In this document: one piece after another, positions 1-64,000 of the stretch
Layout: each line of letters starts with the position of its first letter
Numbering within the stretch: the stretch's first letter is position 1
Assembly (NCBI RefSeq): GCF_001513785.1
Contig: NZ_LNQS01000001.1
Span: 62,001-126,000 of the forward strand
DNA: 64,000 nt
Direction: 5' to 3'
Origin: Rheinheimera sp. EpRS3
Lineage (GTDB): Bacteria > Pseudomonadota > Gammaproteobacteria > Enterobacterales > Alteromonadaceae
The notes under the pieces: model-generated
The model's input: the letters and a program-made list of their open reading frames with translations, nothing else
Databases searched by the model: none
What the model was told of the DNA's origin: nothing
Program-made: the position numbers and the translations under genes

Positions 1-780
1 TCTGCCTTATGGGTTAGTAAAACCGGTTTAGCCGCGCAGGATATGCGCATGACAACCATCTCTAACAACCTGGCTAACGTTAGTACCGCCGGCTTTAAGA
101 AAGACCGTGTGGTGTTTGAAGACTTGTTCTATCAAGTACAGCGCCAGCCCGGCGCCCAGGCTGATGAGCTAAACCAGGTGCCCTCTGGTATTCAGGTGGG
201 TACCGGTGTGCGCATTAATGGTACGCAGAAAATTTTTACTGAAGGCAGCTTTGAAAAAAGTGATAACCCGCTGGATATTGCTATTGCCGGGCAGGGCTTT
301 TTCCAGATCGAAAACCCCGACGGTGAAATACTGTACAGCCGCAGCGGCCAGTTTCAGCCAAATAGTGATTCGCTGATTGTAAACGCCAATGGTTTGCCGT
401 TACTGCAAAATATCGCCATACCGGAAAATGCCATGAGCGTAACCATAGGCCGTGATGGCACTGTTACCGCGGTAGTAGCCGGAGAAGCCGAACCGGTAGA
501 ACTGGGCCAGATTTTAACCGTTAATTTTGTTAACCCGGCCGGGCTGGAAGCACTGGGCGGTAACTTATTCCGCGCAACTGTTGCCTCAGGTGAAGCGGTG
601 GAAGGCGTGCCGGGAGAAGATTCGCTGGGTGCGTTGCAGCAATACACCATTGAAGGCTCAAACGTCAGTGTAGTGGATGAAATGGTTAGCATGATTGCGG
701 TGCAGCGTGCCTATGAAATGAACGCCAAAGTGGTGTCGGCAGCTGATGAGATGCTGCGCTTTATTAACCAGAGCCTGTAG
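1..780 (+). CDS. flgG: Flagellar distal rod protein FlgG (5' end outside window)
   Basis: FlgG forms the distal rod that carries torque through the cell wall to the hook. The reading frame is open from base 1 and encodes the canonical N-terminus (SALWVSKTGL, then TISNNLANVSTAGFKKDR), so only two or three residues are missing and the internal ATG at 43 is not the true start. The C-terminal helix (VSMIAVQRAYEMNAKVVSAADEM) is the usual flagellar rod/hook signature. About 259 residues are visible, close to the usual 260-262. It is followed after 3 nt by flgH in a tight flg operon. The gene belongs to a lateral-type set judging by its neighbours. Identity as FlgG rather than FlgF rests on the N-terminus and on gene order (flgH next). 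Confidence 0.96.
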   Translation, partial: SALWVSKTGLAAQDMRMTTISNNLANVSTAGFKKDRVVFEDLFYQVQRQPGAQADELNQVPSGIQVGTGVRINGTQKIFTEGSFEKSDNPLDIAIAGQGFFQIENPDGEILYSRSGQFQPNSDSLIVNANGLPLLQNIAIPENAMSVTIGRDGTVTAVVAGEAEPVELGQILTVNFVNPAGLEALGGNLFRATVASGEAVEGVPGEDSLGALQQYTIEGSNVSVVDEMVSMIAVQRAYEMNAKVVSAADEMLRFINQSL

Positions 781-783
781 CCG

Positions 784-1449
784 ATGAAAGCCTGTAGCGC
801 CTTAATACTGATACTGCTGCTTAGCGCCTGCGCCAGCCAGCCCGAGTTGGCTCATGAAGCCGACTGGGAGCAGGTAGTGGCACAGCGCAGTGGTGATGAA
901 CCACTGTCGGGCCAGCAACATGGCAGCCTGTACAGTGACCGTTATATGTTTACTTTGTACGAGGATAAACGTGCCTACAGGGTCGGCGATATTCTTACGG
1001 TTGAGCTAAACGAGCGTACTCAGTCCAGCAAAAGTGCCGATGCCAGTATAGATAAAAATACCGGCATTAATGTGGGGGTGCCGCTGGCCGGTAACCTTAA
1101 TACTGCTGAGCTGGCGATGGAGCTGAATTCACGTTCGCGTTTTGATGGCGAAAGCGCAGCCAGCCAGCAGAATTTCCTGCGCGGCTCTATTACTGTGCGG
1201 GTAACCGATGTGTTAGCCAACGGCGCTCTGGCCATTCGTGGCGAAAAGTGGATCAAGCTGAATCAGGGCGATGAATATATCCGCCTGCAAGGGTTGGTAC
1301 GGCCGGAAGATATTGATGTTACCAACCGCATCTCATCGCAGCGCATTGCCGATGCCCGTATCAGTTATTCCGGTAAAGGTGATTTAGCCAGCGCCACCCA
1401 GGCAGGTTGGTTTACCCGTTTATTTAACCGCTTTCTTAACCCGTTTTAA
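784..1449 (+). CDS. flgH: Flagellar L-ring lipoprotein FlgH
   Basis: FlgH forms the outer-membrane L-ring, the bushing around the rod. The 221-residue protein starts with a short signal peptide ending in a lipobox (LLSAC), so Cys16 is the predicted lipidation site. The internal motifs YEDKRAYRVGDILTVEL and GALAIRGEKWI.LNQGDEYIRL.G.VRPEDI are family hallmarks. It starts 3 nt after flgG and precedes flgI by 10 nt, the standard flgGHI order. Length is normal for the family. Nothing unusual was seen. Confidence 0.97.
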   Translation: MKACSALILILLLSACASQPELAHEADWEQVVAQRSGDEPLSGQQHGSLYSDRYMFTLYEDKRAYRVGDILTVELNERTQSSKSADASIDKNTGINVGVPLAGNLNTAELAMELNSRSRFDGESAASQQNFLRGSITVRVTDVLANGALAIRGEKWIKLNQGDEYIRLQGLVRPEDIDVTNRISSQRIADARISYSGKGDLASATQAGWFTRLFNRFLNPF

Positions 1450-1459
1450 TCGAGGCGTT

Positions 1460-2554
1460 ATGAAACATTGTATAAGTGCCGTGCTGTTGCTGTTATGCCC
1501 GTTGCTATTGCAAGCCCGGCCATTGCTGGATTTGGTCGATATTCAGGGCGTGCGCGATAACCAACTGGTGGGCTATGGTCTGGTGGTAGGTTTGCCGGGC
1601 TCTGGCGACAAGGCGCAGATCAGGTTTGCAGCCCAGTCATTAAACAATATGTTGAAACAGTTTGGTGTGCAGCTGGATGAAAATAGCCTGCCGAAGTCAA
1701 AAAACGTGGCTGCGGTAGCGGTTACAGCAACCTTGCCTGCCAATGCCAGCCCCGGGCAGACAATGGACGTGACCATTATGTCGCTGGGTGATGCCAAAAG
1801 CCTGCATGGTGGCAGTTTAATGCTAACGCCATTGCGTGGTGTTGACGGCAAAGTGTATGCGCTGGCGCAGGGCAACCTGGTGGTAGGTGGGCTAAATGCT
1901 ACTGGCCAGAATGGCTCGTCGGTTACCGTCAATGTGCCCACTGCCGGTATTATTCCGTCGGGCGCTATTGTTGAACGTAGTGTACAGCAACTGTATGAAC
2001 CTGCCGCCCAGGTGGTGCTTAACCTGAAGCAACCTAATTATCAGACCGCGCGCAACGTTGTCACCGCTATTAATCAGGTATTCGGGCCAGAAGTAGCCAG
2101 GGCAGAGCATAAAGGCAAACTGGTGGTCAGTGCGCCGGTAGACGCCAACAGCCGCATTACCTTTATGTCGATGTTGCAGGATATCAACGTGGAAGAAGGC
2201 AGCCAGCGGCCGCGCGTGGTGTTTAACAGCCGCACCGGCACCGTGGTTATGAATGATGTGGTACGGGTAAAGCGCGCCGCAGTAAGCCATGGCAGTTTAA
2301 CCATTACGATCAGCGAGCAACAGGGCGTAAGCCAGCCGTTACCCTTTAGTAATGGCACGACAACACCGGTACAAAATAGCGGGGTTGATGTGCAGGAGCG
2401 CACCGCCAATATGATGCTGTGGCCCGAAGGTAGCTCGCTGGATGCCATTGTGCAGGCTATTAATGCGCTGGGGGCAACTCCGGCAGAACTGATGTCGATC
2501 CTGATTGCACTGGATAATGCCGGTGCACTGGATGCTGATTTGCTGGTGATCTGA
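1460..2554 (+). CDS. flgI: Flagellar P-ring protein FlgI
   Basis: FlgI is a periplasmic protein that polymerises into the P-ring in the peptidoglycan layer around the rod. The 364-residue product has a cleavable signal peptide (hydrophobic residues 4-18, cleavage near QARP), followed by the typical DLVDIQGVRDNQLVGYGLVVGL start of the mature protein. The C-terminal VDVQERTANMMLWPEGSSLDAIVQAINALG is also characteristic. The length is normal. The stop codon abuts the flgJ start without a gap, which suggests translational coupling. Confidence 0.97.
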   Translation: MKHCISAVLLLLCPLLLQARPLLDLVDIQGVRDNQLVGYGLVVGLPGSGDKAQIRFAAQSLNNMLKQFGVQLDENSLPKSKNVAAVAVTATLPANASPGQTMDVTIMSLGDAKSLHGGSLMLTPLRGVDGKVYALAQGNLVVGGLNATGQNGSSVTVNVPTAGIIPSGAIVERSVQQLYEPAAQVVLNLKQPNYQTARNVVTAINQVFGPEVARAEHKGKLVVSAPVDANSRITFMSMLQDINVEEGSQRPRVVFNSRTGTVVMNDVVRVKRAAVSHGSLTITISEQQGVSQPLPFSNGTTTPVQNSGVDVQERTANMMLWPEGSSLDAIVQAINALGATPAELMSILIALDNAGALDADLLVI

Positions 2555-3031
2555 ATGAATATAACCTCTTTAACCGGCCACGCTTTATCTGGCGAGGGGC
2601 TGGCGATAGACCCGCGTGCAGCCACAGGTATAGACCCTAACCAGGATCCGGCCAGTCGCCTGACTAAAGCAGCAGAGCAGTTTGAAGCGATATTTTTGCA
2701 ACTGGTATTAAAAAACATGCATGCCGGCACCGACGCTATTGCCGGTGACAATGGCCTGTTTGGTAGCAATGAAGCCCAGACGTTTCGCGATATGCATGAT
2801 GCTCAGATGGCTCAGAACCTGGCCGCCAAGCAGCAGCTTGGCCTGGCTGAAGCCATAGTGCGGCAGTTGGGAGAAGGCCTGGAGCAAACTGAAAATAAAT
2901 TTAAGCAACTGGCCGAGGCCGTCGCTTTACCTGATAAGGCGGCGCTTAGTCTGGTTGCGCCGGAATACAGTAACAGCGGATTTAGCCAGCCATTATGGCA
3001 GGCTGACAGCGGTGGGAAACCCAGCTTATGA
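2555..3031 (+). CDS. flgJ: Rod-capping protein FlgJ, short form without muramidase domain
   Basis: FlgJ caps the growing rod. Residues 30-100 (AAEQFEAIFLQLVLKNM...LFGSNEAQTFRDMHDAQMAQNLAAK) are the rod-binding domain. The protein is only 158 residues; in enterics and in many polar systems FlgJ is about 300 residues because a peptidoglycan hydrolase (glucosaminidase) domain follows. Here the C-terminus after residue 110 is an unrelated short tail, so rod growth through the wall must use another hydrolase. Short FlgJ forms are known in several secondary flagellar systems. It begins directly at the flgI stop and overlaps flgK by 4 nt. Confidence 0.93.
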   Translation: MNITSLTGHALSGEGLAIDPRAATGIDPNQDPASRLTKAAEQFEAIFLQLVLKNMHAGTDAIAGDNGLFGSNEAQTFRDMHDAQMAQNLAAKQQLGLAEAIVRQLGEGLEQTENKFKQLAEAVALPDKAALSLVAPEYSNSGFSQPLWQADSGGKPSL

Positions 3032-4350
3032 GTATGCTTTTAAACGGTGTGTCTGGCCTGAATGCGGCTAACAACGCACTAAATGTAGTGGGCCAGAACG
3101 TAGCTAATGCTGCTGTAAAAGGTTATAGCCGCCAAACGGTGTATCTGGAAACTGCTGGTGGTGGTTTAAACGGCGTTAAGGTGACTAAGGTAGATCGTAT
3201 CGTTAATGATTTTCTTAACGACGATATCTGGCGCACCAGCTCAGACGTAAGCTATTACGAAGGTTTTCAAAGCTACCTGGGGTATCTGGAACAAATTCTC
3301 GGCACCGAATCGTTAAACCTCAATGATGCCGTTGCCGGTATCAGTGCGGCATTTAACGCGGCGATGTCTGCGCCCGATTCTAACGCATACCGCCAGCAGG
3401 TGTTGTCATCGGCACAGGCCCTGGTGCAGGACCTGTCGCAAATTAACGGTGCCTTATCAGATCAGCAAGACAAACTCAGCAAAGAATTAAGCAATCTGGC
3501 AGATAACAGCAGCTCGTTGTTACAGCAAATTTCCGAGTTAAACAGCAAAATCAGCAAAGCACAGGCGCTGGGCCAGCCTACCGCTGAACTGGCTGATGCC
3601 CGTGAAGTGCTGGTAACCGAATTGTCTGGCTATGTGGGTGTAGACATTGTCGACCCGGGCGATGGCAATATTAATATCAGCAGTAAAAACGGCGCACCAC
3701 TGGTGGTTGGATCTAAGTCTGCTGCCGTCAGCGTTAATGGTACCTCGGTTGAGGTAACGTTTAATGGCCAGGATTTTGGCCTGAATGAGTTTGTTGGTGG
3801 CCGTATCGGCGGTTTACTTAATGTAGATGTAAACGTACTGCAACCGAGTAAACTGCAGCTGGAGCAAATTGTTACTAATATTGCTGACTCAGTAAACACG
3901 GCGCTGGCCGAAGGCTTCGATTTAAACGGCCAGCCGGGCGAGCCACTGTTTTTGTACAACCCGGCAGATGTGCTGGGCACCATCAGTGTTAACGCTGATT
4001 TGCAACCGGATGATCTGGCTTTTATCGGTAACGACGGTTTTGGCAACCCGACAGGTGGCCGCGGCGACAATGGCAATATTGCCAATCTGGTATCGTCATT
4101 AACTGGCAGTACAGCAGGCTATGATACGTTAATCGGCGATCTGGCGATTCAAAGCAAACAAGTACAAAGCAGTGTTAAAACCGCCCAGGTGCTAAACAAC
4201 AATGCTGTGGCTGCGCGCGACAGCGTGAGTGGGGTAAATCTGGACGAAGAAGCTGCGAATCTGATGTATTACCAGCAACTATATGATGCTAATGCCCGGG
4301 TGATCAGCACTGCTGATCAATTGTTTAAAACCCTGATTAATATCTTCTGA
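3028..4350 (+). CDS. flgK: Hook-filament junction protein FlgK (HAP1)
   Basis: FlgK is the first hook-associated protein, joining the hook to the filament. The 440-residue product has the N-terminal GLNAANNALNVVGQNVANAAVKGYSRQ motif shared by axial proteins and the C-terminal VNLDEEAANLMYYQQLYDANARVISTADQLFKTL helix. It is shorter than enteric FlgK (about 547), consistent with reduction of the central variable domain. The start codon overlaps the flgJ stop (ATGA). flgL follows within about 10 nt. Confidence 0.95.
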   Translation: MSMLLNGVSGLNAANNALNVVGQNVANAAVKGYSRQTVYLETAGGGLNGVKVTKVDRIVNDFLNDDIWRTSSDVSYYEGFQSYLGYLEQILGTESLNLNDAVAGISAAFNAAMSAPDSNAYRQQVLSSAQALVQDLSQINGALSDQQDKLSKELSNLADNSSSLLQQISELNSKISKAQALGQPTAELADAREVLVTELSGYVGVDIVDPGDGNINISSKNGAPLVVGSKSAAVSVNGTSVEVTFNGQDFGLNEFVGGRIGGLLNVDVNVLQPSKLQLEQIVTNIADSVNTALAEGFDLNGQPGEPLFLYNPADVLGTISVNADLQPDDLAFIGNDGFGNPTGGRGDNGNIANLVSSLTGSTAGYDTLIGDLAIQSKQVQSSVKTAQVLNNNAVAARDSVSGVNLDEEAANLMYYQQLYDANARVISTADQLFKTLINIF

Positions 4351-4360
4351 GGCAGTGGCT

Positions 4361-5257
4361 ATGCGCGTTAGCAGCAATCAGTATCATCTAACCACTATTC
4401 GTAATATTCAGCAGTCTACAGCTGAGTACAGCAAGTTATCTACCCAGCTTGCCACTAACCAACGTATACAAAATCCGTCAGATGATCCGTTGGGGTCGGT
4501 GATGCTGCTTACGTTAAACAGCGAGCTGACCAAGCTGGACCAGTACAAATCGAATATGAATGCGGTGCATTTTAATCTGGGCCAGCAGGAAACCCAGCTG
4601 GGCAGTATTGTCAATACACTGTACTCAGTGCAGGAGATTGTCACCACGGCGGCAGACGGTTCTATGGGGCAAGCCGAGCTGGAGGCATTTAGCCAGGAGT
4701 TGTCGGTATTGATGCCGGCTATTGTCGATTTACTTAACGCCAAAGATGGCAACGGTAATTATTACTTCTCAGGCAGTTTAACCGACGTTATGCCGTTTGA
4801 GCGCGATGCGCTGGGCGTATATCAATACAACGGCGATGATCGCGTACGTCAGATTGCCGTGTCAGATAACTCCAGTGTGCCGGGCAATATTGTTGGCAGC
4901 GCGCTGGACCCGGGCGCAAATTTCTTAAATGAAATGCAAACATATCTGGATTTGATTAGCACGGCACCGGCTGGCGGTGTCGGCGACGAATCACGCGACA
5001 TGCTGAACCATATCAGCGGTTTTCTTGCCACGGTTAGCGGCGAAATTACCCGCATTGGCGGCACTTTAGCCTCGCTGGATGAAATGGAATTGGGTAATGA
5101 TGATATCGCGCTGTTTACCGAAACCCTGCGCGATGACATTAAAGAGGTCGATTACCCGGAAGCCTATGTAAAAATGAATCAGGCGATGGCGTCATACGAG
5201 TCGTCGCTGAAAGTTTACTCCAGTGTATCCCGGCTTACGCTGTTTTCGTATGTTTAA
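4361..5257 (+). CDS. flgL: Hook-filament junction protein FlgL (HAP3)
   Basis: FlgL is the second junction protein, structurally a truncated flagellin. The N-terminal MRVSSNQYHLTTIRNIQ and flagellin-like SDDPLGSVMLLTLNSEL motifs, plus a C-terminal coiled helix ending LKVYSSVSRLTLFSYV, identify it. I place the start at the ATG at 4361 (298 aa) because GAGG sits 8 nt upstream; a GTG at 4355 would add two residues. It closes the flgG-L run and is followed 13 nt later by an unassigned coiled-coil gene. Confidence 0.93.
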   Translation: MRVSSNQYHLTTIRNIQQSTAEYSKLSTQLATNQRIQNPSDDPLGSVMLLTLNSELTKLDQYKSNMNAVHFNLGQQETQLGSIVNTLYSVQEIVTTAADGSMGQAELEAFSQELSVLMPAIVDLLNAKDGNGNYYFSGSLTDVMPFERDALGVYQYNGDDRVRQIAVSDNSSVPGNIVGSALDPGANFLNEMQTYLDLISTAPAGGVGDESRDMLNHISGFLATVSGEITRIGGTLASLDEMELGNDDIALFTETLRDDIKEVDYPEAYVKMNQAMASYESSLKVYSSVSRLTLFSYV

Positions 5258-5270
5258 CTAAGGTGTCGCT

Positions 5271-6296
5271 ATGCAGCTATCCGGTGCAGTCGATAAGGTC
5301 AGTAACAGTGCGCTAACGCCGCTTAATGCGGCGGATCGGGCTGCTGTGATCAAAGCTGTCCGTGCTGATGATGCCGGCCGCACTGTGCCGGTATCACGGC
5401 AGTCGCGGCAAATTCAGGTATTAAGCAAATGGGCAATGGCGGCAGATGTTAGTAAACAGCTAAGCCAGACTGATCAAACCGAGCGTAATATCCGCCAGGC
5501 ATATCAGGCGCTGGAAAACCTGCGCCGACAGCTGAATACACCGGGCCACAGCAAATTGTCAGTGCAACAACAGCAGCAGGCGCAGCAGCAGTTAGCGCAG
5601 CTGGAGCAAAAGCTGTTACACAAGAGTTCAGGCCTCAATGCCGATTTAACCCCGGTTAGCGCCCAACCTGCGCCGTTAAAAGCCAGCCTTAGCCATAATA
5701 TAGATTTACTGTCAGAGCGGCGTCAAAATGAGCAAGTCAGTATTCTGCTGGGCCGCAGTGGCAATGCTGTCAGTATCAGCTTACCGGCTGGCCAGAGTGC
5801 AGAGCAAAATCTGCATACTGTGCAGCAAGCCTTTGCCCGTCAGCAAATTAGTGTTGGCAGCGATAATCAGCAGCAGCTGTACTTTTCTGCCGAAGCACGC
5901 GATGCTCGTAAGTTGCAGGAGCCCTGGTTAATCAGCGGCCAGGGTGTGCGTGTTGCAGCGGGTAACCCGGTTAGTGTAAAACTGCAGGCTGTCGACAGCA
6001 CACTGGCGCAATTGGGTAAAGCGGCCTCGACAGCCGACAATGTGCAGGCGTACAGCCAGCAAATTCAGCAGGCGCAGCAGCAGTTAAAAGATGCTCTTGT
6101 TAAAGTACAGGCACAGCGCACAGCGCTGCAGGCGCAACTGGTGGCAATTTCGCAAAGCCAGAGTGACAACACTGAATTGAATGCGCTTAGCCAGCAACTG
6201 CGTATAGAAATGCAAAGTGGCAGTAAAAGCGCGGTGTCGGTGGTGATGTCGCAAGCCAATATTACCCGCAGTCTGGTTGAGTTTGGTTTGGGTTGA
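5271..6296 (+). CDS. Unassigned Gln-rich coiled-coil protein in the lateral flagellar operon (possibly LafW-like)
   Basis: I do not recognise the family securely. The 341-residue product has no signal peptide or membrane helix. It has two long Gln/Ala-rich helical segments (about 55-120 and 255-330) flanking a mixed central region. The helix-centre-helix layout resembles secreted axial or hook-associated proteins, which are exported without a signal sequence. Position between flgL and the Maf gene is where some lateral clusters carry an accessory hook-associated gene (lafW); that assignment is inference from position only. RBS AAGGTG lies 6 nt before the ATG. It is co-directional with the flg block and spaced 13 nt from flgL. 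Confidence 0.6.
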   Translation: MQLSGAVDKVSNSALTPLNAADRAAVIKAVRADDAGRTVPVSRQSRQIQVLSKWAMAADVSKQLSQTDQTERNIRQAYQALENLRRQLNTPGHSKLSVQQQQQAQQQLAQLEQKLLHKSSGLNADLTPVSAQPAPLKASLSHNIDLLSERRQNEQVSILLGRSGNAVSISLPAGQSAEQNLHTVQQAFARQQISVGSDNQQQLYFSAEARDARKLQEPWLISGQGVRVAAGNPVSVKLQAVDSTLAQLGKAASTADNVQAYSQQIQQAQQQLKDALVKVQAQRTALQAQLVAISQSQSDNTELNALSQQLRIEMQSGSKSAVSVVMSQANITRSLVEFGLG

Positions 6297-6303
6297 CGCA
6301 TTA

Positions 6304-7611
6304 ATGATTAACGACTGTTTTGCGCAAAATATGCGCGTGATTGCCAGCCGCTGGCCTAACCTGGTCACTGCTTTACAACAGGCCGCCGCTGAAAAACACC
6401 GCCCGGCAGTGCAACTGATCGAAGGGCAGGACAACACTCTGCTGATTAACGGCATCCAACTGACCAGCCGCCACAACCGGCAGCAGGAAGCCTTGCAGCA
6501 AATCAGCAAATTGCCGCAACATTATCCACATATTACGTTATACGGCACCGGCCTTGGCGATCTGCAGCAACAGTTGCTTGGCCGCGAACGCCTGCAGCAA
6601 CTTAATGTGTGTATCTTAAATGAATATGTTTTTGCGCTGGTGCTGCAATTGCTTGATCAGCGGCACTGGCTTAGCGATAGCCGGGTAACGTTACAACTGG
6701 CTGCCAGCCAAAGTGATATTCAACTGCCATTTGCTGTATTGCCGTCGGAATTGGTCTTGTCCAGTGACAGCAGTATGAGAGTTCGTGATCGCTTATACAG
6801 CGAGCTGGAAGCCGGTTATGCTGCGCAGCGCTTAAAACAGGATATCAGTCCTTTTTTGCCGCGCCTGCAACAAAATCAGCCTTTTTGGCAGCAAGACCAA
6901 CCGGTGCAGACGTTATTTAACTCGTTAGCTGCAGATAAAGACGTTTATGTCATCGCTGCGGGGCCTTCGCTTGAGCAACATTACGGCTTTATCAAGCAAG
7001 CACAGCAACAGCCCAACGCACCTTTGCTTATTTGCGTAGATACTGCAGTAGCAGCTTTGCTGTCGCAGGATATCCGGCCGGATATTATTGTTAGCCGCGA
7101 CCATAAAATCGGTTTACGGCACCTGCCCTGCAACAGCCTGACTGCCGCCAGCCGTCTGGTATATTTTCCGCTGGCTAACCCGGAGTTATTACAACATTTC
7201 CCCGGTAAGCGTTATATCGCTTTAAGCGACAGTGCTGTTTTTGACCCGGTGCGCAAACAATTGTCTGCCGCAACGTTATTCAGCTACGGTAGCGTAATAC
7301 ATCCTGCTGTTGATTTAGCTGTAAAAATGGCCGCTAAGCGTGTGTTATTGTTTGGTGCCGATTTTGCGTTTAGCCATAATAAAACCCATGCCAGCTGGCA
7401 AAACGGTGCTTTAGGGCCGGGTTATCAGGCCGCTACCGAGCAGGTTATTAACGGCTTTGGCGAAAAAGTTCCGACTTTACGTAATCTGCTGACCTACCTG
7501 ACAGGCTTAGAGCGTTACATCAGCAAGCAGCCTGCGGTCACATTTTTTAATACCTCTAAAGCCGGTGCGTTCATTGCCGGCACGCAATATCATGCGGAGC
7601 TTACCAATTAA
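6304..7611 (+). CDS. maf: Maf-type flagellin glycosyltransferase (DUF115 / MptE-like)
   Basis: Motility accessory factors transfer nonulosonic acids (pseudaminic or legionaminic acid) onto flagellin before export. The DUF115/MptE-like core is visible around residues 215-330: KDVYVIAAGPSLEQHY (nucleotide-sugar binding loop), LLICVDTAVAALL, DIRPDIIVSRD, and RVLLFGADFAFS. The start is placed at the ATG at 6304 (435 aa); an in-frame TTG at 6277 would overlap the upstream gene by 20 nt. Aeromonas lateral clusters carry a Maf gene (maf-5) at the same place, between flgL and lafA. No sugar-biosynthesis (pse/leg) genes are in this window, so the donor must be made elsewhere. The stop overlaps the next start (TAATG). 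Confidence 0.88.
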   Translation: MINDCFAQNMRVIASRWPNLVTALQQAAAEKHRPAVQLIEGQDNTLLINGIQLTSRHNRQQEALQQISKLPQHYPHITLYGTGLGDLQQQLLGRERLQQLNVCILNEYVFALVLQLLDQRHWLSDSRVTLQLAASQSDIQLPFAVLPSELVLSSDSSMRVRDRLYSELEAGYAAQRLKQDISPFLPRLQQNQPFWQQDQPVQTLFNSLAADKDVYVIAAGPSLEQHYGFIKQAQQQPNAPLLICVDTAVAALLSQDIRPDIIVSRDHKIGLRHLPCNSLTAASRLVYFPLANPELLQHFPGKRYIALSDSAVFDPVRKQLSAATLFSYGSVIHPAVDLAVKMAAKRVLLFGADFAFSHNKTHASWQNGALGPGYQAATEQVINGFGEKVPTLRNLLTYLTGLERYISKQPAVTFFNTSKAGAFIAGTQYHAELTN

Positions 7612-7877
7612 TGCGTACTGTTTCGCAATGTAAGCAGCACGCTAAAACACTGGCGTTGCAATTCCGGCTGGGTATCACTACGCAACCGGCACTTGAACTG
7701 GCAGAGCTTGCCGGGCAACTTATTAGCTTATTTGCCACTGCCACCCCACAGCAAAGCACTCAGCTACAGCAGTTGTTAACGGCAGTGCTGCAGTGCCAGC
7801 AAAACCGTGACTGGTTAGGCCTGGCCGATTACCTTGAGTACGAGCTGCAGCAACTACTGGCTGGCACCTTAGCCTGA
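7611..7877 (+). CDS. Small helical protein coupled to maf, function unknown
   Basis: This 88-residue product starts within the stop codon of maf (TAATG), so it is probably translationally coupled to it. It is predicted all-helical, with no signal peptide or membrane segment and two cysteines. The helices (QFRLGITTQPALELAELAG and DWLGLADYLEYELQQLL) are amphipathic and it resembles small adaptor or chaperone-like proteins in size, but I cannot assign a family. It is the last gene before the accessory cassette. A role assisting Maf or flagellin handling is inference from coupling alone. Confidence 0.7.
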   Translation: MRTVSQCKQHAKTLALQFRLGITTQPALELAELAGQLISLFATATPQQSTQLQQLLTAVLQCQQNRDWLGLADYLEYELQQLLAGTLA

Positions 7878-8016
7878 TTTCGCTGGTCAATAAGTAAAAT
7901 TAACCCTAATATAGTGTAATAATACAGAGCTAACCGGCTGTGTTATCTCGTTGTTTGCTGGCCCAAAACGCAGCTGACAAAGTGATATATTCAGCCTTGC
8001 CGGTAAGGAGTAAAGG

Positions 8017-8568
8017 ATGCCCAGCGAAACGATTTTCCGCGTCCCATTGTGGTTGTTCAGCTTCTCGTTAATCTCGTTAACACTTCCGGCTTGTGCCCAG
8101 CAAGCGGCACCGACGGCACCTGCTGCTGGTGAAATCACTTCTTATGGCGATTGTTCACTGATTGATTTTAAAGATATTGATGGCAGCGAGCTGACCAAAG
8201 CCGAGTTGCTGGAACGGATGGACGCTGATTTTGCCGCTAATCTGAATCAAAGTGAAAAATGTATGGCCGAGGCAATAAACAGCGGTGCCGGGCGGATCAG
8301 TGCTGCAGGTGCCGGGGCTAGTGGTGTGGCAGAGGCTGCCGCGGGTACTAATGAGCAGGCCGCGCAGTCGGCCGGTACTGAACAGACACAAAATGCGGAC
8401 AGTGCGAAAGAGTCTGACAGCTCACCGTCAAAGGCAACACAGAAAGGCAAGGCCCAGCAAGGTAACTCTGCCGTGTGTGAAACGGTGAAACAAGGCCTGG
8501 CAGGTGCCACGACTGAAGCTGAGAAAAAACATTTTAGCGCGCTGATGACACAATATGGCTGCGAATAA
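8017..8568 (+). CDS. Exported Ala/Ser-rich protein with four C-terminal-region cysteines, possible lipoprotein
   Basis: 183 residues, unknown family. Residues 8-26 form a hydrophobic signal ending LPAC at residue 26; Pro at -2 makes it an imperfect lipobox, so lipidation is uncertain. The mature part has a short folded region (DCSLIDFKDIDGSELTKAELLERM...KCMAEAI), a low-complexity Ala/Gly/Ser/Thr/Gln linker (about 90-150), and a small C-terminal region with two cysteines (VCETVKQG and the terminal YGCE). The four non-signal cysteines could form two disulfides in the periplasm. RBS AAGGAG lies 6 nt before the ATG. It is the first gene of the accessory cassette after a 139-nt gap that may hold its promoter. 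Confidence 0.75.
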   Translation: MPSETIFRVPLWLFSFSLISLTLPACAQQAAPTAPAAGEITSYGDCSLIDFKDIDGSELTKAELLERMDADFAANLNQSEKCMAEAINSGAGRISAAGAGASGVAEAAAGTNEQAAQSAGTEQTQNADSAKESDSSPSKATQKGKAQQGNSAVCETVKQGLAGATTEAEKKHFSALMTQYGCE

Positions 8569-8571
8569 TAC

Positions 8572-8631
8572 AGAATGGCCGTTAATAATTTAGAATAGCC
8601 GTGAATAATTTAGAATGGCCTTTAATAATTT
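8572..8631 (+). repeat. Three tandem copies of a 20-bp unit in an intergenic leader
   Basis: Copies begin at 8572, 8592 and 8612 (unit AGAATGGCCGTTAATAATTT; copies 2 and 3 differ at two and one positions) and a partial fourth (AGAA) starts at 8632. The array fills the gap between the exported protein gene and the RBS of the lipoprotein gene at 8648. It could be a slippage-prone repeat or a set of regulator sites; the 20-bp period is close to two helical turns. Confidence 0.9.
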
Positions 8632-8647
8632 AGAAGTGGAGCGGGTA

Positions 8648-9934
8648 ATGCAACCTCATTCTTTTTTGCAACAGAGTAAACACTGGCTGGTGGCGGCCTG
8701 TGCCCTGCTGGCACTGGCAATTAGCGGTTGTCAGTCTACCCAGACTAATGTTAGCAGCGTAGGCCCTGCTATTGGCGGCCAACCAAAAGCAGCGGAGCTG
8801 GGTAAAGCACAGCGTGAGTTTAAGTATCAGTCGGAAATTTATCTGAATGTGGCCGTGCCGGTATTTGATCCCGGCATTCCTTTGGATGCCAAAGGCAACA
8901 TTAATGATAAAAAAGTGGCTGAAGAAGATATCTGGCCACAGGTACGGCGGCTGGAAGCAAACCGTTTTGCTATTGATACTAAAAAAGCGCTGGCGGCCAC
9001 TAAGGTGTTTGGTTCGATTAATGTTACGCCGGATGCGTCGGTTTCTGCCGATGTGTACGTACTTGGCAAAATCAATTATTCCGATACCGAAACCGTGCGC
9101 ATCAGTGTGCGGGTAATGGATGCTACCAATGATATCTGGGGTGAGGAAACCTTTGAACATCAGGTAGGTGAAGCCTTTTACCGTGACGCCCTGCGTAAAG
9201 AGCAAAACCCTTACGCACCGGTATTTAACGATATTGCCGCTTACGTTTACGATTTACTGATTAAAAAATCAGAAGCAGATAAAAAGAAAATTCAGCAGGT
9301 ATCTGATTTGCGCTATGCCGCTATGTATAGCCAGGAAGCTTTTTCACCTTATATTGTCAGCAAAAGAAAGGGTTTTACCTCAAGGCAAACCGTATTTGAG
9401 CTGAAAGGCGCACCCGCAGCAAACGATCCTATGCTGCAGCGGGTAAACTTACTGCAGGCAAAAGATGAGCAGTTTATTGACCAGCTGCAAGACAGCTACG
9501 AGGCGTTTTATGCCGAGTCAGACGAGGCCTACAGCAAATATCAGCGCGAAACCCTGCCGATTGCCGCTGATATCCGCAAGAAAAAAGCCGAGCGGGCCAC
9601 TCAGCAATTAGTTGCTGCCGGTAGTGCAGTGCTGGGTATTATGCTGGTGAAAAATTCCAATTCTGCTATCGGCGAAGTAGGGGCTATCGCGGCCGGTGCA
9701 GCAGCCATATACAGCCTTAGCCAGGCGATAGAAACAAACCGCGAGCTGAGTGCACAACGTGATGTGCTTAGTGAGATGGGGCAAAGCCTGGATATTAAAG
9801 TTACCCCTCAGGTGGTAGAACTTAACGAGCAGAGTATTGAGCTTAAAGGCACAGCCACCGAGCAGTACACCCAGTTAAGACAAAAGTTGTTAGAGATTTA
9901 TCAGTTAGAAGCAACACCTAATCAGCAACTGTAA
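8648..9934 (+). CDS. Outer-membrane-type lipoprotein with CsgG/LpoB-like N-terminal half
   Basis: The start is placed at the ATG at 8648 (428 aa), with GGAG 7-11 nt upstream; an upstream in-frame ATG at 8615 lies inside the tandem repeat. A signal peptide ends in the lipobox AISGC. Asp is absent right after the Cys (CQST), so outer-membrane sorting is expected. Residues about 50-190 (NVAVPVFDPGIP...FGSINVTPDASVSADVYVLGKI...ISVRVMDATNDIWGEETFEH) resemble the CsgG/LpoB-like fold of periplasm-facing lipoproteins; this is a by-eye call. Residues 250-330 are helical, and about 325-370 are Gly/Ala-rich and hydrophobic. In the cassette it would be the outer-membrane partner of the inner-membrane proteins. 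Confidence 0.75.
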   Translation: MQPHSFLQQSKHWLVAACALLALAISGCQSTQTNVSSVGPAIGGQPKAAELGKAQREFKYQSEIYLNVAVPVFDPGIPLDAKGNINDKKVAEEDIWPQVRRLEANRFAIDTKKALAATKVFGSINVTPDASVSADVYVLGKINYSDTETVRISVRVMDATNDIWGEETFEHQVGEAFYRDALRKEQNPYAPVFNDIAAYVYDLLIKKSEADKKKIQQVSDLRYAAMYSQEAFSPYIVSKRKGFTSRQTVFELKGAPAANDPMLQRVNLLQAKDEQFIDQLQDSYEAFYAESDEAYSKYQRETLPIAADIRKKKAERATQQLVAAGSAVLGIMLVKNSNSAIGEVGAIAAGAAAIYSLSQAIETNRELSAQRDVLSEMGQSLDIKVTPQVVELNEQSIELKGTATEQYTQLRQKLLEIYQLEATPNQQL

Positions 9935-9964
9935 GTAGATCTTAGTTCAGGCAAGGAACCGGAT

Positions 9965-11437
9965 GTGGCCAGAGCGTTAGATGATGGAATAAACCACGAC
10001 AAGCAGTCGAAAAAAGCTTTTTATATTAAAGCAATAGTTGGTTTTTTTGCGGTGTTGCTGTTATTGGCGCTGGTGTTGCTGGCGCTAAACTGGTTTTCAG
10101 CTTTAGCACCGGCTGGCAGCAATACGCTGCCTGCAGCGGCGGCACCTTTATCTGCAGAGTCTTCATCCGCAGAGCCTGCTGCACCTTCAGCGGCAGGCAT
10201 GCCGGATGAACAAGCCCGTAAAGCGTTACAGCAACTGCTGTCAGACACCAACCATCAGGTTAATCAGCTGGCGGCTGATACACACCTTGCTGCCTGGCAA
10301 AGTGCTGCGGTAAATACCTTAGTGCAAAACATGCAGCAAGCTTACCGCGTGTATGGCCAGCAGCTTTACAGTGAAACTGGCACCTTGTTGCAGGATATTC
10401 AGCAGCAAAGCAGCGTGTTGCAGCAAAACTATACCCAGGCTTATGAAACGGCCTACCAAACCGCCAGTGCGGCTTTTGCTAATAGCAACCTGCAGGCGGC
10501 CCAGCTTAACAACAGCCGGGCGCTGGCAGTAAACCCTTTATATGCGCCGGCATTGCAGCTAAAACAGCGGTTGGATGTAGCCAGCCAGGTACAAGAGCTT
10601 TGGCAGCAAGAGCGGGTAGCCAGGCTGGAAAACAATGTCAGTAAGCAAAAAGCCGTGCTGGAGCAAATTCGGCAGTTAGATCCGGCCGATCAGCGCGCTG
10701 CGCAGAGTTTAGCCACGTTAAACCAGCAAGCTCAGCAACAATCTTTTGCTGAGGTGTTGGCGCAGGCGGTTGCCGCACTGGATCAGGCCGATTACGCCAC
10801 TGCCCGTCAGGCGCTAGCCCGGGCGCGTAGCATTGATAGCAACAGGCCGGAGCTAGTAAGTTTACAGCGTCGGCTGGATGGTGCCGAAAAAGCCGGTGCG
10901 GCCGCGCAGGCAGAGCAACAAGTGCAAGTATTCAGCGAAGTGGATGAATGGCCAACAGTGAAAATGGTGGCAGAAAATGGCCTGAAGTTAAACGCCGATA
11001 ACCCGGTGTTGCAACAGGCACTGCAAAGCGCTAACCAGATTATTCAGGCCGGACAGCGGCTGGAGTCATTTATCGCTAACCCGCAACGTCTTACCGATGC
11101 CAATATCCGTCAGCGCGCCAACGAAGCGATTAGCGCAGCACAACCGCTGGCAGCGCAAAGCGCCCGGTTGGCGCAGCAATTAGCTCAGCTGCAGTCATTG
11201 CTGCAGGTTCAAGCGCAAACTGTGCCGGTATTGGTGAAAAGCGACGGCCGCACTACTATCCGCGTGCTGGGGGTGGGTAATGTTGGCGAAGTAAAAGAAA
11301 AAACCATTAATCTGGCGCCGGGTACCTATCAGTTTGAAGCTAGCTGTAAAGGCTATCGTACTGAAATTATTACTGTTGAAATCAGCCCGGCAACCACTGC
11401 GCCTGATGTGCAATTACAATGCAAAACCCGGATTTAA
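9965..11437 (+). CDS. Membrane-anchored helical/TPR-like protein with C-terminal PEGA-like domain
   Basis: 490 residues starting at GTG with AAGGA 7 nt upstream (an ATG 3 nt earlier stops after five codons). A single transmembrane helix at about 23-46 follows a positively charged N-terminus, giving an N-in, periplasmic-body topology. After an Ala/Ser/Pro linker come long Gln/Ala-rich helices, with TPR-like pieces (ALDQADYATARQALARARSID). Residues about 420-490 form a PEGA-like beta domain (LAPGTYQFEASCKGYRTEIITVEI). PEGA domains are small surface or periplasmic beta modules often found as repeats. The next gene starts 12 nt downstream and also has TM plus PEGA, so the two may form one structure. 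Confidence 0.78.
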   Translation: MARALDDGINHDKQSKKAFYIKAIVGFFAVLLLLALVLLALNWFSALAPAGSNTLPAAAAPLSAESSSAEPAAPSAAGMPDEQARKALQQLLSDTNHQVNQLAADTHLAAWQSAAVNTLVQNMQQAYRVYGQQLYSETGTLLQDIQQQSSVLQQNYTQAYETAYQTASAAFANSNLQAAQLNNSRALAVNPLYAPALQLKQRLDVASQVQELWQQERVARLENNVSKQKAVLEQIRQLDPADQRAAQSLATLNQQAQQQSFAEVLAQAVAALDQADYATARQALARARSIDSNRPELVSLQRRLDGAEKAGAAAQAEQQVQVFSEVDEWPTVKMVAENGLKLNADNPVLQQALQSANQIIQAGQRLESFIANPQRLTDANIRQRANEAISAAQPLAAQSARLAQQLAQLQSLLQVQAQTVPVLVKSDGRTTIRVLGVGNVGEVKEKTINLAPGTYQFEASCKGYRTEIITVEISPATTAPDVQLQCKTRI

Positions 11438-11449
11438 GAGGAATAAGCC

Positions 11450-13429
11450 GTGAGTCGGATTGATACATCTATCGCATCAGATAAACGCAAACGTAAATGG
11501 ATAGTGCTCAGCAGTATTGTGCTGCTGGCTCTGGTTATGGCCAGCTATCTGGCCTGGCTGTTTTTACTAAAAGGTTTTACCGTCACCGTACTGCCGGCTG
11601 AGGCCGCGCAAACCCAGCGCTTTGCCATGGTATCAGGCAGCGGCTTTTTTCTTGAAAACAAACTGTATTTATTGGGCTCGCGCGCGGAAATTGAGGTCAG
11701 TGCCGATAAGTTTGAGCCATTACAACGGCTGGTGCTAAGCAGTGAACAAAGCAACCTCAGTGTTACGCTGCAGCCAATGCCAGCCAGTATTAAGCTGGAT
11801 ACAAAGCCTGAAGTGGCGGATATCAGCTGGACAGTAAATGGCCAGCTACACAGCCAGGGCCCTATGCTTACAGGCCGTTTTGCGCCGGGTGAGTATCAAA
11901 TCAGTGCCGAACAGCCGTATTTTCAGCCACAAAGCCTGACACTGACCGCTGCTATTGCCGACGAGATTGCGCAAACGCTGACACTAACACCGGTACAGGG
12001 CGAACTAACACTGGCCTCGCGCCCGGTAGGGGCCAGCGTTACGGTAAATGGTCAGGCGGTGGGCAAAACGCCATTGCGTTTAGCGCAAAACGGCGGCAGC
12101 TATCGGGTGCAGGTAAATCTGGAGGGCTACGAGCCGGTGCAGGATACTATCGATATCACTTATCGCCAGCCCACGCCTGAGCGAGATTATTTTTTGCAGC
12201 CGGTCCAGGCAGTGCTAAACATCACCACCCAGCCACAGGATGGCGTGTTGCTGCTAAATGGTAAACCGGCCAGTAGCCCGGCCAGTATTGATGCCGGTAA
12301 AGCCTATACCGTGCGTTATGAAAAGGCCGGTTACCTGGCGCAGTCGCAAAGCGTTACGTTAAAACCGGCAGAGCAGCGTACACTGAATTTTGATCTTAAA
12401 GCAGAAATGGGCCAGGTACGCTTTAGTGCCAATGAAACAGCCGAAGTGCTGATTAATGGCAAACCCATGGGGCACACCCCGTTAACCTTATCGTTGCAGG
12501 CGTTAGCACAGAAGGTTGAGTTTCGTAAAACCGGTTATCGTACTGTAAGCCGCACTGTTACGCCCAGCCAGCGGCAAACGCAGACAGTACAAGCCGAACT
12601 GCTGACAGAGTTCGACGCCCGCCGCCGCGAAGGTAAACCCTTGTTTGCCCAAACGCTGGGCATCAGCTTTGTTGGCGTGCAGCTAAAAGCCTTTACCATG
12701 GGCTCGCCTGCCAATGAGGCGGATCGGGGCCGTAACGAGCATCCGCTGAATGTTAATTTCAGCCGCAATATCTGGGTATCGGCGCATGAGATCACCGAAG
12801 CTCAGTATGGTGCTTTTAAAGGGCAAACCGGCGGCTCGGCACTGCCGGTAACTCAGGTATCCTGGCAGGATGCGGTTAAATTTACTAACTGGTTAAGTGT
12901 GCAGGAAGGGCTGGCACCATTTTATAACCTGCAGGGCGACAGGGTGGTGGGTATTAATGCCGACAGCCCCGGCTACCGGCTGTTAACAGAAGCCGAGTGG
13001 GAGTTTGTTGCCAAGCACAACCGGCGTGCCGCCAGAACCACCTATGTTTGGGGCAGCGAAGATCGGCTGCGCGACAAACAGGGTAATTTTGCCGATAAGT
13101 CGGTACAGGGCCAGCAAACCTTCTTTTTCCGCGATTATAACGATGGCTTTGCCGGTAAGGCGCCGGTAGGCAGCTTCCGTGCTGATCGGGCCGGTTTTTA
13201 TGATCTCGATGGCAATGTGCGCGAATGGGTGCACGATGCTTATGCGGTAACTGCGCCTGATACCTCCAGGCAGTATACTGATTATCGCGGCGCCGCCAGT
13301 GGCCAGGGGCATGTGATCAAAGGGGCGTCGTATAAATCCGGCCGCTTAAAAGAACTCAGAGCCAGTATCCGTAACGAAGGCAACGGGCCACAAGACGATG
13401 TCGGTTTTCGCATTGCCCGCTATCAATAG
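11450..13429 (+). CDS. Membrane-anchored protein with four PEGA-like repeats and a cysteine-free SUMF1 (FGE-like) domain
   Basis: 659 residues from GTG at 11450 (GAGGAA upstream). One transmembrane helix at about 17-40; PEGA-like repeats at about 108-180, 183-252, 255-320 and 322-385 (for example RPVGASVTVNGQAVGKTPLRL and ETAEVLINGKPMGHTPLTL). Residues about 395-659 are a SUMF1/formylglycine-generating-enzyme fold: FTMGSPANEADRGRNEHP, EITEAQYGAF, PVTQVSWQDAVKFTNWLS, YRLLTEAEWEFVAK, FYDLDGNVREWVHD, and the terminal GFRIAR. The whole protein has no cysteine, so it cannot perform FGE-type copper/cysteine chemistry. A binding or structural role, as in GldJ/GldK-type SUMF1 proteins of gliding machines, is more likely (inference). 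Confidence 0.85.
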   Translation: MSRIDTSIASDKRKRKWIVLSSIVLLALVMASYLAWLFLLKGFTVTVLPAEAAQTQRFAMVSGSGFFLENKLYLLGSRAEIEVSADKFEPLQRLVLSSEQSNLSVTLQPMPASIKLDTKPEVADISWTVNGQLHSQGPMLTGRFAPGEYQISAEQPYFQPQSLTLTAAIADEIAQTLTLTPVQGELTLASRPVGASVTVNGQAVGKTPLRLAQNGGSYRVQVNLEGYEPVQDTIDITYRQPTPERDYFLQPVQAVLNITTQPQDGVLLLNGKPASSPASIDAGKAYTVRYEKAGYLAQSQSVTLKPAEQRTLNFDLKAEMGQVRFSANETAEVLINGKPMGHTPLTLSLQALAQKVEFRKTGYRTVSRTVTPSQRQTQTVQAELLTEFDARRREGKPLFAQTLGISFVGVQLKAFTMGSPANEADRGRNEHPLNVNFSRNIWVSAHEITEAQYGAFKGQTGGSALPVTQVSWQDAVKFTNWLSVQEGLAPFYNLQGDRVVGINADSPGYRLLTEAEWEFVAKHNRRAARTTYVWGSEDRLRDKQGNFADKSVQGQQTFFFRDYNDGFAGKAPVGSFRADRAGFYDLDGNVREWVHDAYAVTAPDTSRQYTDYRGAASGQGHVIKGASYKSGRLKELRASIRNEGNGPQDDVGFRIARYQ

Positions 13430-13450
13430 TATCAATAGTAGGAGTTAAAC

Positions 13451-13558
13451 ATGAAAAAACGCATCTTACTGGCCATAGTGTTACTGGCGGTGGCGGGATC
13501 TGCAGCGGCCTATTTTGTGTCACTGGATGCGCCCCAGGATTTCCCTATTAATATCTGA
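13451..13558 (+). CDS. 35-residue single-helix membrane peptide
   Basis: ATG at 13451 preceded by AGGAG with 6-nt spacing. The product begins MKKRILLAIVLLAVAGSAAA and ends FPINI; residues 5-23 form one hydrophobic helix or an uncleaved signal. It fits exactly between the PEGA/SUMF1 gene (21 nt upstream) and the channel gene (19 nt downstream) and reads in the same direction. Small single-helix peptides are common accessory subunits of membrane complexes, so it may be a subunit here; that is inference. It is below usual gene-calling length cut-offs. Confidence 0.7.
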   Translation: MKKRILLAIVLLAVAGSAAAYFVSLDAPQDFPINI

Positions 13559-13577
13559 CGAGCGGAGCAGCACATTT

Positions 13578-14348
13578 ATGCATAACAAAGATTCTGCCGC
13601 AATGAACCCCGGCATTATTACCAGTGTGTTGGTGCTGGCGGGTTGTTTCACTCTGGTGCATTTATTTTATGAAGGCATAGTACGGCCAACTGCGGCGGCT
13701 ATTCTGGCCGCCGAAGGCAGCAGCGGCTTGTTTTCTGTCTGGGTTATTTTAAAAGATATGGAGCAGCAGGTATGTTTTTCATTGCTGCTGTTTTGCCTGT
13801 TTCTGATGGGTTATAAATTATGGCGCCTGTTGGATGAAGAAACCCTGTATACCCGCGATTTTCTGCGTGATTATGATAAAAGCCTGCCGCTTGATGTCGA
13901 GCTGGCACTGTCAGAGCTGGAGGCCTCGTCGTACAAAGATAACCCGGCTATGGCAACCTGGATCAACTGTATCCGGCGTTTTAAAAATACCCGCAATGTG
14001 CAGCACGCTGCCGACGCTATTGAATCCTCAGTAGAAAGCCTGGCGGCGCAGCTGGAAAGCGGCAACAGTATGGTGCGCTATATTATCTGGGCCATTCCCA
14101 GTATCGGCTTTGTCGGTACCGTGCGCGGTATTGGCCAGGCACTGGCGCAGGCAGATAAAGCTCTGGCCGGCGACATCGCCGGTATGACAGCCTCGCTGGG
14201 GGTTGCCTTTAATTCAACCCTGGTAGCTTTATTTATCTCGCTGATTTTAATGTACTTTATGCACATTCTTAATGGCAGGCAGGATACGATGGTGTTAAAT
14301 ACACAACAATCCTGTGAGAAACACCTGTTAGCGCATTTGCATAACTGA
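13578..14348 (+). CDS. MotA/TolQ/ExbB-type ion channel subunit
   Basis: 256 residues from ATG at 13578; GTG at 13515 would run through the preceding small gene. Predicted membrane helices lie at about 12-34, 62-82, 167-188 and 207-231. The third and fourth carry the family signature: IPSIGFVGTVRGIGQAL (compare the GLFGTVWGI region of TolQ/ExbB) and LGVAFNSTLVALFISLILMYF. The loop between helices 2 and 3 is cytoplasmic, as in the family. Members form pentamers around two B-subunit helices and convert proton or sodium flow into motion. The B partners are probably the next two genes. It is not a flagellar MotA: that role is filled by the gene at 22127. Confidence 0.85.
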   Translation: MHNKDSAAMNPGIITSVLVLAGCFTLVHLFYEGIVRPTAAAILAAEGSSGLFSVWVILKDMEQQVCFSLLLFCLFLMGYKLWRLLDEETLYTRDFLRDYDKSLPLDVELALSELEASSYKDNPAMATWINCIRRFKNTRNVQHAADAIESSVESLAAQLESGNSMVRYIIWAIPSIGFVGTVRGIGQALAQADKALAGDIAGMTASLGVAFNSTLVALFISLILMYFMHILNGRQDTMVLNTQQSCEKHLLAHLHN

Positions 14349-14358
14349 TTAGTACGCT

Positions 14359-15417
14359 ATGAGATTAAAGCGGCGCGCTGAAGATGGTTTTAATATGTCA
14401 TTCCTGGATGTGATGGCATGCGGGCTGGGCGCTGTTATTCTGATCCTTATTCTGGTTGATTTTAACGCCTTTGTACCAGAGCCGACCGATGAAACCAACA
14501 AGCTGCAGCAGGAACTAAACGCCGCCCAGCAGCAACGCGAGCAACTGCAAAAATCGATTGATGAGTTGAATAACAAAATTGCACTGGAATCCTCCAGCCA
14601 GCAGGATGTTAAGCTGTCGCAAAGCGATACCAGCAGTGATCAAAGCAAGTTACTGCAACAAATTTCCACCGAACTGGCTGTAGTGGCCGATCTGGAAAAA
14701 CAACTTGCCGCTATCGCCCGCTTGCCGGTGCCGGATGCTAATGTGCAGCTAAGCGGCAGTGGCCAGCAAAATTATATTACCGGCCTGAAAGTTGAAGGCG
14801 AGGAAATTGGCATTTTGCTGGATAAATCAGCGTCGATGATGGGCGAAAACCTGCTGGAAGTGCTGCGCTATATGGCATTGCCCGATAACCAAAAGCTGGC
14901 GCTGCCCAAATGGCAACGCAGCCGGCGCGCCGCACAGTGGCTTTTAGCCCGCTTGCCAAAAAACGCCAAAGTAACAGTAGTGGCTTTTTCTGAAGACGCT
15001 ACTATGTTGGGCCAGCGTGCGGCCAGCTCTGCGAAGGTATCCGATTCAATGAACGCCATAGTGCGGGATATTGGCAAGCTGGTGCCAAACGGCGGTACCA
15101 ATTTGCAAATTGGCCTGCAAAAACTGCGTGAGTTGCACCCGAATGTCGCTGATGTATATCTGATTACCGATGGTTTACCAACGTTGGGTGACGGCCTTAG
15201 TGTGCGCTGTCGCGGTTTGCTAACCAGTAAAAAGTCTATTTCGTCACAGTGCCGGCAGGAGCTGCTGGTTGAAACCATTAAACGTGCCGGCCAGGGACTG
15301 CGGATGAATGTGATTTTGTTGCCGATTGAAGGTGATCCTTATGCGTCGGCGATGTACTGGAGCTGGTCGCAGGTAACACAGGGTACCTTTTTGGCCCCGG
15401 CAAAGGAGTGGCCATAG
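14359..15417 (+). CDS. ExbD/TolR-like membrane helix fused to coiled coil and vWA domain (first copy)
   Basis: 352 residues. A basic N-terminus (MRLKRRAEDGF) is followed by SFLDVMACGLGAVILILILVDF at about 14-35. The Asp at the start of this helix matches the essential Asp of ExbD/TolR (FIDVM-type motif), the proton-carrying residue of B-type stator subunits. Residues 45-125 are coiled coil. The C-terminal half is a von Willebrand A domain with a complete-looking MIDAS: DKSAS (about 155-159), the Thr of GGTNLQIG, and ITDG. The gene overlaps its paralog by 1 nt and follows the channel gene by 10 nt. ExbD/TolR/MotB normally have periplasmic domains, so the vWA domain is predicted periplasmic. 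Confidence 0.85.
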   Translation: MRLKRRAEDGFNMSFLDVMACGLGAVILILILVDFNAFVPEPTDETNKLQQELNAAQQQREQLQKSIDELNNKIALESSSQQDVKLSQSDTSSDQSKLLQQISTELAVVADLEKQLAAIARLPVPDANVQLSGSGQQNYITGLKVEGEEIGILLDKSASMMGENLLEVLRYMALPDNQKLALPKWQRSRRAAQWLLARLPKNAKVTVVAFSEDATMLGQRAASSAKVSDSMNAIVRDIGKLVPNGGTNLQIGLQKLRELHPNVADVYLITDGLPTLGDGLSVRCRGLLTSKKSISSQCRQELLVETIKRAGQGLRMNVILLPIEGDPYASAMYWSWSQVTQGTFLAPAKEWP

Positions 15418-16382
15418 TGGCAAGACGCATGCGCAGGATAAAACGGCCGCCGGTAGAAATTTTTACCCTGTCGTTTCTTGACATTATTTCCTGTGCTTTT
15501 GGTGCTGTGGTATTGCTGGTACTGCTGGCAAAAAATGGTGAAAGCGACACTGAACTGGGGCCGGATAATTTAAGCACCATGGTAGAGCAGGTGTTGGCGG
15601 CCCAGCTTAACGTTGAGCTGCTAAAAGGTGCGGTATCAGACAAACAGCAGCAACTTGCTGCCGCTCAGGCCCGTTCTGCCTCTGTAACTGAACAGCTAAA
15701 ATCGCTGGAGTCTTCCATTCCCCGTGCGCAGCAGACGTTGCAACAATTGCAGGATCAGGCCAGCTCGCTGCGTAATGAATTACGCCAGGCCACGGCGATG
15801 CTGAATGTGCCTAAATCCACCGATAAACCGTCAGATGAAGTGGGGGGCATTCCAACCGATGCGGATTATGTGATCTTTGTTATTGATAACTCCGGCTCAA
15901 TGGTGTCTGGCAGTAAGTGGAATCAGGTGATTAATGTGGTGAATGATATTTTAGTTAATCACCCGCAAATGAAAGGCTTTCAGGTGATGGCCGCCGACGG
16001 CACCTTTTTGTATCCCGGCCAGGAAGGCCAGTGGCTGAGTGATTCAACCAGCATGCGCCAGCGCGCTATGGATCGGATGAAACGCTTTACCGGCGGTGGC
16101 AGTGCGCCGGAGGTTGGTATTATACGTGCGCTGGACCTGTACAGTAAAACACGCGGCAAAGTGAGCCTGTATGTATTTGGTGATGACTACCGCTCAGCCA
16201 GCCTGGATGCCATTGTTGGCGCTATTACCAGCAAGAATGCCGGTACCGGTGGCGAGCCGCGTTTTCGCATTCACGGTATCGGTTTTTACCGGCCATCAGG
16301 TGGTGATGCCATGCAGTTTGCCGCCTTTATGCAGGCGGTAGCAAAGCGCAATCGTGGTGCTTTTGTCGGGCTGGCATTTTAG
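15417..16382 (+). CDS. ExbD/TolR-like membrane helix fused to coiled coil and vWA domain (second copy)
   Basis: Start chosen at GTG 15417 (321 aa; AAGGAG with 8-nt spacing, 1-nt overlap TAGTG); a GTG at 15408 would overlap the RBS. Same architecture as the preceding protein: basic N-terminus, helix TLSFLDIISCAFGAVVLLVLL with the same SFLD motif, coiled coil at about 50-125, then a vWA domain with DNSGS MIDAS motif and VFGDD. The two helices share the pattern SFLD..xC.(L/F)GAV, which argues for duplication. Two different B-type subunits would suit the B-dimer seen in 5:2 motors. It is the last gene of the cassette; lafA follows after 121 nt. Confidence 0.85.
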   Translation: MARRMRRIKRPPVEIFTLSFLDIISCAFGAVVLLVLLAKNGESDTELGPDNLSTMVEQVLAAQLNVELLKGAVSDKQQQLAAAQARSASVTEQLKSLESSIPRAQQTLQQLQDQASSLRNELRQATAMLNVPKSTDKPSDEVGGIPTDADYVIFVIDNSGSMVSGSKWNQVINVVNDILVNHPQMKGFQVMAADGTFLYPGQEGQWLSDSTSMRQRAMDRMKRFTGGGSAPEVGIIRALDLYSKTRGKVSLYVFGDDYRSASLDAIVGAITSKNAGTGGEPRFRIHGIGFYRPSGGDAMQFAAFMQAVAKRNRGAFVGLAF

Positions 16383-16414
16383 CCACAGCAAAGCTTTTGG
16401 CCTCAGCTTACAGA

Positions 16415-16422
16415 GACGATAA
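16415..16422 (+). promoter_or_regulatory. Possible sigma-28 -10 element upstream of lafA
   Basis: GACGATAA matches the sigma-28 -10 consensus GCCGATAA at seven of eight positions and lies 82 nt before the flagellin start. No good TAAA-type -35 is found at the expected 15-nt spacing (TTTG is there), so support is partial. A sigma-28 promoter is expected for the flagellin because lafS is encoded downstream. Confidence 0.35.
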
Positions 16423-16471
16423 AAAATTCCATTAAAAAAATTTTAGTTCCGCTTTGTCGCTGTCGCTTTAA

Positions 16472-16495
16472 TCCTGTGAGCATCAATCACAGGAG
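16472..16495 (+). promoter_or_regulatory. Hairpin that buries the lafA ribosome binding site
   Basis: TCCTGTGA at 16472-16479 pairs with TCACAGGA at 16487-16494 (8 bp, 7-nt loop). The 3' arm contains most of the AGGAG Shine-Dalgarno (16491-16495) for the ATG at 16504. The structure would block translation initiation unless opened, which suggests post-transcriptional control of flagellin. Whether it is used is not shown by sequence alone. Confidence 0.6.
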
Positions 16496-16503
16496 ATTTC
16501 ACG

Positions 16504-17343
16504 ATGGCTTTATCAATTCAATCCAATATGGCGTCAAAATCGATCCAAAACCAACTGGGTCGTACCAATAACGATTTATCAGTAGCGTTAGAGCGTTTAG
16601 GTTCTGGTTTCCGCATTAACTCTGCTAAAGATGATGCAGCAGGTTTACAAATTGCCAACCGCTTAAATGCGCAGGTACGTGGTCAGGAAGCGGCTATTTA
16701 TAACGCTAACAATGCCAACTCTATGCTGCAAACCGCGGAAGGTGCGTTTGAAGAGATGACAAACATTGCTTACCGGATGAAAGAGCTGGCAACGCAAGGT
16801 GCCAACGGCACGAATAACACTTCTGAATATACTGCAATGGGTGCAGAGTTCGATGCACTGTCTGCCGAATTAACCAACATCATGACCAACACCTCTTACG
16901 GTTCAGGCACCACGTTGCTTGATGCTACTACCGGTAAATTTTCAGCAGCAGTAGATTTGCAAATAGGCTCTTCATCTGCTGAAACATTACAAGTAGATAT
17001 TTCTGCTGACATTACCGCGGTTGACGCTTCAATTACAGCCCTTACTGGTTTAGCGGATCAAGCTGATTCAACCACCACTATGGATGAAATTGACACCCTG
17101 ATCAATGACATCGGTGCTGCCCGTGCTTCACTGGGTGCTACCATGAACCGTCTGGATCACACCATTAATAACGTGACCAATATGATGGAAAATACCCAGG
17201 GCGCTGCTGGCCAGTTAATGGATGCAGATTTCGCTAAAGAAACCTCAAACATGACTAAACAGCAGTTGCTGATGAACTCAGGTATTTCTGTACTGAGCGC
17301 ATCTAACAGCACGACACAAATGATTGGTTCACTGCTGCGTTAA
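16504..17343 (+). CDS. lafA: Lateral flagellin LafA
   Basis: Filament subunit, exported through the flagellar type III apparatus. The 279-residue protein has canonical D0/D1 ends: SIQSNMASKSIQNQLGRTN, LERLGSGFRINSAKDDAAGLQIANRL at the N-terminus, and DADFAKETSNMTKQQLLMNSGISVLS at the C-terminus. The central region is short (about 130-200), so the outer D2/D3 domains are essentially missing, as in many lateral flagellins. Ser/Thr-rich central stretches are plausible glycosylation sites for the upstream Maf (inference). A terminator follows at 17375. A single flagellin gene is present in this cluster. Confidence 0.96.
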   Translation: MALSIQSNMASKSIQNQLGRTNNDLSVALERLGSGFRINSAKDDAAGLQIANRLNAQVRGQEAAIYNANNANSMLQTAEGAFEEMTNIAYRMKELATQGANGTNNTSEYTAMGAEFDALSAELTNIMTNTSYGSGTTLLDATTGKFSAAVDLQIGSSSAETLQVDISADITAVDASITALTGLADQADSTTTMDEIDTLINDIGAARASLGATMNRLDHTINNVTNMMENTQGAAGQLMDADFAKETSNMTKQQLLMNSGISVLSASNSTTQMIGSLLR

Positions 17344-17374
17344 TTTTAACGTCAACAGTAACGATAGTGTCATA

Positions 17375-17406
17375 ACCCTGCTGGCATTAGCTGGCGGGGT
17401 ATTTTT
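17375..17406 (+). terminator. Rho-independent terminator after lafA
   Basis: ACCCTGC (17375-17381) pairs with GCGGGGT (17394-17400) including one G-U pair, followed by ATTTTT. It would separate the abundant lafA message from fliD, with partial read-through possible. Confidence 0.75.
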
Positions 17407-17438
17407 AAAGCGTCATTAACTGGCAGAAGGTAAGCATT

Positions 17439-18731
17439 ATGTCGTCTTATTTAAGTATTGACCCCCAGACTCTGGCGAGCCAGTACACGCAAATTGATCG
17501 TGCCGGTAAAGATAATTTACTGTCGGCAAAGTCAAAACAGTTTACCGACCAGCTTAATGCCATTAAAAAACTACAAACTTCTATGGGTAGCTTTCTTACC
17601 CAGTTAAAAGATTTTCGTAAAGCCGACAGCAGCATGCTGGCCAATACCGCCAGTAGCAGCAGCGAGTCGACTTTAGTCGTTAAAGCCAGCGGCAAAGCCG
17701 TGGCGGGTAGTTACGATATTTTTGTCCAGCAGCTGGCGCAAAATCATCAACTGGCCATGTCATTTGACCCTACAGCCGCGCTGGCGACAGACGGTGAGTT
17801 CAATATTGATTTGGGTGGCAGTAGTTTTTCTGTCGACATGGCTGGTTTACCCGCCAATGCCAAATTAAGTGATCTGGCTGCTGCCATTAATAACCATGCC
17901 GACAATGAAGGGGTTAAAGCCACCTTAATGCGCAGTGGTACTGAAACCTTTTTAGTGATTTCCAGTGAAGAAAGTGGTGCAGCCAATCAGCTGACACTGG
18001 GTTTTACACCAGGAGCTGATGCTGCTGGTGCCGATATTACCGCGGCTTTAGCTGCGAAGCAGGAGCTAAAAGCTGCTCAGGATGCCATAGTGCGGCTGGG
18101 TAGTGATACTGCCATTAGTGTTACCAGTGCCAGTAACAGCTTAACCGATGTTATTGAAGGTGTAACTATTGATTTAGTTAAAGCACAGGCCGCTGATGAC
18201 GGCCCGGTTAATATCAAAATTGGCCAGGATCAGCAGGCGATTAAAGATAACCTGCAAAAGTTTGTAGATGGTTACAACGGCATTGTTAACAGTATCAATG
18301 CCGATACCAACCTGAAGAATGACAGTATGGCGCGCAGTGTACAAAATCAGTTTCGTGCCGCTTTTCAGGGCGAAATCGATGGCAAAACACTGTACAGCGT
18401 GGGGCTTGAATTTGATCGCAATGGCAAACTCAGTATTAACAGCGACCGGCTGGAAAAGGCGCTGGAGGATGATCCCGCTGCGCTGGAAGCGATGCTGACT
18501 TCTGACACCGGTGTGCTGGCAAAGTTGGAAAAGTCGGTAGAGCCTTACAGTAAAAACTTTGGTTTATTAGGTGATAAGCAAAAAACGCTGCAGGCCAGTC
18601 TGGATTTAGTTACCGAAAAGCAAAAGCGGCATGATTATTCCATGGAGTTAACCTTTAAGCGCTATCTGAGCCAGTTTACCCAGATGCAAATTACCATAGC
18701 GCAGCTTGAAAGCTCTATGGGTCAGTTTTAA
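17439..18731 (+). CDS. fliD: Filament cap protein FliD (LafB/HAP2)
   Basis: FliD forms the cap under which flagellin monomers fold onto the filament. The 430-residue product shows the N-terminal FliD domain (about 60-165: VKASGKAVAGSYDIFVQQLAQNHQLA), a central flagellin_IN-like and variable part, and the C-terminal domain (DNLQKFVDGYNGIVNSINADTNLKND, then GVLAKLEKSVEPY and a terminal coiled coil). The start is at ATG 17439 after AAGG. Order lafA-fliD-fliS matches lafABC of Vibrio and Aeromonas lateral systems. Confidence 0.93.
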   Translation: MSSYLSIDPQTLASQYTQIDRAGKDNLLSAKSKQFTDQLNAIKKLQTSMGSFLTQLKDFRKADSSMLANTASSSSESTLVVKASGKAVAGSYDIFVQQLAQNHQLAMSFDPTAALATDGEFNIDLGGSSFSVDMAGLPANAKLSDLAAAINNHADNEGVKATLMRSGTETFLVISSEESGAANQLTLGFTPGADAAGADITAALAAKQELKAAQDAIVRLGSDTAISVTSASNSLTDVIEGVTIDLVKAQAADDGPVNIKIGQDQQAIKDNLQKFVDGYNGIVNSINADTNLKNDSMARSVQNQFRAAFQGEIDGKTLYSVGLEFDRNGKLSINSDRLEKALEDDPAALEAMLTSDTGVLAKLEKSVEPYSKNFGLLGDKQKTLQASLDLVTEKQKRHDYSMELTFKRYLSQFTQMQITIAQLESSMGQF

Positions 18732-18748
18732 TTAGTGAGAGACAGCTT

Positions 18749-19141
18749 ATGTTAGATTTTGCCAATGGTTATCAGGCGTACCAGAATACTTCAGTTGAAG
18801 GCAAAGCCGCCGGGGCCGATATTCATAAACTGGTATTGATGCTATTTGATGGTTTCCTAGATGAGTTAGCCCGGGTTGAAGGCCATATTCAGGCCAAACG
18901 TTTTGATAAAAAAGCCGCTGGCATTGAACGGATGCTGAAAATTCTTGGTGGGCTGGATGCGTCGCTGGACCAGCAAAATGGCGGCGAAATAGCAGCTAAT
19001 ATGCAAAAGCTGTATCAGCACTGTGGCCAGGCCCTACTTAATGCCAGCCTGAAAAACGATTTAACCTCGCTCGATACCGTGCGGGTGATAATGACCAACC
19101 TGCAAGAAGGCTGGCAAGGTTTGGCACAAAACGCTGCCTGA
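18749..19141 (+). CDS. fliS: Flagellin export chaperone FliS (LafC)
   Basis: FliS binds the C-terminus of flagellin in the cytosol and delivers it to the export gate. The 130-residue helical product has the family pattern GYQAYQNTSVEGKAAGADIHKLVLMLFDGFLDELARVEGHI and ends with LTSLDTVRVIMTNLQEGW. Length is typical. It follows fliD by 17 nt and is followed by a strong terminator at 19188. Confidence 0.93.
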   Translation: MLDFANGYQAYQNTSVEGKAAGADIHKLVLMLFDGFLDELARVEGHIQAKRFDKKAAGIERMLKILGGLDASLDQQNGGEIAANMQKLYQHCGQALLNASLKNDLTSLDTVRVIMTNLQEGWQGLAQNAA

Positions 19142-19187
19142 CAGCTGTATAGCGCAATCTGGTGCTATTAGTATCCGGCTTAACTCA

Positions 19188-19214
19188 GAACCGCAGCTTT
19201 GACTGCGGTTTTTT
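19188..19214 (+). terminator. Rho-independent terminator after fliS
   Basis: AACCGCAG, loop CTTTGA, CTGCGGTT, then a run of T. Textbook structure 48 nt after the fliS stop. Confidence 0.9.
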
Positions 19215-19229
19215 GTGCCTGATCTACCC

Positions 19230-19287
19230 GGAAGCTGGCGGCAAGCGGTAGTGGCTTGCTTCCGATCAGCGGAAGTATTACTTCCGC
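19230..19287 (+). repeat. Two adjacent inverted repeats between fliS and the FliT-like gene
   Basis: First element 19230-19263: GGAAG and CAAGC pair with GCTTG and CTTCC in an irregular stem. Second element 19269-19287: GCGGAAGT, ATT, ACTTCCGC, a perfect 8-bp stem. Both share the GGAAG/CTTCC core. They lie in a 250-nt gap that must also hold the promoter of the fliT-fliK-lafSTU operon, so they may be regulator sites or mRNA processing structures. Confidence 0.6.
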
Positions 19288-19391
19288 CTATTTAAGTCCT
19301 AATCTTAAAAATACTTATAAATCATAATCTTGAATTGTGGCCTGACAGTTGCTAAATCATTCTGCTTAGCAAAGTTGAACAGGGGCTGAAT

Positions 19392-19718
19392 GTGCCGTTA
19401 AACCATTTACAGGCAGTTGATATGGCAAAACAGCTATTAAAGCTGCAGCAAAACTTGTTGCAGGCAGCAAAGGCACAGGATTGGCAGTTATTGCGCAGCC
19501 TGGATCGCCAGTTAATGCAGTTGATCTGCCAGTTAGACCTGGCCGATGCCCGCGAGCAATTCTCAACCCAGCTGGGCGCCCTGCGGCAGAATTATCAGCA
19601 GGTGCTAACTCTGGCCAAAAATGAACTGCACAGCACTGAGGCTCAGATGAGACAGTTTAACCAAAACCGGCCTGGCGTGCTGGCGTACCGGCAAACCAGC
19701 GAGGGTGAAGGCTTATGA
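19392..19718 (+). CDS. FliT-like chaperone (LafX-like)
   Basis: 108 residues, all helical, from GTG at 19392 with AGGGG 6 nt upstream. FliT-type proteins are small chaperones for the cap protein FliD and sit next to fliS. Sequence similarity is too low to be firm; size, Gln/Leu-rich helices and position (after fliS, before fliK, as lafX in Aeromonas lateral clusters) support the call. The stop overlaps the next start by 4 nt. Confidence 0.65.
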   Translation: MPLNHLQAVDMAKQLLKLQQNLLQAAKAQDWQLLRSLDRQLMQLICQLDLADAREQFSTQLGALRQNYQQVLTLAKNELHSTEAQMRQFNQNRPGVLAYRQTSEGEGL

Positions 19719-20938
19719 GCCAGCTACAGGTAGGCCAGCCAATCGCTAACACCGGCAGTGCAACTGCAGGGGTATTGCCAAACCACAACGTCGGCGACAG
19801 TGCTGAGCATAAAGCAGACAGCACAGTATTTATGTTAACCCAGCCAGACACAGCGCCATCTTTAAACGGCTATACAGAGCTGATGGCACAGTTACTTCAG
19901 GCTGGCAGTACAGATACCACCGATACCACATTAACGAACGCTGCGGATATGCTGCTGGCGCCAGTTGAAATGCAGATTGATGCCAGCGTACTGCCGCAAA
20001 TAGTAGCGGCAGTTGTGGCAACAACCAGCCCGGCGGCTGAAATCAGTGCGCCAACAGATACCGCGCAAGCCAAGGTGGCAGAGAATAGCGCAGAGACAGA
20101 CGCTGACATCATACCTGACATTCCAGCGCTGACTAAGGATACTGCGGATATATTGCTGAACCCGTCGCTATTATCTGCACTTAATTTTCTGCCGCTGCCT
20201 GTACTAAATCAGCTGCGTACCGAGGCCATGCAGCAAAGCGCTACCGGCTTACCCGGCTTTACTGACGCAGAATATAACGCTGTGGTGCTAAACAGCAGCA
20301 GTGCCTACAGCAATGGAAAAGGCTTGCCGTTGCCAGGCGCAGACACGGCCTTGCCTGTTACACCGGTATCTTTGCAACACTTTATCCGCCAGGCTACCGA
20401 GCAGCTGCGCCCGCAAGGCTCTGACAGCAATCTGCTTAGCGGTATATCGGCTACGCAGCCATCAGGCATTAGCGCGGCGGCTACGGAACCCGCGTTTCAG
20501 TGGAAGGCCGATCAGCTCGGTTTGCAAAGCAGCCAATGGGGCCAGAAGCTGGTGTATTTATTATCCGACAAAATTAATTTACAGCTGGGTCAGCAAATAC
20601 AACGTGCCCAAATCCGGCTGGACCCGCCGCAACTGGGGTTAATTGAGCTGAATGTCAGTGTTGATGGCGATCGCACTACGGTGCAGTTATATGCCAGCAA
20701 TAATCAGATGCGTGAAGCTATGCAGCAAAATTTGGATCAATTACGCCAGCAACTGGCTCAGCGGCTGGGTAGTGAACAACTGCTTGATATCGATGTACGT
20801 CAACAATCACAACAGCAGTCCGGCCAGCAACATGCTGCGTCTGAACATATTGCTGGCCATTTTACCGATGACGCGACAGAAATAAACAGTACACCGTCAA
20901 CACGGCTAACCACTGGCTGGCTTAACCGGCTGGTATAG
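19715..20938 (+). CDS. fliK: Hook-length control protein FliK (LafE)
   Basis: FliK measures hook length and switches the export gate to filament substrates. 407 residues: a long low-complexity N-terminal region rich in Ala/Thr/Gln (about 1-240) and a C-terminal Flg_hook domain at about 255-365 (WGQKLVYLLSDKINLQLGQQ, AQIRLDPPQLGLIELNVSVDGDRTTVQLYA). The C-terminal domain is the part that contacts FlhB. It begins 4 nt inside the preceding gene and is followed by fliL after 14 nt. Confidence 0.88.
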   Translation: MSQLQVGQPIANTGSATAGVLPNHNVGDSAEHKADSTVFMLTQPDTAPSLNGYTELMAQLLQAGSTDTTDTTLTNAADMLLAPVEMQIDASVLPQIVAAVVATTSPAAEISAPTDTAQAKVAENSAETDADIIPDIPALTKDTADILLNPSLLSALNFLPLPVLNQLRTEAMQQSATGLPGFTDAEYNAVVLNSSSAYSNGKGLPLPGADTALPVTPVSLQHFIRQATEQLRPQGSDSNLLSGISATQPSGISAAATEPAFQWKADQLGLQSSQWGQKLVYLLSDKINLQLGQQIQRAQIRLDPPQLGLIELNVSVDGDRTTVQLYASNNQMREAMQQNLDQLRQQLAQRLGSEQLLDIDVRQQSQQQSGQQHAASEHIAGHFTDDATEINSTPSTRLTTGWLNRLV

Positions 20939-20952
20939 GAGAACAGTAAGAC

Positions 20953-21378
20953 ATGAAAGTTATAGTGTTAGTGATTGCAGCAGTGTTGCTGCTGGCCGTT
21001 GGTGGTGGCGCAGCTTACTTTTGGTTTGGGCAGGAGCAAAGCCAGGTAACAGAGCAAAACAAGCCACTTTTTTACCCGCTGGAACGCTTTGTTATCAGCG
21101 TCGACCATGCCCAGCATTCACGTTATCTGGTGCTTGAGCTGACATTGCTTAGCCATGACAGCCAGGTAATGGCGCAGCTGCCTGATGCCTCGCCGTTACT
21201 GCGCAACACTCTGGTGGCGCATTTTAGCAATATCAGCCATGCCGATGCGAAAGACGCCTTTAAAGATATTCCACAGGTTCAGGCTGCACTGTTGGATAAA
21301 TTTAACCAGACCCTGCGCCAGAACACGTTCAGTTATCAGATTGAACAGGTACTGGTTACCAACGTGTTTATTCAGTAA
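20953..21378 (+). CDS. fliL: Stator-associated membrane protein FliL (LafF)
   Basis: FliL is a single-pass inner-membrane protein that rings the stator units. 141 residues, with a transmembrane helix at about 3-25 (VLVIAAVLLLAVGGGAAYFWF) and a periplasmic domain (FYPLERFVISVD, RYLVLELTLLS, TFSYQIEQVLVTNVFIQ). Length is typical. It lies directly upstream of lafS, as in lateral clusters of Aeromonas. Confidence 0.87.
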   Translation: MKVIVLVIAAVLLLAVGGGAAYFWFGQEQSQVTEQNKPLFYPLERFVISVDHAQHSRYLVLELTLLSHDSQVMAQLPDASPLLRNTLVAHFSNISHADAKDAFKDIPQVQAALLDKFNQTLRQNTFSYQIEQVLVTNVFIQ

Positions 21379-21387
21379 GGCCGTTTT

Positions 21388-22107
21388 ATGCTGGCAACAA
21401 CCCAATGGTCTGATCCGGAACAACCGAGCAGTTTTAAATTCAGCCCGGCGCAGGAAAGTGCCTTGCTGAACCGTTACGGCTATCTGGTAAAACGGGCGGC
21501 GGCGCATTTACGCAGCCTGGTTGGCAGTATGGTAGACAAAGATGACTTACAACAAATTGGCCTGATGGGCCTGCTAAGTGCATTGCGCCGCTACGGCCGT
21601 GATGTTGATGAACAGTTTGAGTCTTATGCCTTTAAGCGTGTGCGGGGCGCCATGTTGGATGAGTTTCGCCGCACCGACTGGCGGCCGCGTCAGTTACGCC
21701 AGCAGTCGCATCAATTACGGGATAAAAGCCGTGACCTTACCCGGCAACTGGGGCGTGTTCCCACCGACGACGAGCTGTGTCAGGCGCTGGATATTGATCA
21801 AAAGACTTTGCTTGAGCTGCAATATGTTGGCCAGGCAGAGGCGATGGAAAGCCTGGATTTATTACTGGAGCAACAAGCCGAGGCTCAGCTTGGCAGCAGC
21901 AGTTTAAGCCAGTTCGAGCTTAAGCTGTCACTGACAAAGGCTATGGCGTCATTGCCTGAACGCAATAAATTGTTGCTACAGCTGTATTACACCCATGAGT
22001 TGAATATGAAAGAGATTGCGCTGGTACTGGAGTTAACCGAGTCCAGGGTTTGCCAGTTGCACAAGCAATCGGTGGAAATGCTCAGCAAAAAGCTGGCGCA
22101 ATGGTAA
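21388..22107 (+). CDS. lafS: Flagellar sigma-28 factor LafS (FliA family)
   Basis: Directs RNA polymerase to late lateral-flagella promoters. 239 residues with sigma regions 2 (YLVKRAAAHLRSLVGSMVDKDDLQQIGLMGLLSALRRYG, FESYAFKRVRGAMLDEFRR), 3 (RQLGRVPTDDELCQALDID) and 4 (LPERNKLLLQLYYTHELNMKEIALVLELTESRVCQLHKQ). The presence of a dedicated sigma-28 next to the stator genes is typical for lateral systems, where lafS is distinct from the polar fliA. Its anti-sigma FlgM is not in the window. Confidence 0.93.
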   Translation: MLATTQWSDPEQPSSFKFSPAQESALLNRYGYLVKRAAAHLRSLVGSMVDKDDLQQIGLMGLLSALRRYGRDVDEQFESYAFKRVRGAMLDEFRRTDWRPRQLRQQSHQLRDKSRDLTRQLGRVPTDDELCQALDIDQKTLLELQYVGQAEAMESLDLLLEQQAEAQLGSSSLSQFELKLSLTKAMASLPERNKLLLQLYYTHELNMKEIALVLELTESRVCQLHKQSVEMLSKKLAQW

Positions 22108-22126
22108 AGGCACAGGAAGCAGAACA

Positions 22127-22984
22127 ATGCAAAAAATTGTAGGTTTTATTATCGTACTGGGCGCCGTTGTCGGTGGTTATATGTTTGCCGGTGGCAATGT
22201 AGCAACACTGTGGCAACCTGCTGAATTTCTTATTATTTTTGGTGCCGGTTTTGGTGCTTTGGTAGTAGGTAATTCCGGTTATGTACTAAAAGAAATGTGG
22301 TCTCAGCTTAAGTCGCAGTTTGTAAAGCATAAAGACAGCAGCGCACTGTACCGCGAGCTGTTGTTATTAATGTATTCATTGCTGGATCTGGCCAAAAGTA
22401 AAGGCTTAAGAGAGTTGGACGAACATGTCGAAAACCCGCATACCAGTTCGGTTTTTCTCGCTTACCCTTTAGTGCTGGAGCATGAGGCGCTGGTGGTGTT
22501 TGTTTGCGATAATTTACGGCTGATGAGCATGGGCAAACTAAACGCGCATGACTTTGACAGCCTGCTGGAGCAGGAAATTTATACCATTGAACAGCAAAAA
22601 TTAAAGCCTTCATCCGCCATGGCCACTATTGCTGAAGCTATGCCGGGTTTTGGCATTTTGGCTGCGGTGGGCGGCATTATCATTACCATGCAGCATCTGG
22701 ATGGCCCGCTAAGCAATATTGGTTATCACGTTGCGGCTGCACTGGTGGGCACCTTTATCGGTATTTTTGGCTGCTATTGTCTGATGGCGCCGTTGAGCTC
22801 AGCGATGGAACAGTATGTGAAAAAGCAGGTTGCCCTGCTTGAATGTGTACGCGCTATCTTGGTGGCTCATGCTAAAGGCCATGTGGCAATAGTAGCAACC
22901 GACTCTGGCCGTCGGATGATTAACGAAGAGCAGAAGCCGTCGTTTACCACGATGGAACAGTGGATTAACGATAAGGCCGCCTGA
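22127..22984 (+). CDS. lafT: Lateral flagellar stator subunit LafT (MotA family, proton type)
   Basis: MotA-type subunit; five copies surround the MotB dimer and push on FliG. 285 residues with four membrane helices (about 2-22, 28-50, 165-190, 200-222). MPGFGILAAVGGIIITMQHL and AALVGTFIGIFGCYCLMAPLSSAMEQYVK are the family hallmarks. It resembles enteric MotA (about 295 residues) more than the shorter sodium-type PomA. The stop overlaps the lafU start (TGATG), giving translational coupling. Confidence 0.93.
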   Translation: MQKIVGFIIVLGAVVGGYMFAGGNVATLWQPAEFLIIFGAGFGALVVGNSGYVLKEMWSQLKSQFVKHKDSSALYRELLLLMYSLLDLAKSKGLRELDEHVENPHTSSVFLAYPLVLEHEALVVFVCDNLRLMSMGKLNAHDFDSLLEQEIYTIEQQKLKPSSAMATIAEAMPGFGILAAVGGIIITMQHLDGPLSNIGYHVAAALVGTFIGIFGCYCLMAPLSSAMEQYVKKQVALLECVRAILVAHAKGHVAIVATDSGRRMINEEQKPSFTTMEQWINDKAA

Positions 22985-23991
22985 TGAACAGCTCCAGCTC
23001 GCCGGTTATTATTAAGCGCAGTCAGCGCAGCGCCGCCAAAGCCAAATCCGGCGGTGCCTGGAAAGTCGCCTTTGCCGATTTTACGCTGGCAATGATGGCG
23101 TTCTTTATGGTGTTGTGGATTCTAGAAGTCTCCAATATGAAAGAGCGCGCCGAGATTGCCAACTATATGCGCACCCATTCCATTTTCGAGGGCAGCCCGG
23201 CGCCGTTTGAACCGGGTAACAGCCCGTTTCCGGTCGATTTAGGCGGCACACCCTCGGTGGTAGATCAGAATTCTGCCAACACCTTGCCGCCGGATAACCC
23301 GCTGCCGGGCATGTCGGAATATTTGCAGGTGCCCTCAGGCGACGACAGGCCACTTGCAGGCAAGGGCGATAAGTTAAATTCACTGATTGATGGCCAGTTC
23401 GACAGCCCGGCTGAACTGAGCTTGTTGCTGCAAGCCTTTGAACAGGTAGCGGCCGAGCTGATGGCGCAGGAGCATATCCAGCTGGACATAGTACCGTCAG
23501 GCTTGCGGGTTATTATTCGCGACAATAAAAAGCAGCAAATGTTTATCCGTGGGCAAATGCGCATGACGCCGTTTTTTGAAGACTTGCTGCTGAGTCTGGG
23601 CCCGGTGTTTAAAAAAGTACAAAACAAACTGATTATTTCTGGCCATACCGACAGCACAGCGTTTAGTGGCAGCCAGTACAGCAACTGGGAATTGTCGGGC
23701 GATCGTGCTTTGCAGGCCCGCCAGGTGTTGGCCGCCGGTGGCATGCCGGTTGAGCGGGTAGCGCAGGTAGCTGCGTTTTCGGCTACCCGGCCGCTAAACG
23801 AGCAAGACCGTGGCGACAGCGCCAACCGGCGCATTGAATTGCTGATTTTAACCAGTGCCGCTGAAGCTGAACTCAACCAGTTGTTTTCCCCCGATAACCA
23901 GAACAACGCCGTACAGCAGGCAGCAGAAGAAGCACAGCGCAACCAACCCGTTGGCCGTTCAGGAATAAGGATAACCGATGGTAGCAACTAA
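22984..23991 (+). CDS. lafU: Lateral flagellar stator subunit LafU (MotB family, proton type)
   Basis: 335 residues. GGAWKVAFADFTLAMMAFFMVLWILEV holds the single transmembrane helix with the ion-carrying Asp near residue 31; the AFAD...AMMAFF pattern is the enteric proton type. The C-terminal OmpA-like peptidoglycan-binding domain (about 160-295) contains ISGHTDSTAF and DRALQARQVL...DRGDSANRRIELLIL. It overlaps lafT by 1 nt and the PilZ gene by 14 nt. Confidence 0.93.
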   Translation: MNSSSSPVIIKRSQRSAAKAKSGGAWKVAFADFTLAMMAFFMVLWILEVSNMKERAEIANYMRTHSIFEGSPAPFEPGNSPFPVDLGGTPSVVDQNSANTLPPDNPLPGMSEYLQVPSGDDRPLAGKGDKLNSLIDGQFDSPAELSLLLQAFEQVAAELMAQEHIQLDIVPSGLRVIIRDNKKQQMFIRGQMRMTPFFEDLLLSLGPVFKKVQNKLIISGHTDSTAFSGSQYSNWELSGDRALQARQVLAAGGMPVERVAQVAAFSATRPLNEQDRGDSANRRIELLILTSAAEAELNQLFSPDNQNNAVQQAAEEAQRNQPVGRSGIRITDGSN

Positions 23992-24397
23992 ACCTGATGC
24001 TTCGCGCAAGTATTTACGCTGGTACTTTAGCGCCCAAAGTCAGCCTGTGGCTATTCAATCCAAAGGTATAGCGGTAAAACTGTGGCAGAGCGGCTTATTT
24101 GGCAGCCAGATATGTCAGGCAGTGGTAAAAGACATGAGCCTTGGCGGTGCCGGTTTGCTGGTGCCGCTGGCAAAAACGGTACCGGATATCGTCATGGTTG
24201 AATATGACAACCAATTTAAGATTAAAGCTGAGGTGGTATACCGCCGTCAGGTCAGCGACAAGCTGGAGTTTCTTGGTATCAGCTGGCTGGACGCCAAGCG
24301 CGAACAGCGGCTGAATTTACTGCGCCGCTTAAGTAAAAAAGCCTACCGGGCATCACGCGATACCGGTGCGACGGATAACGTAACTGCAGATGAATAA
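23978..24397 (+). CDS. PilZ-domain protein (predicted c-di-GMP receptor)
   Basis: 139 residues. PilZ domains bind cyclic di-GMP through RxxxR and (D/N)xSxxG motifs. Here RKYLR is at about 10-14 and DMSLGG at about 50-55, so both are present although the spacing is longer than usual. VEYDNQFKIKAEVVYRRQ and LEFLGISWLD complete the beta barrel. It lies between the stator gene lafU (14-nt overlap) and fliM (8-nt overlap), so it is made with the motor. YcgR-type PilZ proteins brake motors by touching MotA or FliG/FliM; a brake or assembly role here is inference. Confidence 0.82.
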   Translation: MVATKPDASRKYLRWYFSAQSQPVAIQSKGIAVKLWQSGLFGSQICQAVVKDMSLGGAGLLVPLAKTVPDIVMVEYDNQFKIKAEVVYRRQVSDKLEFLGISWLDAKREQRLNLLRRLSKKAYRASRDTGATDNVTADE

Positions 24398-25274
24398 GAT
24401 GAAAACTCCCACTTTGCTGATCCCGGCTGATCAGGCCGCCCACTGCCAGCCTTTTGCATTGACACTGGACCAACGCCGTTTCAGCGCTGCCAGTAAACAG
24501 GCGAAACAGCGCTTACCTGATTTAGCGCAGGCAGTAGAGATAGAACTGAGCAAATTGCTGACCGATGTCGAATTTAATATTGAACTGACGTTATGCCAGG
24601 GCAGTGCGCTTGACAGCTGGCTGGCAGAGCCGGGGCGGCTGTTATTGCAGTGTCCGGTGTTGGTGCCAACTGATACTAACTGTTATCTGGCGCTGGACTA
24701 CACCAGCGTACACCATCTGGCTGATTTATCGCTGGGTGGCCAGCTTAGTAAAGTGCTGCCAGGCGATGAAAAAACTGAGCTAAGTGCTTCAGAGCTGCGC
24801 ATTTGCAGCCGTATCGCCCAGCGTCAGTTACAGGCCATGCAACAACTGTTGTTTAAAGAACAGTCGGCTTTACCGGCCAGTGCCATAAAACAACAAATGG
24901 AACCTACCCGGTTTCAGTACCTGCCGCTAAAGGTGCGCTTGTTGCTCGGCAGCGATGTGATTAGCTGGTTTCTATGGTTGCCGCTGGAGTTCTTTATCGC
25001 ACCGCAATATCACAGTGCTATCAGCGCCAGTGCAGTAGATATATCACCCTGGCCGCAGGTGCCGGTGCAGTGCCGGGTTGAGATGATGCGCAAAAAAGTG
25101 AGTTTGCGCCAGCTACAGGCTTGCCTGGATGGTGCTGTACTGCCAATAGAATTCGGCAGTGCTATGACATTACAGCTTAACCAGACTGCGTTATTTCTGG
25201 GCAAAGTGGCAGAAGAAGCCAACAGCCTGGTATTCCAGATTACTGATATCGTTAACAAAGAGAAACAAGCATGA
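24390..25274 (+). CDS. fliM: Flagellar switch protein FliM, lacking the CheY-binding N-terminal peptide
   Basis: C-ring protein of the rotor. 294 residues, shorter than the usual 330-350. A divergent CheC-like middle domain (SLGGQLSKVLPGDEKTELSASELRICSRIAQRQL) and a C-terminal SpoA domain (VPVQCRVEMMRKKVSLRQLQACLDGAVLPIE) are visible. The N-terminus (MNKMKTPTLLIPADQA) has no EIDALL-type CheY-binding segment. FliM proteins without this segment are known from secondary flagella and imply that CheY-P does not switch this motor in the usual way. Its start overlaps the PilZ gene; an alternative ATG is at 24399. Confidence 0.85.
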   Translation: MNKMKTPTLLIPADQAAHCQPFALTLDQRRFSAASKQAKQRLPDLAQAVEIELSKLLTDVEFNIELTLCQGSALDSWLAEPGRLLLQCPVLVPTDTNCYLALDYTSVHHLADLSLGGQLSKVLPGDEKTELSASELRICSRIAQRQLQAMQQLLFKEQSALPASAIKQQMEPTRFQYLPLKVRLLLGSDVISWFLWLPLEFFIAPQYHSAISASAVDISPWPQVPVQCRVEMMRKKVSLRQLQACLDGAVLPIEFGSAMTLQLNQTALFLGKVAEEANSLVFQITDIVNKEKQA

Positions 25275-25633
25275 GCGAAAACCTGAATAACAGCAAAGGT
25301 CTGGATGCGGCTTTAGCCGGGCTGGATATGATGGAGATGGACGATATCTTCGAGCAAGGCAGCGATGGCAGCACGGCCCCGGGGGATGGCTTGTCGATGT
25401 TTCGTGATGTGCCGCTGACCGTCACGTTAGAAGTGGCCAGCGCTGAGGTTACGTTAGGTGAACTGAGCCGGGCCAGTGTCGGCGACGTGCTGCCGCTGGA
25501 TAAAGCCGTAGGCGAAGCGCTGGATGTAAAAGTAAACGGTGTGCTGTTTGCCAAAGCGGAAGTGGTGATGATCGATGGCAAATATGGCCTTAAGTTTGTC
25601 AACCGTAAGGCGGCACCTGAGCATCATGAGTAA
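25271..25633 (+). CDS. fliN: Flagellar switch protein FliN
   Basis: 120-residue C-ring protein with a SpoA domain at about 45-115 (FRDVPLTVTLEVASAEVTLGELSRASVGDVLPLDKAVGEALDVKVNGVLFAKAEVV). The N-terminal 40 residues are acidic and variable, as usual. It overlaps fliM by 4 nt (ATGA) and fliP by 8 nt. Confidence 0.93.
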   Translation: MSENLNNSKGLDAALAGLDMMEMDDIFEQGSDGSTAPGDGLSMFRDVPLTVTLEVASAEVTLGELSRASVGDVLPLDKAVGEALDVKVNGVLFAKAEVVMIDGKYGLKFVNRKAAPEHHE

Positions 25634-26375
25634 GCTGTTGCTAACCCTGTTGATACTGCTGGCGGCTATGTTGCTTAGCGGTACAGCAATGGCAAATGAT
25701 TTAACACTGTTATCGGTGCGCGACACCGACGGCGGCCAGGATTACAGCGTAAAACTGCAGATTATGCTGTTGATGACCGCATTAAGCCTGATCCCCGGCA
25801 TGCTGATGGTGCTGACCTCGTTCACCCGCATTGTTATTGTACTTGCCATTTTGCGCCAGGCGCTGGGGTTACAACAAAGCCCACCGAACCGTGTGCTGAT
25901 TGGTATCTCACTGATGCTGACACTGCTGATTATGCGCCCGGTGTGGCAGGACGTATATCAAAACGCGTTTAAGCCTTATCAGGCAGAAGAAATGACGTTG
26001 GAGCAGGCGCTGGCCCGTGCAGAGCAACCACTACGACAGTTTATGCTGGCGCAAACGCGCGAGAACGAATTGCATCAGGTATTGCTGATTGCCAAAGAGC
26101 CCACCACCATGGCTGCCGCTGACGTACCGCTGGAAGTGTTGATGCCGGCCTTTGTGTTAAGCGAGCTGACCACAGCATTTCAGATTGGTTTTATGCTGTT
26201 TATTCCGTTTCTGATTATCGATCTGGTGGTGGCCAGTGTGCTGATGTCGATGGGTATGATGATGTTGTCACCGCTTATTATCAGCCTGCCGTTTAAGTTA
26301 ATGATTTTTGTACTGGCCGATGGCTGGTCTATGGTTGCCGGGACTTTAGCTGCGACCTTTGGAGCATCACCATGA
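25626..26375 (+). CDS. fliP: Flagellar export gate protein FliP
   Basis: Core of the type III export gate in the inner membrane. 249 residues from ATG 25626, which gives a normal FliP signal peptide (LLLTLLILLAAMLLSGTAMA); the ATG at 25575 lies deep inside fliN and is rejected. Conserved segments are MLLMTALSLIPGMLMVLTSFTRIVIVLAILRQALG.Q..P, PFLIIDLVVASVLMSMGMMMLSP and LPFKLMIFVLADGW. FliO is not present between fliN and fliP, which is common in lateral clusters. Overlaps fliQ by 4 nt. Confidence 0.95.
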   Translation: MSKLLLTLLILLAAMLLSGTAMANDLTLLSVRDTDGGQDYSVKLQIMLLMTALSLIPGMLMVLTSFTRIVIVLAILRQALGLQQSPPNRVLIGISLMLTLLIMRPVWQDVYQNAFKPYQAEEMTLEQALARAEQPLRQFMLAQTRENELHQVLLIAKEPTTMAAADVPLEVLMPAFVLSELTTAFQIGFMLFIPFLIIDLVVASVLMSMGMMMLSPLIISLPFKLMIFVLADGWSMVAGTLAATFGASP

Positions 26376-26641
26376 GCCCGGAACAGGCCACCGAGCTTAT
26401 CGCTCAGGCGGTATATACCATCATCAAGATGTTGCTGGTGCTGATTGTACCTGGGCTAATTCTGGGTATTGTTGTGGCGGTGTTTCAGGCGGCAACGTCT
26501 ATTCAGGAGCAAACACTGACGTTTTTACCGCGTATGTTGCTGACGCTGTTAATGGTGGTGTTTGCCGGCCACTGGCTAATTAAAACCCTGCTGGCGTGGT
26601 TTACTAATCTGGCACAGATTATCCCCGGAGTATTCGGGTGA
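26372..26641 (+). CDS. fliQ: Flagellar export gate protein FliQ
   Basis: 89-residue protein with two membrane helices (about 15-38 and 52-74). The conserved ATSIQEQTLTFLPRML segment between them identifies FliQ. It overlaps both fliP and fliR by 4 nt. Confidence 0.95.
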   Translation: MSPEQATELIAQAVYTIIKMLLVLIVPGLILGIVVAVFQAATSIQEQTLTFLPRMLLTLLMVVFAGHWLIKTLLAWFTNLAQIIPGVFG

Positions 26642-27417
26642 ATTCGTTAATTTCGCTGACAAGTGGCGAACTGATGAGCTGGATTGGCACCGTCTGGTGG
26701 CCTTTTGTCCGCTTGTCAGCGTTATTGTGGGCGATGCCGGTATTTGATAACCCGGCTGTTACGCCGCGGGCGCGTATTTTGCTGGCGGTGTTTTTAAGCT
26801 TTCTGGTTGGCCCCACGTTACCGGCCATGCCGCAGGTTGATCCCTTCTCACTGGATGCAGCGGTTATCACCTTCGAGCAAATAGGCTTTGGCATTATGAT
26901 GGGCCTGGCAGTACGCATTTTGTTTGAAGTGCTGGCAATGACAGGGCTAATGTTGTCGATGCAAATGGGCTTATCGATGGCGATGATGATGGACCCAGGC
27001 AGCGGTGACTCTACCTCGTTGCTGGGGCATTTGTTCTGGATAATGTCGGCGCTGCTATTCTTCTCTTTAAATGGCCATTTACTGACACTGGCAGTGCTGA
27101 TAGACAGCTTTACGCTGTGGCCGGTGGGTAGTGGTTTGTACCAGTTAAACCTTACCGTGCTGTTGCAGTTGTTCGGCTGGATGTTTGGTGCCGCTTTGCT
27201 GGTGGCTTTGCCCGCTATTATTGCCATGCTGCTGGTTAACCTTACCTTTGGTGTGGCTACGCGCTCTGCGCCATCGTTAAACTTATTTGTGCTGGGCTTT
27301 CCGATGACGCTGCTGCTAGGGTTTGTTTGTGTATTTCTAACCTTAAGCCAAACCGGCGTGCAGTTTGCTGCACTAACCAGCCATGTGCTGGACAATATGC
27401 GTTTACTGATGGAGTAA
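26638..27417 (+). CDS. fliR: Flagellar export gate protein FliR
   Basis: 259-residue inner-membrane protein with six predicted helices; starts at GTG inside the fliQ stop region (GTGA). Conserved pieces are PFVRLSALLWAMPVFD, VTPRARILLAVFLSFLVGP, GLMLSMQMGLSMAMMMDP and LPAIIAMLLVNLTFGVATRSAPSLNLFVLGFP. Length is normal. FlhB follows 3 nt later. Confidence 0.95.
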   Translation: MNSLISLTSGELMSWIGTVWWPFVRLSALLWAMPVFDNPAVTPRARILLAVFLSFLVGPTLPAMPQVDPFSLDAAVITFEQIGFGIMMGLAVRILFEVLAMTGLMLSMQMGLSMAMMMDPGSGDSTSLLGHLFWIMSALLFFSLNGHLLTLAVLIDSFTLWPVGSGLYQLNLTVLLQLFGWMFGAALLVALPAIIAMLLVNLTFGVATRSAPSLNLFVLGFPMTLLLGFVCVFLTLSQTGVQFAALTSHVLDNMRLLME

Positions 27418-27420
27418 GCC

Positions 27421-28572
27421 ATGAGTGAACAAAACAGCGCGCAGGAAAAAACCGAACAGCCCACCGAGAAACGGCTAAAAAAAACCCGTAAAGACGGCCA
27501 GGTTGCGCGCTCAAAAGAGCTGAACACAGCTGTGTTGCTGATGCTGGGCGTGGCGGGCTTGCTGTGGTTTGCCCAGTTGCTGTTTACGTTGTTTATGCAG
27601 CTGATGCACAGCAGCATGCAGTTAAACAAAGAAATGCTGGCGAATAATAAGCTGATGCCGCTGGCAATAGGCCAGGCGTTTTTAGATATGCTTGGCGCCA
27701 TAATGCCGTTCTTATTGTTGTTGTTTCTGGCGATGTGGATTATTGGTGCCATGCCCGGTGGCTTTATCTTTTCCGGCAGCTTGCTCGGGCCTAAGTTTAA
27801 TAAGTTAAATCCGCTAACCGGCTTAGCGCGGATGTTCAGCATGAACGCGTTAGTAGAGCTGGCCAAATCAATCATTAAAGTGCTGTTGTTGGGTGGTTGT
27901 CTGTATGGCTTTCTCAGTCAATTATGGACCCGCCTGTTGTTTTTACAGCGGTTGGATCTGGCAACAGCCTTACAGGAAGGATTTGGCCTGTTATCACTGA
28001 GCCTGATGATTACAGTCACATTGCTGCTGCTGGTTGCGGCGATAGATGTACCCTATCAGCAGTACACCATTTCCTCCAAGATCAAGATGACTAAGCAGGA
28101 AGTCAAAGAAGAGCGTAAATCCTCTGATGGCAGCCCGGAGATAAAAGGCCGTATCCGCCAGATCCAGTTTCAGATGGCCAACCGGCGCATTGAAGAGCGG
28201 GTGCCTAAAGCCGATGTTATCGTGATGAACCCAACACACTATGCTGTGGCGATCCGCTACAGCGAAAAAGATGCCAAAGCGCCCTATATAGTGGCTAAGG
28301 GCATAGATGAAATGGCACTGCGAATCAGGGCTGTAGGCCAACGCCATCAGATAGAAGTGTTAGAAGTGCCGGTACTGGCACGGGCCATCTATTACTCCAC
28401 CCGTGTTGACCAGGAAGTACCCAAAGGTTTGTATACGGCAGTCGCCTATGTACTGACTTATGTTATGCAATTAAAAGCCTACAAGCAGGGCCGTGGCCAG
28501 CAACCGGCACCATTGCCGGCGCTGGATATTCCAAAATCGTTGTTAGACAAAGCTAATGTCCGAGGTAGTTAA
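27421..28572 (+). CDS. flhB: Flagellar export switch protein FlhB
   Basis: 383 residues. The N-terminus (EKTEQPTEKRLKKTRKDGQVARSKEL) and four membrane helices are typical; the cytosolic domain contains the autocleavage motif NPTH at about 270-273. Self-cleavage there, prompted by FliK, changes export specificity from hook to filament subunits. The FliK of the same cluster (19715) is its likely partner. It is followed by flhA after 3 nt. Confidence 0.96.
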   Translation: MSEQNSAQEKTEQPTEKRLKKTRKDGQVARSKELNTAVLLMLGVAGLLWFAQLLFTLFMQLMHSSMQLNKEMLANNKLMPLAIGQAFLDMLGAIMPFLLLLFLAMWIIGAMPGGFIFSGSLLGPKFNKLNPLTGLARMFSMNALVELAKSIIKVLLLGGCLYGFLSQLWTRLLFLQRLDLATALQEGFGLLSLSLMITVTLLLLVAAIDVPYQQYTISSKIKMTKQEVKEERKSSDGSPEIKGRIRQIQFQMANRRIEERVPKADVIVMNPTHYAVAIRYSEKDAKAPYIVAKGIDEMALRIRAVGQRHQIEVLEVPVLARAIYYSTRVDQEVPKGLYTAVAYVLTYVMQLKAYKQGRGQQPAPLPALDIPKSLLDKANVRGS

Positions 28573-28575
28573 ACA

Positions 28576-30648
28576 GTGAACTGGCGTACTCTTACCCAAC
28601 CTTATACCGCTATTCCCGTATTACTGCTGGCCATTCTGGCGATGGTGGTATTGCCGCTACCGGCCTGGATGCTGGACGCGTTGTTTACTTTCAACATAGT
28701 GCTGTCGGTGATCGTGCTGTTAGTGGCTGTATCAAGCAAAAAGCCACTGGATTTTTCGGTATTCCCCACGGTGTTACTGGTGGCTACCTTAATGCGGTTA
28801 ACGCTGAATATCGCCTCTACCCGGGTGGTGTTGTTGCACGGCCATGAAGGCTCAGATGTTGCAGGCCGGGTGATCCAGGCTTTTGGTGAAGTGGTGATTG
28901 GCGGCAACTATGTTGTCGGTATGGTGGTGTTTATCATTCTGATGGTGATTAACTTTGTGGTTATCACCAAAGGCGGCGAGCGTATTTCCGAAGTGGCTGC
29001 CCGCTTTACGCTGGACGCTTTGCCCGGCAAGCAAATGGCCATAGATGCGGATATGAATGCCGGCCTGATTGGCCCGGAACAAGCCAAAGAGCGGCGTAAT
29101 GAAGTGGCCCGCGAAGCAGACTTCTACGGTTCTATGGACGGTGCGTCTAAGTTTGTTCGTGGCGATGCTATTGCCGGTTTAATTATTCTGGTGATTAACC
29201 TGCTTGGTGGTATCAGCATCGGGGTATTCCAGCACGGCCTGGGCATGGGCGAAGCCTTTCAACGTTTTGCCCTGCTTACCATAGGTGATGGCCTGGTCGC
29301 CCAAATTCCGTCTTTACTGCTGGCCGTAGCGGCAGCGATTATCGTTACCCGGATGAACGACGAGGGTGAGATGTCTGATGAGGTCGGCAAACAGCTGCTG
29401 GCATCACCCAGAGTGTTGCTGACTACCGGCGGTATTATGCTGATCCTGGGGCTGGTGCCGGGTATGCCGGCTCTGGCTTTTATCAGTTTCGGCCTGCCAC
29501 TGGTATACGTTGCCTGGCGCTTACAACAGCAGGTAGACAAAGGCGAGTTGGTCCAGGCGGAACTGTTAACCGAAAGCATAGCGCAAACCCCAAAAGCATT
29601 GGCGTGGGACGATATTCCACATATTGACCGTTTATCAATAGAGCTGGGGTTTCGGCTGGTGTATCTGGCCGACAAAGATAAAGGCGAAGAGCTGGTGCAA
29701 ACCTTACGCGGTATTCGTAAAACTCTGTCAGAGCAAAGCGGCTTTTTATTACCTGAAGTGCGGGTACGCGATAATTTGCAGCTTAACCCGCAGGAATACC
29801 GCATTAAACTGGCCGGGGTGCCTTTAGCCAGCGGGCGGTTAAACCCGCAGCAATTGCTGGCGCTTAACACCGGCGAAATTTATGGCCAGCTTGACGGTGA
29901 AATTACCCGTGACCCGGCTTATGGCCTCGAAGCAGTATGGGTTGACAATAATACCCGTGCCAAAGCGCTGAACCTGGGGTATTCGGTGGTTGATCTGGCG
30001 ACCATTATTGCCACCCATGCCGGCAAAATCATTAAAGAAAATTTATCTGAGCTGTTTGTCTATGAAGATGTAAAGCAGCTAAATAAGCGGCTAGCTGCCG
30101 TCGCGCCGGTACTGGCCGAAGCGCTGGATAAAGCGCTCAGCGCAACAGTGCAACTAAAAGTATACCGGCTGATGCTACGTGAGCAGGTAAGCCTGGGTGA
30201 TATTCTGACCATTGCCAGCACCTTGCTCGACAGCAGCGAAGTGACCAAAGATCCTATTTTACTTACCTCTGATGTACGTTGTGCACTGCAGCGGGCACTG
30301 GTAAGGCAAATCAGTGGCGATAAAGACGAGCTGGCCGCCTTTACACTGGATGAAAAGCTGGAGCAAACCTTACAAAGTGCGCTGAATCAGGCAATGCAGG
30401 CAGGCAAAGTTGCGTTAGACAGCTTTCCGGTAGCGCCTAATCTGCTAAGCCAGTTTCAGCGCAATATGCCGTTGATCTGCAGCCAGATGCAACAACAAGG
30501 CTATACCCCGGCATTAGTGGTGGTGCCGCAATTACGGCCGTTGCTGGCGCGCTATGCCCGCACTTTTACGCAAAATTCGCTGGCAGTGCTGTCTTATAAC
30601 GAAATCCCGGAAACATTACGGGTAAATGTAATCGGCGCTTTGGGCTAA
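28576..30648 (+). CDS. flhA: Flagellar export protein FlhA
   Basis: 690 residues from GTG 28576. Eight membrane helices in the N-terminal half, the FHIPEP family signature region (FSVFPTVLLVATLMRLTLNIASTRVVLLHGHEG), and DALPGKQMAIDADMNAG are all present; the C-terminal cytosolic domain binds chaperone-substrate complexes. The length is normal. It ends the fliMNPQR-flhBA block; a 537-nt gap with a riboswitch follows. Confidence 0.97.
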   Translation: MNWRTLTQPYTAIPVLLLAILAMVVLPLPAWMLDALFTFNIVLSVIVLLVAVSSKKPLDFSVFPTVLLVATLMRLTLNIASTRVVLLHGHEGSDVAGRVIQAFGEVVIGGNYVVGMVVFIILMVINFVVITKGGERISEVAARFTLDALPGKQMAIDADMNAGLIGPEQAKERRNEVAREADFYGSMDGASKFVRGDAIAGLIILVINLLGGISIGVFQHGLGMGEAFQRFALLTIGDGLVAQIPSLLLAVAAAIIVTRMNDEGEMSDEVGKQLLASPRVLLTTGGIMLILGLVPGMPALAFISFGLPLVYVAWRLQQQVDKGELVQAELLTESIAQTPKALAWDDIPHIDRLSIELGFRLVYLADKDKGEELVQTLRGIRKTLSEQSGFLLPEVRVRDNLQLNPQEYRIKLAGVPLASGRLNPQQLLALNTGEIYGQLDGEITRDPAYGLEAVWVDNNTRAKALNLGYSVVDLATIIATHAGKIIKENLSELFVYEDVKQLNKRLAAVAPVLAEALDKALSATVQLKVYRLMLREQVSLGDILTIASTLLDSSEVTKDPILLTSDVRCALQRALVRQISGDKDELAAFTLDEKLEQTLQSALNQAMQAGKVALDSFPVAPNLLSQFQRNMPLICSQMQQQGYTPALVVVPQLRPLLARYARTFTQNSLAVLSYNEIPETLRVNVIGALG

Positions 30649-30824
30649 TGTGAGGTGTTTTGCTGGCCTGTCATCGCGCTGTCACAGCACTACGTTATGC
30701 TAAATGGTGTATTTAGATAGTTGTGCAGGCTTGGTAAATAGTTAGTCAGTTTTAAACTGGCTCTGGTCTGAGCAGTTAGCGCTGAAATGTGACCGAATAT
30801 GTAACAATATGTAGTTTTAACTAT

Positions 30825-30854
30825 ATGATCTTTAAGATCATGAAAGATCTTTTT
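30825..30854 (+). promoter_or_regulatory. AT-rich palindrome overlapping a terminator-like stem
   Basis: ATGATCTT T AAGATCAT (30825-30841) is a perfect inverted repeat. Its right arm can instead pair as AAGATC (30834-30839), loop ATGAAA, GATCTT (30846-30851) followed by TTT. It lies just upstream of the candidate promoter, so it may be a regulator-binding site or the end of the flhA transcript; the T-tract is short. Confidence 0.5.
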
Positions 30855-30859
30855 AAAGT

Positions 30860-30888
30860 TTGACTTGCCAGATAATAGTAATTTAGAT
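30860..30888 (+). promoter_or_regulatory. Candidate sigma-70 promoter for the motY-lafK operon
   Basis: TTGACT (30860-30865), 17-nt spacer, TTAGAT (30883-30888). The -35 is good, the -10 weak. Initiation near 30895 would leave about 50 nt before the riboswitch, a sensible leader. No GG-N10-GC sigma-54 site was found in the gap. Confidence 0.35.
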
Positions 30889-30945
30889 ATCTTTAAAGTT
30901 ATTCAGTTTAGGTTCATAAATCACTTTAAGGTTTGTGAGCCGGTT

Positions 30946-31042
30946 AAGATAATTAAAAGGCAAACTGCACCGAAAGGGCAGGACGCAAAGCCACCGGTCT
31001 ACGGCGTTTAAAAACGTTACGATAGCGGGGTTGCATTAGCTT
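30946..31042 (+). promoter_or_regulatory. c-di-GMP-I (GEMM-I) riboswitch
   Basis: The segment carries the class hallmarks in order: GGCAAAC (30959 on), a bulged stem capped by a GAAA tetraloop (TGCACC GAAA GGGCA), GGACGCAAAGCC (the most conserved core), CCGG.CTA, a variable stem (CGTTT AA AAACG), and ATAGCGGGGTT. Closing helix P1 is weak but present (AAGATAAT with ATTAGCTT, one mismatch). It lies 143 nt upstream of the motY-like gene that heads motY-lafK-fliEFGHIJ. The RNA binds cyclic di-GMP and would tie expression of the lateral activator LafK and the basal body to this messenger. Whether ligand turns the operon on or off cannot be read reliably; hairpins and a T-rich tract at 31047-31129 could be the expression platform. 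Confidence 0.92.
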
Positions 31043-31185
31043 GGCGACATCCTCGTGATGTGTCTCTGCCTGCACGGCTGCCCGTGTCAGTGCTGAGCGC
31101 TTTCTATGCAGTTTTCCTTTTATTTTCTTAGCCAGTGGCGTATCGCGTTGCGATGCCGGTTGCGGTTAAATAAAAGGGTATCAAT

Positions 31186-32040
31186 GTGTCTTTGTTTTCT
31201 CTTAGCTTGTGGTTTAGCACCTCTGCAATTGGCACTGCCATTGCAGGCTCAGTGCTGATCCAGCCAGCCGAGCAGGCGCAGTGGCAGCTTGACAGCAGCG
31301 CCTTTCATTGCCGTTTGCAACAGCGGGTTAGCGGGTTGGGCCAGGTGAGTTTTTCCCAGCAACCCGGCCAGCCGTTGCAGCTGGATCTTGAACTGGCGCA
31401 GCCTTATCCCGCTTTAGAGCAAGCCACCGTTGCTGCGCGCAGTGCTGATTGGCAGCCTGATGTTATCCAACCACAAAGCTCACCCTATATTGCCGAGTTA
31501 TATCATGATAGCCAGATAAGTTTCTTGCAGGCGGCGTTGCCGTTGTTTCAGCAAGTGCAGGCGGGGGCCTGGTTGCAGTTTGATCTTAGAAATGGCCGGC
31601 TGCAGCAACAGCTGTTACTTACCAGCGTGCGTGGCCACGAGGCAGTAGAGCAGTTTCGCGGCTGTGTGGCGAAAATGTCGCCACTGTCATGGCAGCAGGC
31701 GCGTGATACCGACATTGTTTTCGCCTCAGGCCAGCGCCTGGTTGACCGCACGCAATTGCCGGTATTGCAAAAGCTGGCACGCTATCTCCAACTTGACCCT
31801 GCAGTGCACAAAATTCTTATTGACGGCCATACCGACGACGTTGGCACGGTATTGGCTAACCGGCAGCTATCAAAAGAAAGAGCCGATGAAGTGGCAGCGC
31901 AACTGATTGAGCTGGGGGTAAAAGCCAGCATGCTGGAAGTACGTGCCCATGGTAACCGTTATCCGTTATTGCAAAGCCAGGGCAAGGCTGAGCAATCTAA
32001 TCGCCGGGTGTCTATCCGGTTAATCCGAACCACTTCCTGA
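31186..32040 (+). CDS. motY: MotY-like flagellar T-ring protein (OmpA family)
   Basis: 284 residues. The N-terminal half (about 25-150; AQWQLDSSAFHCRLQQRVSGLGQVSFSQ) matches the MotY-specific domain that, in sodium-type polar flagella, forms the T-ring; the C-terminal half is an OmpA-like peptidoglycan-binding domain (ILIDGHTDDVGT...NRQLSKERADEVAAQLIELGV...NRRVSIRLI). Vibrio lateral clusters also have a motY homolog just before lafK. The start is uncertain: GTG 31186 opens the full frame, while an ATG at 31184 with better RBS spacing encodes a signal-peptide-like 24-residue peptide in another frame, so a frameshift near the 5' end is possible. Confidence 0.82.
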   Translation: MSLFSLSLWFSTSAIGTAIAGSVLIQPAEQAQWQLDSSAFHCRLQQRVSGLGQVSFSQQPGQPLQLDLELAQPYPALEQATVAARSADWQPDVIQPQSSPYIAELYHDSQISFLQAALPLFQQVQAGAWLQFDLRNGRLQQQLLLTSVRGHEAVEQFRGCVAKMSPLSWQQARDTDIVFASGQRLVDRTQLPVLQKLARYLQLDPAVHKILIDGHTDDVGTVLANRQLSKERADEVAAQLIELGVKASMLEVRAHGNRYPLLQSQGKAEQSNRRVSIRLIRTTS

Positions 32041-32057
32041 GCAGGATCTGACTAACC

Positions 32058-33371
32058 ATGAATTCACCCTACGTGTTATGGATCGACCAACAAAAACCTA
32101 GTGCCGAGGCGCAGCAATGTATCAGCGCTGAAGGTTACCGCTTATTACACACCCATAGCGTGACAGAGATTATCAGCCTGTGTCATGACTACCAGCCGGC
32201 GCTGGTATTTATTGACAGTGGTATGCCGCAAATGACGTTACCGGATGTGGTCACGCTGGTATACCGCAAGCTACCTGCCGCGCAAATTATCAGTATGGTC
32301 AATAATGATCAAAGCGAATTGGCGTCCGATACCTTACAAAGCGGCGCTATCGATTATTTACTTAAACCTTTTTTTGCCTCGCAGTTAAAAACCTCAATCC
32401 GTAACGCTACAGCCATGAGCAAGGGGCTGAAAGATTTAGTGGCAGTGTCGCATGCCAGCCGTCAGATCCTGCAACTGGCTAACCGGGCCGCGCAAACTGA
32501 GGCCAGTGTATTGATACTGGGCGAATCGGGTACCGGTAAAGAACGGTTGGCGCAGTTTATTCATCAGGCTTCAGATCGTGCAGATAAACCTTTTATTGCC
32601 GTTAATTGCGCGGCTATACCGGAACATATGCTTGAAGCCATGTTGTTTGGCTACAACAAAGGCGCTTTTACCGGCGCTGTCAGCCAGCAAATTGGTAAAT
32701 TTGAAGCGGCCAACGGCGGCAGTATTTTGCTGGATGAAATTTCTGAGTTGCCACTGGCTTTGCAGGCCAAATTATTGCGGGTGCTGCAAGAGCGTGAACT
32801 GGAACGGCTTGGCAGTAACAACCGTATTAAGCTGGATATCCGTGTTATTGCCGCCAGTAATAAAAACCTGCGCACTCAGGTAGAGCAAGGGCTATTTCGC
32901 GAAGACTTATTCTACCGGCTGGATGTTTTACCACTAAGCTGGCCAGCGCTGCGCGAGCGGCGTGATGATATTTTGCCACTGGCAGAGTTCTTTATTAACA
33001 AGTACGGCAACGGCAAATACCGTTTAAGCCGCGGCGCAGCCGACGTGATGCTGCAATACAACTGGCCGGGCAATGTGCGTGAGCTGGAAAATGTAATGCA
33101 GCGGGCCCTGGTTATGGCGCGCGGCATTGAACTACAGGTTGCCGATCTGAATTTACCGCAATGCCACCCGCAGGCCGCCGCTATTTGTGCCAGCCTGCTT
33201 AAGCAAAGTAAGAAAAATGCCGAGTTTGATTATATTCTCGATGTACTGAACAAATGTAATGGCCATCGCACCCGCACCGCACAGGCACTGGGGGTGAGTA
33301 CCCGTGCCCTGCGCTACAAATTAGCCGCCATGCGTGAGCATGGTGTCGACATAGACGCATTAGCTTCTTAA
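32058..33371 (+). CDS. lafK: Lateral flagellar sigma-54 activator LafK (FlrC/NtrC family)
   Basis: 437 residues: a receiver-like N-terminal domain (about 5-120; candidate phospho-Asp in LVFIDSGMP, Lys in YLLKPF, only one Asp in the acidic pocket), an AAA+ domain with Walker A GESGTGKE at about 155 and the sigma-54-contacting GAFTGA at about 202, and a Fis-type helix-turn-helix at the C-terminus (NGHRTRTAQALGVSTRALRYKLAAM). LafK is the master activator of lateral flagella in Vibrio and Aeromonas. Its gene sits downstream of the c-di-GMP riboswitch and upstream of fliE, as in those genomes. Confidence 0.92.
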   Translation: MNSPYVLWIDQQKPSAEAQQCISAEGYRLLHTHSVTEIISLCHDYQPALVFIDSGMPQMTLPDVVTLVYRKLPAAQIISMVNNDQSELASDTLQSGAIDYLLKPFFASQLKTSIRNATAMSKGLKDLVAVSHASRQILQLANRAAQTEASVLILGESGTGKERLAQFIHQASDRADKPFIAVNCAAIPEHMLEAMLFGYNKGAFTGAVSQQIGKFEAANGGSILLDEISELPLALQAKLLRVLQERELERLGSNNRIKLDIRVIAASNKNLRTQVEQGLFREDLFYRLDVLPLSWPALRERRDDILPLAEFFINKYGNGKYRLSRGAADVMLQYNWPGNVRELENVMQRALVMARGIELQVADLNLPQCHPQAAAICASLLKQSKKNAEFDYILDVLNKCNGHRTRTAQALGVSTRALRYKLAAMREHGVDIDALAS

Positions 33372-33378
33372 GGAATTT

Positions 33379-33699
33379 ATGATGATTTCACCAATAAACA
33401 GCCAAAGCCAGATGCTGGATATGATGACTGCACTGCAACAGGTTGCCAGCAATGAGCGCGTTGCACCGGCTAACAATGACAGCGGCATCGGCAGCGACTT
33501 TTCCCAGGTGATCCGGTCAATCAATCAGCAGCAGAATATCGCTGCCGACATGATGACGGCAGTAGACACCGGCCAGTCTGACGATGTGGTAGGTGCTATG
33601 GTTGCCAGCCAGAAAGCCAGTTTAAGTTTCTCTATGTTGCTGCAGGCGCGTAATAAAGTTCTGAGCGGCATTGATGATGTAATGCGGATGTCACTGTAA
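33379..33699 (+). CDS. fliE: Flagellar MS-ring/rod junction protein FliE
   Basis: 106 residues, ATG at 33379 (or 33382) after AAGGAA. The family C-terminus is clear: DVVGAMVASQKASLSFSMLLQARNKVLSGIDDVMRMSL. FliE links the MS-ring to the proximal rod. It follows lafK by 7 nt and precedes fliF by 10 nt. Confidence 0.94.
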   Translation: MMISPINSQSQMLDMMTALQQVASNERVAPANNDSGIGSDFSQVIRSINQQQNIAADMMTAVDTGQSDDVVGAMVASQKASLSFSMLLQARNKVLSGIDDVMRMSL

Positions 33700-33709
33700 G
33701 GACAATGTA

Positions 33710-35437
33710 ATGAAAGGCGAAGTGGTAAAACAAATGCCCCCGGCACATATCGAGGGTAACTTTCGCGAGAAAGTCATTAATTTGTCCAGCCGGTTTAACC
33801 GGCTGCCGGGTGGTGATCGTAGCATAGCGTCAATCGCGCTGCTGGCTACGCTGGTGGCGGCAACGATAGTGCTGATTTTGTGGACTTCAGCAAAAAACTA
33901 CGTGCCCTTGTATGGCAATCAGGAGCATTACGACAAAGCCAGTATTCTGGAAATTCTGGATAAAGAAAAAGTCGCCTTTCGTATTGATACCGATACCGGC
34001 AATATTATGGTGGCGCAAGACCGCCTGGCCGATGCCCGTATTACATTGGCTGCACGTGGTATTAAAGCCGCCATGCCCGAAGGGCTGTCCACCATTGGTG
34101 AAAAAGTAACCATGGGCACCAGCCAGTTTATGGAGTCCATGCAATACCAGCATGCGCTGGAGGGTGAACTGGCGCGCACTATCATCACTATGGACGGCGT
34201 GCGTAACAGCCGGGTGCATCTGGCCGTGCCAAAACGTAATTTATTTGTTGGCCGCCAGGAAGAGAAATCTGCCGCTTCTGTGATGGTAGATTTAGCACCG
34301 GGCTATGAGCTTAAACCGACTCAGGTTGAAGCAATCGTCAGCCTGATCACCGGCAGTGTGCCGGGGCTGGACCCACGCAAAGTATCGGTGGTTGATCAGC
34401 GCGGTAAATTACTTACTGGCGAGTTGTACGACGACGCCCCGATTGGCAAAGAAACCGACAAAAAACTGGCCTTTATCCAGAAACTGGAGCGCAATATTGA
34501 GCAGCGTGCCGCCATTATGCTGTTGCCGGTGCTGGGCGATGGCAATTTCCGCATTCAGATTTCATCTGACGTGGATTTCAGTGTGGTAGAAGAAACCCGC
34601 GAAGCAGTGGACCCTGCCTCGGTAATGCGGTCTGAATCAGTAAAAACCGATACTACCCTCGATCAACTGGCAATGGGCATTCCGGGGGCGTTGGCAAACC
34701 AACCTCCGTTGCCGGCGGATCAACAAGCTGATGACAATAACCAGCGTACCTCCGAGCGCAATGAAAGCAGCCGTCAGTTTGACAATGGCCGCGCTGTTAC
34801 CCACACCCGCTTTGAAGTGGGCCGGTTAAAGTCGATGAGTGTGTCAGTGCTGGTAAATGAAGCTGCCGCAGGTGATGCTGGCTGGACTCAGCCGCAGCTG
34901 CAGCAATTGGGCGAAATGGTAAAAACGGCGACCGGTTTTCAGGCTGAACGTGGCGATCAGTTTAATATCACCAGTTTTGGTTTTGTCGCCGCCGAGCTGT
35001 CAAGTGCGCCGCAGGCCGGTTTGCCGTGGTGGCAACTGCCTGAGGTGAAAGAATATGCCCGCTATGTATTTGGCAGCTTAATTGCGCTGGCGCTGATCCT
35101 GTTTGGTGTACGGCCTTTGGTTAACCATCTGATCAGTGGAAAAAAACAGCGCGAGCCTGAAGCCGACAGCGCCTATACCGCCTTGTCGGATCAACCACTT
35201 TCAGCACTAAATGCGCAGCCTAATGCCAAAAACGCCCCAGATAACAGCGCAGATGCAGCTCAGGCTGATATGCCGCAAGCGGGTTTTAACGCTATGAACC
35301 TGCCCAAGATTGGTTCTGAATTTGCTGAGCAAATCAGCCATATGCAGCTCTTGGCCAGTAAAGAATCTGACAGAGTAACCGCAGTGATTAAATATTGGGT
35401 AGAGCGAGGAGTCAGCATTGAATCAACTAAGGTCTGA
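33710..35437 (+). CDS. fliF: Flagellar MS-ring protein FliF
   Basis: 575 residues with membrane helices at about 45-65 and 448-468. YVPLYGNQEHYDKASILEILDKEKVAF and the MEGELARTI-like FMESMQYQHALEGELARTIITMDGV.NSRVHLAVPKRNLF are family hallmarks; the C-terminal cytosolic tail (FAEQISHMQLLASKESDRVTAVIKYWV) binds FliG. The 3' end overlaps the fliG start by 20 nt. Confidence 0.96.
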   Translation: MKGEVVKQMPPAHIEGNFREKVINLSSRFNRLPGGDRSIASIALLATLVAATIVLILWTSAKNYVPLYGNQEHYDKASILEILDKEKVAFRIDTDTGNIMVAQDRLADARITLAARGIKAAMPEGLSTIGEKVTMGTSQFMESMQYQHALEGELARTIITMDGVRNSRVHLAVPKRNLFVGRQEEKSAASVMVDLAPGYELKPTQVEAIVSLITGSVPGLDPRKVSVVDQRGKLLTGELYDDAPIGKETDKKLAFIQKLERNIEQRAAIMLLPVLGDGNFRIQISSDVDFSVVEETREAVDPASVMRSESVKTDTTLDQLAMGIPGALANQPPLPADQQADDNNQRTSERNESSRQFDNGRAVTHTRFEVGRLKSMSVSVLVNEAAAGDAGWTQPQLQQLGEMVKTATGFQAERGDQFNITSFGFVAAELSSAPQAGLPWWQLPEVKEYARYVFGSLIALALILFGVRPLVNHLISGKKQREPEADSAYTALSDQPLSALNAQPNAKNAPDNSADAAQADMPQAGFNAMNLPKIGSEFAEQISHMQLLASKESDRVTAVIKYWVERGVSIESTKV

Positions 35438-36437
35438 ACATAGCCGCACTATTACCGATTTAGATCGGGCGGCCATTTTGCTGCTCAGCATGGGTGAAGA
35501 AAATGCAGCCGGCATTATAAAAAAGCTCAGCCGGCATGAAGTTAAAGCCTTGTCAGAACGTATGGCAAAGATCACCAACGTAACGCAAGACGATGTGGCA
35601 TTAATTTTAAACGACTTTTTTGACTGCTACCGCAGTGAAAGCGGTGTTAGCGGTGCCTCAAGGTTGTACCTTGAGCGGGCGCTGGACAAAGCCGTAGGCC
35701 GTAAACTGGCGCGCGGCATGCTGGATGATATCTACGGCGGCGCACTGGCGGACGATTTACGCCGGTTGGAGTGGGTACCCCCTGAGCTGCTGGCACGCTT
35801 TTTAGAGCAGGAGCATGCGCAAATGCAGGCACTGTTGCTGGCTTTTTTACCGCCCGAGCAAGCCTCAGCCGTCATCGCATTATTTCCCAAACAAAAACAT
35901 GACGACATTCTGTTTCGCATTGCCAGCCTGCGTGAAGTCAGCGAACACGTAATGGACGACTTGCGCCATACACTGGAAGCCTGCATTGAATTTGTTGGCG
36001 AACAGGTTGGTGCCCGCGTTAATGGCGTGGAAAAAGTGGCTGAAATTATGAACCGCTACAACGGCAATAAAGCCGAGGTAATGGAGCTGCTAAAACAACA
36101 TAATGCCGAAACGGCCGAAGCAGTACAGGATAAAATGTATGACTTTGGCTCACTGGCGCGCCAAAGCGAAGATGTGCTGGCTCATCTGCTGAACGAAATA
36201 CCGGATGAGCTATGGGTAGTGGCGCTAAAAGGCTGTGAACCGGCGATGCTGGACAGCATTATGTCGGCCCTGCCAAAACGGCTGGCGCAGGTTTACCGCC
36301 AGCAAATTGAAGGCACCAAAGCACAAACTGTTTCCAAAGTTGAAGCCGCCCGGGCCGAAATAATGCGCATGATCCGCCAGATGATGGCCAAAGGCGAAGT
36401 GGATTACCGTTTGTACGAAGAAGCAACACTGGGATAA
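35418..36437 (+). CDS. fliG: Flagellar switch/torque protein FliG
   Basis: 339 residues from a TTG start at 35418, supported by GAGGAG about 7 nt upstream and by the correct length. FliG contacts the stator and carries torque. Conserved parts: DRAAILLLSMGEENAAGIIKKLSRHEVKAL, ALDKAVGRKLARGML, the EHPQ-like region replaced by FLEQEHAQMQALLLAFLPPEQASAV, and the C-terminal torque helix SEDVLAHLLNEIPDELWVVALKGCEPAMLDSIMSALPKRLAQ, where charged residues that face LafT are visible. Two nt separate it from fliH. Confidence 0.94.
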   Translation: MNQLRSEHSRTITDLDRAAILLLSMGEENAAGIIKKLSRHEVKALSERMAKITNVTQDDVALILNDFFDCYRSESGVSGASRLYLERALDKAVGRKLARGMLDDIYGGALADDLRRLEWVPPELLARFLEQEHAQMQALLLAFLPPEQASAVIALFPKQKHDDILFRIASLREVSEHVMDDLRHTLEACIEFVGEQVGARVNGVEKVAEIMNRYNGNKAEVMELLKQHNAETAEAVQDKMYDFGSLARQSEDVLAHLLNEIPDELWVVALKGCEPAMLDSIMSALPKRLAQVYRQQIEGTKAQTVSKVEAARAEIMRMIRQMMAKGEVDYRLYEEATLG

Positions 36438-36439
36438 TT

Positions 36440-37075
36440 ATGGCAGATCTGTATCGTTTCCCCGGTGTACAGCGCGACCTGAGCCGACAAAGCCCGGAGC
36501 AGCAACTGCAACAAGCTTATGAGCGCGGCGTGCAGGAAGGCCGGCTACAGGGCGCAGAGCAAGGGCGGTTGCAGGCACAACAGCAGGCCGAGCAACAGGC
36601 GCTGCAACAGGCTGATGCCCGCCAGCAACAAGCGATACAGCAACTGCGGCAGCAGTTTGAGCAACAATTGCAGCAGCTACAACAGCAATTGCAGCAACAA
36701 CAGCAGCAACAGGAAAAACAACTGGCACAGGCCATATTTGAACTGGTTAGCAAACTGGCGACATTAACGCTGGAGGCTGAACTTAGCCTGCAGCCGGCAC
36801 ATTTGCAGCAGGCTATCGCCAGCGTATTAGCCTTATTGCAGGTAAACGAACAGATCGACACTATCCGGCTGTCCCCGACAGACTTTGCGCTGTGGCAGCA
36901 GATGGACATTGCCGCCCTTGGCAATATAAAGCTACAACCCGATGCCCGGCTGGTGGCAGGTAGCGCTGAATTTGTCGGTTTATCTCAGTTACATCTACTC
37001 GACTTTCGCCAGCGTCTGGCGCAAATGCTGCCGCAGTTAAAACAGCAACTGGAGAGCATCAATGAACCTGCTTGA
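36440..37075 (+). CDS. fliH: Flagellar export regulator FliH
   Basis: 211 residues. FliH is the peripheral stalk that binds the ATPase FliI. The N-terminal half is extraordinarily Gln-rich (about 15-95, with runs of up to seven Gln interrupted by Leu), encoded by CAG/CAA repeats that also create long spurious reading frames on the other strand. The C-terminal half (LAQAIFELVSKLATLTLEAELSLQPAHLQQAIASVLALL) is the conserved FliH/type III stator part. It overlaps fliI by 14 nt. Confidence 0.85.
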   Translation: MADLYRFPGVQRDLSRQSPEQQLQQAYERGVQEGRLQGAEQGRLQAQQQAEQQALQQADARQQQAIQQLRQQFEQQLQQLQQQLQQQQQQQEKQLAQAIFELVSKLATLTLEAELSLQPAHLQQAIASVLALLQVNEQIDTIRLSPTDFALWQQMDIAALGNIKLQPDARLVAGSAEFVGLSQLHLLDFRQRLAQMLPQLKQQLESINEPA

Positions 37076-38390
37076 CCGCTTGCAACAGGCAGGCGGTCAG
37101 TTAGATGCCGGTGCCTTATATCAGAGCTTTGGTACTCTGGTAAGGGTAAATGGCATGGTGCTTACCGTAGCCGGTGGCCAGTACACATTAGGGCAACGTT
37201 ATCAGGTAGAAATGCAGGACGGCCAGTGGGTTGAAGCTGAAGTGGTAGGTTTTGACCGCGAGCAGGCGTTTTTAATGCCACTTACCAATGCCAGTGCGCT
37301 GACAACCGGCGCCAGAGTAAAGCCGCTGCTAAGTGCCGGTGCGCTTATCGTAAGCCGGGCACTGCTGGGGCGGGTAGTTGATGGCCTGATGCAACCGCTG
37401 GACGGCGGCCCGGCCTTAACCAAAGGTGAGCATATCAGCAGCCAGTTGGCGGCGGTAAACCCAATGCAGAAAAAGGGCGTCAGTACGCCGCTGGATGTCG
37501 GCATAAAAGCTATTAATGGCTTATTTACTGTTGGCCAGGGCCAGCGGCTGGGCTTATTTGCCGGCTCTGGCGTGGGTAAAAGTAAATTGCTTGGCATGAT
37601 GACACGCTTTACCAGTGCCGATGTGGTGATCGTTGGCTTAGTGGGCGAACGCGGCTGGGAAGTAAAAGACTTTATTGAACATAGCCTCGGCCCGGATGGT
37701 ATGAAAAAAGCCATCGTGGTGGCAGCACCGGCCGATCAGTCGCCGTTGCTGCGGATGCGCAGTGCCGAGCTGGCGCACCGCTTAGCGGCCTGGTTTCGCG
37801 ATCAGGGTTTGCATGTACTGTTACTGGTTGATTCGTTAACCCGTTACGCCCAGGCACAGCGCGAAATTGCGTTGTCAGTTGGTGAGCCGCCAGCTACCCG
37901 GGGTTATCCGCCGTCGGTGTTTAGCAAACTCACTCAGTTGGTCGAGCGCGCCGGTAACAGCAGCGATAGCAGTGGTAGCATGACAGCCATTTACACCGTG
38001 CTGGCCGAAGGCGACGATCAGCAAGACCCGATAGCCGATTCTGCCCGCGCTATTCTGGATGGTCATGTGGTATTAAGCCGCGAACTGGCCGAGCGCGGCC
38101 ATTATCCGGCGATAGATATTGGCGCTTCCATCAGCCGGGTAATGCCGAATATTGTTTCCGAGCAGCAGCTGAAAAGCTGTTACAGCTTAAAACGTTTATA
38201 TAGCCGTTATCAGCAGGTGCAGGAGCTGATCCCGCTGGGGGCTTATCAGGCTGGTAAAGACAGCGAGCTGGATCGCGCCGTGGCACTGTACCCGAAGATA
38301 GAGCAGTTCCTCTGTCAGGGCTTAAATGAACAGGTCGATTTCAGCCAAACCGAACAACAACTGGCAACTTTGGTGGCGCAGCATGCTTAA
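37062..38390 (+). CDS. fliI: Flagellar export ATPase FliI
   Basis: 442 residues. F1-beta-like ATPase: Walker A GSGVGKSKL at about 168, GLVGERGWEVKDFIE, the Walker B segment LHVLLLVDSLTRYAQAQREIALSVGEPPATRGYPPSVFSKL, and GSMTAIYTVLAEGDD...DSARAILDGHVVLSRELAERGHYPAID. It energises unfolding and delivery of export substrates. It overlaps fliJ by 8 nt. Confidence 0.97.
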   Translation: MNLLDRLQQAGGQLDAGALYQSFGTLVRVNGMVLTVAGGQYTLGQRYQVEMQDGQWVEAEVVGFDREQAFLMPLTNASALTTGARVKPLLSAGALIVSRALLGRVVDGLMQPLDGGPALTKGEHISSQLAAVNPMQKKGVSTPLDVGIKAINGLFTVGQGQRLGLFAGSGVGKSKLLGMMTRFTSADVVIVGLVGERGWEVKDFIEHSLGPDGMKKAIVVAAPADQSPLLRMRSAELAHRLAAWFRDQGLHVLLLVDSLTRYAQAQREIALSVGEPPATRGYPPSVFSKLTQLVERAGNSSDSSGSMTAIYTVLAEGDDQQDPIADSARAILDGHVVLSRELAERGHYPAIDIGASISRVMPNIVSEQQLKSCYSLKRLYSRYQQVQELIPLGAYQAGKDSELDRAVALYPKIEQFLCQGLNEQVDFSQTEQQLATLVAQHA

Positions 38391-38802
38391 AAAATATCTG
38401 CAAACGCAACAGGACAACTTCGATGTCATGCGCAGCCGGCACAGCCAGTTGCAGCGTCAGGCCGAGCACGAACAACAGCGCAGCAGCCTGCTGGCACAAC
38501 ATATCGATAGTATGGAAACCAGCCGCCAGATGGTATGCAGCCTTAGCCTGCAAAACTTGTCTGGCTTAAAAGTCATTATGCAGGACATGGCACAGCAACA
38601 GCAGCACCGCAGCGATTTGGCGCAGCAGGAAGTGACCATGCAACAGCAGGCCTGCAGCAAGCAGGCAGCTTACAACCTGGCCATAGAGCAGGTGTTGGAA
38701 AAACGCCGCCAGCGCCAGGTATTGCAACAGCAGCGGCGCGAACAAAAACAGCAGGACGAACTGGCAATGCAAATGTATCTGCGCCAGCGCGTAACCGGCT
38801 GA
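38383..38802 (+). CDS. fliJ: Flagellar export chaperone/stalk FliJ
   Basis: 139 residues from ATG 38383; an upstream in-frame ATG lies deep in fliI. Highly charged, Gln-rich coiled coil throughout, with no other domain, as expected for the central stalk of the FliI hexamer. It is the last gene of the flagellar cluster. A convergent gene begins only 5 nt beyond its stop with no obvious terminator between. Confidence 0.85.
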   Translation: MLKKYLQTQQDNFDVMRSRHSQLQRQAEHEQQRSSLLAQHIDSMETSRQMVCSLSLQNLSGLKVIMQDMAQQQQHRSDLAQQEVTMQQQACSKQAAYNLAIEQVLEKRRQRQVLQQQRREQKQQDELAMQMYLRQRVTG

Positions 38803-38807
38803 GCTGA

Positions 38808-39512
38808 CTATTTCACAATAAAATCAAAATATTGCTCGGTATATACCGGTGGCTGGTGGGTAAAGTGCCACCATTCCATGCTGTATACCTTAAAACCGGC
38901 GTCGTGCATCAGGTTTTCCAGCAGCTGCCGGTTGGCTTGTTGTGCGGCTGTAATGCCGGGCGCACCAACATTGGATACCGGATCAAACATATCAAACGCT
39001 GAGCCCATATCCAGCGGCCGCCAGTTGCCGCTGTTATCTTTCGCCGCCAGTGTTAAATCTATCGTGCTGCCACGGCTGTGGCCGGATTTTTCGGCAATAT
39101 ATTCACCCACCAGTTTATCTTTGCCCAGATTCGGATAGTACTGTGCTTTGGTGCGGGTATCGCTTAAATCGCTGGCCCAGCGCATAAAATGGTTTACCGC
39201 CCGTTGTGGCCGGTAGCAGTCAAATATCCACAGCGTATAACCTTGGGCTGCAGCGGCTTGCTGCACCTGCACCAGCGCCTGAGCCGCATTTTGTTGCAAA
39301 TAGCATTTGTTAGCCTGGTAACCGTCTACTTTACTGCCAACAAAATTCTCTGTACCAAGGTAGGCCATGCGTACCTGCGCCTGCGGCACTAAAGTGGCGA
39401 TATCGATAAAGTCAGCCGGTATCTCAGCTGGTGGCGGTGTAGCCACTGTTGCAGTCTGCGTAACTGCTGCGCAACCGGTGAGCAGTAATGCCGTTAGTGT
39501 CAGTGTTTTCAT
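38808..39512 (-). CDS. D-Ala-D-Ala dipeptidase (VanX/DdpX family), lipoprotein
   Basis: 234 residues from the ATG at 39512; a longer frame to 39563 would overlap the upstream gene. Signal peptide with lipobox LLTGC. Zinc-peptidase motifs of the M15D family are present: GHSRGSTIDLTL (His and Asp ligands) and MEWWHFTH (catalytic Glu, His ligand); DIATLVPQAQVRMAYLGTENFVG is a typical start. The enzyme cleaves D-Ala-D-Ala, here probably in the periplasm for peptidoglycan turnover rather than glycopeptide resistance, since no VanH/A/R/S genes are nearby. It overlaps the antiporter gene by 4 nt, so the two form an operon. Confidence 0.9.
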   Translation of the reverse strand: MKTLTLTALLLTGCAAVTQTATVATPPPAEIPADFIDIATLVPQAQVRMAYLGTENFVGSKVDGYQANKCYLQQNAAQALVQVQQAAAAQGYTLWIFDCYRPQRAVNHFMRWASDLSDTRTKAQYYPNLGKDKLVGEYIAEKSGHSRGSTIDLTLAAKDNSGNWRPLDMGSAFDMFDPVSNVGAPGITAAQQANRQLLENLMHDAGFKVYSMEWWHFTHQPPVYTEQYFDFIVK

Positions 39513-40900
39513 ATCATCAGCACTCCGGCTAGTAAGAACGCCAGCAGCGCCAGCACACCGCAAAACAATGCATAGGGCAGTTGGGTTTTAACGTGTTCGA
39601 GTAAATCACAGCCCGAGGCGACTGAACTTACCGCTGTGCTGTCGGATATCGGCGAGCAGTGATCGCCAAACACCCCACCGCTGAGTATCGCTGCCAGCAC
39701 CAAAGACGGCGGCAAACCGAGCAGTTCTACCATCGGCATGCCGATGGGGATCAAAATAGCAAAGGTGCCCCAACTGGTGCCGGTGGTAAACGAAATTAGT
39801 GCCCCGGAAAGGAATAATAACGCCGGGATCAGCACCAGCGGCAGGCTGTCATTAACGATAGAAGCAATAAAAGTACCGGTGCCCAGTAGTTTTAAACTAC
39901 TGCCCAGCGCCAGCGATAACAGCACTATGGTTACCAGTGGCAGCAGTTCGCTCATACCTTTAAAGCCGATATCGACCAGTTGCTGATGTTTAAAGCGTTT
40001 GCTAAACAGCATCATGCAATACGCTACTAAACACGCCAGTGTGGTGGCATACAGCACCGATTGCGAGCCCGAACCCGACACCAATCTGCCATTGCCGGTC
40101 ATCAGCATAAAGCCCAGCATTGAGGCGACCAGCGTGAGTAATGGCACCAGCATAAAAGACGGGTGGCTGGGTTTAATATCAATTTCGGTATGGGCTGACA
40201 GCGTATGCAATTCTTGCTCTGACTTACGCATCGGTCCATAAACCTTGCCGGTAATAATGGTGTACAGCACTACCGTTAAGGTAAACAGCGCATAAAAATT
40301 CAGCGGTATAGTGCCAATTAGCACACTTACAGCGTTATCGCCCAGTGAATAGTTGCTAAGCAGGCCCAGAATATAAGCGCCCCAGCCGTTAAGCAGAATA
40401 ATAATGCAAATGGGTGCGCTGGTACTGTCGATAATATAGGCCAACCGGGCACGGCTCATTTTAAACTTGTCGAATAAGCCGCGTGAGCTGATACCGGCGG
40501 TAAGTGAGCTAAGGTTAGATTCGATAAAGGTCACTGAGCTGATAAAAAAGGTGAGTAAGCCTGCCTGCCGCGGGGTTTTCGCCACGCCTTTTTCGACCAG
40601 CATTTTTACCGTGGCCGACACCCCGCCAGAGTCTCGCATATAGGCCAGCAGGCCGCCTACCAGCAACGAAAACATCAAAATACGGGCGTTATCGCTGTCT
40701 TTGGTTACCGCAACAATGCGCTCCAGCGTTTGAATGCTGCCATCCAGCAACAGGCCCGGCCCGGCGCCCTGGCCGGCCTGCAAAAAAATCAGTAACTCAG
40801 CGCTGCATAACGATAGCAGCAGGGCCAGTATCACTTCTTTACGCCACAGTACAATGACAATGGCGACCAGCGCCGGAACTAAGGTTAACCAATCAGCCAA
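39509..40900 (-). CDS. NhaC-family Na+/H+ (or substrate/Na+) antiporter
   Basis: 463 residues with 11-12 hydrophobic segments; TTG start with GGAGG 5 nt upstream. Family features include SFTTGTSWGTFAILIPIGMPM and GGVFGDHCSPISDSTAVSSVASGCDLLEHVKTQLPYAL. Members exchange Na+ for H+ or small organic anions. Overlap with the dipeptidase gene suggests linked use; a D-Ala or peptide substrate is possible but not shown. Confidence 0.88.
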   Translation of the reverse strand: MADWLTLVPALVAIVIVLWRKEVILALLLSLCSAELLIFLQAGQGAGPGLLLDGSIQTLERIVAVTKDSDNARILMFSLLVGGLLAYMRDSGGVSATVKMLVEKGVAKTPRQAGLLTFFISSVTFIESNLSSLTAGISSRGLFDKFKMSRARLAYIIDSTSAPICIIILLNGWGAYILGLLSNYSLGDNAVSVLIGTIPLNFYALFTLTVVLYTIITGKVYGPMRKSEQELHTLSAHTEIDIKPSHPSFMLVPLLTLVASMLGFMLMTGNGRLVSGSGSQSVLYATTLACLVAYCMMLFSKRFKHQQLVDIGFKGMSELLPLVTIVLLSLALGSSLKLLGTGTFIASIVNDSLPLVLIPALLFLSGALISFTTGTSWGTFAILIPIGMPMVELLGLPPSLVLAAILSGGVFGDHCSPISDSTAVSSVASGCDLLEHVKTQLPYALFCGVLALLAFLLAGVLMI

Positions 40901-41126
40901 AATGGCCTCCTGTTATTATTATTGTGTTTTGCTGTGCTGCTGAATAATTTATACCGGTTGTGCCACAGTGTCGCAAGCTTTGCCGTGGCTTTTGCGATAA
41001 AGCGGCCATTGCAGCCGATTGCGACAGTAGGTGCTATTCACCGGTTTGCTGGTTTGTGATTAACTTGCATTTGTTAACAGAACTACGCCATGCTAGCAGG
41101 CTCAGGCAGTTAAGCAGAGGTGTAAC

Positions 41127-42560
41127 ATGCAAAGTGCTCTTCGTAAACTTTTGGCCAGTGGGTTTTTGGTCAGCGTATTTAGTTTAACCATGGCGGTACA
41201 GGCAATGACGATGAATAGTTTATCCCCAACGCAGTATAACGAGATTAAACAAAGCGCTTTGGATAAACCGCAACTAGTGTATGACGACATTGCGCCGCTG
41301 CTGATGCAGCACCAGCAAAACCCGTTATTTCGTTTTACGCAGTTGGGGCAGTCGGCACTGGGTACACCAATCTGGCAAATAGACATTGGCAGCGGGCCGG
41401 TAAAAATTCTGGCCTGGTCACAAATGCACGGCAATGAGTCTACCGCTACTGCGGCGCTGATGGATTTACTGAATTTTATTGCTGCAGAGCGGCAAAAAAG
41501 CTGGCGTGACACCTGGTTAAGTAAAGTGAGTATCCGCTTAATACCGATGGTAAACCCCGATGGTGCCGCTGCCGGTTCACGCTTTAACAGCATGGGCATC
41601 GATATTAACCGCGACGCCAAAGCGTTACAAAGCCCGGAAGGCCGTTTGCTAATGCAGGCCGCCAAAGAGTTTAAACCGGATTTTGGCCTTAACCTGCATG
41701 ACCAAAACCGCTTTTATGCCGTAGGCGACACTAACAAACAAGCGACTATCTCGTTGCTGGCGCCGGCGTTTAACGAAGCAAAAGACATCGACGACGCCCG
41801 TAAAAAAGCCATGCAACTAATTGGCGATATGCGGGATTTGCTGGAGAGTGAGCTGCCGGGCTATCTGGCGAAATACAACGACACTTTTTCATGGCGCTCC
41901 TTTGGCGACACCTTTGCCGGTATGGGCATCAGCACCGTGCTGATTGAATCGGGTGGCCACCCGCGCGATGACAACCGTCAGGTAGCACGCAAACTTAATG
42001 CCCAGTTGCTGGTAATGAGCATTGAAAGTATCGGCAGCGGCGCTTATCAGCAACAGCCACTAAGTGCGTATCAGGCTATTCCGTTTAACCGCGATGGCGG
42101 CATTAAAGATGTGTTGATTAATAACCTGGGTATCAGTGTTAACGGCAACAAGGCTCAGGTCGATCTGGCGTTAGAGCTGGATACCAGCGGCGGTCAGGGC
42201 AGGGTGCGGGATATTGGCGATTTATCTATTTATGCTGGTTACCAGCAGTTTGACGCCAGCGGCCTGCAGTATCAGGCGCCCAAAGCCTATGCGCTTAGCC
42301 AAGCCTTAACGCTGGATAACGCCGGCTATATTGCACTGCTGCGCCAGGGTTACAGCCATTTTAGCGGTGATGCTGCATTGCTAAGCAATAACTCAGATTT
42401 CCCGGTGGTGATAAACCCCAAAGGTTTGGCTACAACAACGCCACAGCGCCACCGTTTGGCCACTTTTTTACTGCGCAATGACAAAGGCGTGCAGCTGGCG
42501 CTGTTAAACGGCCAGTTGCTGGATCTTAACAACGCTACACTGCTGGATCTTAACAAATAG
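41127..42560 (+). CDS. M14-family zinc carboxypeptidase, exported
   Basis: 477 residues with a signal peptide (about 1-27, VFSLTMAVQAM). The zinc site motif HGNES (HxxE) is at about 104, followed by RLIPMVNPDGAAAG and GIDINRDA and a later NLHDQNRFY with the third ligand His. The catalytic Glu near IESGGHPRDD is consistent. A C-terminal region of about 150 residues after the peptidase core is less conserved. It is transcribed divergently from the antiporter gene across 226 nt, and no substrate can be deduced. Confidence 0.88.
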   Translation: MQSALRKLLASGFLVSVFSLTMAVQAMTMNSLSPTQYNEIKQSALDKPQLVYDDIAPLLMQHQQNPLFRFTQLGQSALGTPIWQIDIGSGPVKILAWSQMHGNESTATAALMDLLNFIAAERQKSWRDTWLSKVSIRLIPMVNPDGAAAGSRFNSMGIDINRDAKALQSPEGRLLMQAAKEFKPDFGLNLHDQNRFYAVGDTNKQATISLLAPAFNEAKDIDDARKKAMQLIGDMRDLLESELPGYLAKYNDTFSWRSFGDTFAGMGISTVLIESGGHPRDDNRQVARKLNAQLLVMSIESIGSGAYQQQPLSAYQAIPFNRDGGIKDVLINNLGISVNGNKAQVDLALELDTSGGQGRVRDIGDLSIYAGYQQFDASGLQYQAPKAYALSQALTLDNAGYIALLRQGYSHFSGDAALLSNNSDFPVVINPKGLATTTPQRHRLATFLLRNDKGVQLALLNGQLLDLNNATLLDLNK

Positions 42561-42565
42561 TGCTA

Positions 42566-42590
42566 AGCCGGCTGGCGCAAGCTAGCCGGC
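42566..42590 (+). terminator. GC-rich hairpin after the M14 peptidase gene
   Basis: GCCGGCT and AGCCGGC form a 7-bp stem with a 10-nt loop a few bases after the stop. There is no T-tract, so it may be a Rho-dependent or processing structure rather than a true intrinsic terminator. Confidence 0.45.
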
Positions 42591-42691
42591 AAGCTGTTGC
42601 CTTGCCCCGCTGACATCGTTGTCAACATAGTGTCATATCTGTGCGGTATTGTGCGCTATGGTGCAGCGATGCAATAACAGGGCAGGGCATT

Positions 42692-43198
42692 ATGTTTAGT
42701 AAATCAGTGTCTGGCGTAAATCAGTCAGAGCCAGAGCTGCATCAGGCACTGAAAAATGCCGCGCCACTGGCACGTTATCTGGAAAAAAATGCCAGTAGTG
42801 CCGATGCAGCCGATATTTTTCAGGAGTCTATCGCCAGAGTGCTGGAGCAGGCCAGGCAAAAGCCTGTGCTTAATCCGCTGGCTTATGCCTTTACCGTGGC
42901 CCGCCATATGCTGATGCGGCTAAAACCGCTACCGGCAGAACAACCAGACGAGCTGGCCTGCCAAAGCGCCAACCCGGAAGAAATGGCCAGTTTGCAGCAA
43001 ACGGTTACTCTGTTTAGTCAGGCGCTGGAAGCTATGCCTGCGTTACGGCGTCAGGTATTTGTGTTGTACCGCATGGAGGGCAAAAGCCGCAGCTGTATTG
43101 CTGCTTTACTGCAAATCAGTGAAGAAGCGGTATCTAAGCATGTCAGCCGCGCTCTGGCAGATATTCAGCGTCAAATCGATCGGCAGCGCGCGGTGTAA
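42692..43198 (+). CDS. ECF sigma factor (FecI-like)
   Basis: 168 residues from ATG 42692 (AGGG upstream); an earlier ATG at 42641 lacks an RBS. Region 2 (ARYLEKNASSADAADIFQESIARVLEQAR...PLAYAFTVARHML) and region 4 (ALEAMPALRRQVFVLYRMEGKSRSCIAALLQISEEAVSKHVSRALADIQRQI) fit iron-starvation-type ECF factors. The next genes are a FecR anti-sigma and a TonB receptor with signalling domain, so this is a cell-surface signalling operon in FecI-FecR-FecA order. Confidence 0.93.
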   Translation: MFSKSVSGVNQSEPELHQALKNAAPLARYLEKNASSADAADIFQESIARVLEQARQKPVLNPLAYAFTVARHMLMRLKPLPAEQPDELACQSANPEEMASLQQTVTLFSQALEAMPALRRQVFVLYRMEGKSRSCIAALLQISEEAVSKHVSRALADIQRQIDRQRAV

Positions 43199-43228
43199 CA
43201 TTAGCGCTGGGTAAATAAAACCCGTTAA

Positions 43229-44281
43229 GTGAATACCCTCTTTTTATTACAGGATTTTGAGTACAGCACCTTGAGTACAGCAGAACAAACAGAACAGGAT
43301 CTGTATTTACAGGCCGCAGCCTGGGTAGAAAAGCTCGCCGCCGGTGAGCTGGATAACCTGAGCAAAAGGCGGTTTAGCCATTGGCTGGATGCCGATCCGC
43401 GCCACCGCGAGCTGTTATTGTCGATGCTGCAAACCTGGCAGGATCCGGCGTTAACCAAAGCATTGGCCGCCTATCAGCCACATCCGCTAAAACGCTGGCG
43501 GCTTGCATTATCGCGCTCTCATTTAACCGGCGCAGCTATATTTCCCCGGGCGCTGTCTTTAACTGCAGTCGCATGCAGCGCTGTGCTGGCAGTGGCGCTG
43601 TATCTGGGCCATGGCAGCTTGTTTCATACCGCTGCGCCTTATGAATTAAAAACAGCGCAGGCCAGCACTATGCACCAGACGCTGGGCGATGGCTCGGTGG
43701 TAGATATGGCCGCCGCCAGCCAGCTAACGGTGCTTTTTAGCGCAGATAAACGCCAGGTAGTGCAGGGGCTGGGCGCTGCCTATTTTGCCGTAGCCAAAGA
43801 TAAACAACGGCCATTTGAAGTACGGCTGGATCAAGCTACGGTGGTAGCGGTAGGCACGGAATTTAATATCGACCGTGACCCGGATCTGATAGATATCACG
43901 GTGTACGAAGGGGCAGTGCAGGTACAGGCCACTGCCACCGGCCCACGGCAGCTGCTTAAAGCCGGTGAGCGGGTGCGCATCAGGCAGAATAAGTTATCAA
44001 AGGTAGAAAAAGTCGACCTGCAGCAATTGGTTGACTGGCGCTCGGGCTGGATAGAAATTGAAAACGAACCCTTAGCCTATTTGCTGCACCGGTTAAACCG
44101 TTCAACTGATGTACCTGTGAGTGCCAGTGCTGAAGTCGCGGGCTTAAGAGTGGCCGGTCGCTTTGAGCTGGCCAATACGCAGCAGACGTTACAGGCATTA
44201 ACAGAAGCCTATGGCCTGACGTTGCAACAACACAGCAGCGGTATCCGGTTAAGCCGGTCGCCGCACCCGTCACTGCAGTAG
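43229..44281 (+). CDS. FecR-family anti-sigma/transducer
   Basis: 350 residues from GTG 43229; the RBS is weak and a TTG at 43271 is an alternative. The cytosolic N-terminus has the FecR DUF4880-like pattern (LYLQAAAWVEKLAAGELDNLSKRRFSHWL...DPRHRELLLSM). A transmembrane helix is at about 107-128 and the periplasmic FecR domain at about 145-240 (LGDGSVVDMAAASQLTVLF, FEVRLDQATVVAVGTEFNI, ITVYEGAVQVQ). It carries the signal from the receptor to the ECF sigma factor and precedes the receptor by 1 nt. Confidence 0.93.
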   Translation: MNTLFLLQDFEYSTLSTAEQTEQDLYLQAAAWVEKLAAGELDNLSKRRFSHWLDADPRHRELLLSMLQTWQDPALTKALAAYQPHPLKRWRLALSRSHLTGAAIFPRALSLTAVACSAVLAVALYLGHGSLFHTAAPYELKTAQASTMHQTLGDGSVVDMAAASQLTVLFSADKRQVVQGLGAAYFAVAKDKQRPFEVRLDQATVVAVGTEFNIDRDPDLIDITVYEGAVQVQATATGPRQLLKAGERVRIRQNKLSKVEKVDLQQLVDWRSGWIEIENEPLAYLLHRLNRSTDVPVSASAEVAGLRVAGRFELANTQQTLQALTEAYGLTLQQHSSGIRLSRSPHPSLQ

Positions 44282-44282
44282 C

Positions 44283-47200
44283 ATGGCCGGGCTTGTGCCA
44301 GTGCAGCCTGTGTTTTATCTGGTGTTGTTACTGTTATTTAGCCCTGCTGTGTGGCCCGCAGCGCAGCATAATCCTGAACCGCAGCAAAAGGCGGCTGATC
44401 GCCAGCGTTATGCTCTGCCAGCGCAACCGCTGTCGGCGGCATTATTGCAATTTGCCCGCCAGGTAAATAAACCCTTATTGTATAACCCGGCCCAACTTGC
44501 CGGCCTACAGGCGCCCGCAGTGGCGGGGGACTTTACCGCTGACGAAGTATTACAGCAACTGCTGGCACAGCAGCCGCTGGAGGCCATACCCCGAGGCTCA
44601 GGCTGGTTAATTAAAGCTGAAGCTAAAGTGCCAGCTGCAACGCCTGCTGCCCCGGCAGCTAAACCCACAGCTAGCGCACCGGCGATGGAAGTTATAGCCG
44701 TGCGGGCTAATGGTGGCGTGCATCGGCATAACAGCGCCACCACGCTGTTGCCCATAGCTGAAACCCTAAAGCGGCAGGCGATGATTGCGCAAGACTCGCT
44801 GGTAGCAGAAGACATTACCGACTTCCCGGCACTGAATGTCGCCAATGCCATATCGCGGGTGCCGGGCATTAGTATTACCCGCGAGTGGGGCGAAGGCCGG
44901 CAGATTTCACTGCGCGGTTTAGGCCCTGATTTTACCCGGGTGCAGGTAAACGGTATGGAAACACTGGGCACCTCATCGTCACCAATGGATGCGCGCGGCG
45001 CTCTGTCGCGTAGCCGCGCCTTTGACTTCAACATTTTTGCTGCCGAGCTGTTTAACCAGATTGATGTAAAAAAATCCTACTCTGCTGAGCAAGAAGAAGG
45101 CGGCATTGCCGGTACGGTAAATTTGCGCACCGCCAAACCTTTTGATTATGCCGCCCACAAAGCCAGTATTTCTGCCCAGCTTGGCAGCAACAGCAACGCC
45201 AATAGCAATTTAAGCCGAGCTGATCCGCGTTTTTCTGCGCTGGTATCAAAGCGCTGGTCTGATCTTGGCGCCCTTATTTCGCTTACTTACAGCAGCCGTG
45301 CCACTAACGAATACGGCAGCAACACCACGCGCTGGCGCCGGGAAAGCGGCAAACAGGCGGCAGATCCCAACAATAGCGCCTTACAAAGCCTGTTAGATTC
45401 CGGCGACTTATGGTTTCCACGCGGTCAGCGCTTGTCGGTGTGGGAAAATCAGCAACAGCGCTTAGGTATAACGGCAGCGTTACAGTATCAGCCCGTGGCG
45501 CAGTTAAATCTGTTATTGGATGTAATGCACGGCAAGCTGCAAAACCAGCTGTCTGAGCATCACCATGCGGTAAAAGATAATAATCTGGTGCAGGATTTAA
45601 TTTGGCGCGACAGCAACGGTGATGGCACAGGTGATAAAGAAGTGCTGTATGCCCGCTATAAAAATGCCAGCTGGCGCAATGAAAACCGGCAAGACTATAA
45701 CGAGTCGGTGTTTAGCCAAATCAGCCTGAGCGCCGATTGGGCACTTAGCCACAATCTGCAACTGCGCGCTATGTTGGGCCACAGTTCATCCGACTACCGC
45801 CAGCCGCTGCTAAGCAAGCTGAATATTGAGGCAAAACAACAAGCCGATATCGTTACTGATTTTAGCCGGGATACCTTTTATGGCCGCAGCTATTCCAACA
45901 ACTTTGATGTTACGGCACCGGCGGGCTACACCGTAAGGGATCTATTTTTTCAGTCTAACTTTACCTATTCCGACTTTGACAATGCCAGGCTGGATTTTAC
46001 CTGGCAGCTTAGCGACAGCAGCGTACTAACCTTTGGTTTGCACCATAAAACCTTTAACAATTCTGGTTTTCAGCAAGAGGCCAGCGGCTTTCCGCACAGT
46101 AGTGCTACGCCGTTAAATCAGGGCATGGTTAGTCTGAATGCTAAACAAGTACAGCTTTATAGCGGCCACCCTGACCAACGCTGGTTGCAAGGCGATATCG
46201 CCGCTTTGCAGGCGTTTTATGGCCTGAGCGGTTTTGCTTTAACCGAAGCCGATACCATTGCCAGTTCGGTGTACCGGTTAACTGAGCAAACCAATGCTGG
46301 CTACCTGCAATATCAGCAAGAATTTGCTGTGGCCGGTGCGCCGCTGCGGGCCAGCCTGGGCCTGCGCTACTTTAATACCCAGCTTGCCAGCCAAACGCCG
46401 GCGCAGAGTTTAGCTAACAGCGGCCCGGCCAGCGCCGAGCCAGCCAACTTTGTGCGGCATTACAGTGGTTACCTGCCGGGGCTGGATATATCCTATGAAT
46501 TTGCCGACGACATGCTATGGCGCTTAGGCCTGAGTAAAAATATCACCCGGCCATCATTAAGTGATTTAGCGCTGTTTACCAATGTCACCCAAACCTCGCT
46601 TGGCGAAACCGATATTGGCCAAATCAACACCGGCAACCCGCAGCTAAAGCCGTTTAGCGCTAACAACCTGGATACCGCGCTGGAATGGTATTTTGCCGAT
46701 GGCGGGCTGTTTTCTGCCGCGCTGTTTTATAAAGATATTGAGCACTTTATTGCCATTGAAACCCGGCCGGTTATCTACCGCGAACTGGGTTTGCCCGGCG
46801 CCTTATTGCCAGAGGGCAAAACGGTAGATGATGTGTTTAATTTATCCTCACCGCAAAATGGCGGCCCCTCGTCAATTAAAGGCGTTGAACTGGCACTGCA
46901 GCGTAATCTGGATTTTCTGCCGACGCCGTTTAATCAGTTTGGCGTAACGGCCAACTACACCTGGGCCGACGGTAATACGCTGTACCGTAATGTGCAAAAC
47001 TCTGGCGAAGATCAAGTTAAAGCTTTTGCCGGTTTATCCAGACACAGCTACAACCTGGCGCTGTACTACGACACCCCGCGCTGGGGCGCACGGCTAACTA
47101 CGGTCTATCGCAGCCGTTATATTGCCGCAGTAGAAAGCGGTTCTATTGATGACGACGAGCGCGGTTATCACGCCAGCACTAATATCGATTTCTCAGCGTT

Positions 47201-47351
47201 TTACCGCTTAAACGACTATATAAAACTGAATATTGAAGCGCTTAACCTGACTAATCTGCGCGAAGAGTTGTATAGCGATTCCAGCGACAGAGCCTATAAC
47301 AGCACCTATAGCGGCCGCACTTATATGTTGGGGGTTACGGCAGAGTTTTAA
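44283..47351 (+). CDS. TonB-dependent receptor/transducer with STN signalling domain
   Basis: 1022 residues. Signal peptide (about 8-27), then an STN (secretin/TonB short N-terminal) domain at about 40-115 (LPAQPLSAALLQFARQVNKPLLYNPAQLAGLQAPAVAGDFTADEVLQQLL) that contacts FecR, an Ala/Pro linker, a plug (about 160-300; SRVPGISITREWGEGRQISLRGLGPDFTRVQVNGME), and a long beta barrel ending in VTAEF. The large-barrel type (about 900 residues without STN) is common in Alteromonadales for carbohydrates and other large ligands. It is closely related to the receptor at 51325. The ligand is unknown. Confidence 0.93.
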   Translation: MAGLVPVQPVFYLVLLLLFSPAVWPAAQHNPEPQQKAADRQRYALPAQPLSAALLQFARQVNKPLLYNPAQLAGLQAPAVAGDFTADEVLQQLLAQQPLEAIPRGSGWLIKAEAKVPAATPAAPAAKPTASAPAMEVIAVRANGGVHRHNSATTLLPIAETLKRQAMIAQDSLVAEDITDFPALNVANAISRVPGISITREWGEGRQISLRGLGPDFTRVQVNGMETLGTSSSPMDARGALSRSRAFDFNIFAAELFNQIDVKKSYSAEQEEGGIAGTVNLRTAKPFDYAAHKASISAQLGSNSNANSNLSRADPRFSALVSKRWSDLGALISLTYSSRATNEYGSNTTRWRRESGKQAADPNNSALQSLLDSGDLWFPRGQRLSVWENQQQRLGITAALQYQPVAQLNLLLDVMHGKLQNQLSEHHHAVKDNNLVQDLIWRDSNGDGTGDKEVLYARYKNASWRNENRQDYNESVFSQISLSADWALSHNLQLRAMLGHSSSDYRQPLLSKLNIEAKQQADIVTDFSRDTFYGRSYSNNFDVTAPAGYTVRDLFFQSNFTYSDFDNARLDFTWQLSDSSVLTFGLHHKTFNNSGFQQEASGFPHSSATPLNQGMVSLNAKQVQLYSGHPDQRWLQGDIAALQAFYGLSGFALTEADTIASSVYRLTEQTNAGYLQYQQEFAVAGAPLRASLGLRYFNTQLASQTPAQSLANSGPASAEPANFVRHYSGYLPGLDISYEFADDMLWRLGLSKNITRPSLSDLALFTNVTQTSLGETDIGQINTGNPQLKPFSANNLDTALEWYFADGGLFSAALFYKDIEHFIAIETRPVIYRELGLPGALLPEGKTVDDVFNLSSPQNGGPSSIKGVELALQRNLDFLPTPFNQFGVTANYTWADGNTLYRNVQNSGEDQVKAFAGLSRHSYNLALYYDTPRWGARLTTVYRSRYIAAVESGSIDDDERGYHASTNIDFSAFYRLNDYIKLNIEALNLTNLREELYSDSSDRAYNSTYSGRTYMLGVTAEF

Positions 47352-47372
47352 TGGAGGTTTTGCTGCGGCTGA

Positions 47373-47402
47373 CTAAGCCAGTGTTGGCTAAGCTAGTGTT
47401 AG
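47373..47402 (+). repeat. Two tandem 15-bp copies after the TonB receptor
   Basis: CTAAGCCAGTGTTGG (47373-47387) and CTAAGCTAGTGTTAG (47388-47402) are adjacent and differ at two positions. The pair lies in the 125-nt gap between convergent genes. A small hairpin (GCCGCTT at 47411, AAGCGGC at 47434-47440) follows; read on the minus strand it is trailed by TTTCT and could end the DUF3297 transcript. Confidence 0.6.
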
Positions 47403-47476
47403 CAGAGAAAGCCGCTTCGCAGGTTTTTAAGCAAAGCGGCAAGTTAGCTGTTAACGCGCGGGTTTACCGGTGTAAC

Positions 47477-47737
47477 TTACCGATAAAACGCTTCAACAGT
47501 GCCTTTTAGTGTCATTAACAGCGGCTGGCCACGGCGGTCCAGCGCTTTGGCAGCAGCCACTTTCACCCAACCTTCGCTGATGCAATATTCTTCCACATCA
47601 AAACGCTCTTTGCCGTTTAGCTTAATACCAATGTCATGCTCGAAAATTGCTGCCACATAATGCTTGCTGCGCGGGTTAACTGAAAGGCGATCCGGTAACT
47701 CCGGGCGTGCAGTGTCGTTTTTTACAGTGTCGTTCAT
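47477..47737 (-). CDS. DUF3297 family protein
   Basis: 86 residues. The pattern LPDRLSVNPRSKHYVAAIFEHDIGIKLNGKERFDVEEYCISEGWVKVAA and LDRRGQPLLMTLKGTVEAFY matches a small conserved proteobacterial family of unknown function. No membrane segment or signal. It is convergent with the TonB receptor operon. Nothing in the surroundings suggests a role. Confidence 0.85.
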   Translation of the reverse strand: MNDTVKNDTARPELPDRLSVNPRSKHYVAAIFEHDIGIKLNGKERFDVEEYCISEGWVKVAAAKALDRRGQPLLMTLKGTVEAFYR

Positions 47738-47942
47738 GGCTTCGGCCTATGGTAAATAAAATATGCGCCATTGTAGGCAAAGCAGGCATTGTGCTCAAGG
47801 CAAAACTACATGTACCTGTAAGGTATTGTCAGCCATAGAAAAACGGCGTAGTGTTTTCTACTATTTATATTCGCGGGTTAGCCTGTATTAAAGTACGGAG
47901 GAGCCAGTTGAATGAGCATCAAGTTTACTATGAGGCCACCGT

Positions 47943-48560
47943 TTGAAAATAGAAATGGGTACTGCCGAAGACTATCACCACTGCATAGCAATTAAACATG
48001 AGTACTTCAAATGTCGAGACGCATTTGAGCAATTTAGAAAGTCAGCTGAAAGTTTGATACTTTCAGGCTATGAAAAACAAAAGTCGTATCGCGCATACAA
48101 CTCGTATTCATACTTTATCCATCACTTATATGAATTTCTATTGGCATGTCATGCTCGAGATTATGAAAACTCAAACATTACTAATAAAAAGGGCCCTGAA
48201 CGAATTGAATTTTTAGATAGCTTAATTACTGAAGATACCTATAGGGTAGTCAAAGCAAGAATCGACCGTATTAAGCAAGGCAGGGCACCAAGTCATGAGA
48301 ACGATATTTCTCATTACGAGCAGTTGCTACCTATTCCTGAATTATTTGCTTTAGACTTCAGAGTCCACCGCAACAAATTAGCAGGGCATGCATCATATGA
48401 ACGTACGAAAAACTTCAATTTAACCAATTTCTACGAGAAATATCACTTTTATCTTTACCTGTTGTATGTTGATGTTGGTGACTCTTGGGGACGGCAAAGC
48501 ACTGAGTTTCCTGAGTTTGAAGACGTTACAAATTTTATGAGAACAATGGTAAGAAAATAA
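47943..48560 (+). CDS. HEPN-like protein of unknown function
   Basis: 205 residues, helical, AT-richer than its neighbours. The segment RVHRNKLAGHASYE (about 139-152) contains an RN....H motif (R-x5-H), close to the R-x4-6-H active site of HEPN ribonucleases found in toxin and defence systems; this is a by-eye call. The start is unclear: TTG 47943 opens the frame and ATG 47955 is the first ATG, neither with a strong RBS, while an AGGAG-preceded ATG at 47912 runs in another frame for 27 codons, so a frameshift cannot be excluded. The next gene is an ADP-ribosyltransferase; both are in an atypical-composition island. Confidence 0.55.
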   Translation: MKIEMGTAEDYHHCIAIKHEYFKCRDAFEQFRKSAESLILSGYEKQKSYRAYNSYSYFIHHLYEFLLACHARDYENSNITNKKGPERIEFLDSLITEDTYRVVKARIDRIKQGRAPSHENDISHYEQLLPIPELFALDFRVHRNKLAGHASYERTKNFNLTNFYEKYHFYLYLLYVDVGDSWGRQSTEFPEFEDVTNFMRTMVRK

Positions 48561-48637
48561 ATTTAAAATTTCTTTGAGTTTGATTCGACACGCGAAGTAT
48601 TTTTGTTTTACGTTAAACTTGTTGTTTGAGGTGTACC

Positions 48638-48748
48638 GTGAAAGCCATAGTTATTGGGAGCTACAAACCTGAGAAGTGTATGACATGTGCATTTGGAGGC
48701 ACTTTTATTTATGAAAAAGTTATACAGAGGGGTGTCAGCCGAACTTGA
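48638..48748 (+). CDS. Possible 36-residue protein overlapping the ART gene
   Basis: GTG at 48638 preceded by GAGG with 6-nt spacing; the product begins VKAIVIGSYKPEKCMTCAFGG and holds a CxxC pair. It overlaps the start of the ADP-ribosyltransferase gene in another frame. It could be a leader peptide that couples translation, or the remnant of a longer gene. Weak call. Confidence 0.3.
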   Translation: MKAIVIGSYKPEKCMTCAFGGTFIYEKVIQRGVSRT

Positions 48749-49154
48749 TGCCCTTAATCAGGGAATTCTCAAACCTTATGGTAATACAGTCAGTAGTAGC
48801 GTCGACTTCGGTCAAGAAGGTGCTGCTTTTAGAGCTGGCTATACATGGGGAGAATCGTTAGAAAATGGAGTATTAGCACATCAAGTAGATTCTGGAATGA
48901 AAAATTTGGGTTTTATCTCTACATCGACCAGCTTTGAAGTCGCCAGGCATTTTGCGACAAGGGGGAATACATGTGATGGGTATATGTACACGCTGGATGT
49001 AGAGAAATTTCAAGGTGCAGGAGTAAAGATAGTTGAGTCTGAACATTCCCCTTATCCCGATGAAAATGAAATTTCGATCTATGCGGAAGATGGCGGGTGT
49101 ATTCCTGATATCGTTATTCTCACAAAGCAATTTATAAAGAAGGCTCAATTTTAA
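48711..49154 (+). CDS. ADP-ribosyltransferase-like protein (R-STS-ExE type)
   Basis: 147 residues from ATG 48711 (a GTG at 48687 would add eight). The three signature elements of arginine-type ADP-ribosyltransferases occur in order: LYRGVS (NAD-binding Arg, about 5), GFISTSTSFEVARHFA (STS, about 67-72), and DENEIS (ExE, about 124-126). No signal peptide or delivery domain is present, so the target is probably inside the same cell, as in toxin-antitoxin or phage-defence ARTs, unless secreted by an unrecognised route. Composition and small size fit a mobile gene. A HEPN-like gene lies 150 nt upstream; no clear antitoxin or macrodomain is seen. Confidence 0.7.
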   Translation: MKKLYRGVSAELDALNQGILKPYGNTVSSSVDFGQEGAAFRAGYTWGESLENGVLAHQVDSGMKNLGFISTSTSFEVARHFATRGNTCDGYMYTLDVEKFQGAGVKIVESEHSPYPDENEISIYAEDGGCIPDIVILTKQFIKKAQF

Positions 49155-49160
49155 ATACAC

Positions 49161-49381
49161 CGAGCATGTAGGTCACCTGCATCCTAAGACGGGATGGGAG
49201 GCGATCCATCACATTAGCCTGACCCTGTGTGCACTGTAGGCAAGGTCGGCAGGCTGCTCAAGTGCGGCGGTAAGAAACAAAGAAAATGGGGCTGGTAGCC
49301 CTGTGTCTGCTACCAACCTTTGACCAAAACCACTATGCACCATAAGATAGCCGCTACCTAACTCAACTAACAGAGTTCACT
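49161..49381 (+). other. Non-coding, structured 220-nt segment downstream of the ART gene
   Basis: GC content rises sharply against the preceding genes and no convincing frame exists. GCCTGACC can pair with GGT..CAGGC around 49218-49254, and a 10-bp stem (GGCTGGTAGC with GCTACCAACC, one G-U) spans 49290-49318 followed by TTT. The latter may be the terminator of the ART gene. The rest could be the edge of a mobile element or a structured RNA; I cannot name it. Confidence 0.4.
49290..49321 (+). terminator. Strong hairpin, possible terminator of the ART gene
   Basis: GGCTGGTAGC, 9-nt loop, GCTACCAACC, then TTT. The stem is ten base pairs with one G-U. The T-tract is short. Confidence 0.5.
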
Positions 49382-49852
49382 ATGAAAATTGCTTTGATTA
49401 TCATTATTCTTGCTTGCATTGCTTATTACTTCTACAACAACGCCAACAACCAAAAATCCGCTGCGCTGAACCATGAAAAAGGCAGTGCATTTTTAGCTGA
49501 AAACAGTAAAAAAGACGGCGTAAAAACTACTGCTTCAGGCCTGCAATATGAAGTGTTACAAAGCGGCAACGGTGAAAGTCAGCCAACGGCCAGCAGCACA
49601 GTGCGGGTGCATTACCACGGCACTCTGATTGACGGCACAGTATTCGATTCTTCAGTTGAGCGCGACGAAACTATTTCTTTCCCGCTAAACCGTGTTATTC
49701 CCGGCTGGACCGAAGGTTTACAGCTGATGAAAGTTGGCGATAAATTTCGCTTTTATATTCCGTCAGGTCTGGGCTACGGCGACCGCAGCACCGGCAAAAT
49801 TCCGGCAGGTTCTGTACTGATTTTTGATGTGGAATTATTTGAGATCCAATAA
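49382..49852 (+). CDS. FKBP-type peptidyl-prolyl isomerase, membrane-anchored
   Basis: 156 residues. A hydrophobic N-terminal helix (about 2-18) without a good cleavage site suggests an anchored periplasmic enzyme. The FKBP domain follows at about 65-155 (VRVHYHGTLIDGTVFDSSVERDETISFPLNRVIPGWTEGLQLMKVGDKFRFYIPSGLGYGDRSTG.IPAGSVLIFDVELFEI), with the usual active-site aromatic residues. It resembles FklB/FkpA-type enzymes without the dimerisation domain. Single gene. Confidence 0.93.
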   Translation: MKIALIIIILACIAYYFYNNANNQKSAALNHEKGSAFLAENSKKDGVKTTASGLQYEVLQSGNGESQPTASSTVRVHYHGTLIDGTVFDSSVERDETISFPLNRVIPGWTEGLQLMKVGDKFRFYIPSGLGYGDRSTGKIPAGSVLIFDVELFEIQ

Positions 49853-49866
49853 AGAATGCAAGCCTC

Positions 49867-49892
49867 GGGGGCGGGCCCAATGCATGGCCCCC
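49867..49892. terminator. GC hairpin between the FKBP and TetR genes
   Basis: GGGGGC (49867-49872) pairs with GCCCCC (49887-49892) between two convergent genes. No T-tract on either side; a bidirectional or Rho-assisted end is possible. Confidence 0.4.
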
Positions 49893-49924
49893 AATGCGCA
49901 GCTCTCACTGATCAAGCCTTCACA

Positions 49925-50512
49925 TCAGTCCTTCACAAGAAACCCTGAAGCCAGCAAATTAAATGCCTCCAGCGTTTTTGGCAGCATAGCCTGAGGATTA
50001 GCACTGGACGCTATCCAGAGGGCAGCATTTAACGCTGCGCCATTTAACAGCATTGCGGCTGCTTCAGGATCTACCGGCTTTAAAGTGCCATCTTTAATCA
50101 ACTGTTCAATAGTGTTTCTGGTTGATTGCAGGCATTTATTCTGGCTTGGCCATTGCGACGGGTCACCCAGTACTGAGGGGCCATCCAGCAACACAATGCG
50201 CTGCACTTCCGGGTCTAGTGCCTTTTCTATATAGGCAGCACCTTCAGCCAGTAAACCTAGCCAGGCATCGCCGGCTTTGGCTCCGACAGATTTCGCATAT
50301 GCCGCCATTTCAGAATCTATCTGATCGACAACAGCAGCTAACAAACCTCGTTTGTCGCCAAAGTTATGATACAGCGCGCCCCGGGTTAGCCCGGCTTCAG
50401 CCGTTAAACTATCCATAGAGGCGGCAGCATAACCGTGCTGAGCAAAGGCGCGCCTTGCAGAGGCAATCAGTTTTTCACGGTTTTCTGCCATCTTGGTTAA
50501 TCGGGTACTCAT
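49925..50512 (-). CDS. TetR-family repressor
   Basis: 195 residues. N-terminal helix-turn-helix at about 10-60 (KLIASARRAFAQHGYAAASMDSLTAEAGLTRGALYHNFGDKRGLLAAVVD) and a TetR_C ligand domain. It is divergent from a RidA-family gene, and three near-identical palindromes lie in the 186-nt gap, so it very likely represses both genes. Confidence 0.95.
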   Translation of the reverse strand: MSTRLTKMAENREKLIASARRAFAQHGYAAASMDSLTAEAGLTRGALYHNFGDKRGLLAAVVDQIDSEMAAYAKSVGAKAGDAWLGLLAEGAAYIEKALDPEVQRIVLLDGPSVLGDPSQWPSQNKCLQSTRNTIEQLIKDGTLKPVDPEAAAMLLNGAALNAALWIASSANPQAMLPKTLEAFNLLASGFLVKD

Positions 50513-50527
50513 TCGATACTCCTGTCA

Positions 50528-50592
50528 CATACGGTATGTATGCCACTTGACATACGAGCCGTATGCCATATATTCTACATACGCCTCGTATG
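50528..50592. promoter_or_regulatory. Three palindromic operators between tetR-type and ridA-type genes
   Basis: Site 1 50528-50542 (CATACGGTATGTATG), site 2 50551-50565 (CATACGAGCCGTATG), site 3 50578-50592 (CATACGCCTCGTATG). Sites 2 and 3 are perfect CATACG-N3-CGTATG; site 1 differs in one arm position. Centres are 23 and 27 bp apart. The 15-bp size suits a TetR dimer. They start 16 bp upstream of the repressor gene. Confidence 0.85.
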
Positions 50593-50698
50593 TTAAACCA
50601 ATTCGACATGCAGGACCATTAAAACTATCCAAATTGCGCAGCGCTACAGCTGATATCAGCAGCACTGCCAATCTAACCTTCACAAAGAGAGCCATACC

Positions 50699-51091
50699 AT
50701 GACGAAAAGAGAAGCCATTTTCCCAGCCAACAGACATGCACTTTATGAAGAGCATGGTTATTCCGCAGCAATTCGCTCAGGCGATTTACTGTTTGTTTCC
50801 GGCCAGGTCGGCAGTCGGGCAGACGGCAGCCCTGAAGCAGATTTTGAACTTCAGGTTGAGTTAGCCTTTGAGAACCTTAAAGCCACTTTGGCTGCAGCAG
50901 GTTGCGGCTTTGACGATATTGTCGATGTCACCACCTTTCATACCGATCCACAACATCAATTCGGCACCATTATGAAAGTAAAACAAAAGATTTTTGGCGC
51001 ACCGCCTTATCCAAATTGGACCGCAGTGGGGGTCACCTGGTTATCGGGTTTTGATTTTGAGATTAAGGTGATAGCCCGAATTCCGGGCTGA
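50699..51091 (+). CDS. RidA/YjgF-family protein
   Basis: 130 residues. RidA enzymes hydrolyse reactive enamines/imines; relatives act in catabolic pathways. Family pattern: SGDLLFVSGQVGSRADGSPEADFELQVELAFENLKATLAAAGCGFDDIVDVTTFHTD and the C-terminal WTAVGVTWLSGFDFEIKVIARI. The C-terminal Arg that binds carboxylates in canonical RidA is present in IARIPG. Control by the divergent TetR suggests an inducible stress or catabolic role. A strong terminator follows. Confidence 0.9.
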   Translation: MTKREAIFPANRHALYEEHGYSAAIRSGDLLFVSGQVGSRADGSPEADFELQVELAFENLKATLAAAGCGFDDIVDVTTFHTDPQHQFGTIMKVKQKIFGAPPYPNWTAVGVTWLSGFDFEIKVIARIPG

Positions 51092-51107
51092 TAAAGCTTA
51101 TACCCTC

Positions 51108-51138
51108 AAACAGCCAGCAACTAGTTGGCTGTTTTTTT
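51108..51138 (+). terminator. Rho-independent terminator after the ridA-type gene
   Basis: AACAGCCA pairs with TGGCTGTT around an 8-nt loop, followed by a run of eight T. Confidence 0.92.
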
Positions 51139-51324
51139 TGTACCCGCTGGTTTTGTATTTGCCTCAATGCCCATTAGTGCGCTAAAACCCGCTGTCAAAA
51201 AAGCTTAATATTTTTTTCTGTCCAAAAATCACTGGTTGTTGCTCTTTAGGGGGACTGCTGCGCAATTGCGCTGGCAGATTTACTCCACCAATTAGCTTAA
51301 CTAATCAGGATTAACGGACACATT

Positions 51325-54018
51325 ATGAAGACGAATCTTTGCAAGAGCCATCTGGCCCTGGCTGTACTGGCTGCAATTCCGGCTTTATGCAGCAATCCTC
51401 TGCAGGCTCAATCTGTAGCGGCAGCAGAAACCGAAGTGATTGAAGTAAAGGGCTTTCGCAGCGCCATTATCAAAGCAAAAGACTTAAAACGCGAAGCGAT
51501 GATAGCGCAGGATTCGATAGTGGCTGAAGACATTGCCGACTTTCCGGATTTAAACCTGGCCGACTCACTGCAGCGCGTGCCTGGCGTAACCATTACCCGT
51601 GAAGGTGGCGAAGGCCGGCAGATTTCTTTGCGCGGCCTGGGCCCGGATTTTACCCGGGTGCAGGTAAACGGCATGGAAGCGCTGGGTACGTCGTCATCGC
51701 CAATGGATGCGCGCGGCGGGGTGTCACGTAGCCGGGCTTTTGATTTTAATATTTTCGCCTCTGAGCTGTTTAATCAGATTGATGTGAAAAAATCTTACTC
51801 GGCCGATCAGGAAGAAGGCGGCATTGCCGGTACTGTAAACCTACGGACTGCCAAACCTTTTGACTATGACGGCGCTCAGGCTGCTGTATCTGGCCAGCTG
51901 GGTACCAACAGCAACACCGACAGCACCGATCCGCGGATTGCGGCGTTATTGTCAAACACCTGGTCTGACTTTGGCGCTCTGGTATCGGTAGCTTACAGCG
52001 ACAGAGAAACGATGGAATATGGCACCAACACTACGCGCTGGCGGCGTGAAGGCGGCAAAACCGCCGCCGATGCCAGCGATACCGCATTACAAGCCGAGCT
52101 GGATTCCGGGGAATTATGGTTCCCGCGCGGCCATCGCTATTCAATGTGGGAAAATGAGCAAAAGCGGCTTGGTGTTACCGCAGCGCTGCAATATAAACCC
52201 GGCCAGGATTTCAGCCTGGTGCTGGATTTGATGCATGGCAAGCTGGAAAACACCCTGTCTGAGCATCATCACGCGGTAAAAGATAACAGCGTGGTGAATG
52301 AACTGGTGTGGCGTGAGAATAACGGTGATAAAGAGGTGATTTACGCCGATTATGAAAATGCTACCTGGCGTAATGAAAACCGTCAGGACTATAACGAATC
52401 GGTGTTTAACCAAATTAGCCTGACAGCCGACTGGACGCTGAGCGATGCGCTGAAAATGCGCGCCATGCTGGGCCACAGCTCATCAGATTATGAGCAGCCA
52501 CGGGTAAATAAGCTGAATATTGAAGCGAAAAAAAGCGTCAATATTATTACCGACTTTACCCAGGATGCGTTTTACGGCCACAGCTATTCACCGGATTTTG
52601 ATGTTACTGCTGTGGAAGGTTACACGGTAAAAGATTTGTACTTTCAATCGAATTTTATCTACTCCGACTTTGATAACGCCAGGCTGGATTTTGATTACTA
52701 CCTGACAGACAGCTCCAGTTTAAAATTTGGTGCTAACTATAAAAAGTTCAGCAACACCGGCTTTCAGCGGGTAGCGCAAAACTTTCCGACTAACCCCGAC
52801 ACACCACAAAATCAGGGTGTGTTAACACTGACAGCAGAGCAAGCGCAGCTGTTTAGCGGCCACCCGGATAAAAGCTGGTTGCAGGGGGATATGGCGGCGT
52901 TGCAGGCATTTTACGGCCTGACAGATTTTGCTTTAACCGACGAGTACACGGTAGAAAGTTCGGCTTATGATTTAACCGAAGAAACCCGCGCCGCCTATTT
53001 AGTGTATGACACTGAGTACGACGTGGCCGGTGCGCCACTGCGGTTGAACCTGGGCGTGCGTTATTTTAACACTGAGATCACCTCAGCAGGCTTATCCAAA
53101 GGCGTGCCCACGCAATTGGTACGGGACTACTCTGATTATCTGCCCAGCCTGAATATTGCCTATGAGTTTATCGACGATGTGATCTGGCGCACTGGCATCA
53201 GCAAAAATATGACCCGGCCATCGTTAGGCGCTATGGCGTTTTCGGCCAATGTCAGCCAGACCTCGTTGGGTGAAAATGATATCGGCCAGATTTCTGTCGG
53301 TAACCCGAACCTGCAGCCTTTTGAGTCAACCAACTTTGATACGGCGCTGGAATGGTATTTTGAAGATGTTGGTTTGGCGTCAATAGCGCTGTTTTATAAA
53401 GATATCGACAACTTTATCGTTACTGAAACCCAGCAAATTGTCTACAGCGAATTGGGCTTACCTGCCGCGTTATTGCCGGTGGGCAAAACGGTAGATGATA
53501 TTTTTAATGTGTCTTCACCGCAAAACTCAGACTCCTCAACCATCAAGGGTTTTGAGCTGGCTGTACAGCGTGATCTCGACTTTTTGCCAGCGCCGTTTAA
53601 TAACCTGGGCGTTATAGCAAACTACACCTGGGCCGATGCTAATACCTTATATCGCAACGTAGAAAACTCAGGCGAAGACCAGTTTAAAGCCTTCCCGGGG
53701 TTATCAAAACAAAGCTACAACCTGACTGTATATTATGAAACCGAGCAGTGGGGCGCCCGTATTGCTGCGGCTTATCGCAGTGATTACATCACCGGGGTAG
53801 AGAGCGGTTCGATTGACGATGACGAGCGAGGCTACCATGCCACGACCAACGTCGATTTCTCCGCCTTTTATCGTTTAACTGACAACATAAAGCTAAACCT
53901 GGAAGCGATAAACCTGACCAATGTACGCGATGAGTTGTACAGCGACTCCAGCAACAGAGCGTACAACACCACTTACAGTGGCCGTACCTATATGGCTGGC
54001 ATCACTGTGCAGTTTTAA
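51325..54018 (+). CDS. TonB-dependent receptor (paralog of the receptor at 44283, no STN domain)
   Basis: 897 residues. Signal peptide (about 9-29), TonB-box-like ETEVIEVKG just after, plug (about 60-185; DFPDLNLADSLQRVPGVTITREGGEGRQISLRGLGPDFTRVQVNGMEALGTSSSPMDARGG) and beta barrel ending ITVQF. By eye, the plug and barrel are identical at most positions to the receptor encoded at 44283, including plug, GEDQ.KAF and C-terminal NLT.(L/V)R(E/D)ELYSDSS(D/N)RAYN motifs. It has no signalling domain, so it transports only, or is regulated by the other. A PHP-domain lipoprotein gene follows. Confidence 0.93.
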   Translation: MKTNLCKSHLALAVLAAIPALCSNPLQAQSVAAAETEVIEVKGFRSAIIKAKDLKREAMIAQDSIVAEDIADFPDLNLADSLQRVPGVTITREGGEGRQISLRGLGPDFTRVQVNGMEALGTSSSPMDARGGVSRSRAFDFNIFASELFNQIDVKKSYSADQEEGGIAGTVNLRTAKPFDYDGAQAAVSGQLGTNSNTDSTDPRIAALLSNTWSDFGALVSVAYSDRETMEYGTNTTRWRREGGKTAADASDTALQAELDSGELWFPRGHRYSMWENEQKRLGVTAALQYKPGQDFSLVLDLMHGKLENTLSEHHHAVKDNSVVNELVWRENNGDKEVIYADYENATWRNENRQDYNESVFNQISLTADWTLSDALKMRAMLGHSSSDYEQPRVNKLNIEAKKSVNIITDFTQDAFYGHSYSPDFDVTAVEGYTVKDLYFQSNFIYSDFDNARLDFDYYLTDSSSLKFGANYKKFSNTGFQRVAQNFPTNPDTPQNQGVLTLTAEQAQLFSGHPDKSWLQGDMAALQAFYGLTDFALTDEYTVESSAYDLTEETRAAYLVYDTEYDVAGAPLRLNLGVRYFNTEITSAGLSKGVPTQLVRDYSDYLPSLNIAYEFIDDVIWRTGISKNMTRPSLGAMAFSANVSQTSLGENDIGQISVGNPNLQPFESTNFDTALEWYFEDVGLASIALFYKDIDNFIVTETQQIVYSELGLPAALLPVGKTVDDIFNVSSPQNSDSSTIKGFELAVQRDLDFLPAPFNNLGVIANYTWADANTLYRNVENSGEDQFKAFPGLSKQSYNLTVYYETEQWGARIAAAYRSDYITGVESGSIDDDERGYHATTNVDFSAFYRLTDNIKLNLEAINLTNVRDELYSDSSNRAYNTTYSGRTYMAGITVQF

Positions 54019-54028
54019 AGTCGCGCAT

Positions 54029-54060
54029 AGCCCCGGCTCAGCTGCGCCGGGGCTGTTTTT
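54029..54060 (+). terminator. Terminator after the second TonB receptor
   Basis: AGCCCCGG and CCGGGGCT form an 8-bp stem, followed by GTTTTT. It would reduce read-through into the PHP gene, which starts 34 nt later with its own RBS. Confidence 0.88.
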
Positions 54061-54093
54061 GCAGCAGGTAAAATCAACAGAAAGGCGATTTGA

Positions 54094-55578
54094 GTGAAGC
54101 GTTATTGTTTTAGTAATAAGTACAAGGGCTTATGTGGTCTGTTTTTGTTGGCGCTGGCGTCTTGCCAGCAGATGCCTCAGGTTAAAAAGCCGGATGACGG
54201 TAAGCGCTGGCTGGCCGGTGATCACCATGTGCACACCCATTACAGCGTAAAGTGGGATAGCTCGGTATTCCCGCCGGCGCCGATTATTGGCGGTGATGCG
54301 AAATATTCTATTCCGTTGAATGCGCAAATGGCGGCGCACTATGGCTTAAGCTGGATGGTAATAACAGACCACGGCGGCCCGAACCGCGCCAAATTAGCGC
54401 TGGAGCAAGCCTATCCGGAGCTGTTGGCGTCGCGCAAAGCCTTGCCGCATATTTTGCAATTTTATGGTATGGAGTTTGACGTGCCGGGCAACAGCCCCGG
54501 TGGCCGCCATGCCAGTTTTATTATGCCGTACAGCGCAACTGAAGCGCAGCAGCTGTACCAGATAGAACACCGCTACAATGGCCGCCAGGGTGTACCGCCG
54601 GGGCCGGAAAAGGCCGAAGATGCTTTTATGCTATTGGCGCTTAAGGCGATGGATGCGCTGCCGGATAAACCTTTACTGCTGGCAAATCATCCTTCGCGTT
54701 TAGCCACCGGCTTTCGCCAGTATCATAAAATTACCCCGCAACAATTGCGCGACTGGCAAGATACTGCGCCGGATGTGGTAATTGGCATGACCGGCGCTGA
54801 AGGCCATCAGGCCGCCACATTAAACCCGGATGGCAGTATCGATGCCAGTGCTATTCGCGCCGAATACCCGCATTACCCGACTATGGGTGGCTATGATCAA
54901 ATGACAGCACGCTTAGGCGGTGTATGGGACAGCCTGCTTAGCGAAGGCCGGCGCTGGTGGGTAACAGGAGTGTCAGACAGTCATGGCCATTACACCGATG
55001 GCTGGGCCGATTTCTGGCCAGGGCAGTATGCTAAAACCTATGTTTATGCGGAAAAAGACTACCAGAGTATTTTTGCCGCGCTAAAAGCCGGCAATATGTT
55101 TGTCACCACCGGCGATTTAATTGACGCCCTCTATGTTGACGTGGTGGTAAAAAATACAGATAAAAAGGCCACCTTAGGCGAGACTCTGCTGGTGTCGGCT
55201 GAAGATGAGTTAGTACTACGTGTACGATTCAGCGATCCTGATAGCCCTAATGGCGGCGGTTTTAAGCCGCAGGTGCAGCGGGTAGATGTAATACAAGGTG
55301 TCATTAGCGGGCCGGTGCAAAACCGCAGTAGCGATGAAGCGCCTGATACCAAAGTAACAAAACGTTTTTACGCTGGCGACTGGCAAACTAAACACGGCTA
55401 CAGCGAGTTTGAGCTGGTGCTGGGTAAAGTCAGCCAAAGCGGTTACCTGCGCCTGCGTGGCACTAATAACAAAGATGAGCTTGAACCCGAAGCCGATGCC
55501 AGAGGCGAAAACCCCTGGCATGACTTATGGTTTTACAGTAACCCGGTGTTTATTCAGCTGCGCACGGCAGGGCAGTAG
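54094..55578 (+). CDS. PHP-family phosphoesterase-like lipoprotein
   Basis: 494 residues from GTG 54094 (GAAAGG upstream). Signal peptide with lipobox (LALASC). The polymerase-and-histidinol-phosphatase (PHP) metal motifs are clear: GDHHVHTHYS (about 43-52), VITDHGGPN, GMEFDVPG, LANHPSR, and VSDSHGHYTDG (about 293-303). The domain uses a tri-metal site to hydrolyse phosphoesters. The C-terminal 150 residues include a beta-rich part (VRFSDPDSPNGGGFKPQVQRVDVIQG). Adjacency to the TonB receptor suggests it processes an imported or external phosphate-containing ligand, which is inference. Confidence 0.85.
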   Translation: MKRYCFSNKYKGLCGLFLLALASCQQMPQVKKPDDGKRWLAGDHHVHTHYSVKWDSSVFPPAPIIGGDAKYSIPLNAQMAAHYGLSWMVITDHGGPNRAKLALEQAYPELLASRKALPHILQFYGMEFDVPGNSPGGRHASFIMPYSATEAQQLYQIEHRYNGRQGVPPGPEKAEDAFMLLALKAMDALPDKPLLLANHPSRLATGFRQYHKITPQQLRDWQDTAPDVVIGMTGAEGHQAATLNPDGSIDASAIRAEYPHYPTMGGYDQMTARLGGVWDSLLSEGRRWWVTGVSDSHGHYTDGWADFWPGQYAKTYVYAEKDYQSIFAALKAGNMFVTTGDLIDALYVDVVVKNTDKKATLGETLLVSAEDELVLRVRFSDPDSPNGGGFKPQVQRVDVIQGVISGPVQNRSSDEAPDTKVTKRFYAGDWQTKHGYSEFELVLGKVSQSGYLRLRGTNNKDELEPEADARGENPWHDLWFYSNPVFIQLRTAGQ

Positions 55579-55606
55579 CCAGCTTTCGCTGCCAAACACA
55601 GCAGTG

Positions 55607-56533
55607 TTATTTGGCTGCGGTGCTACCCAGCAAAAAGGTCAGTGGCAGGTGCAAGCGCTCTGCCCAGGCGTTTTCGCTGTGTTCGGCGCCGTCAAAACGC
55701 AGTGTTTGCCAGTTGGCATTGTTGTAACCTTTGCTGGCAATAATGGCATCGGCCTGAGCCTGCAGCGGCGGGTACCAGGCATCCAGCGTAGCAGTGCCAT
55801 AGTCAAAATACAGTTTGTGCTTACCGGCCTCGGGTAATTTGTTGCGCATATAGGCAAAAAACTGTGCCGGTACCGGGTTGTCCTGTTGCGCAAAGCTGCC
55901 GGGCCAATGGGTAGATAAGCAGGCCGCACCGCCAAATACCTGTGGGTATTCGCTAATGGCATACAGCGAAATTAACCCACCCATGCTGGAGCCCATAACA
56001 AACGTATTGGCGGCATCGGTATGCACGGCATAACGGCTGTCGATATAGGGTTTTAGCTCCTGCACCAAAAACTTAAGATAGTTGTCTGAGTACACCGGCT
56101 GGCTAAACAGCGGGGCTTGCTGCGCCTGGTTATGTTGATACAACGCCTGCTGTTGCTCTGCCGTTAAGGCCATAAACGGTTGCTGCGGAAAATATTCACT
56201 GTGCCGGTGCGGGCCGGCGTTAAAAATACCGACCACAATAAAGGGCCGGGTTTTACCTGCTGCTATCAGTTTGGCGGCGGCTTCATCTACCCGCCATTCC
56301 TGCTGGTTCCAGCTGTTGCTGCCGTCAAACAGCATCTGGCCGTCATGCATATACACTACGGCGTACTTTTGCTTGCCGTTGTAGCCTTCTGGCAGCCAGA
56401 TATCAATGTGGCGTGGCGGTACAAACTCAGAATGATAGTTTTCCAGCCGCTCAATACTGCCCGAGCTGACTTTGGGCAGTTTGGCAAAAGCAGAGCAACT
56501 TAAAATAAATAATAACAGCGCAAGAAGTTTCAT
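55607..56533 (-). CDS. Esterase D/Fes-like alpha/beta hydrolase, exported
   Basis: 308 residues with a signal peptide (LLALLLFILSCSAFA). The nucleophile elbow GSSMGG is at about 187; upstream HIDIWLPEGY, YAVVYMHDGQMLFD and downstream FDYGTATLDAWY, FDGAEHSENAWAERL (His of the triad) fit the Esterase_phd/IroE-type family. Substrates of relatives include siderophores and feruloyl or acetyl esters. It lies convergent to the PHP gene; a role with the TonB receptors is possible but not shown. Confidence 0.87.
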   Translation of the reverse strand: MKLLALLLFILSCSAFAKLPKVSSGSIERLENYHSEFVPPRHIDIWLPEGYNGKQKYAVVYMHDGQMLFDGSNSWNQQEWRVDEAAAKLIAAGKTRPFIVVGIFNAGPHRHSEYFPQQPFMALTAEQQQALYQHNQAQQAPLFSQPVYSDNYLKFLVQELKPYIDSRYAVHTDAANTFVMGSSMGGLISLYAISEYPQVFGGAACLSTHWPGSFAQQDNPVPAQFFAYMRNKLPEAGKHKLYFDYGTATLDAWYPPLQAQADAIIASKGYNNANWQTLRFDGAEHSENAWAERLHLPLTFLLGSTAAK

Positions 56534-56663
56534 GGCGGCAGAGCAGACAGCAGTTGAAGGTGACTTATTTTAGCCCAAAGCCACCAAACAACCTACAGCT
56601 GAAAATAAAGCAGATAGCAAAACCGGCCCTGCGCTTAGCTTAGTTTAGCCGGGCCGGAATGGG

Positions 56664-57209
56664 TTAACGCGCCAGTTGTTGTTGCCATTTGGCAAGTGCG
56701 TCCAGTTGCTTGCGCACCATGCCCTGTATTTTTTCATCGGTCAGATTGCCATCGTTGTCAAAGCTGCCGGTAAAGGCGTTGGCAAATACCTCGGGTTGGT
56801 TTAATGGATGCAAATTCACATACACACATACCTGACGCAGATGGTATTGCGCCCGGCTGGTGCCCATGCCGCCGCCGGAGCCCATAATGGCGACAGGTTT
56901 GCCAGTTAACAGCTGGTTGTCTGGCTCGCGCGAGGCCCAGTCAATGGCGTTTTTCAGTGCCGGAGCCAGCGAGTAATTGTATTCCGGGCAGCCAAACAGC
57001 AAGGCATCGGCTTCGGCAATTTGTTTTAACAGCTGTTTTACTGCGGCGGGTTTTTCGGCCAGATCAGCATTGTAAAACGGTACTTCCAGCAGATCGGCCA
57101 GATGAATTTTCATGCCGTCAGGCGCGTGCGCCTGGGCATAACGCAACAGCCCGCGGTTAGTGGATTTCGCCCGTAAACTGCCGCAAATGGCCAGCACATT
57201 AATACTCAT
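56664..57209 (-). CDS. NADPH-dependent FMN reductase (NAD(P)H quinone/chromate reductase family)
   Basis: 181 residues, flavodoxin-like fold. LAICGSLRAKSTNRGLLRYA binds the FMN phosphate; LFGCPEYNYSLAPALKNAIDWAS and MGSGGGMGTSRAQYHLRQV are family hallmarks. The C-terminus (QGMVRKQLDALAKWQQQL) is typical. It is divergent from a pirin gene (57387), a frequent pairing in redox-stress loci. Confidence 0.93.
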   Translation of the reverse strand: MSINVLAICGSLRAKSTNRGLLRYAQAHAPDGMKIHLADLLEVPFYNADLAEKPAAVKQLLKQIAEADALLFGCPEYNYSLAPALKNAIDWASREPDNQLLTGKPVAIMGSGGGMGTSRAQYHLRQVCVYVNLHPLNQPEVFANAFTGSFDNDGNLTDEKIQGMVRKQLDALAKWQQQLAR

Positions 57210-57386
57210 AATCAGCTCCGTAAGTAAGTGTTTTAGTGGTGTCGTTCAACGTTAGTGTAGCTTATGGTGGCATTGCCAGGCTTTGGTTCAAAAAAACTGA
57301 ATATTGAGTCCAAATTATTCCGCTTTTGTCGCCAGGGTGTCGGCGATAAGCTAGGCCCAACTAAAGACATAAGCGGGAGAAAGACA

Positions 57387-58076
57387 ATGTTTGATATACG
57401 TTACGCAGCAGAACGCGGTAAAGCCGATTTTGGCTGGTTACAAAGCCAGCATACATTTTCGTTTGGCAGTTACTATGATCCGGCGCAGATGGGTTTTTCG
57501 GCACTAAGGGTAATTAACGACGACCGGGTGGCGCCCGGTGCCGGGTTTGATACCCACGGCCATAAAGATATGGAAATTCTCAGCCTGGTGCTGACAGGCC
57601 AGATTGCGCACAAAGACTCGGCCGGTAATACCGAAATATTGCCCGCCGGCGAGTTTCAGCTGATGAGCGCCGGTAAAGGTATTTACCACAGCGAGTTTAA
57701 TGCCAGTAAGCACGACGAGCTGACCTTTTTGCAAATATGGTTGCAGCCAAACCAGTTTGGCGGCGAGCCGGGTTATCAGCAAAAAGACTTTGGCCAACAG
57801 CCGGGCCTCACGCTGATATTATCACCGGATGGCCGTGATGGCAGTTTAACCGTGCTGCAGGATGCACTGTTATATCAGCTGATTTTGCCAACAGCGGCAC
57901 AGCAACAACTGGATATTGCGCCTGGCCGCAAAGTGTATATTCACCTGATAACCGGTGAGCTGGACATAGCCGGGCATAAACTGCAACGCGGTGACGGTAT
58001 AAAGATCAGTGAGCAAACTGCGCTGCAACTTACTGCCACCAACGCCGCCAAGGCGCTGATTTTCGACCTGCCTTAA
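57387..58076 (+). CDS. Pirin-family protein (YhhW-like)
   Basis: 229 residues from ATG 57387 with GGGAGAAAG upstream. Bicupin: metal-binding HGHKDMEILSLVLTG and GIYHSEFN, then FLQIWLQPN, GEPGYQQKDFG; the C-terminal cupin is shorter. Some pirins, for example YhhW, have quercetin dioxygenase activity. The upstream FMN-reductase gene is divergent. Confidence 0.93.
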   Translation: MFDIRYAAERGKADFGWLQSQHTFSFGSYYDPAQMGFSALRVINDDRVAPGAGFDTHGHKDMEILSLVLTGQIAHKDSAGNTEILPAGEFQLMSAGKGIYHSEFNASKHDELTFLQIWLQPNQFGGEPGYQQKDFGQQPGLTLILSPDGRDGSLTVLQDALLYQLILPTAAQQQLDIAPGRKVYIHLITGELDIAGHKLQRGDGIKISEQTALQLTATNAAKALIFDLP

Positions 58077-58102
58077 ACCGTTAGTTATTTAACCACCAGC
58101 CT

Positions 58103-58151
58103 GGCTTGCTCATTGTTTTATTCTGCAGTGAGCAAGCCATTTATTTTTGTT
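58103..58151 (+). terminator. Terminator after the pirin gene
   Basis: GGCTTGCTCA and TGAGCAAGCC form a 10-bp stem with a 16-nt loop, followed by ATTTATTTTTG. Confidence 0.82.
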
Positions 58152-58319
58152 ATTGGCCTCTAACAATAACATGATGATGCATATCCCTTTTGTGTTGATT
58201 ATTCAGCCGCTATAAAGCCTGAGTAGTGCAATATTGCGTTTTAGTACTGGTAAAGCGCTGTTGATTAGCTAAGTTATATGCTGGCGGTCAACATTGCCTA
58301 ACACATTAGGAACACATTA

Positions 58320-58793
58320 ATGTTAAAGCAGAGTTTGACTAGAAATTTAACTAAAGGTTTGGCAGTAATGGCCGCAATACTGCTGGTTGCAGGTTGTGAT
58401 AATGCCGCTAAGCAGACGGACAATAGCGAACCTGCGCAAAATGTCACACAGCCGGCCGATACTACACACAATGCGCGTACCAGCCTGGATTGGGCGGGTA
58501 CTTATCAGGGCATGTTGCCCTGCGCTGACTGCGAGGCCATTAATACCACGGTAACGTTACATGCCGATGGCAGCTATCAGCTGGAACGGGTGTATGTAGG
58601 CAAATCTGCACAGGTATTTACTGAGCAGGGGGTGTTTAACTGGAGTGACATCGGTAGCACCATTTTGTTGGAAGCTGAGCAGCCAGTACAGTTTTTTGTT
58701 GCGGAAAATCAGTTATTTATGCTTGATAAGCAAGGAAAGCGCATTGAAGGTGAGTTGGCAGCACGCTATCGCCTGCAGAAATTAACGGAGTAA
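58320..58793 (+). CDS. NlpE-like lipoprotein (N-terminal domain only)
   Basis: 157 residues. Signal peptide with lipobox (LLVAGC). The mature part has TYQGMLPCADCEAINTTVTLHADGSYQLERVY, the NlpE N-terminal motif with the CxxC that senses redox or copper stress in enteric NlpE. The C-terminal OB domain of enteric NlpE is absent. It precedes a binding protein by 3 nt, so the two form an operon. Role: envelope stress sensing or copper response, inferred. Confidence 0.88.
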   Translation: MLKQSLTRNLTKGLAVMAAILLVAGCDNAAKQTDNSEPAQNVTQPADTTHNARTSLDWAGTYQGMLPCADCEAINTTVTLHADGSYQLERVYVGKSAQVFTEQGVFNWSDIGSTILLEAEQPVQFFVAENQLFMLDKQGKRIEGELAARYRLQKLTE

Positions 58794-58796
58794 AGA

Positions 58797-59534
58797 ATGA
58801 AGTTTGGGCTGTTATTACTGTTTGCAGTATTAAGTATTGACGTGGCAATAGCACAGCCAAAGACAGGAAAACTGATTATTCATCACCCTCAGTTTCCACC
58901 TTTTATTTATCTTAACGGGCGCTCAGAGCAGGTAAGCGGTATTTTGCCTGAGTTGTTCGAGCCTTTCTTCCGCCAGCAGAAAATAACCAGCCGCTATGTT
59001 TTTAATAACCCACTGCGCGCCGAGCAGGCGTTATATCAGGGCGATATTGATGCGATGTTTGTTAACCCCGCCTGGCTAAGCCAGCCTGATGCATTGATAT
59101 TTTCAGAAGCGGTACTTAGTTACGACGATTACCTGTTTAGTTTAAACCCTGAAGATGCGGTAATGGATTTAACGACGGCGCGCCAACTGCGGATCTGTAC
59201 CCGTGAGCATTATATATACCCTGAGCTTGAGCCGTATTTCAGCCAGCAGGGCTTTATCAGGGTAGATGCTTCCAGCCAGGAAGCGCAGCTAAAGATGTTG
59301 CTGAATGAACGTTGCGACTTAGCCTATATGAACGACATTATTGCGCGCTGGCTAATGCAGCAGCAGTCGCAGCAAGCCACGCTATACCCGTTAGAGCAGG
59401 CCGTTGCCAAAGCCAGTATCAGTTTGTGCCTGCACCCTAAATGGCGGGCGTTATTACCGGCACTCAACCAGTTTATTTTGCAGCAACAGCAAAGTGGCGC
59501 GGTGCAACAAGCGGTATTGCGCCATCTTAATTAA
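58797..59534 (+). CDS. Periplasmic solute-binding-like protein (SBP_bac_3 type)
   Basis: 245 residues with a signal peptide (about 1-19, AIAQP). IIHHPQFPPFIYLNGRSEQVSGILPELFEPFF and the GDIDAMFVNPAWLSQPDALIFSEAVLSYDDYLFSL pattern match bacterial family 3 substrate-binding proteins, typical of amino-acid ABC transporters or orphan sensors. No transporter genes follow, so it may be a lone binding protein, as often seen in this group. Convergent with the MurNAc operon at a 3-nt distance. Confidence 0.85.
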   Translation: MKFGLLLLFAVLSIDVAIAQPKTGKLIIHHPQFPPFIYLNGRSEQVSGILPELFEPFFRQQKITSRYVFNNPLRAEQALYQGDIDAMFVNPAWLSQPDALIFSEAVLSYDDYLFSLNPEDAVMDLTTARQLRICTREHYIYPELEPYFSQQGFIRVDASSQEAQLKMLLNERCDLAYMNDIIARWLMQQQSQQATLYPLEQAVAKASISLCLHPKWRALLPALNQFILQQQQSGAVQQAVLRHLN

Positions 59535-59537
59535 GGC

Positions 59538-60722
59538 TTATGGATACAGTAAATAAGGCTGGCGCTGCTGTTTAAACTGCTGCAGTGCGCTTTGCCAGCT
59601 GGCACGGATTTGCTGTTCGGTTTGCCCCTGTTCAATTTGCAGGCGTAACTGATCAGTGCCGGCCAGTTTGTCCATAAAGTTGGCCGAGGTAAAAAACACT
59701 TCATTGTGCTGCTTAAATAACGCATGCCATTGCAACAGGTACTGTAAATTCAGCCCTTGTGCTTTGGCCTGACGTAAATCTTCGCCTAACAGTACTTTAT
59801 CCATCAACGGGGGCGTTAACGCAGCACCGGGCGTGGATACTGGCATAAACTGAAAGCCAGATGGGCCAAATTTGTCATAACCAATTACCTGAAACGGAAA
59901 TTCCGTGCCACGGCCGATACTCAGTGGCGTGGCTTCAAAAAAGCCCAGTGATGGATACAGCGCTATGGCCTGATCATTGGGCAGGTTCGGGCTGGGTTTT
60001 ACTGGTAACGAATAAGGTTGGCTGCGCTGATAACCGCTTAGCGGCACCACATGCAGTTGCAATTTATCAGCGTTGGTAATCCAGCGCTCGCCTTTAATCA
60101 TCTGTGCCAGCTCGGCCACTGTCATACCGTGCAGCAGCGGAATAGGATGCATACCAACAAAAGACTGAAAGGCGCTGTCCAGCACCGGGCCGTCTACATA
60201 AGCGCCGTTCGGGTTTGGCCGGTCCAGCACCAGCATGGCGACGTTGTACTCGGCTGCGGCCTCCATCATATAGTGCATAGAACTGATATAGGTGTAGTAG
60301 CGCACACCGACATCCTGAATATCAAAAATAACGATATCCAGTTGCTGCATTTGCTGGGCTGACGGCTTTTTGCTGGCACCGTATAACGACAGCAGTGGTA
60401 AACCGGTTTTGCTATCGGTGCTGTTTTTTACACTGGCGCCGGCGTCATAATCGCCGCGAAAGCCATGCTCAGGCGCAAAAATACTGACAATATTCACCTT
60501 GTTGGCCAGCAGTACATCAACCAGATGTTGCCCGCCTACCAACGACGTTTGGTTTACCAGCACACCAACACGCTTGCCCTGCAGCAGCGGCAGGTACTGT
60601 TGCAACTGCTCGGCACCGGTTTGCAGCTCAGCTTCTGCCTGCTGCTGCGCGCCAGAACGATCTGCATCTGGCTGGCAGGCCAGCAGACAACAGCTTAGCA
60701 GCAGTAACAGTAGTGGTTTCAT
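59538..60722 (-). CDS. namZ: NamZ-type exo-beta-N-acetylmuramidase (DUF1343), lipoprotein
   Basis: 394 residues. Signal peptide with lipobox (CCLLAC). DUF1343 pattern: GKRVGVLVNQTSLVGG, VSIFAPEHGFRG, PLLSLYGASKKPS, DIVIFDIQDVGVRYYTYISSMHYMMEAA, LDRPNPNGAYVDGPVLD, PSPNLPNDQAIALYPSLGFFE. Experimentally studied members release MurNAc from peptidoglycan ends. It is encoded with MurQ, an amino-sugar kinase and a symporter. The stop-side gene overlaps murQ by 4 nt. Confidence 0.9.
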   Translation of the reverse strand: MKPLLLLLLSCCLLACQPDADRSGAQQQAEAELQTGAEQLQQYLPLLQGKRVGVLVNQTSLVGGQHLVDVLLANKVNIVSIFAPEHGFRGDYDAGASVKNSTDSKTGLPLLSLYGASKKPSAQQMQQLDIVIFDIQDVGVRYYTYISSMHYMMEAAAEYNVAMLVLDRPNPNGAYVDGPVLDSAFQSFVGMHPIPLLHGMTVAELAQMIKGERWITNADKLQLHVVPLSGYQRSQPYSLPVKPSPNLPNDQAIALYPSLGFFEATPLSIGRGTEFPFQVIGYDKFGPSGFQFMPVSTPGAALTPPLMDKVLLGEDLRQAKAQGLNLQYLLQWHALFKQHNEVFFTSANFMDKLAGTDQLRLQIEQGQTEQQIRASWQSALQQFKQQRQPYLLYP

Positions 60723-61654
60723 TGTGCGGTACCTTGCTGGAGTACTTTACGGATAAAGCCATGTTGTTGCTGCAATTGCTGGCGGCAGTGTTCAATGTTC
60801 TGGCCGCTGAGAATATGCAAAATAGCCAGTTTGGCGCTCATATCGGCGGCTTTTAACGCTTCACGCGCGATTTCTGGTGCGCAGTCGGTGGCCTGCATAA
60901 CAATACGTACTGCACGCGCCACCAGCTTTTCGTTGCTGGCGTGTAAATCTACCATCAGGTTCTGATACACCTTGCCGCTGCGGATCATGGCCGTGGTGGT
61001 GAGCATATTTAAAATCAGCTTTTGTGCTGTACCGGCTTTCATCCGGGTAGAACCGGTAACCACTTCCGGCCCGACCACAGCACCAATGCCGATGTCTGCC
61101 GCGCTTAGCACCGGTGCATTGGCGTTGCAGCTGATGGCTGCGGTAAAACAGCCGATACTGCGGGCATAGGCCAGGCCGCCCAGCACATAAGGTGTGCGGC
61201 CGCTGGCGGCAATACCGACCAGAATATCGTTGGGCTGCAGCTTTATACCTTGTAAATCTTCTACGGCCAGTTGCGGGTTATCTTCAGCACCTTCTACCGC
61301 TTTGTATACGGCGCCATTACCACCGGCAATTAACGCCACTACTTGTGAAGATGGCACGCTGTAGGTTGGCGGGCATTCTACTGCATCGAGAATACCCAGG
61401 CGGCCACTGGTGCCAGCACCCAAATACACCAGACGGCCACCGGCATCAAAGGCTTCTACAATGCGATCGGCCACTGCTGCAACCTGTCCGAGGCAACTGG
61501 CAATACTTTGCGCCACGGTTTGATCTTCAGCGTTAATGCGTTTTACGATTTCCAGGCTCGACAACAAATCGATATCCCAACTGTCGGGATTGCGTGCTTC
61601 TGAGCTCATGGCATCCAGTTGTTGTAGTAAAGAATCCTGTTGGTTATTTGTCAT
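60719..61654 (-). CDS. murQ: N-acetylmuramic acid 6-phosphate etherase MurQ
   Basis: 311 residues. MurQ cleaves the lactyl ether of MurNAc-6-P to GlcNAc-6-P and D-lactate. SIS-domain hallmarks: YLGAGTSGRLGILDAVECPPTY, VVALIAGGNGAVYKAVEGAEDN, DILVGIAASGRTPYVLGGL, and GPEVVTGSTRMKAGTAQKLILNM. The length is normal. It overlaps namZ by 4 nt and the kinase gene by 11 nt. Confidence 0.97.
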   Translation of the reverse strand: MTNNQQDSLLQQLDAMSSEARNPDSWDIDLLSSLEIVKRINAEDQTVAQSIASCLGQVAAVADRIVEAFDAGGRLVYLGAGTSGRLGILDAVECPPTYSVPSSQVVALIAGGNGAVYKAVEGAEDNPQLAVEDLQGIKLQPNDILVGIAASGRTPYVLGGLAYARSIGCFTAAISCNANAPVLSAADIGIGAVVGPEVVTGSTRMKAGTAQKLILNMLTTTAMIRSGKVYQNLMVDLHASNEKLVARAVRIVMQATDCAPEIAREALKAADMSAKLAILHILSGQNIEHCRQQLQQQHGFIRKVLQQGTAQ

Positions 61655-62534
61655 CGCCGTTTCCTGAAAGGGGTAAAGAGTTTGTCAGTTGTGTTGCAAG
61701 AATATAAGCACCATCCAGTGCGCTGCCGCGCGCCGGTTGCAGCAAAGCGCGGCACTCGGTACTTAGCAGCGGGGCGGTAATATCGGCCAGACCGCCTAAC
61801 AATACTACCGGCAGTTCAAATTGCTCGCGGGCGCTCCACAGCAGCTGGTGCACCGCTGTACTGTGGCGTTGTAACAGCGTGTCGGCAATGTCACAGCGCC
61901 CGGCATAATTAAACACCAGTGGCGCCAAAGCCGCATAATCATTCGGGCTGGCGGTTTTCAGCCAGGGCAGCAACACAGTGGCATCATCGCCAATTTGTTG
62001 TGCCACGGCCTGCAATAACGGGCTTTTAATACCGGCCAGGCTGTCTACCTGCCATAGCAGTTCGCGTACCGCCTGCTTACCTAACCAGGCACCACCGCCT
62101 TCATCGCCAATATTAAAGCCCCAGCCGCCGACCTGTTGCTCAGTGCCGTCGGCCAACAGGCGCATAGCAACCGAGCCTGTACCGAGCGCAACTACCAGCA
62201 CCGGCCGGCCCAGATTAGCGCCATACAATGAGGTTTTAGCATCGGTGGTCAGTAAAAAACACGCATAATGCCGGGCCAACTGCTGGCAAGCCTGCTGATG
62301 TTGCTGCGGGTTGCCTGCACCGGCCAGCCCCATTACTGCCACTACTTGCTGGCTGCTTACACCGGCTTGCTGGCACAGGTTGGCACTGAGTAAATTAATA
62401 TTACTCAGTGCCAACGAAAAATCATTCGTCAGTGAGGCCGGGCCGCCCTGTTGCTGCCAGTGCTGGCCGGTGCTGGTATTGGTCAGGCGGGCCAGCGTTT
62501 TACTGCCGCCACCATCAACTGCCAAAATCCACAT
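61644..62534 (-). CDS. BadF/BadG-type amino-sugar kinase (GlcNAc/MurNAc kinase, MurK-like)
   Basis: 296 residues; ASKHA-fold ATPase: N-terminal DGGGSKT phosphate loop, VVALGTGSVAMRL, and GGWGFNIGDEGGGAWLG plus VVLLGGLADI. Family members phosphorylate GlcNAc, glucosamine or MurNAc at O6. In this operon the product MurNAc-6-P would feed MurQ, so a MurK-like activity is the best guess; AnmK, which acts on anhydroMurNAc, is a different family. Overlaps the symporter gene by 1 nt. Confidence 0.87.
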   Translation of the reverse strand: MWILAVDGGGSKTLARLTNTSTGQHWQQQGGPASLTNDFSLALSNINLLSANLCQQAGVSSQQVVAVMGLAGAGNPQQHQQACQQLARHYACFLLTTDAKTSLYGANLGRPVLVVALGTGSVAMRLLADGTEQQVGGWGFNIGDEGGGAWLGKQAVRELLWQVDSLAGIKSPLLQAVAQQIGDDATVLLPWLKTASPNDYAALAPLVFNYAGRCDIADTLLQRHSTAVHQLLWSAREQFELPVVLLGGLADITAPLLSTECRALLQPARGSALDGAYILATQLTNSLPLSGNGDDK

Positions 62535-64000
62535 TAATTAACTCCTTCCATGGCAGTGTGCTGCCTAACCGGTTTGCCGGCCAGGCACACCAGTGTTGCC
62601 ACCAGAGTGCCGATACACAGTTGCCAGGTAAAACCTAAGTCGAGTGCCGCCAGTTGCGAGCTAAGTTGGTGCAGAATATAAGGTTGCAATAGCAGGGTCA
62701 CGCAAAATCCGCTTAACAGTGCCGCGGTTACCGAGTAGCGGTTGCCGCGTTTGCTGAATAATGCAGTAAAAAACACCCCCAGCAGACCGCTGTAAGAAAA
62801 CACCATTACGCTAAGTGCAAACGCCAGCAAAGGCATATCAGAATACTGCTGCCAGTAAAAACACAGAATAGCCATGGCCGACAGCGTAATAGCGGTAAAC
62901 AACATACCCAACTGGCCCGCGCGGACAAAATGCCGATCCTCTGTTGCCGGCTGGCGCTTTAACCGCCAGGGTTTATACATATCGGCTACCAGCACTGAAG
63001 ACATAGAATTTAAGCCCGAGGTAATAGTGGATAACGCCGCCGCTATTACGCCCACCACTACCAGGCCGCGCAGGCCCGATGGCATTTCATTTAATACGTA
63101 GTACATAAATACCGTGACTTTTTCCCCACCGAAACTGTCGGCAAAGCCCTGTGCCGGCTGGTATAAATCTGGCCGTTGATAAAAGATATACAACAAAAAG
63201 CCAATCAGGATAAACACCAGCATAGTGGGGATCACCATCAGTGCCGAGCTTAGCAGCGCTCTGGCACCGGCTTTACTGTCTTTGCAGGTAAGCACGCGTT
63301 GCGTCATATCCTGATCTAAACCAAAAGCGGCAATATTCAGCAAAATAAAACCGGTTAATGCCGACCACATATTAAATACCCCGTCAGAGCTGACATCAAA
63401 CCGCCAGTCGAACAGTAATAATTTAGACGGGCCGCCCTCTGCCGGCGAGCTAAGCGCCTGTATCAGTGTGGGTAAATCCAGCCCTATGCTGTGATACAGG
63501 TAACCCAGCACCAGCAACGCTGCGAGCACATAAACGCCGCATTGCAGCGCGTCGGTATAAATAACCGAGCGGATACCGCCGGCAACGGTGCAGGCCAGGC
63601 CAATTAAAGCCAGCAACACCACGGCCGCCAGCACGCTGCTGGCCTGAATATCATTAAACAGCAACATGGCTACGGCTATGGCCGCCATATAAAGCCGCGC
63701 GCCGCTGGCAAACACCCGGCCAAACAAATACATTTTACCGGCGTGATCTTTGGCACTGGCACCAAAGCGCTGTTCTAACAGCTCATACACGGTGGTGACT
63801 TTAAGCTGATAGTAGCGCGGCAGTAAAAATTTAATCACGATAAAGGTGGCAATAAGGGCACCAATATTGGTGGCGATATAGCTTAAGTTACCGCGAAAGC
63901 CCATATCAGGGCCGCCAAGAAAGGTGGCTGCCGATTGCGAAGTGGCCAGCACCGACACTGCCACCACCCATACCGGCATGCTGTTAGCTGCTAAAAAGTA
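62534..64000 (-). CDS. Sodium/solute symporter (SSS family), 5' end outside window
   Basis: About 488 residues are visible; the frame is open to the window edge (YFLAANSMPVWVVAVSVLATSQSAATFLGGP), and the first visible ATG at 63979 is internal. At least 12 hydrophobic segments, with the SSS signature GGIRSVIYTDALQCGVYV and ALSTITSGLNSMSSVLVADMYKPW. In the context of namZ-murQ-kinase it is the likely importer for MurNAc or GlcNAc. Further operon genes may lie beyond the window. Confidence 0.9.
   Translation of the reverse strand, partial: YFLAANSMPVWVVAVSVLATSQSAATFLGGPDMGFRGNLSYIATNIGALIATFIVIKFLLPRYYQLKVTTVYELLEQRFGASAKDHAGKMYLFGRVFASGARLYMAAIAVAMLLFNDIQASSVLAAVVLLALIGLACTVAGGIRSVIYTDALQCGVYVLAALLVLGYLYHSIGLDLPTLIQALSSPAEGGPSKLLLFDWRFDVSSDGVFNMWSALTGFILLNIAAFGLDQDMTQRVLTCKDSKAGARALLSSALMVIPTMLVFILIGFLLYIFYQRPDLYQPAQGFADSFGGEKVTVFMYYVLNEMPSGLRGLVVVGVIAAALSTITSGLNSMSSVLVADMYKPWRLKRQPATEDRHFVRAGQLGMLFTAITLSAMAILCFYWQQYSDMPLLAFALSVMVFSYSGLLGVFFTALFSKRGNRYSVTAALLSGFCVTLLLQPYILHQLSSQLAALDLGFTWQLCIGTLVATLVCLAGKPVRQHTAMEGVN

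Follow-up and report, generated by a model that had tools for sequence, protein, structure and literature searches.

The window, a 64,000-nucleotide stretch of Rheinheimera sp. EpRS3 DNA, carries between positions 8017 and 16382 eight tightly packed open reading frames on the forward strand, found at their previously given coordinates. These genes constitute a conserved system that is mostly found away from flagellar genes, and they probably encode a self-contained, non-flagellar, ion-driven motor spanning the cell envelope, with a vWA axle, a hub, an outer-membrane lipoprotein and a peptide subunit. The same motor superfamily powers flagella, Tol, Ton, T9SS and Zorya. Three unusual features are united in the cassette, namely a putative axle built of two different vWA-headed subunits, an inactive enzyme that probably serves as the hub and a very small exported peptide, and the motor is spread over several bacterial classes, including cultured marine strains.

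The co-occurrence of the cassette genes in other genomes, on which the earlier sequence-only reading of this DNA depended, was borne out. The six larger genes, B to G, keep the order B-C-D-E-(H)-F-G in 51 of 54 loci with complete context from Gammaproteobacteria, Alphaproteobacteria and Desulfobacterota; this count ignores ORFs without a profile match and drops the near-duplicates L091, L097, L098, L112, L113 and L139. Some near-duplicate loci (e.g. L094/L096) were kept, so the rows are not independent. ORF calling used a greedy longest-ORF script; some of its start positions are wrong, and it failed to recover E in L138, L139, L152 and L165. Loci number at least 571 in all, and Rheinheimera, Salinimonas and Methylophaga are among the cultured, non-pathogenic carriers. 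Within the genus the cassette is present in nine of 31 genomes. A second branch of the family has an extra Hsp70-fold/FHA-like protein and, in some genomes, an adjoining Ser/Thr kinase and PP2C phosphatase.

Three adjoining genes make up the presumed motor core. Gene E (13578..14348) encodes 256 residues from the ATG at 13578, within an open frame that starts at 13515, and its Pfam MotA_ExbB match (PF01618, 1.5e-14) confirms the MotA/TolQ/ExbB-type channel recognized earlier; the nearest named row is the channel of Rheinheimera oceanensis, at 99%. T181 and T214 are invariant both in alignment A5 (eight rows) and in alignment A1 (six rows), and by analogy they may be the channel ring residues. 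Gene F (14359..15417) encodes a TolR/ExbD-like transmembrane helix with Asp17 (SFLDVMACGLGA), a coiled-coil-like stretch and a vWA domain (VWA_2, 2.1e-10) with a MIDAS-type set of DKSAS, T247 and D271. Gene G (15408..16382), which overlaps F by 10 bp, has the corresponding layout of a TolR-like helix with Asp25, a coiled-coil-like stretch and a vWA domain (DNSGS), its VWA_2 match being weaker (7.8e-6, 26.9 bits, just under the cut-off of 27). The two TolR-like vWA proteins proposed from the sequence are confirmed, G by the weaker match; they are only 20% identical and belong to two separate families. After removal of the near-duplicates L091, L112, L113 and L139, the F family retains DxSxS in 77/77 rows, T247 in 72/77 and D271 in 76/77, and Asp25 and DxSxS are kept in all 73 G rows. 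Asp17 is present in all 69 F rows that cover the position; the remaining eight have F-[LI]-D just upstream of the called start, and Asp17 falls outside them because start-codon choice cut them. Pfam found no separate tolR/exbD gene among the eight window proteins.

The 659-residue product of D (11450..13429) is anchored in the inner membrane by an N-terminal transmembrane segment, identified by eye, and lacks a lipobox cysteine; it carries three PEGA stretches (Pfam PEGA, 1.1e-36) and a C-terminal pseudo-FGE/SUMF1 domain (FGE-sulfatase/SUMF1, 4.9e-33). The SUMF1 domain of the sequence-only reading was thus found, not in a gene of its own but in the same protein as PEGA. The FGE part is the best conserved part of D, and its catalytic segment is without cysteine in all 83 family members, including that of the window. 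We therefore rejected D as an active SUMF1/formylglycine-generating enzyme, since the catalytic cysteine pair is absent.

Upstream of D, the cassette encodes three further proteins. Gene B (8615..9934) encodes a lipoprotein with the lipobox ..AISGC and no Pfam family over the cut-off; Gln at position +2 after the lipobox leads us to expect an outer-membrane location. Its predicted structure (AlphaFold2, mean pLDDT 83.4) comprises a domain at residues ~66-224 that resembles CsgG, PelC and TolB-N in fold matches, a helix at 272-345 and a C-terminal alpha/beta part, and Cys39 is nearly invariant (52 rows). Neither the B nor the E profile yielded a useful match among PDB sequences. Gene C (9965..11437) encodes a periplasmic TPR-like protein of 490 residues with an inner-membrane anchor (transmembrane segment by eye), and its family profile matches TPR proteins among PDB sequences. 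Two PEGA proteins had been proposed; D alone matches Pfam PEGA, and for C a PEGA-like C-terminus becomes visible in the family consensus alone. Gene A (8017..8568) encodes an Ala/Gly/Ser-rich exported protein of 183 residues with a signal peptide by eye. Its relatives have in common a short C-terminal helix-like motif, ..QIRxAAxxExDPxxKxxLWxEYRKYKG, where the window version has ..YGCE. Directly before B, a seed profile recognizes an A-like gene in 23 of 53 loci, whereas inspection by eye gives about 50, and a single protein cluster links 36 loci. The channel, the transmembrane vWA pair, the anchored proteins C and D and the lipoprotein B support the earlier suggestion that the cassette has the components of an energised complex linking the inner and outer membranes.

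Between D and E, at 13451..13558, lies a 35-residue peptide precursor consisting of a signal sequence and a predicted 15-residue mature peptide, delimited by eye, that ends in ..FPINI. The sequence-only reading had listed this peptide and missed that it is a conserved core component of the cassette. A small exported-peptide ORF ending in P-x-[D/N]-I-stop occupies 83 of 84 D-E gaps (near-duplicate loci L091, L098, L112, L113 and L139 dropped), compared with none of 298 opposite-strand ORFs. Near relatives differ mostly by synonymous changes and have a Shine-Dalgarno sequence, and the tail pattern matches once in the 4.4 Mb genome. Gap conservation, synonymous changes and the tail-pattern scan together reject a spurious ORF; a general sorting tag is unsupported, given one genome match against two for the reversed control pattern. 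In the periplasm the peptides would have 15-30 residues, or 50-80 in a second type.

These features suggest how the motor could work. E would form a pentameric channel, with the helices of F and G inside it as a heterodimeric axle (5:2), and ion flow past the axle aspartates would move the axle, exerting torque and swinging both periplasmic vWA domains. C and D, anchored in the inner membrane, would project into the periplasm, the dead FGE domain of D acting as a PorK-like docking hub rather than an enzyme, and the motor would be coupled via D, C and B, with B taking up the force at the outer membrane. Owing to its CsgG/PelC/TolB-N-like domain, B would suit a ring or the partner of an outer-membrane port. 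The end use may be outer-membrane-linked transport, assembly or envelope maintenance. The processed peptide would serve the machine as a subunit of its own. Its free C-terminal end, P-x-[D/N]-I, would bind a single partner, for which the groove of D and the metal site of the F vWA domain are the likeliest candidates, and would thereby plug, license or gate the machine. Tentatively, we propose a peptide-gated ion motor: a stoichiometric or regulatory peptide would license it, either by docking its tail in the dead FGE groove of D or by acting as a ligand at the metal site of the F vWA domain. If true, this reading covers two old family branches, and we know of no trans-envelope motor with a dedicated peptide ligand. 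Throughout the family the peptide tail hardly varies, and it illustrates that a machine can have a very short ORF among its core parts.

The sequence-only reading had considered, among other uses, surface sensing or flagellar tuning. The flanks of the cassette are indeed those of a lateral flagellar cluster. The MptE-like/Maf gene (6277-7611) and an 88-residue gene (7611-7877) precede it, followed by a region (7878..8016, forward strand) that is alike in the printed lateral-cluster copies and in which simple regular expressions found no sigma-28/54-like pattern; promoter and terminator scans gave about the shuffled expectation. Downstream, lafA starts at 16504 (NCBIfam lat_flg_LafA_2, 8.3e-104, 346.9 bits where the cut-off is 365). 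The role of an accessory of lateral flagella, tuning the stator or sensing surfaces, is nevertheless highly improbable, and as a general function we reject it, because the two are decoupled both ways and neither flanks nor flagellin counts connect them. In three genomes of the genus the cassette is flanked by other genes, and in three the lateral cluster is present with the cassette exactly missing; window-like flagellar neighbours occur in one of 85 loci with flanks, itself a Rheinheimera. Flagellin is not enriched (41 of 48 carriers versus 330 of 398 in a sample of the phylum), and the flagellin-free carriers include a single-contig Arenicellales chromosome (L132 and G437) rated 100% complete. 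As stated earlier, the lateral stator pair is encoded separately, by a channel gene (22127-22984, MotA_N/MotA_ExbB) and a partner gene (22984-23991, MotB_plug/OmpA), and the cassette proteins are not known flagellar parts: the MotA_N domain and the MotB plug with OmpA-like domain of the MotAB stator are absent from E, F and G. More improbable still is a Zorya-type anti-phage defence system, despite the likeness of a MotA-like channel with a TM-Asp partner to ZorAB, weak matches to ZorA (1.6e-3) and ZorB (8.7e-5), a patchy distribution and one copy (L027) that has a phage integrase and a Mu-type transposase in its vicinity. The Zorya partner has an OmpA-like domain where the cassette has vWA, and the seven proteins scanned, A to G, gave no match to the effectors ZorC/D/E. 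There was no sign of a defence island in the 117 flank proteins, where the 25 of 41 PADLOC families listed have at most two members each and are, by their names, presumably mostly kinase models, and no plasmid copy of the channel was found at E 1e-15.

A T9SS-like secretion machine, in which the motor drives the pseudo-FGE hub and an outer-membrane port and the peptide is a plug, processing signal or product, is a doubtful possibility with more in its favour. CsgG and PelC, which the domain of B resembles, serve export. The FGE part of D matches GldK at 7.7e-18, although with 65 bits against a cut-off of 350, and PorK chains at 6.5e-10, although active FGEs match about equally well. In the PorKLMN/GldKLMN system, as covered by PMC12421860, an ion-driven motor drives just such a repurposed FGE-fold hub without catalytic cysteines. 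That hub, however, is an outer-membrane lipoprotein, whereas D is TM-anchored with PEGA repeats; the axle is PorM/GldM instead of a vWA pair, no GldL/GldM match is among those listed for the cassette proteins, and the cassette, found mainly in Proteobacteria, has an exported peptide. Moreover, the eight proteins have no barrel- or translocon-type Pfam match, and the flanks give no recurring functional hint, as no Pfam family occurs in more than three of the 117 proteins scanned (157 families, 25 listed). We consider it unlikely that the cassette is a Tol-Pal-like force transducer that ties in or remodels the outer membrane with B as partner. Tol-Pal/Ton likewise belong to the MotA_ExbB superfamily and B has a TolB-N-like fold, but by Pfam the eight proteins lack TolA/TonB, the TolB propeller and Pal or an OmpA domain, and the patchy presence in the genus is unlike that of a maintenance system.

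The trans-envelope motor that we favour has further counterparts. The Myxococcus Agl/Glt gliding motor, as generally described, likewise pairs a single channel with TolR-type partners of two kinds and also includes TPR and FHA parts. The sequence-only reading had called the cassette undescribed. This does not hold for the E/F/G core, since TPH-vWA motors, with a TolQ-like pentamer and paired TolR-like vWA proteins, were proposed in silico in 2025 (Mol Biol Evol; PMC12204202), the only one of the papers listed that bears on the core. Within the open main texts searched, it does hold for the companions, the peptide and the pseudo-enzyme hub, which appear in none of them. In its section 8, PMC12204202 assigns the TPH-vWA family no function and mentions neither a peptide nor a lipoprotein nor a hub, although further genes may appear in figure 4 or the supplement, and the main text is free of 'PEGA', 'formylglycine' and 'SUMF'. 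The family was found there through homology to an Idiomarina protein; our own loci include two from Aliidiomarina. As far as the main text of PMC12204202 describes them, TPH-vWA motors lack a separate TolR/ExbD, as judged here on the window proteins, and have a TolQ-like gene adjoining the vWA genes, as in the E-(H)-F-G order here. They also share heterologous vWA pairs, a proton-binding Asp in the TolR-like helix, corresponding to Asp17 of F and Asp25 of G, and conserved channel threonines, corresponding to T181 and T214 with their ring role by analogy.

The cassette (8017–16382) consists of eight genes on the same strand, namely A (exported), B (lipoprotein), C, D, a small peptide gene, E, F and G. 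Upstream of it is an 88-aa gene, itself preceded by the MptE-like/Maf gene of the lateral flagellar system, and lafA follows downstream; the lateral stator pair is encoded separately (22127–23991). In a Pfam scan of the eight proteins, E contains a MotA_ExbB domain, F a vWA domain, G a vWA match slightly below the cut-off, and D both PEGA and FGE-sulfatase matches. The parts list of the sequence-only reading holds overall, but SUMF1 and PEGA are domains of a single protein, and in the TPR-like C the resemblance to PEGA is confined to the end. The Maf gene adjoins a gene for a 341-aa protein (5271–6296), which is retained in the lateral clusters inspected and has no convincing family. A PilZ-domain gene (23978–24397) between lateral MotB and a FliMN_C gene might make the lateral motor responsive to c-di-GMP.

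The cassette is a real, widespread and little-described envelope machine. At a threshold of E ≤ 1e-15, the channel was matched in six of 295 genomes of the order, two of which (G050 and G139) score only ~1e-22 and are of another type by eye, and in 16 of 398 phylum-sample genomes. Thirteen of the latter belong to family f57 (G345, G359, G367, G428, G446 and others), which has small genomes and patchy presence of the channel; 11 of these carriers fall in genus g161, other listed genomes of which lack a channel match. A tblastn scan of named genome contigs (E ≤ 1e-3) returned at least 571 relatives in at least 594 stretches, not every one of which need be this cassette. The best 80, kept for analysis, come from Alteromonadales, Idiomarinaceae, Methylophaga, Woeseiaceae, Pseudomonadales, Rhodospirillales, Kordiimonas, Desulfobacteraceae and others, and include a single contig with the label Acidimicrobiaceae, which may stem from misbinning. 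Gene order was read with profiles built from four copies per gene, counting loci whose sequence extends ≥6.5 kb upstream of E and ≥4.5 kb beyond it downstream (n = 54); the order B-C-D-E-(H)-F-G was found in 51, the exceptions being L133, L140 and L163. An A-like gene lies upstream of B in 23/53 loci by profile and ~50/53 by eye.

The E tree (80 rows) has two well supported sides of 26 and 54 rows. Gene H was called in 25 of the 26 and is absent from the larger side; it lies between the channel and vWA genes (L028, 7394–8749; L145, 10746–12110) and encodes an Hsp70-fold domain with an FHA-like C-terminus. Some loci carry two more lipoprotein-like genes, I and J, 3' of G (L028, 3952–5285), which have no Pfam family and are followed in L028 by an M48 peptidase gene. 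In a Woeseiaceae-related group, Ser/Thr kinase and PP2C phosphatase genes lie upstream of the cassette (L157, 240–2363). Locus L029 (1417–6104), where Pfam finds FHA, PP2C and Ser/Thr-kinase genes around those for a MotA-like channel and a single TM-vWA protein, is a related but different system; L070, with PP2C- and FHA-like neighbours, and L071, with a TolR-like helix neighbour, are similar to it by eye only.

In the clade to which the window belongs, every one of the six cassette copies has been kept in the lateral cluster, between the 88-aa gene and lafA, which counts against a non-flagellar reading; one of these genomes, G002, has two extra genes beside the cassette. Across the genus (31 genomes), nine carry B and nine carry the lateral Maf gene at ≥59% identity; the two coincide in six, while three hold the cassette without Maf and three Maf without the cassette. 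In G007, G018 and G041 the lateral cluster is colinear, with lafA immediately after the 88-aa gene. All seven larger genes keep their order between different flanks in G011, G020 (recBCD-like genes) and G023 (integrase and Mu-type transposase). When unassigned flank ORFs of 85 loci were compared with 25 ORFs from the lateral cluster in the window, not all of which were annotated, lateral-cluster-like neighbours appeared at one locus, from Rheinheimera oceanensis (L097). Flagellin was found in 41 of 48 selected carriers (the genomes of 40 of the 80 kept loci and eight further ones), versus 330 of 398 phylum-sample genomes; the seven carriers missing it include a 4.4 Mb Arenicellales chromosome (L132) and G437, rated 100% complete. 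Owing to this decoupling in both directions, the flanks and the flagellin counts, we reject a flagellar accessory role as its general function; the flagellar link is local. At L027, a phage integrase and a Mu-type transposase lie on opposite sides of one cassette copy (11993–13219 and 793–2328), a hint of mobility.

The best handle on the task of the cassette is the peptide, which is as constant across loci as D and E. A small ORF ending in P-x-[DN]-I-stop lies within the D–E gap or at its margin in 83 of 84 loci with D and E adjacent on the same strand; at the remaining locus, L026, the gap ORF ends in FPISI. None of 298 opposite-strand ORFs ends this way, and the pattern occurs once in the 4.4 Mb genome of the window. 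The final Ile and the Pro at -4 (83/83) are required by the search pattern; Phe stands at -5 in 76, and position -2 is Asp in 72 and Asn in 11, the latter having a further acidic residue higher up the tail. Every ORF has a strongly hydrophobic stretch, preceded by K/R in 82, and 79 have a signal-peptidase-like site, with putative mature lengths in two groups, 15–29 (n = 56) and 51–81 (n = 23). AGGAG lies 5' of the ORF in the window and its near relatives (L021–L025). Relative to the window, synonymous and amino-acid changes number 5 and 0 in L021, 8 and 2 in L022–L024, and 14 and 8 in L025; distant rows diverge more (10 and 15 in L103).

An FGE groove binds a proline-containing peptide, and vWA metal sites bind acidic ligands. 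We therefore suspect, by analogy, that D may bind the P-x-[D/N]-I tail through the former, with F as the other candidate through the latter. The FGE domain is the best conserved part of D (69 rows), and its catalytic cysteines are missing in all 83 family members.

F and G each combine a TolR-like helix bearing Asp with a DxSxS-type vWA domain, and an eight-row alignment of E shows no variation at Thr181 or Thr214. The cassette belongs, as a variant, to the ion-driven 5:2 motor class, 5:2 being the ratio that we infer. Its motor core has been noted before: paired vWA proteins turning inside a TolQ-like pentamer were proposed in 2025, with no function assigned to them in the text consulted (PMC12204202). 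The main text of that paper does not mention PEGA, formylglycine or SUMF, and the literature searched, which covered that paper by its text, yielded no description of the companion set and peptide. D has a parallel in PorK of the T9SS, which shares an FGE fold without catalytic cysteines and, in the part of the source consulted, uses that fold as a docking hub (PMC12421860).
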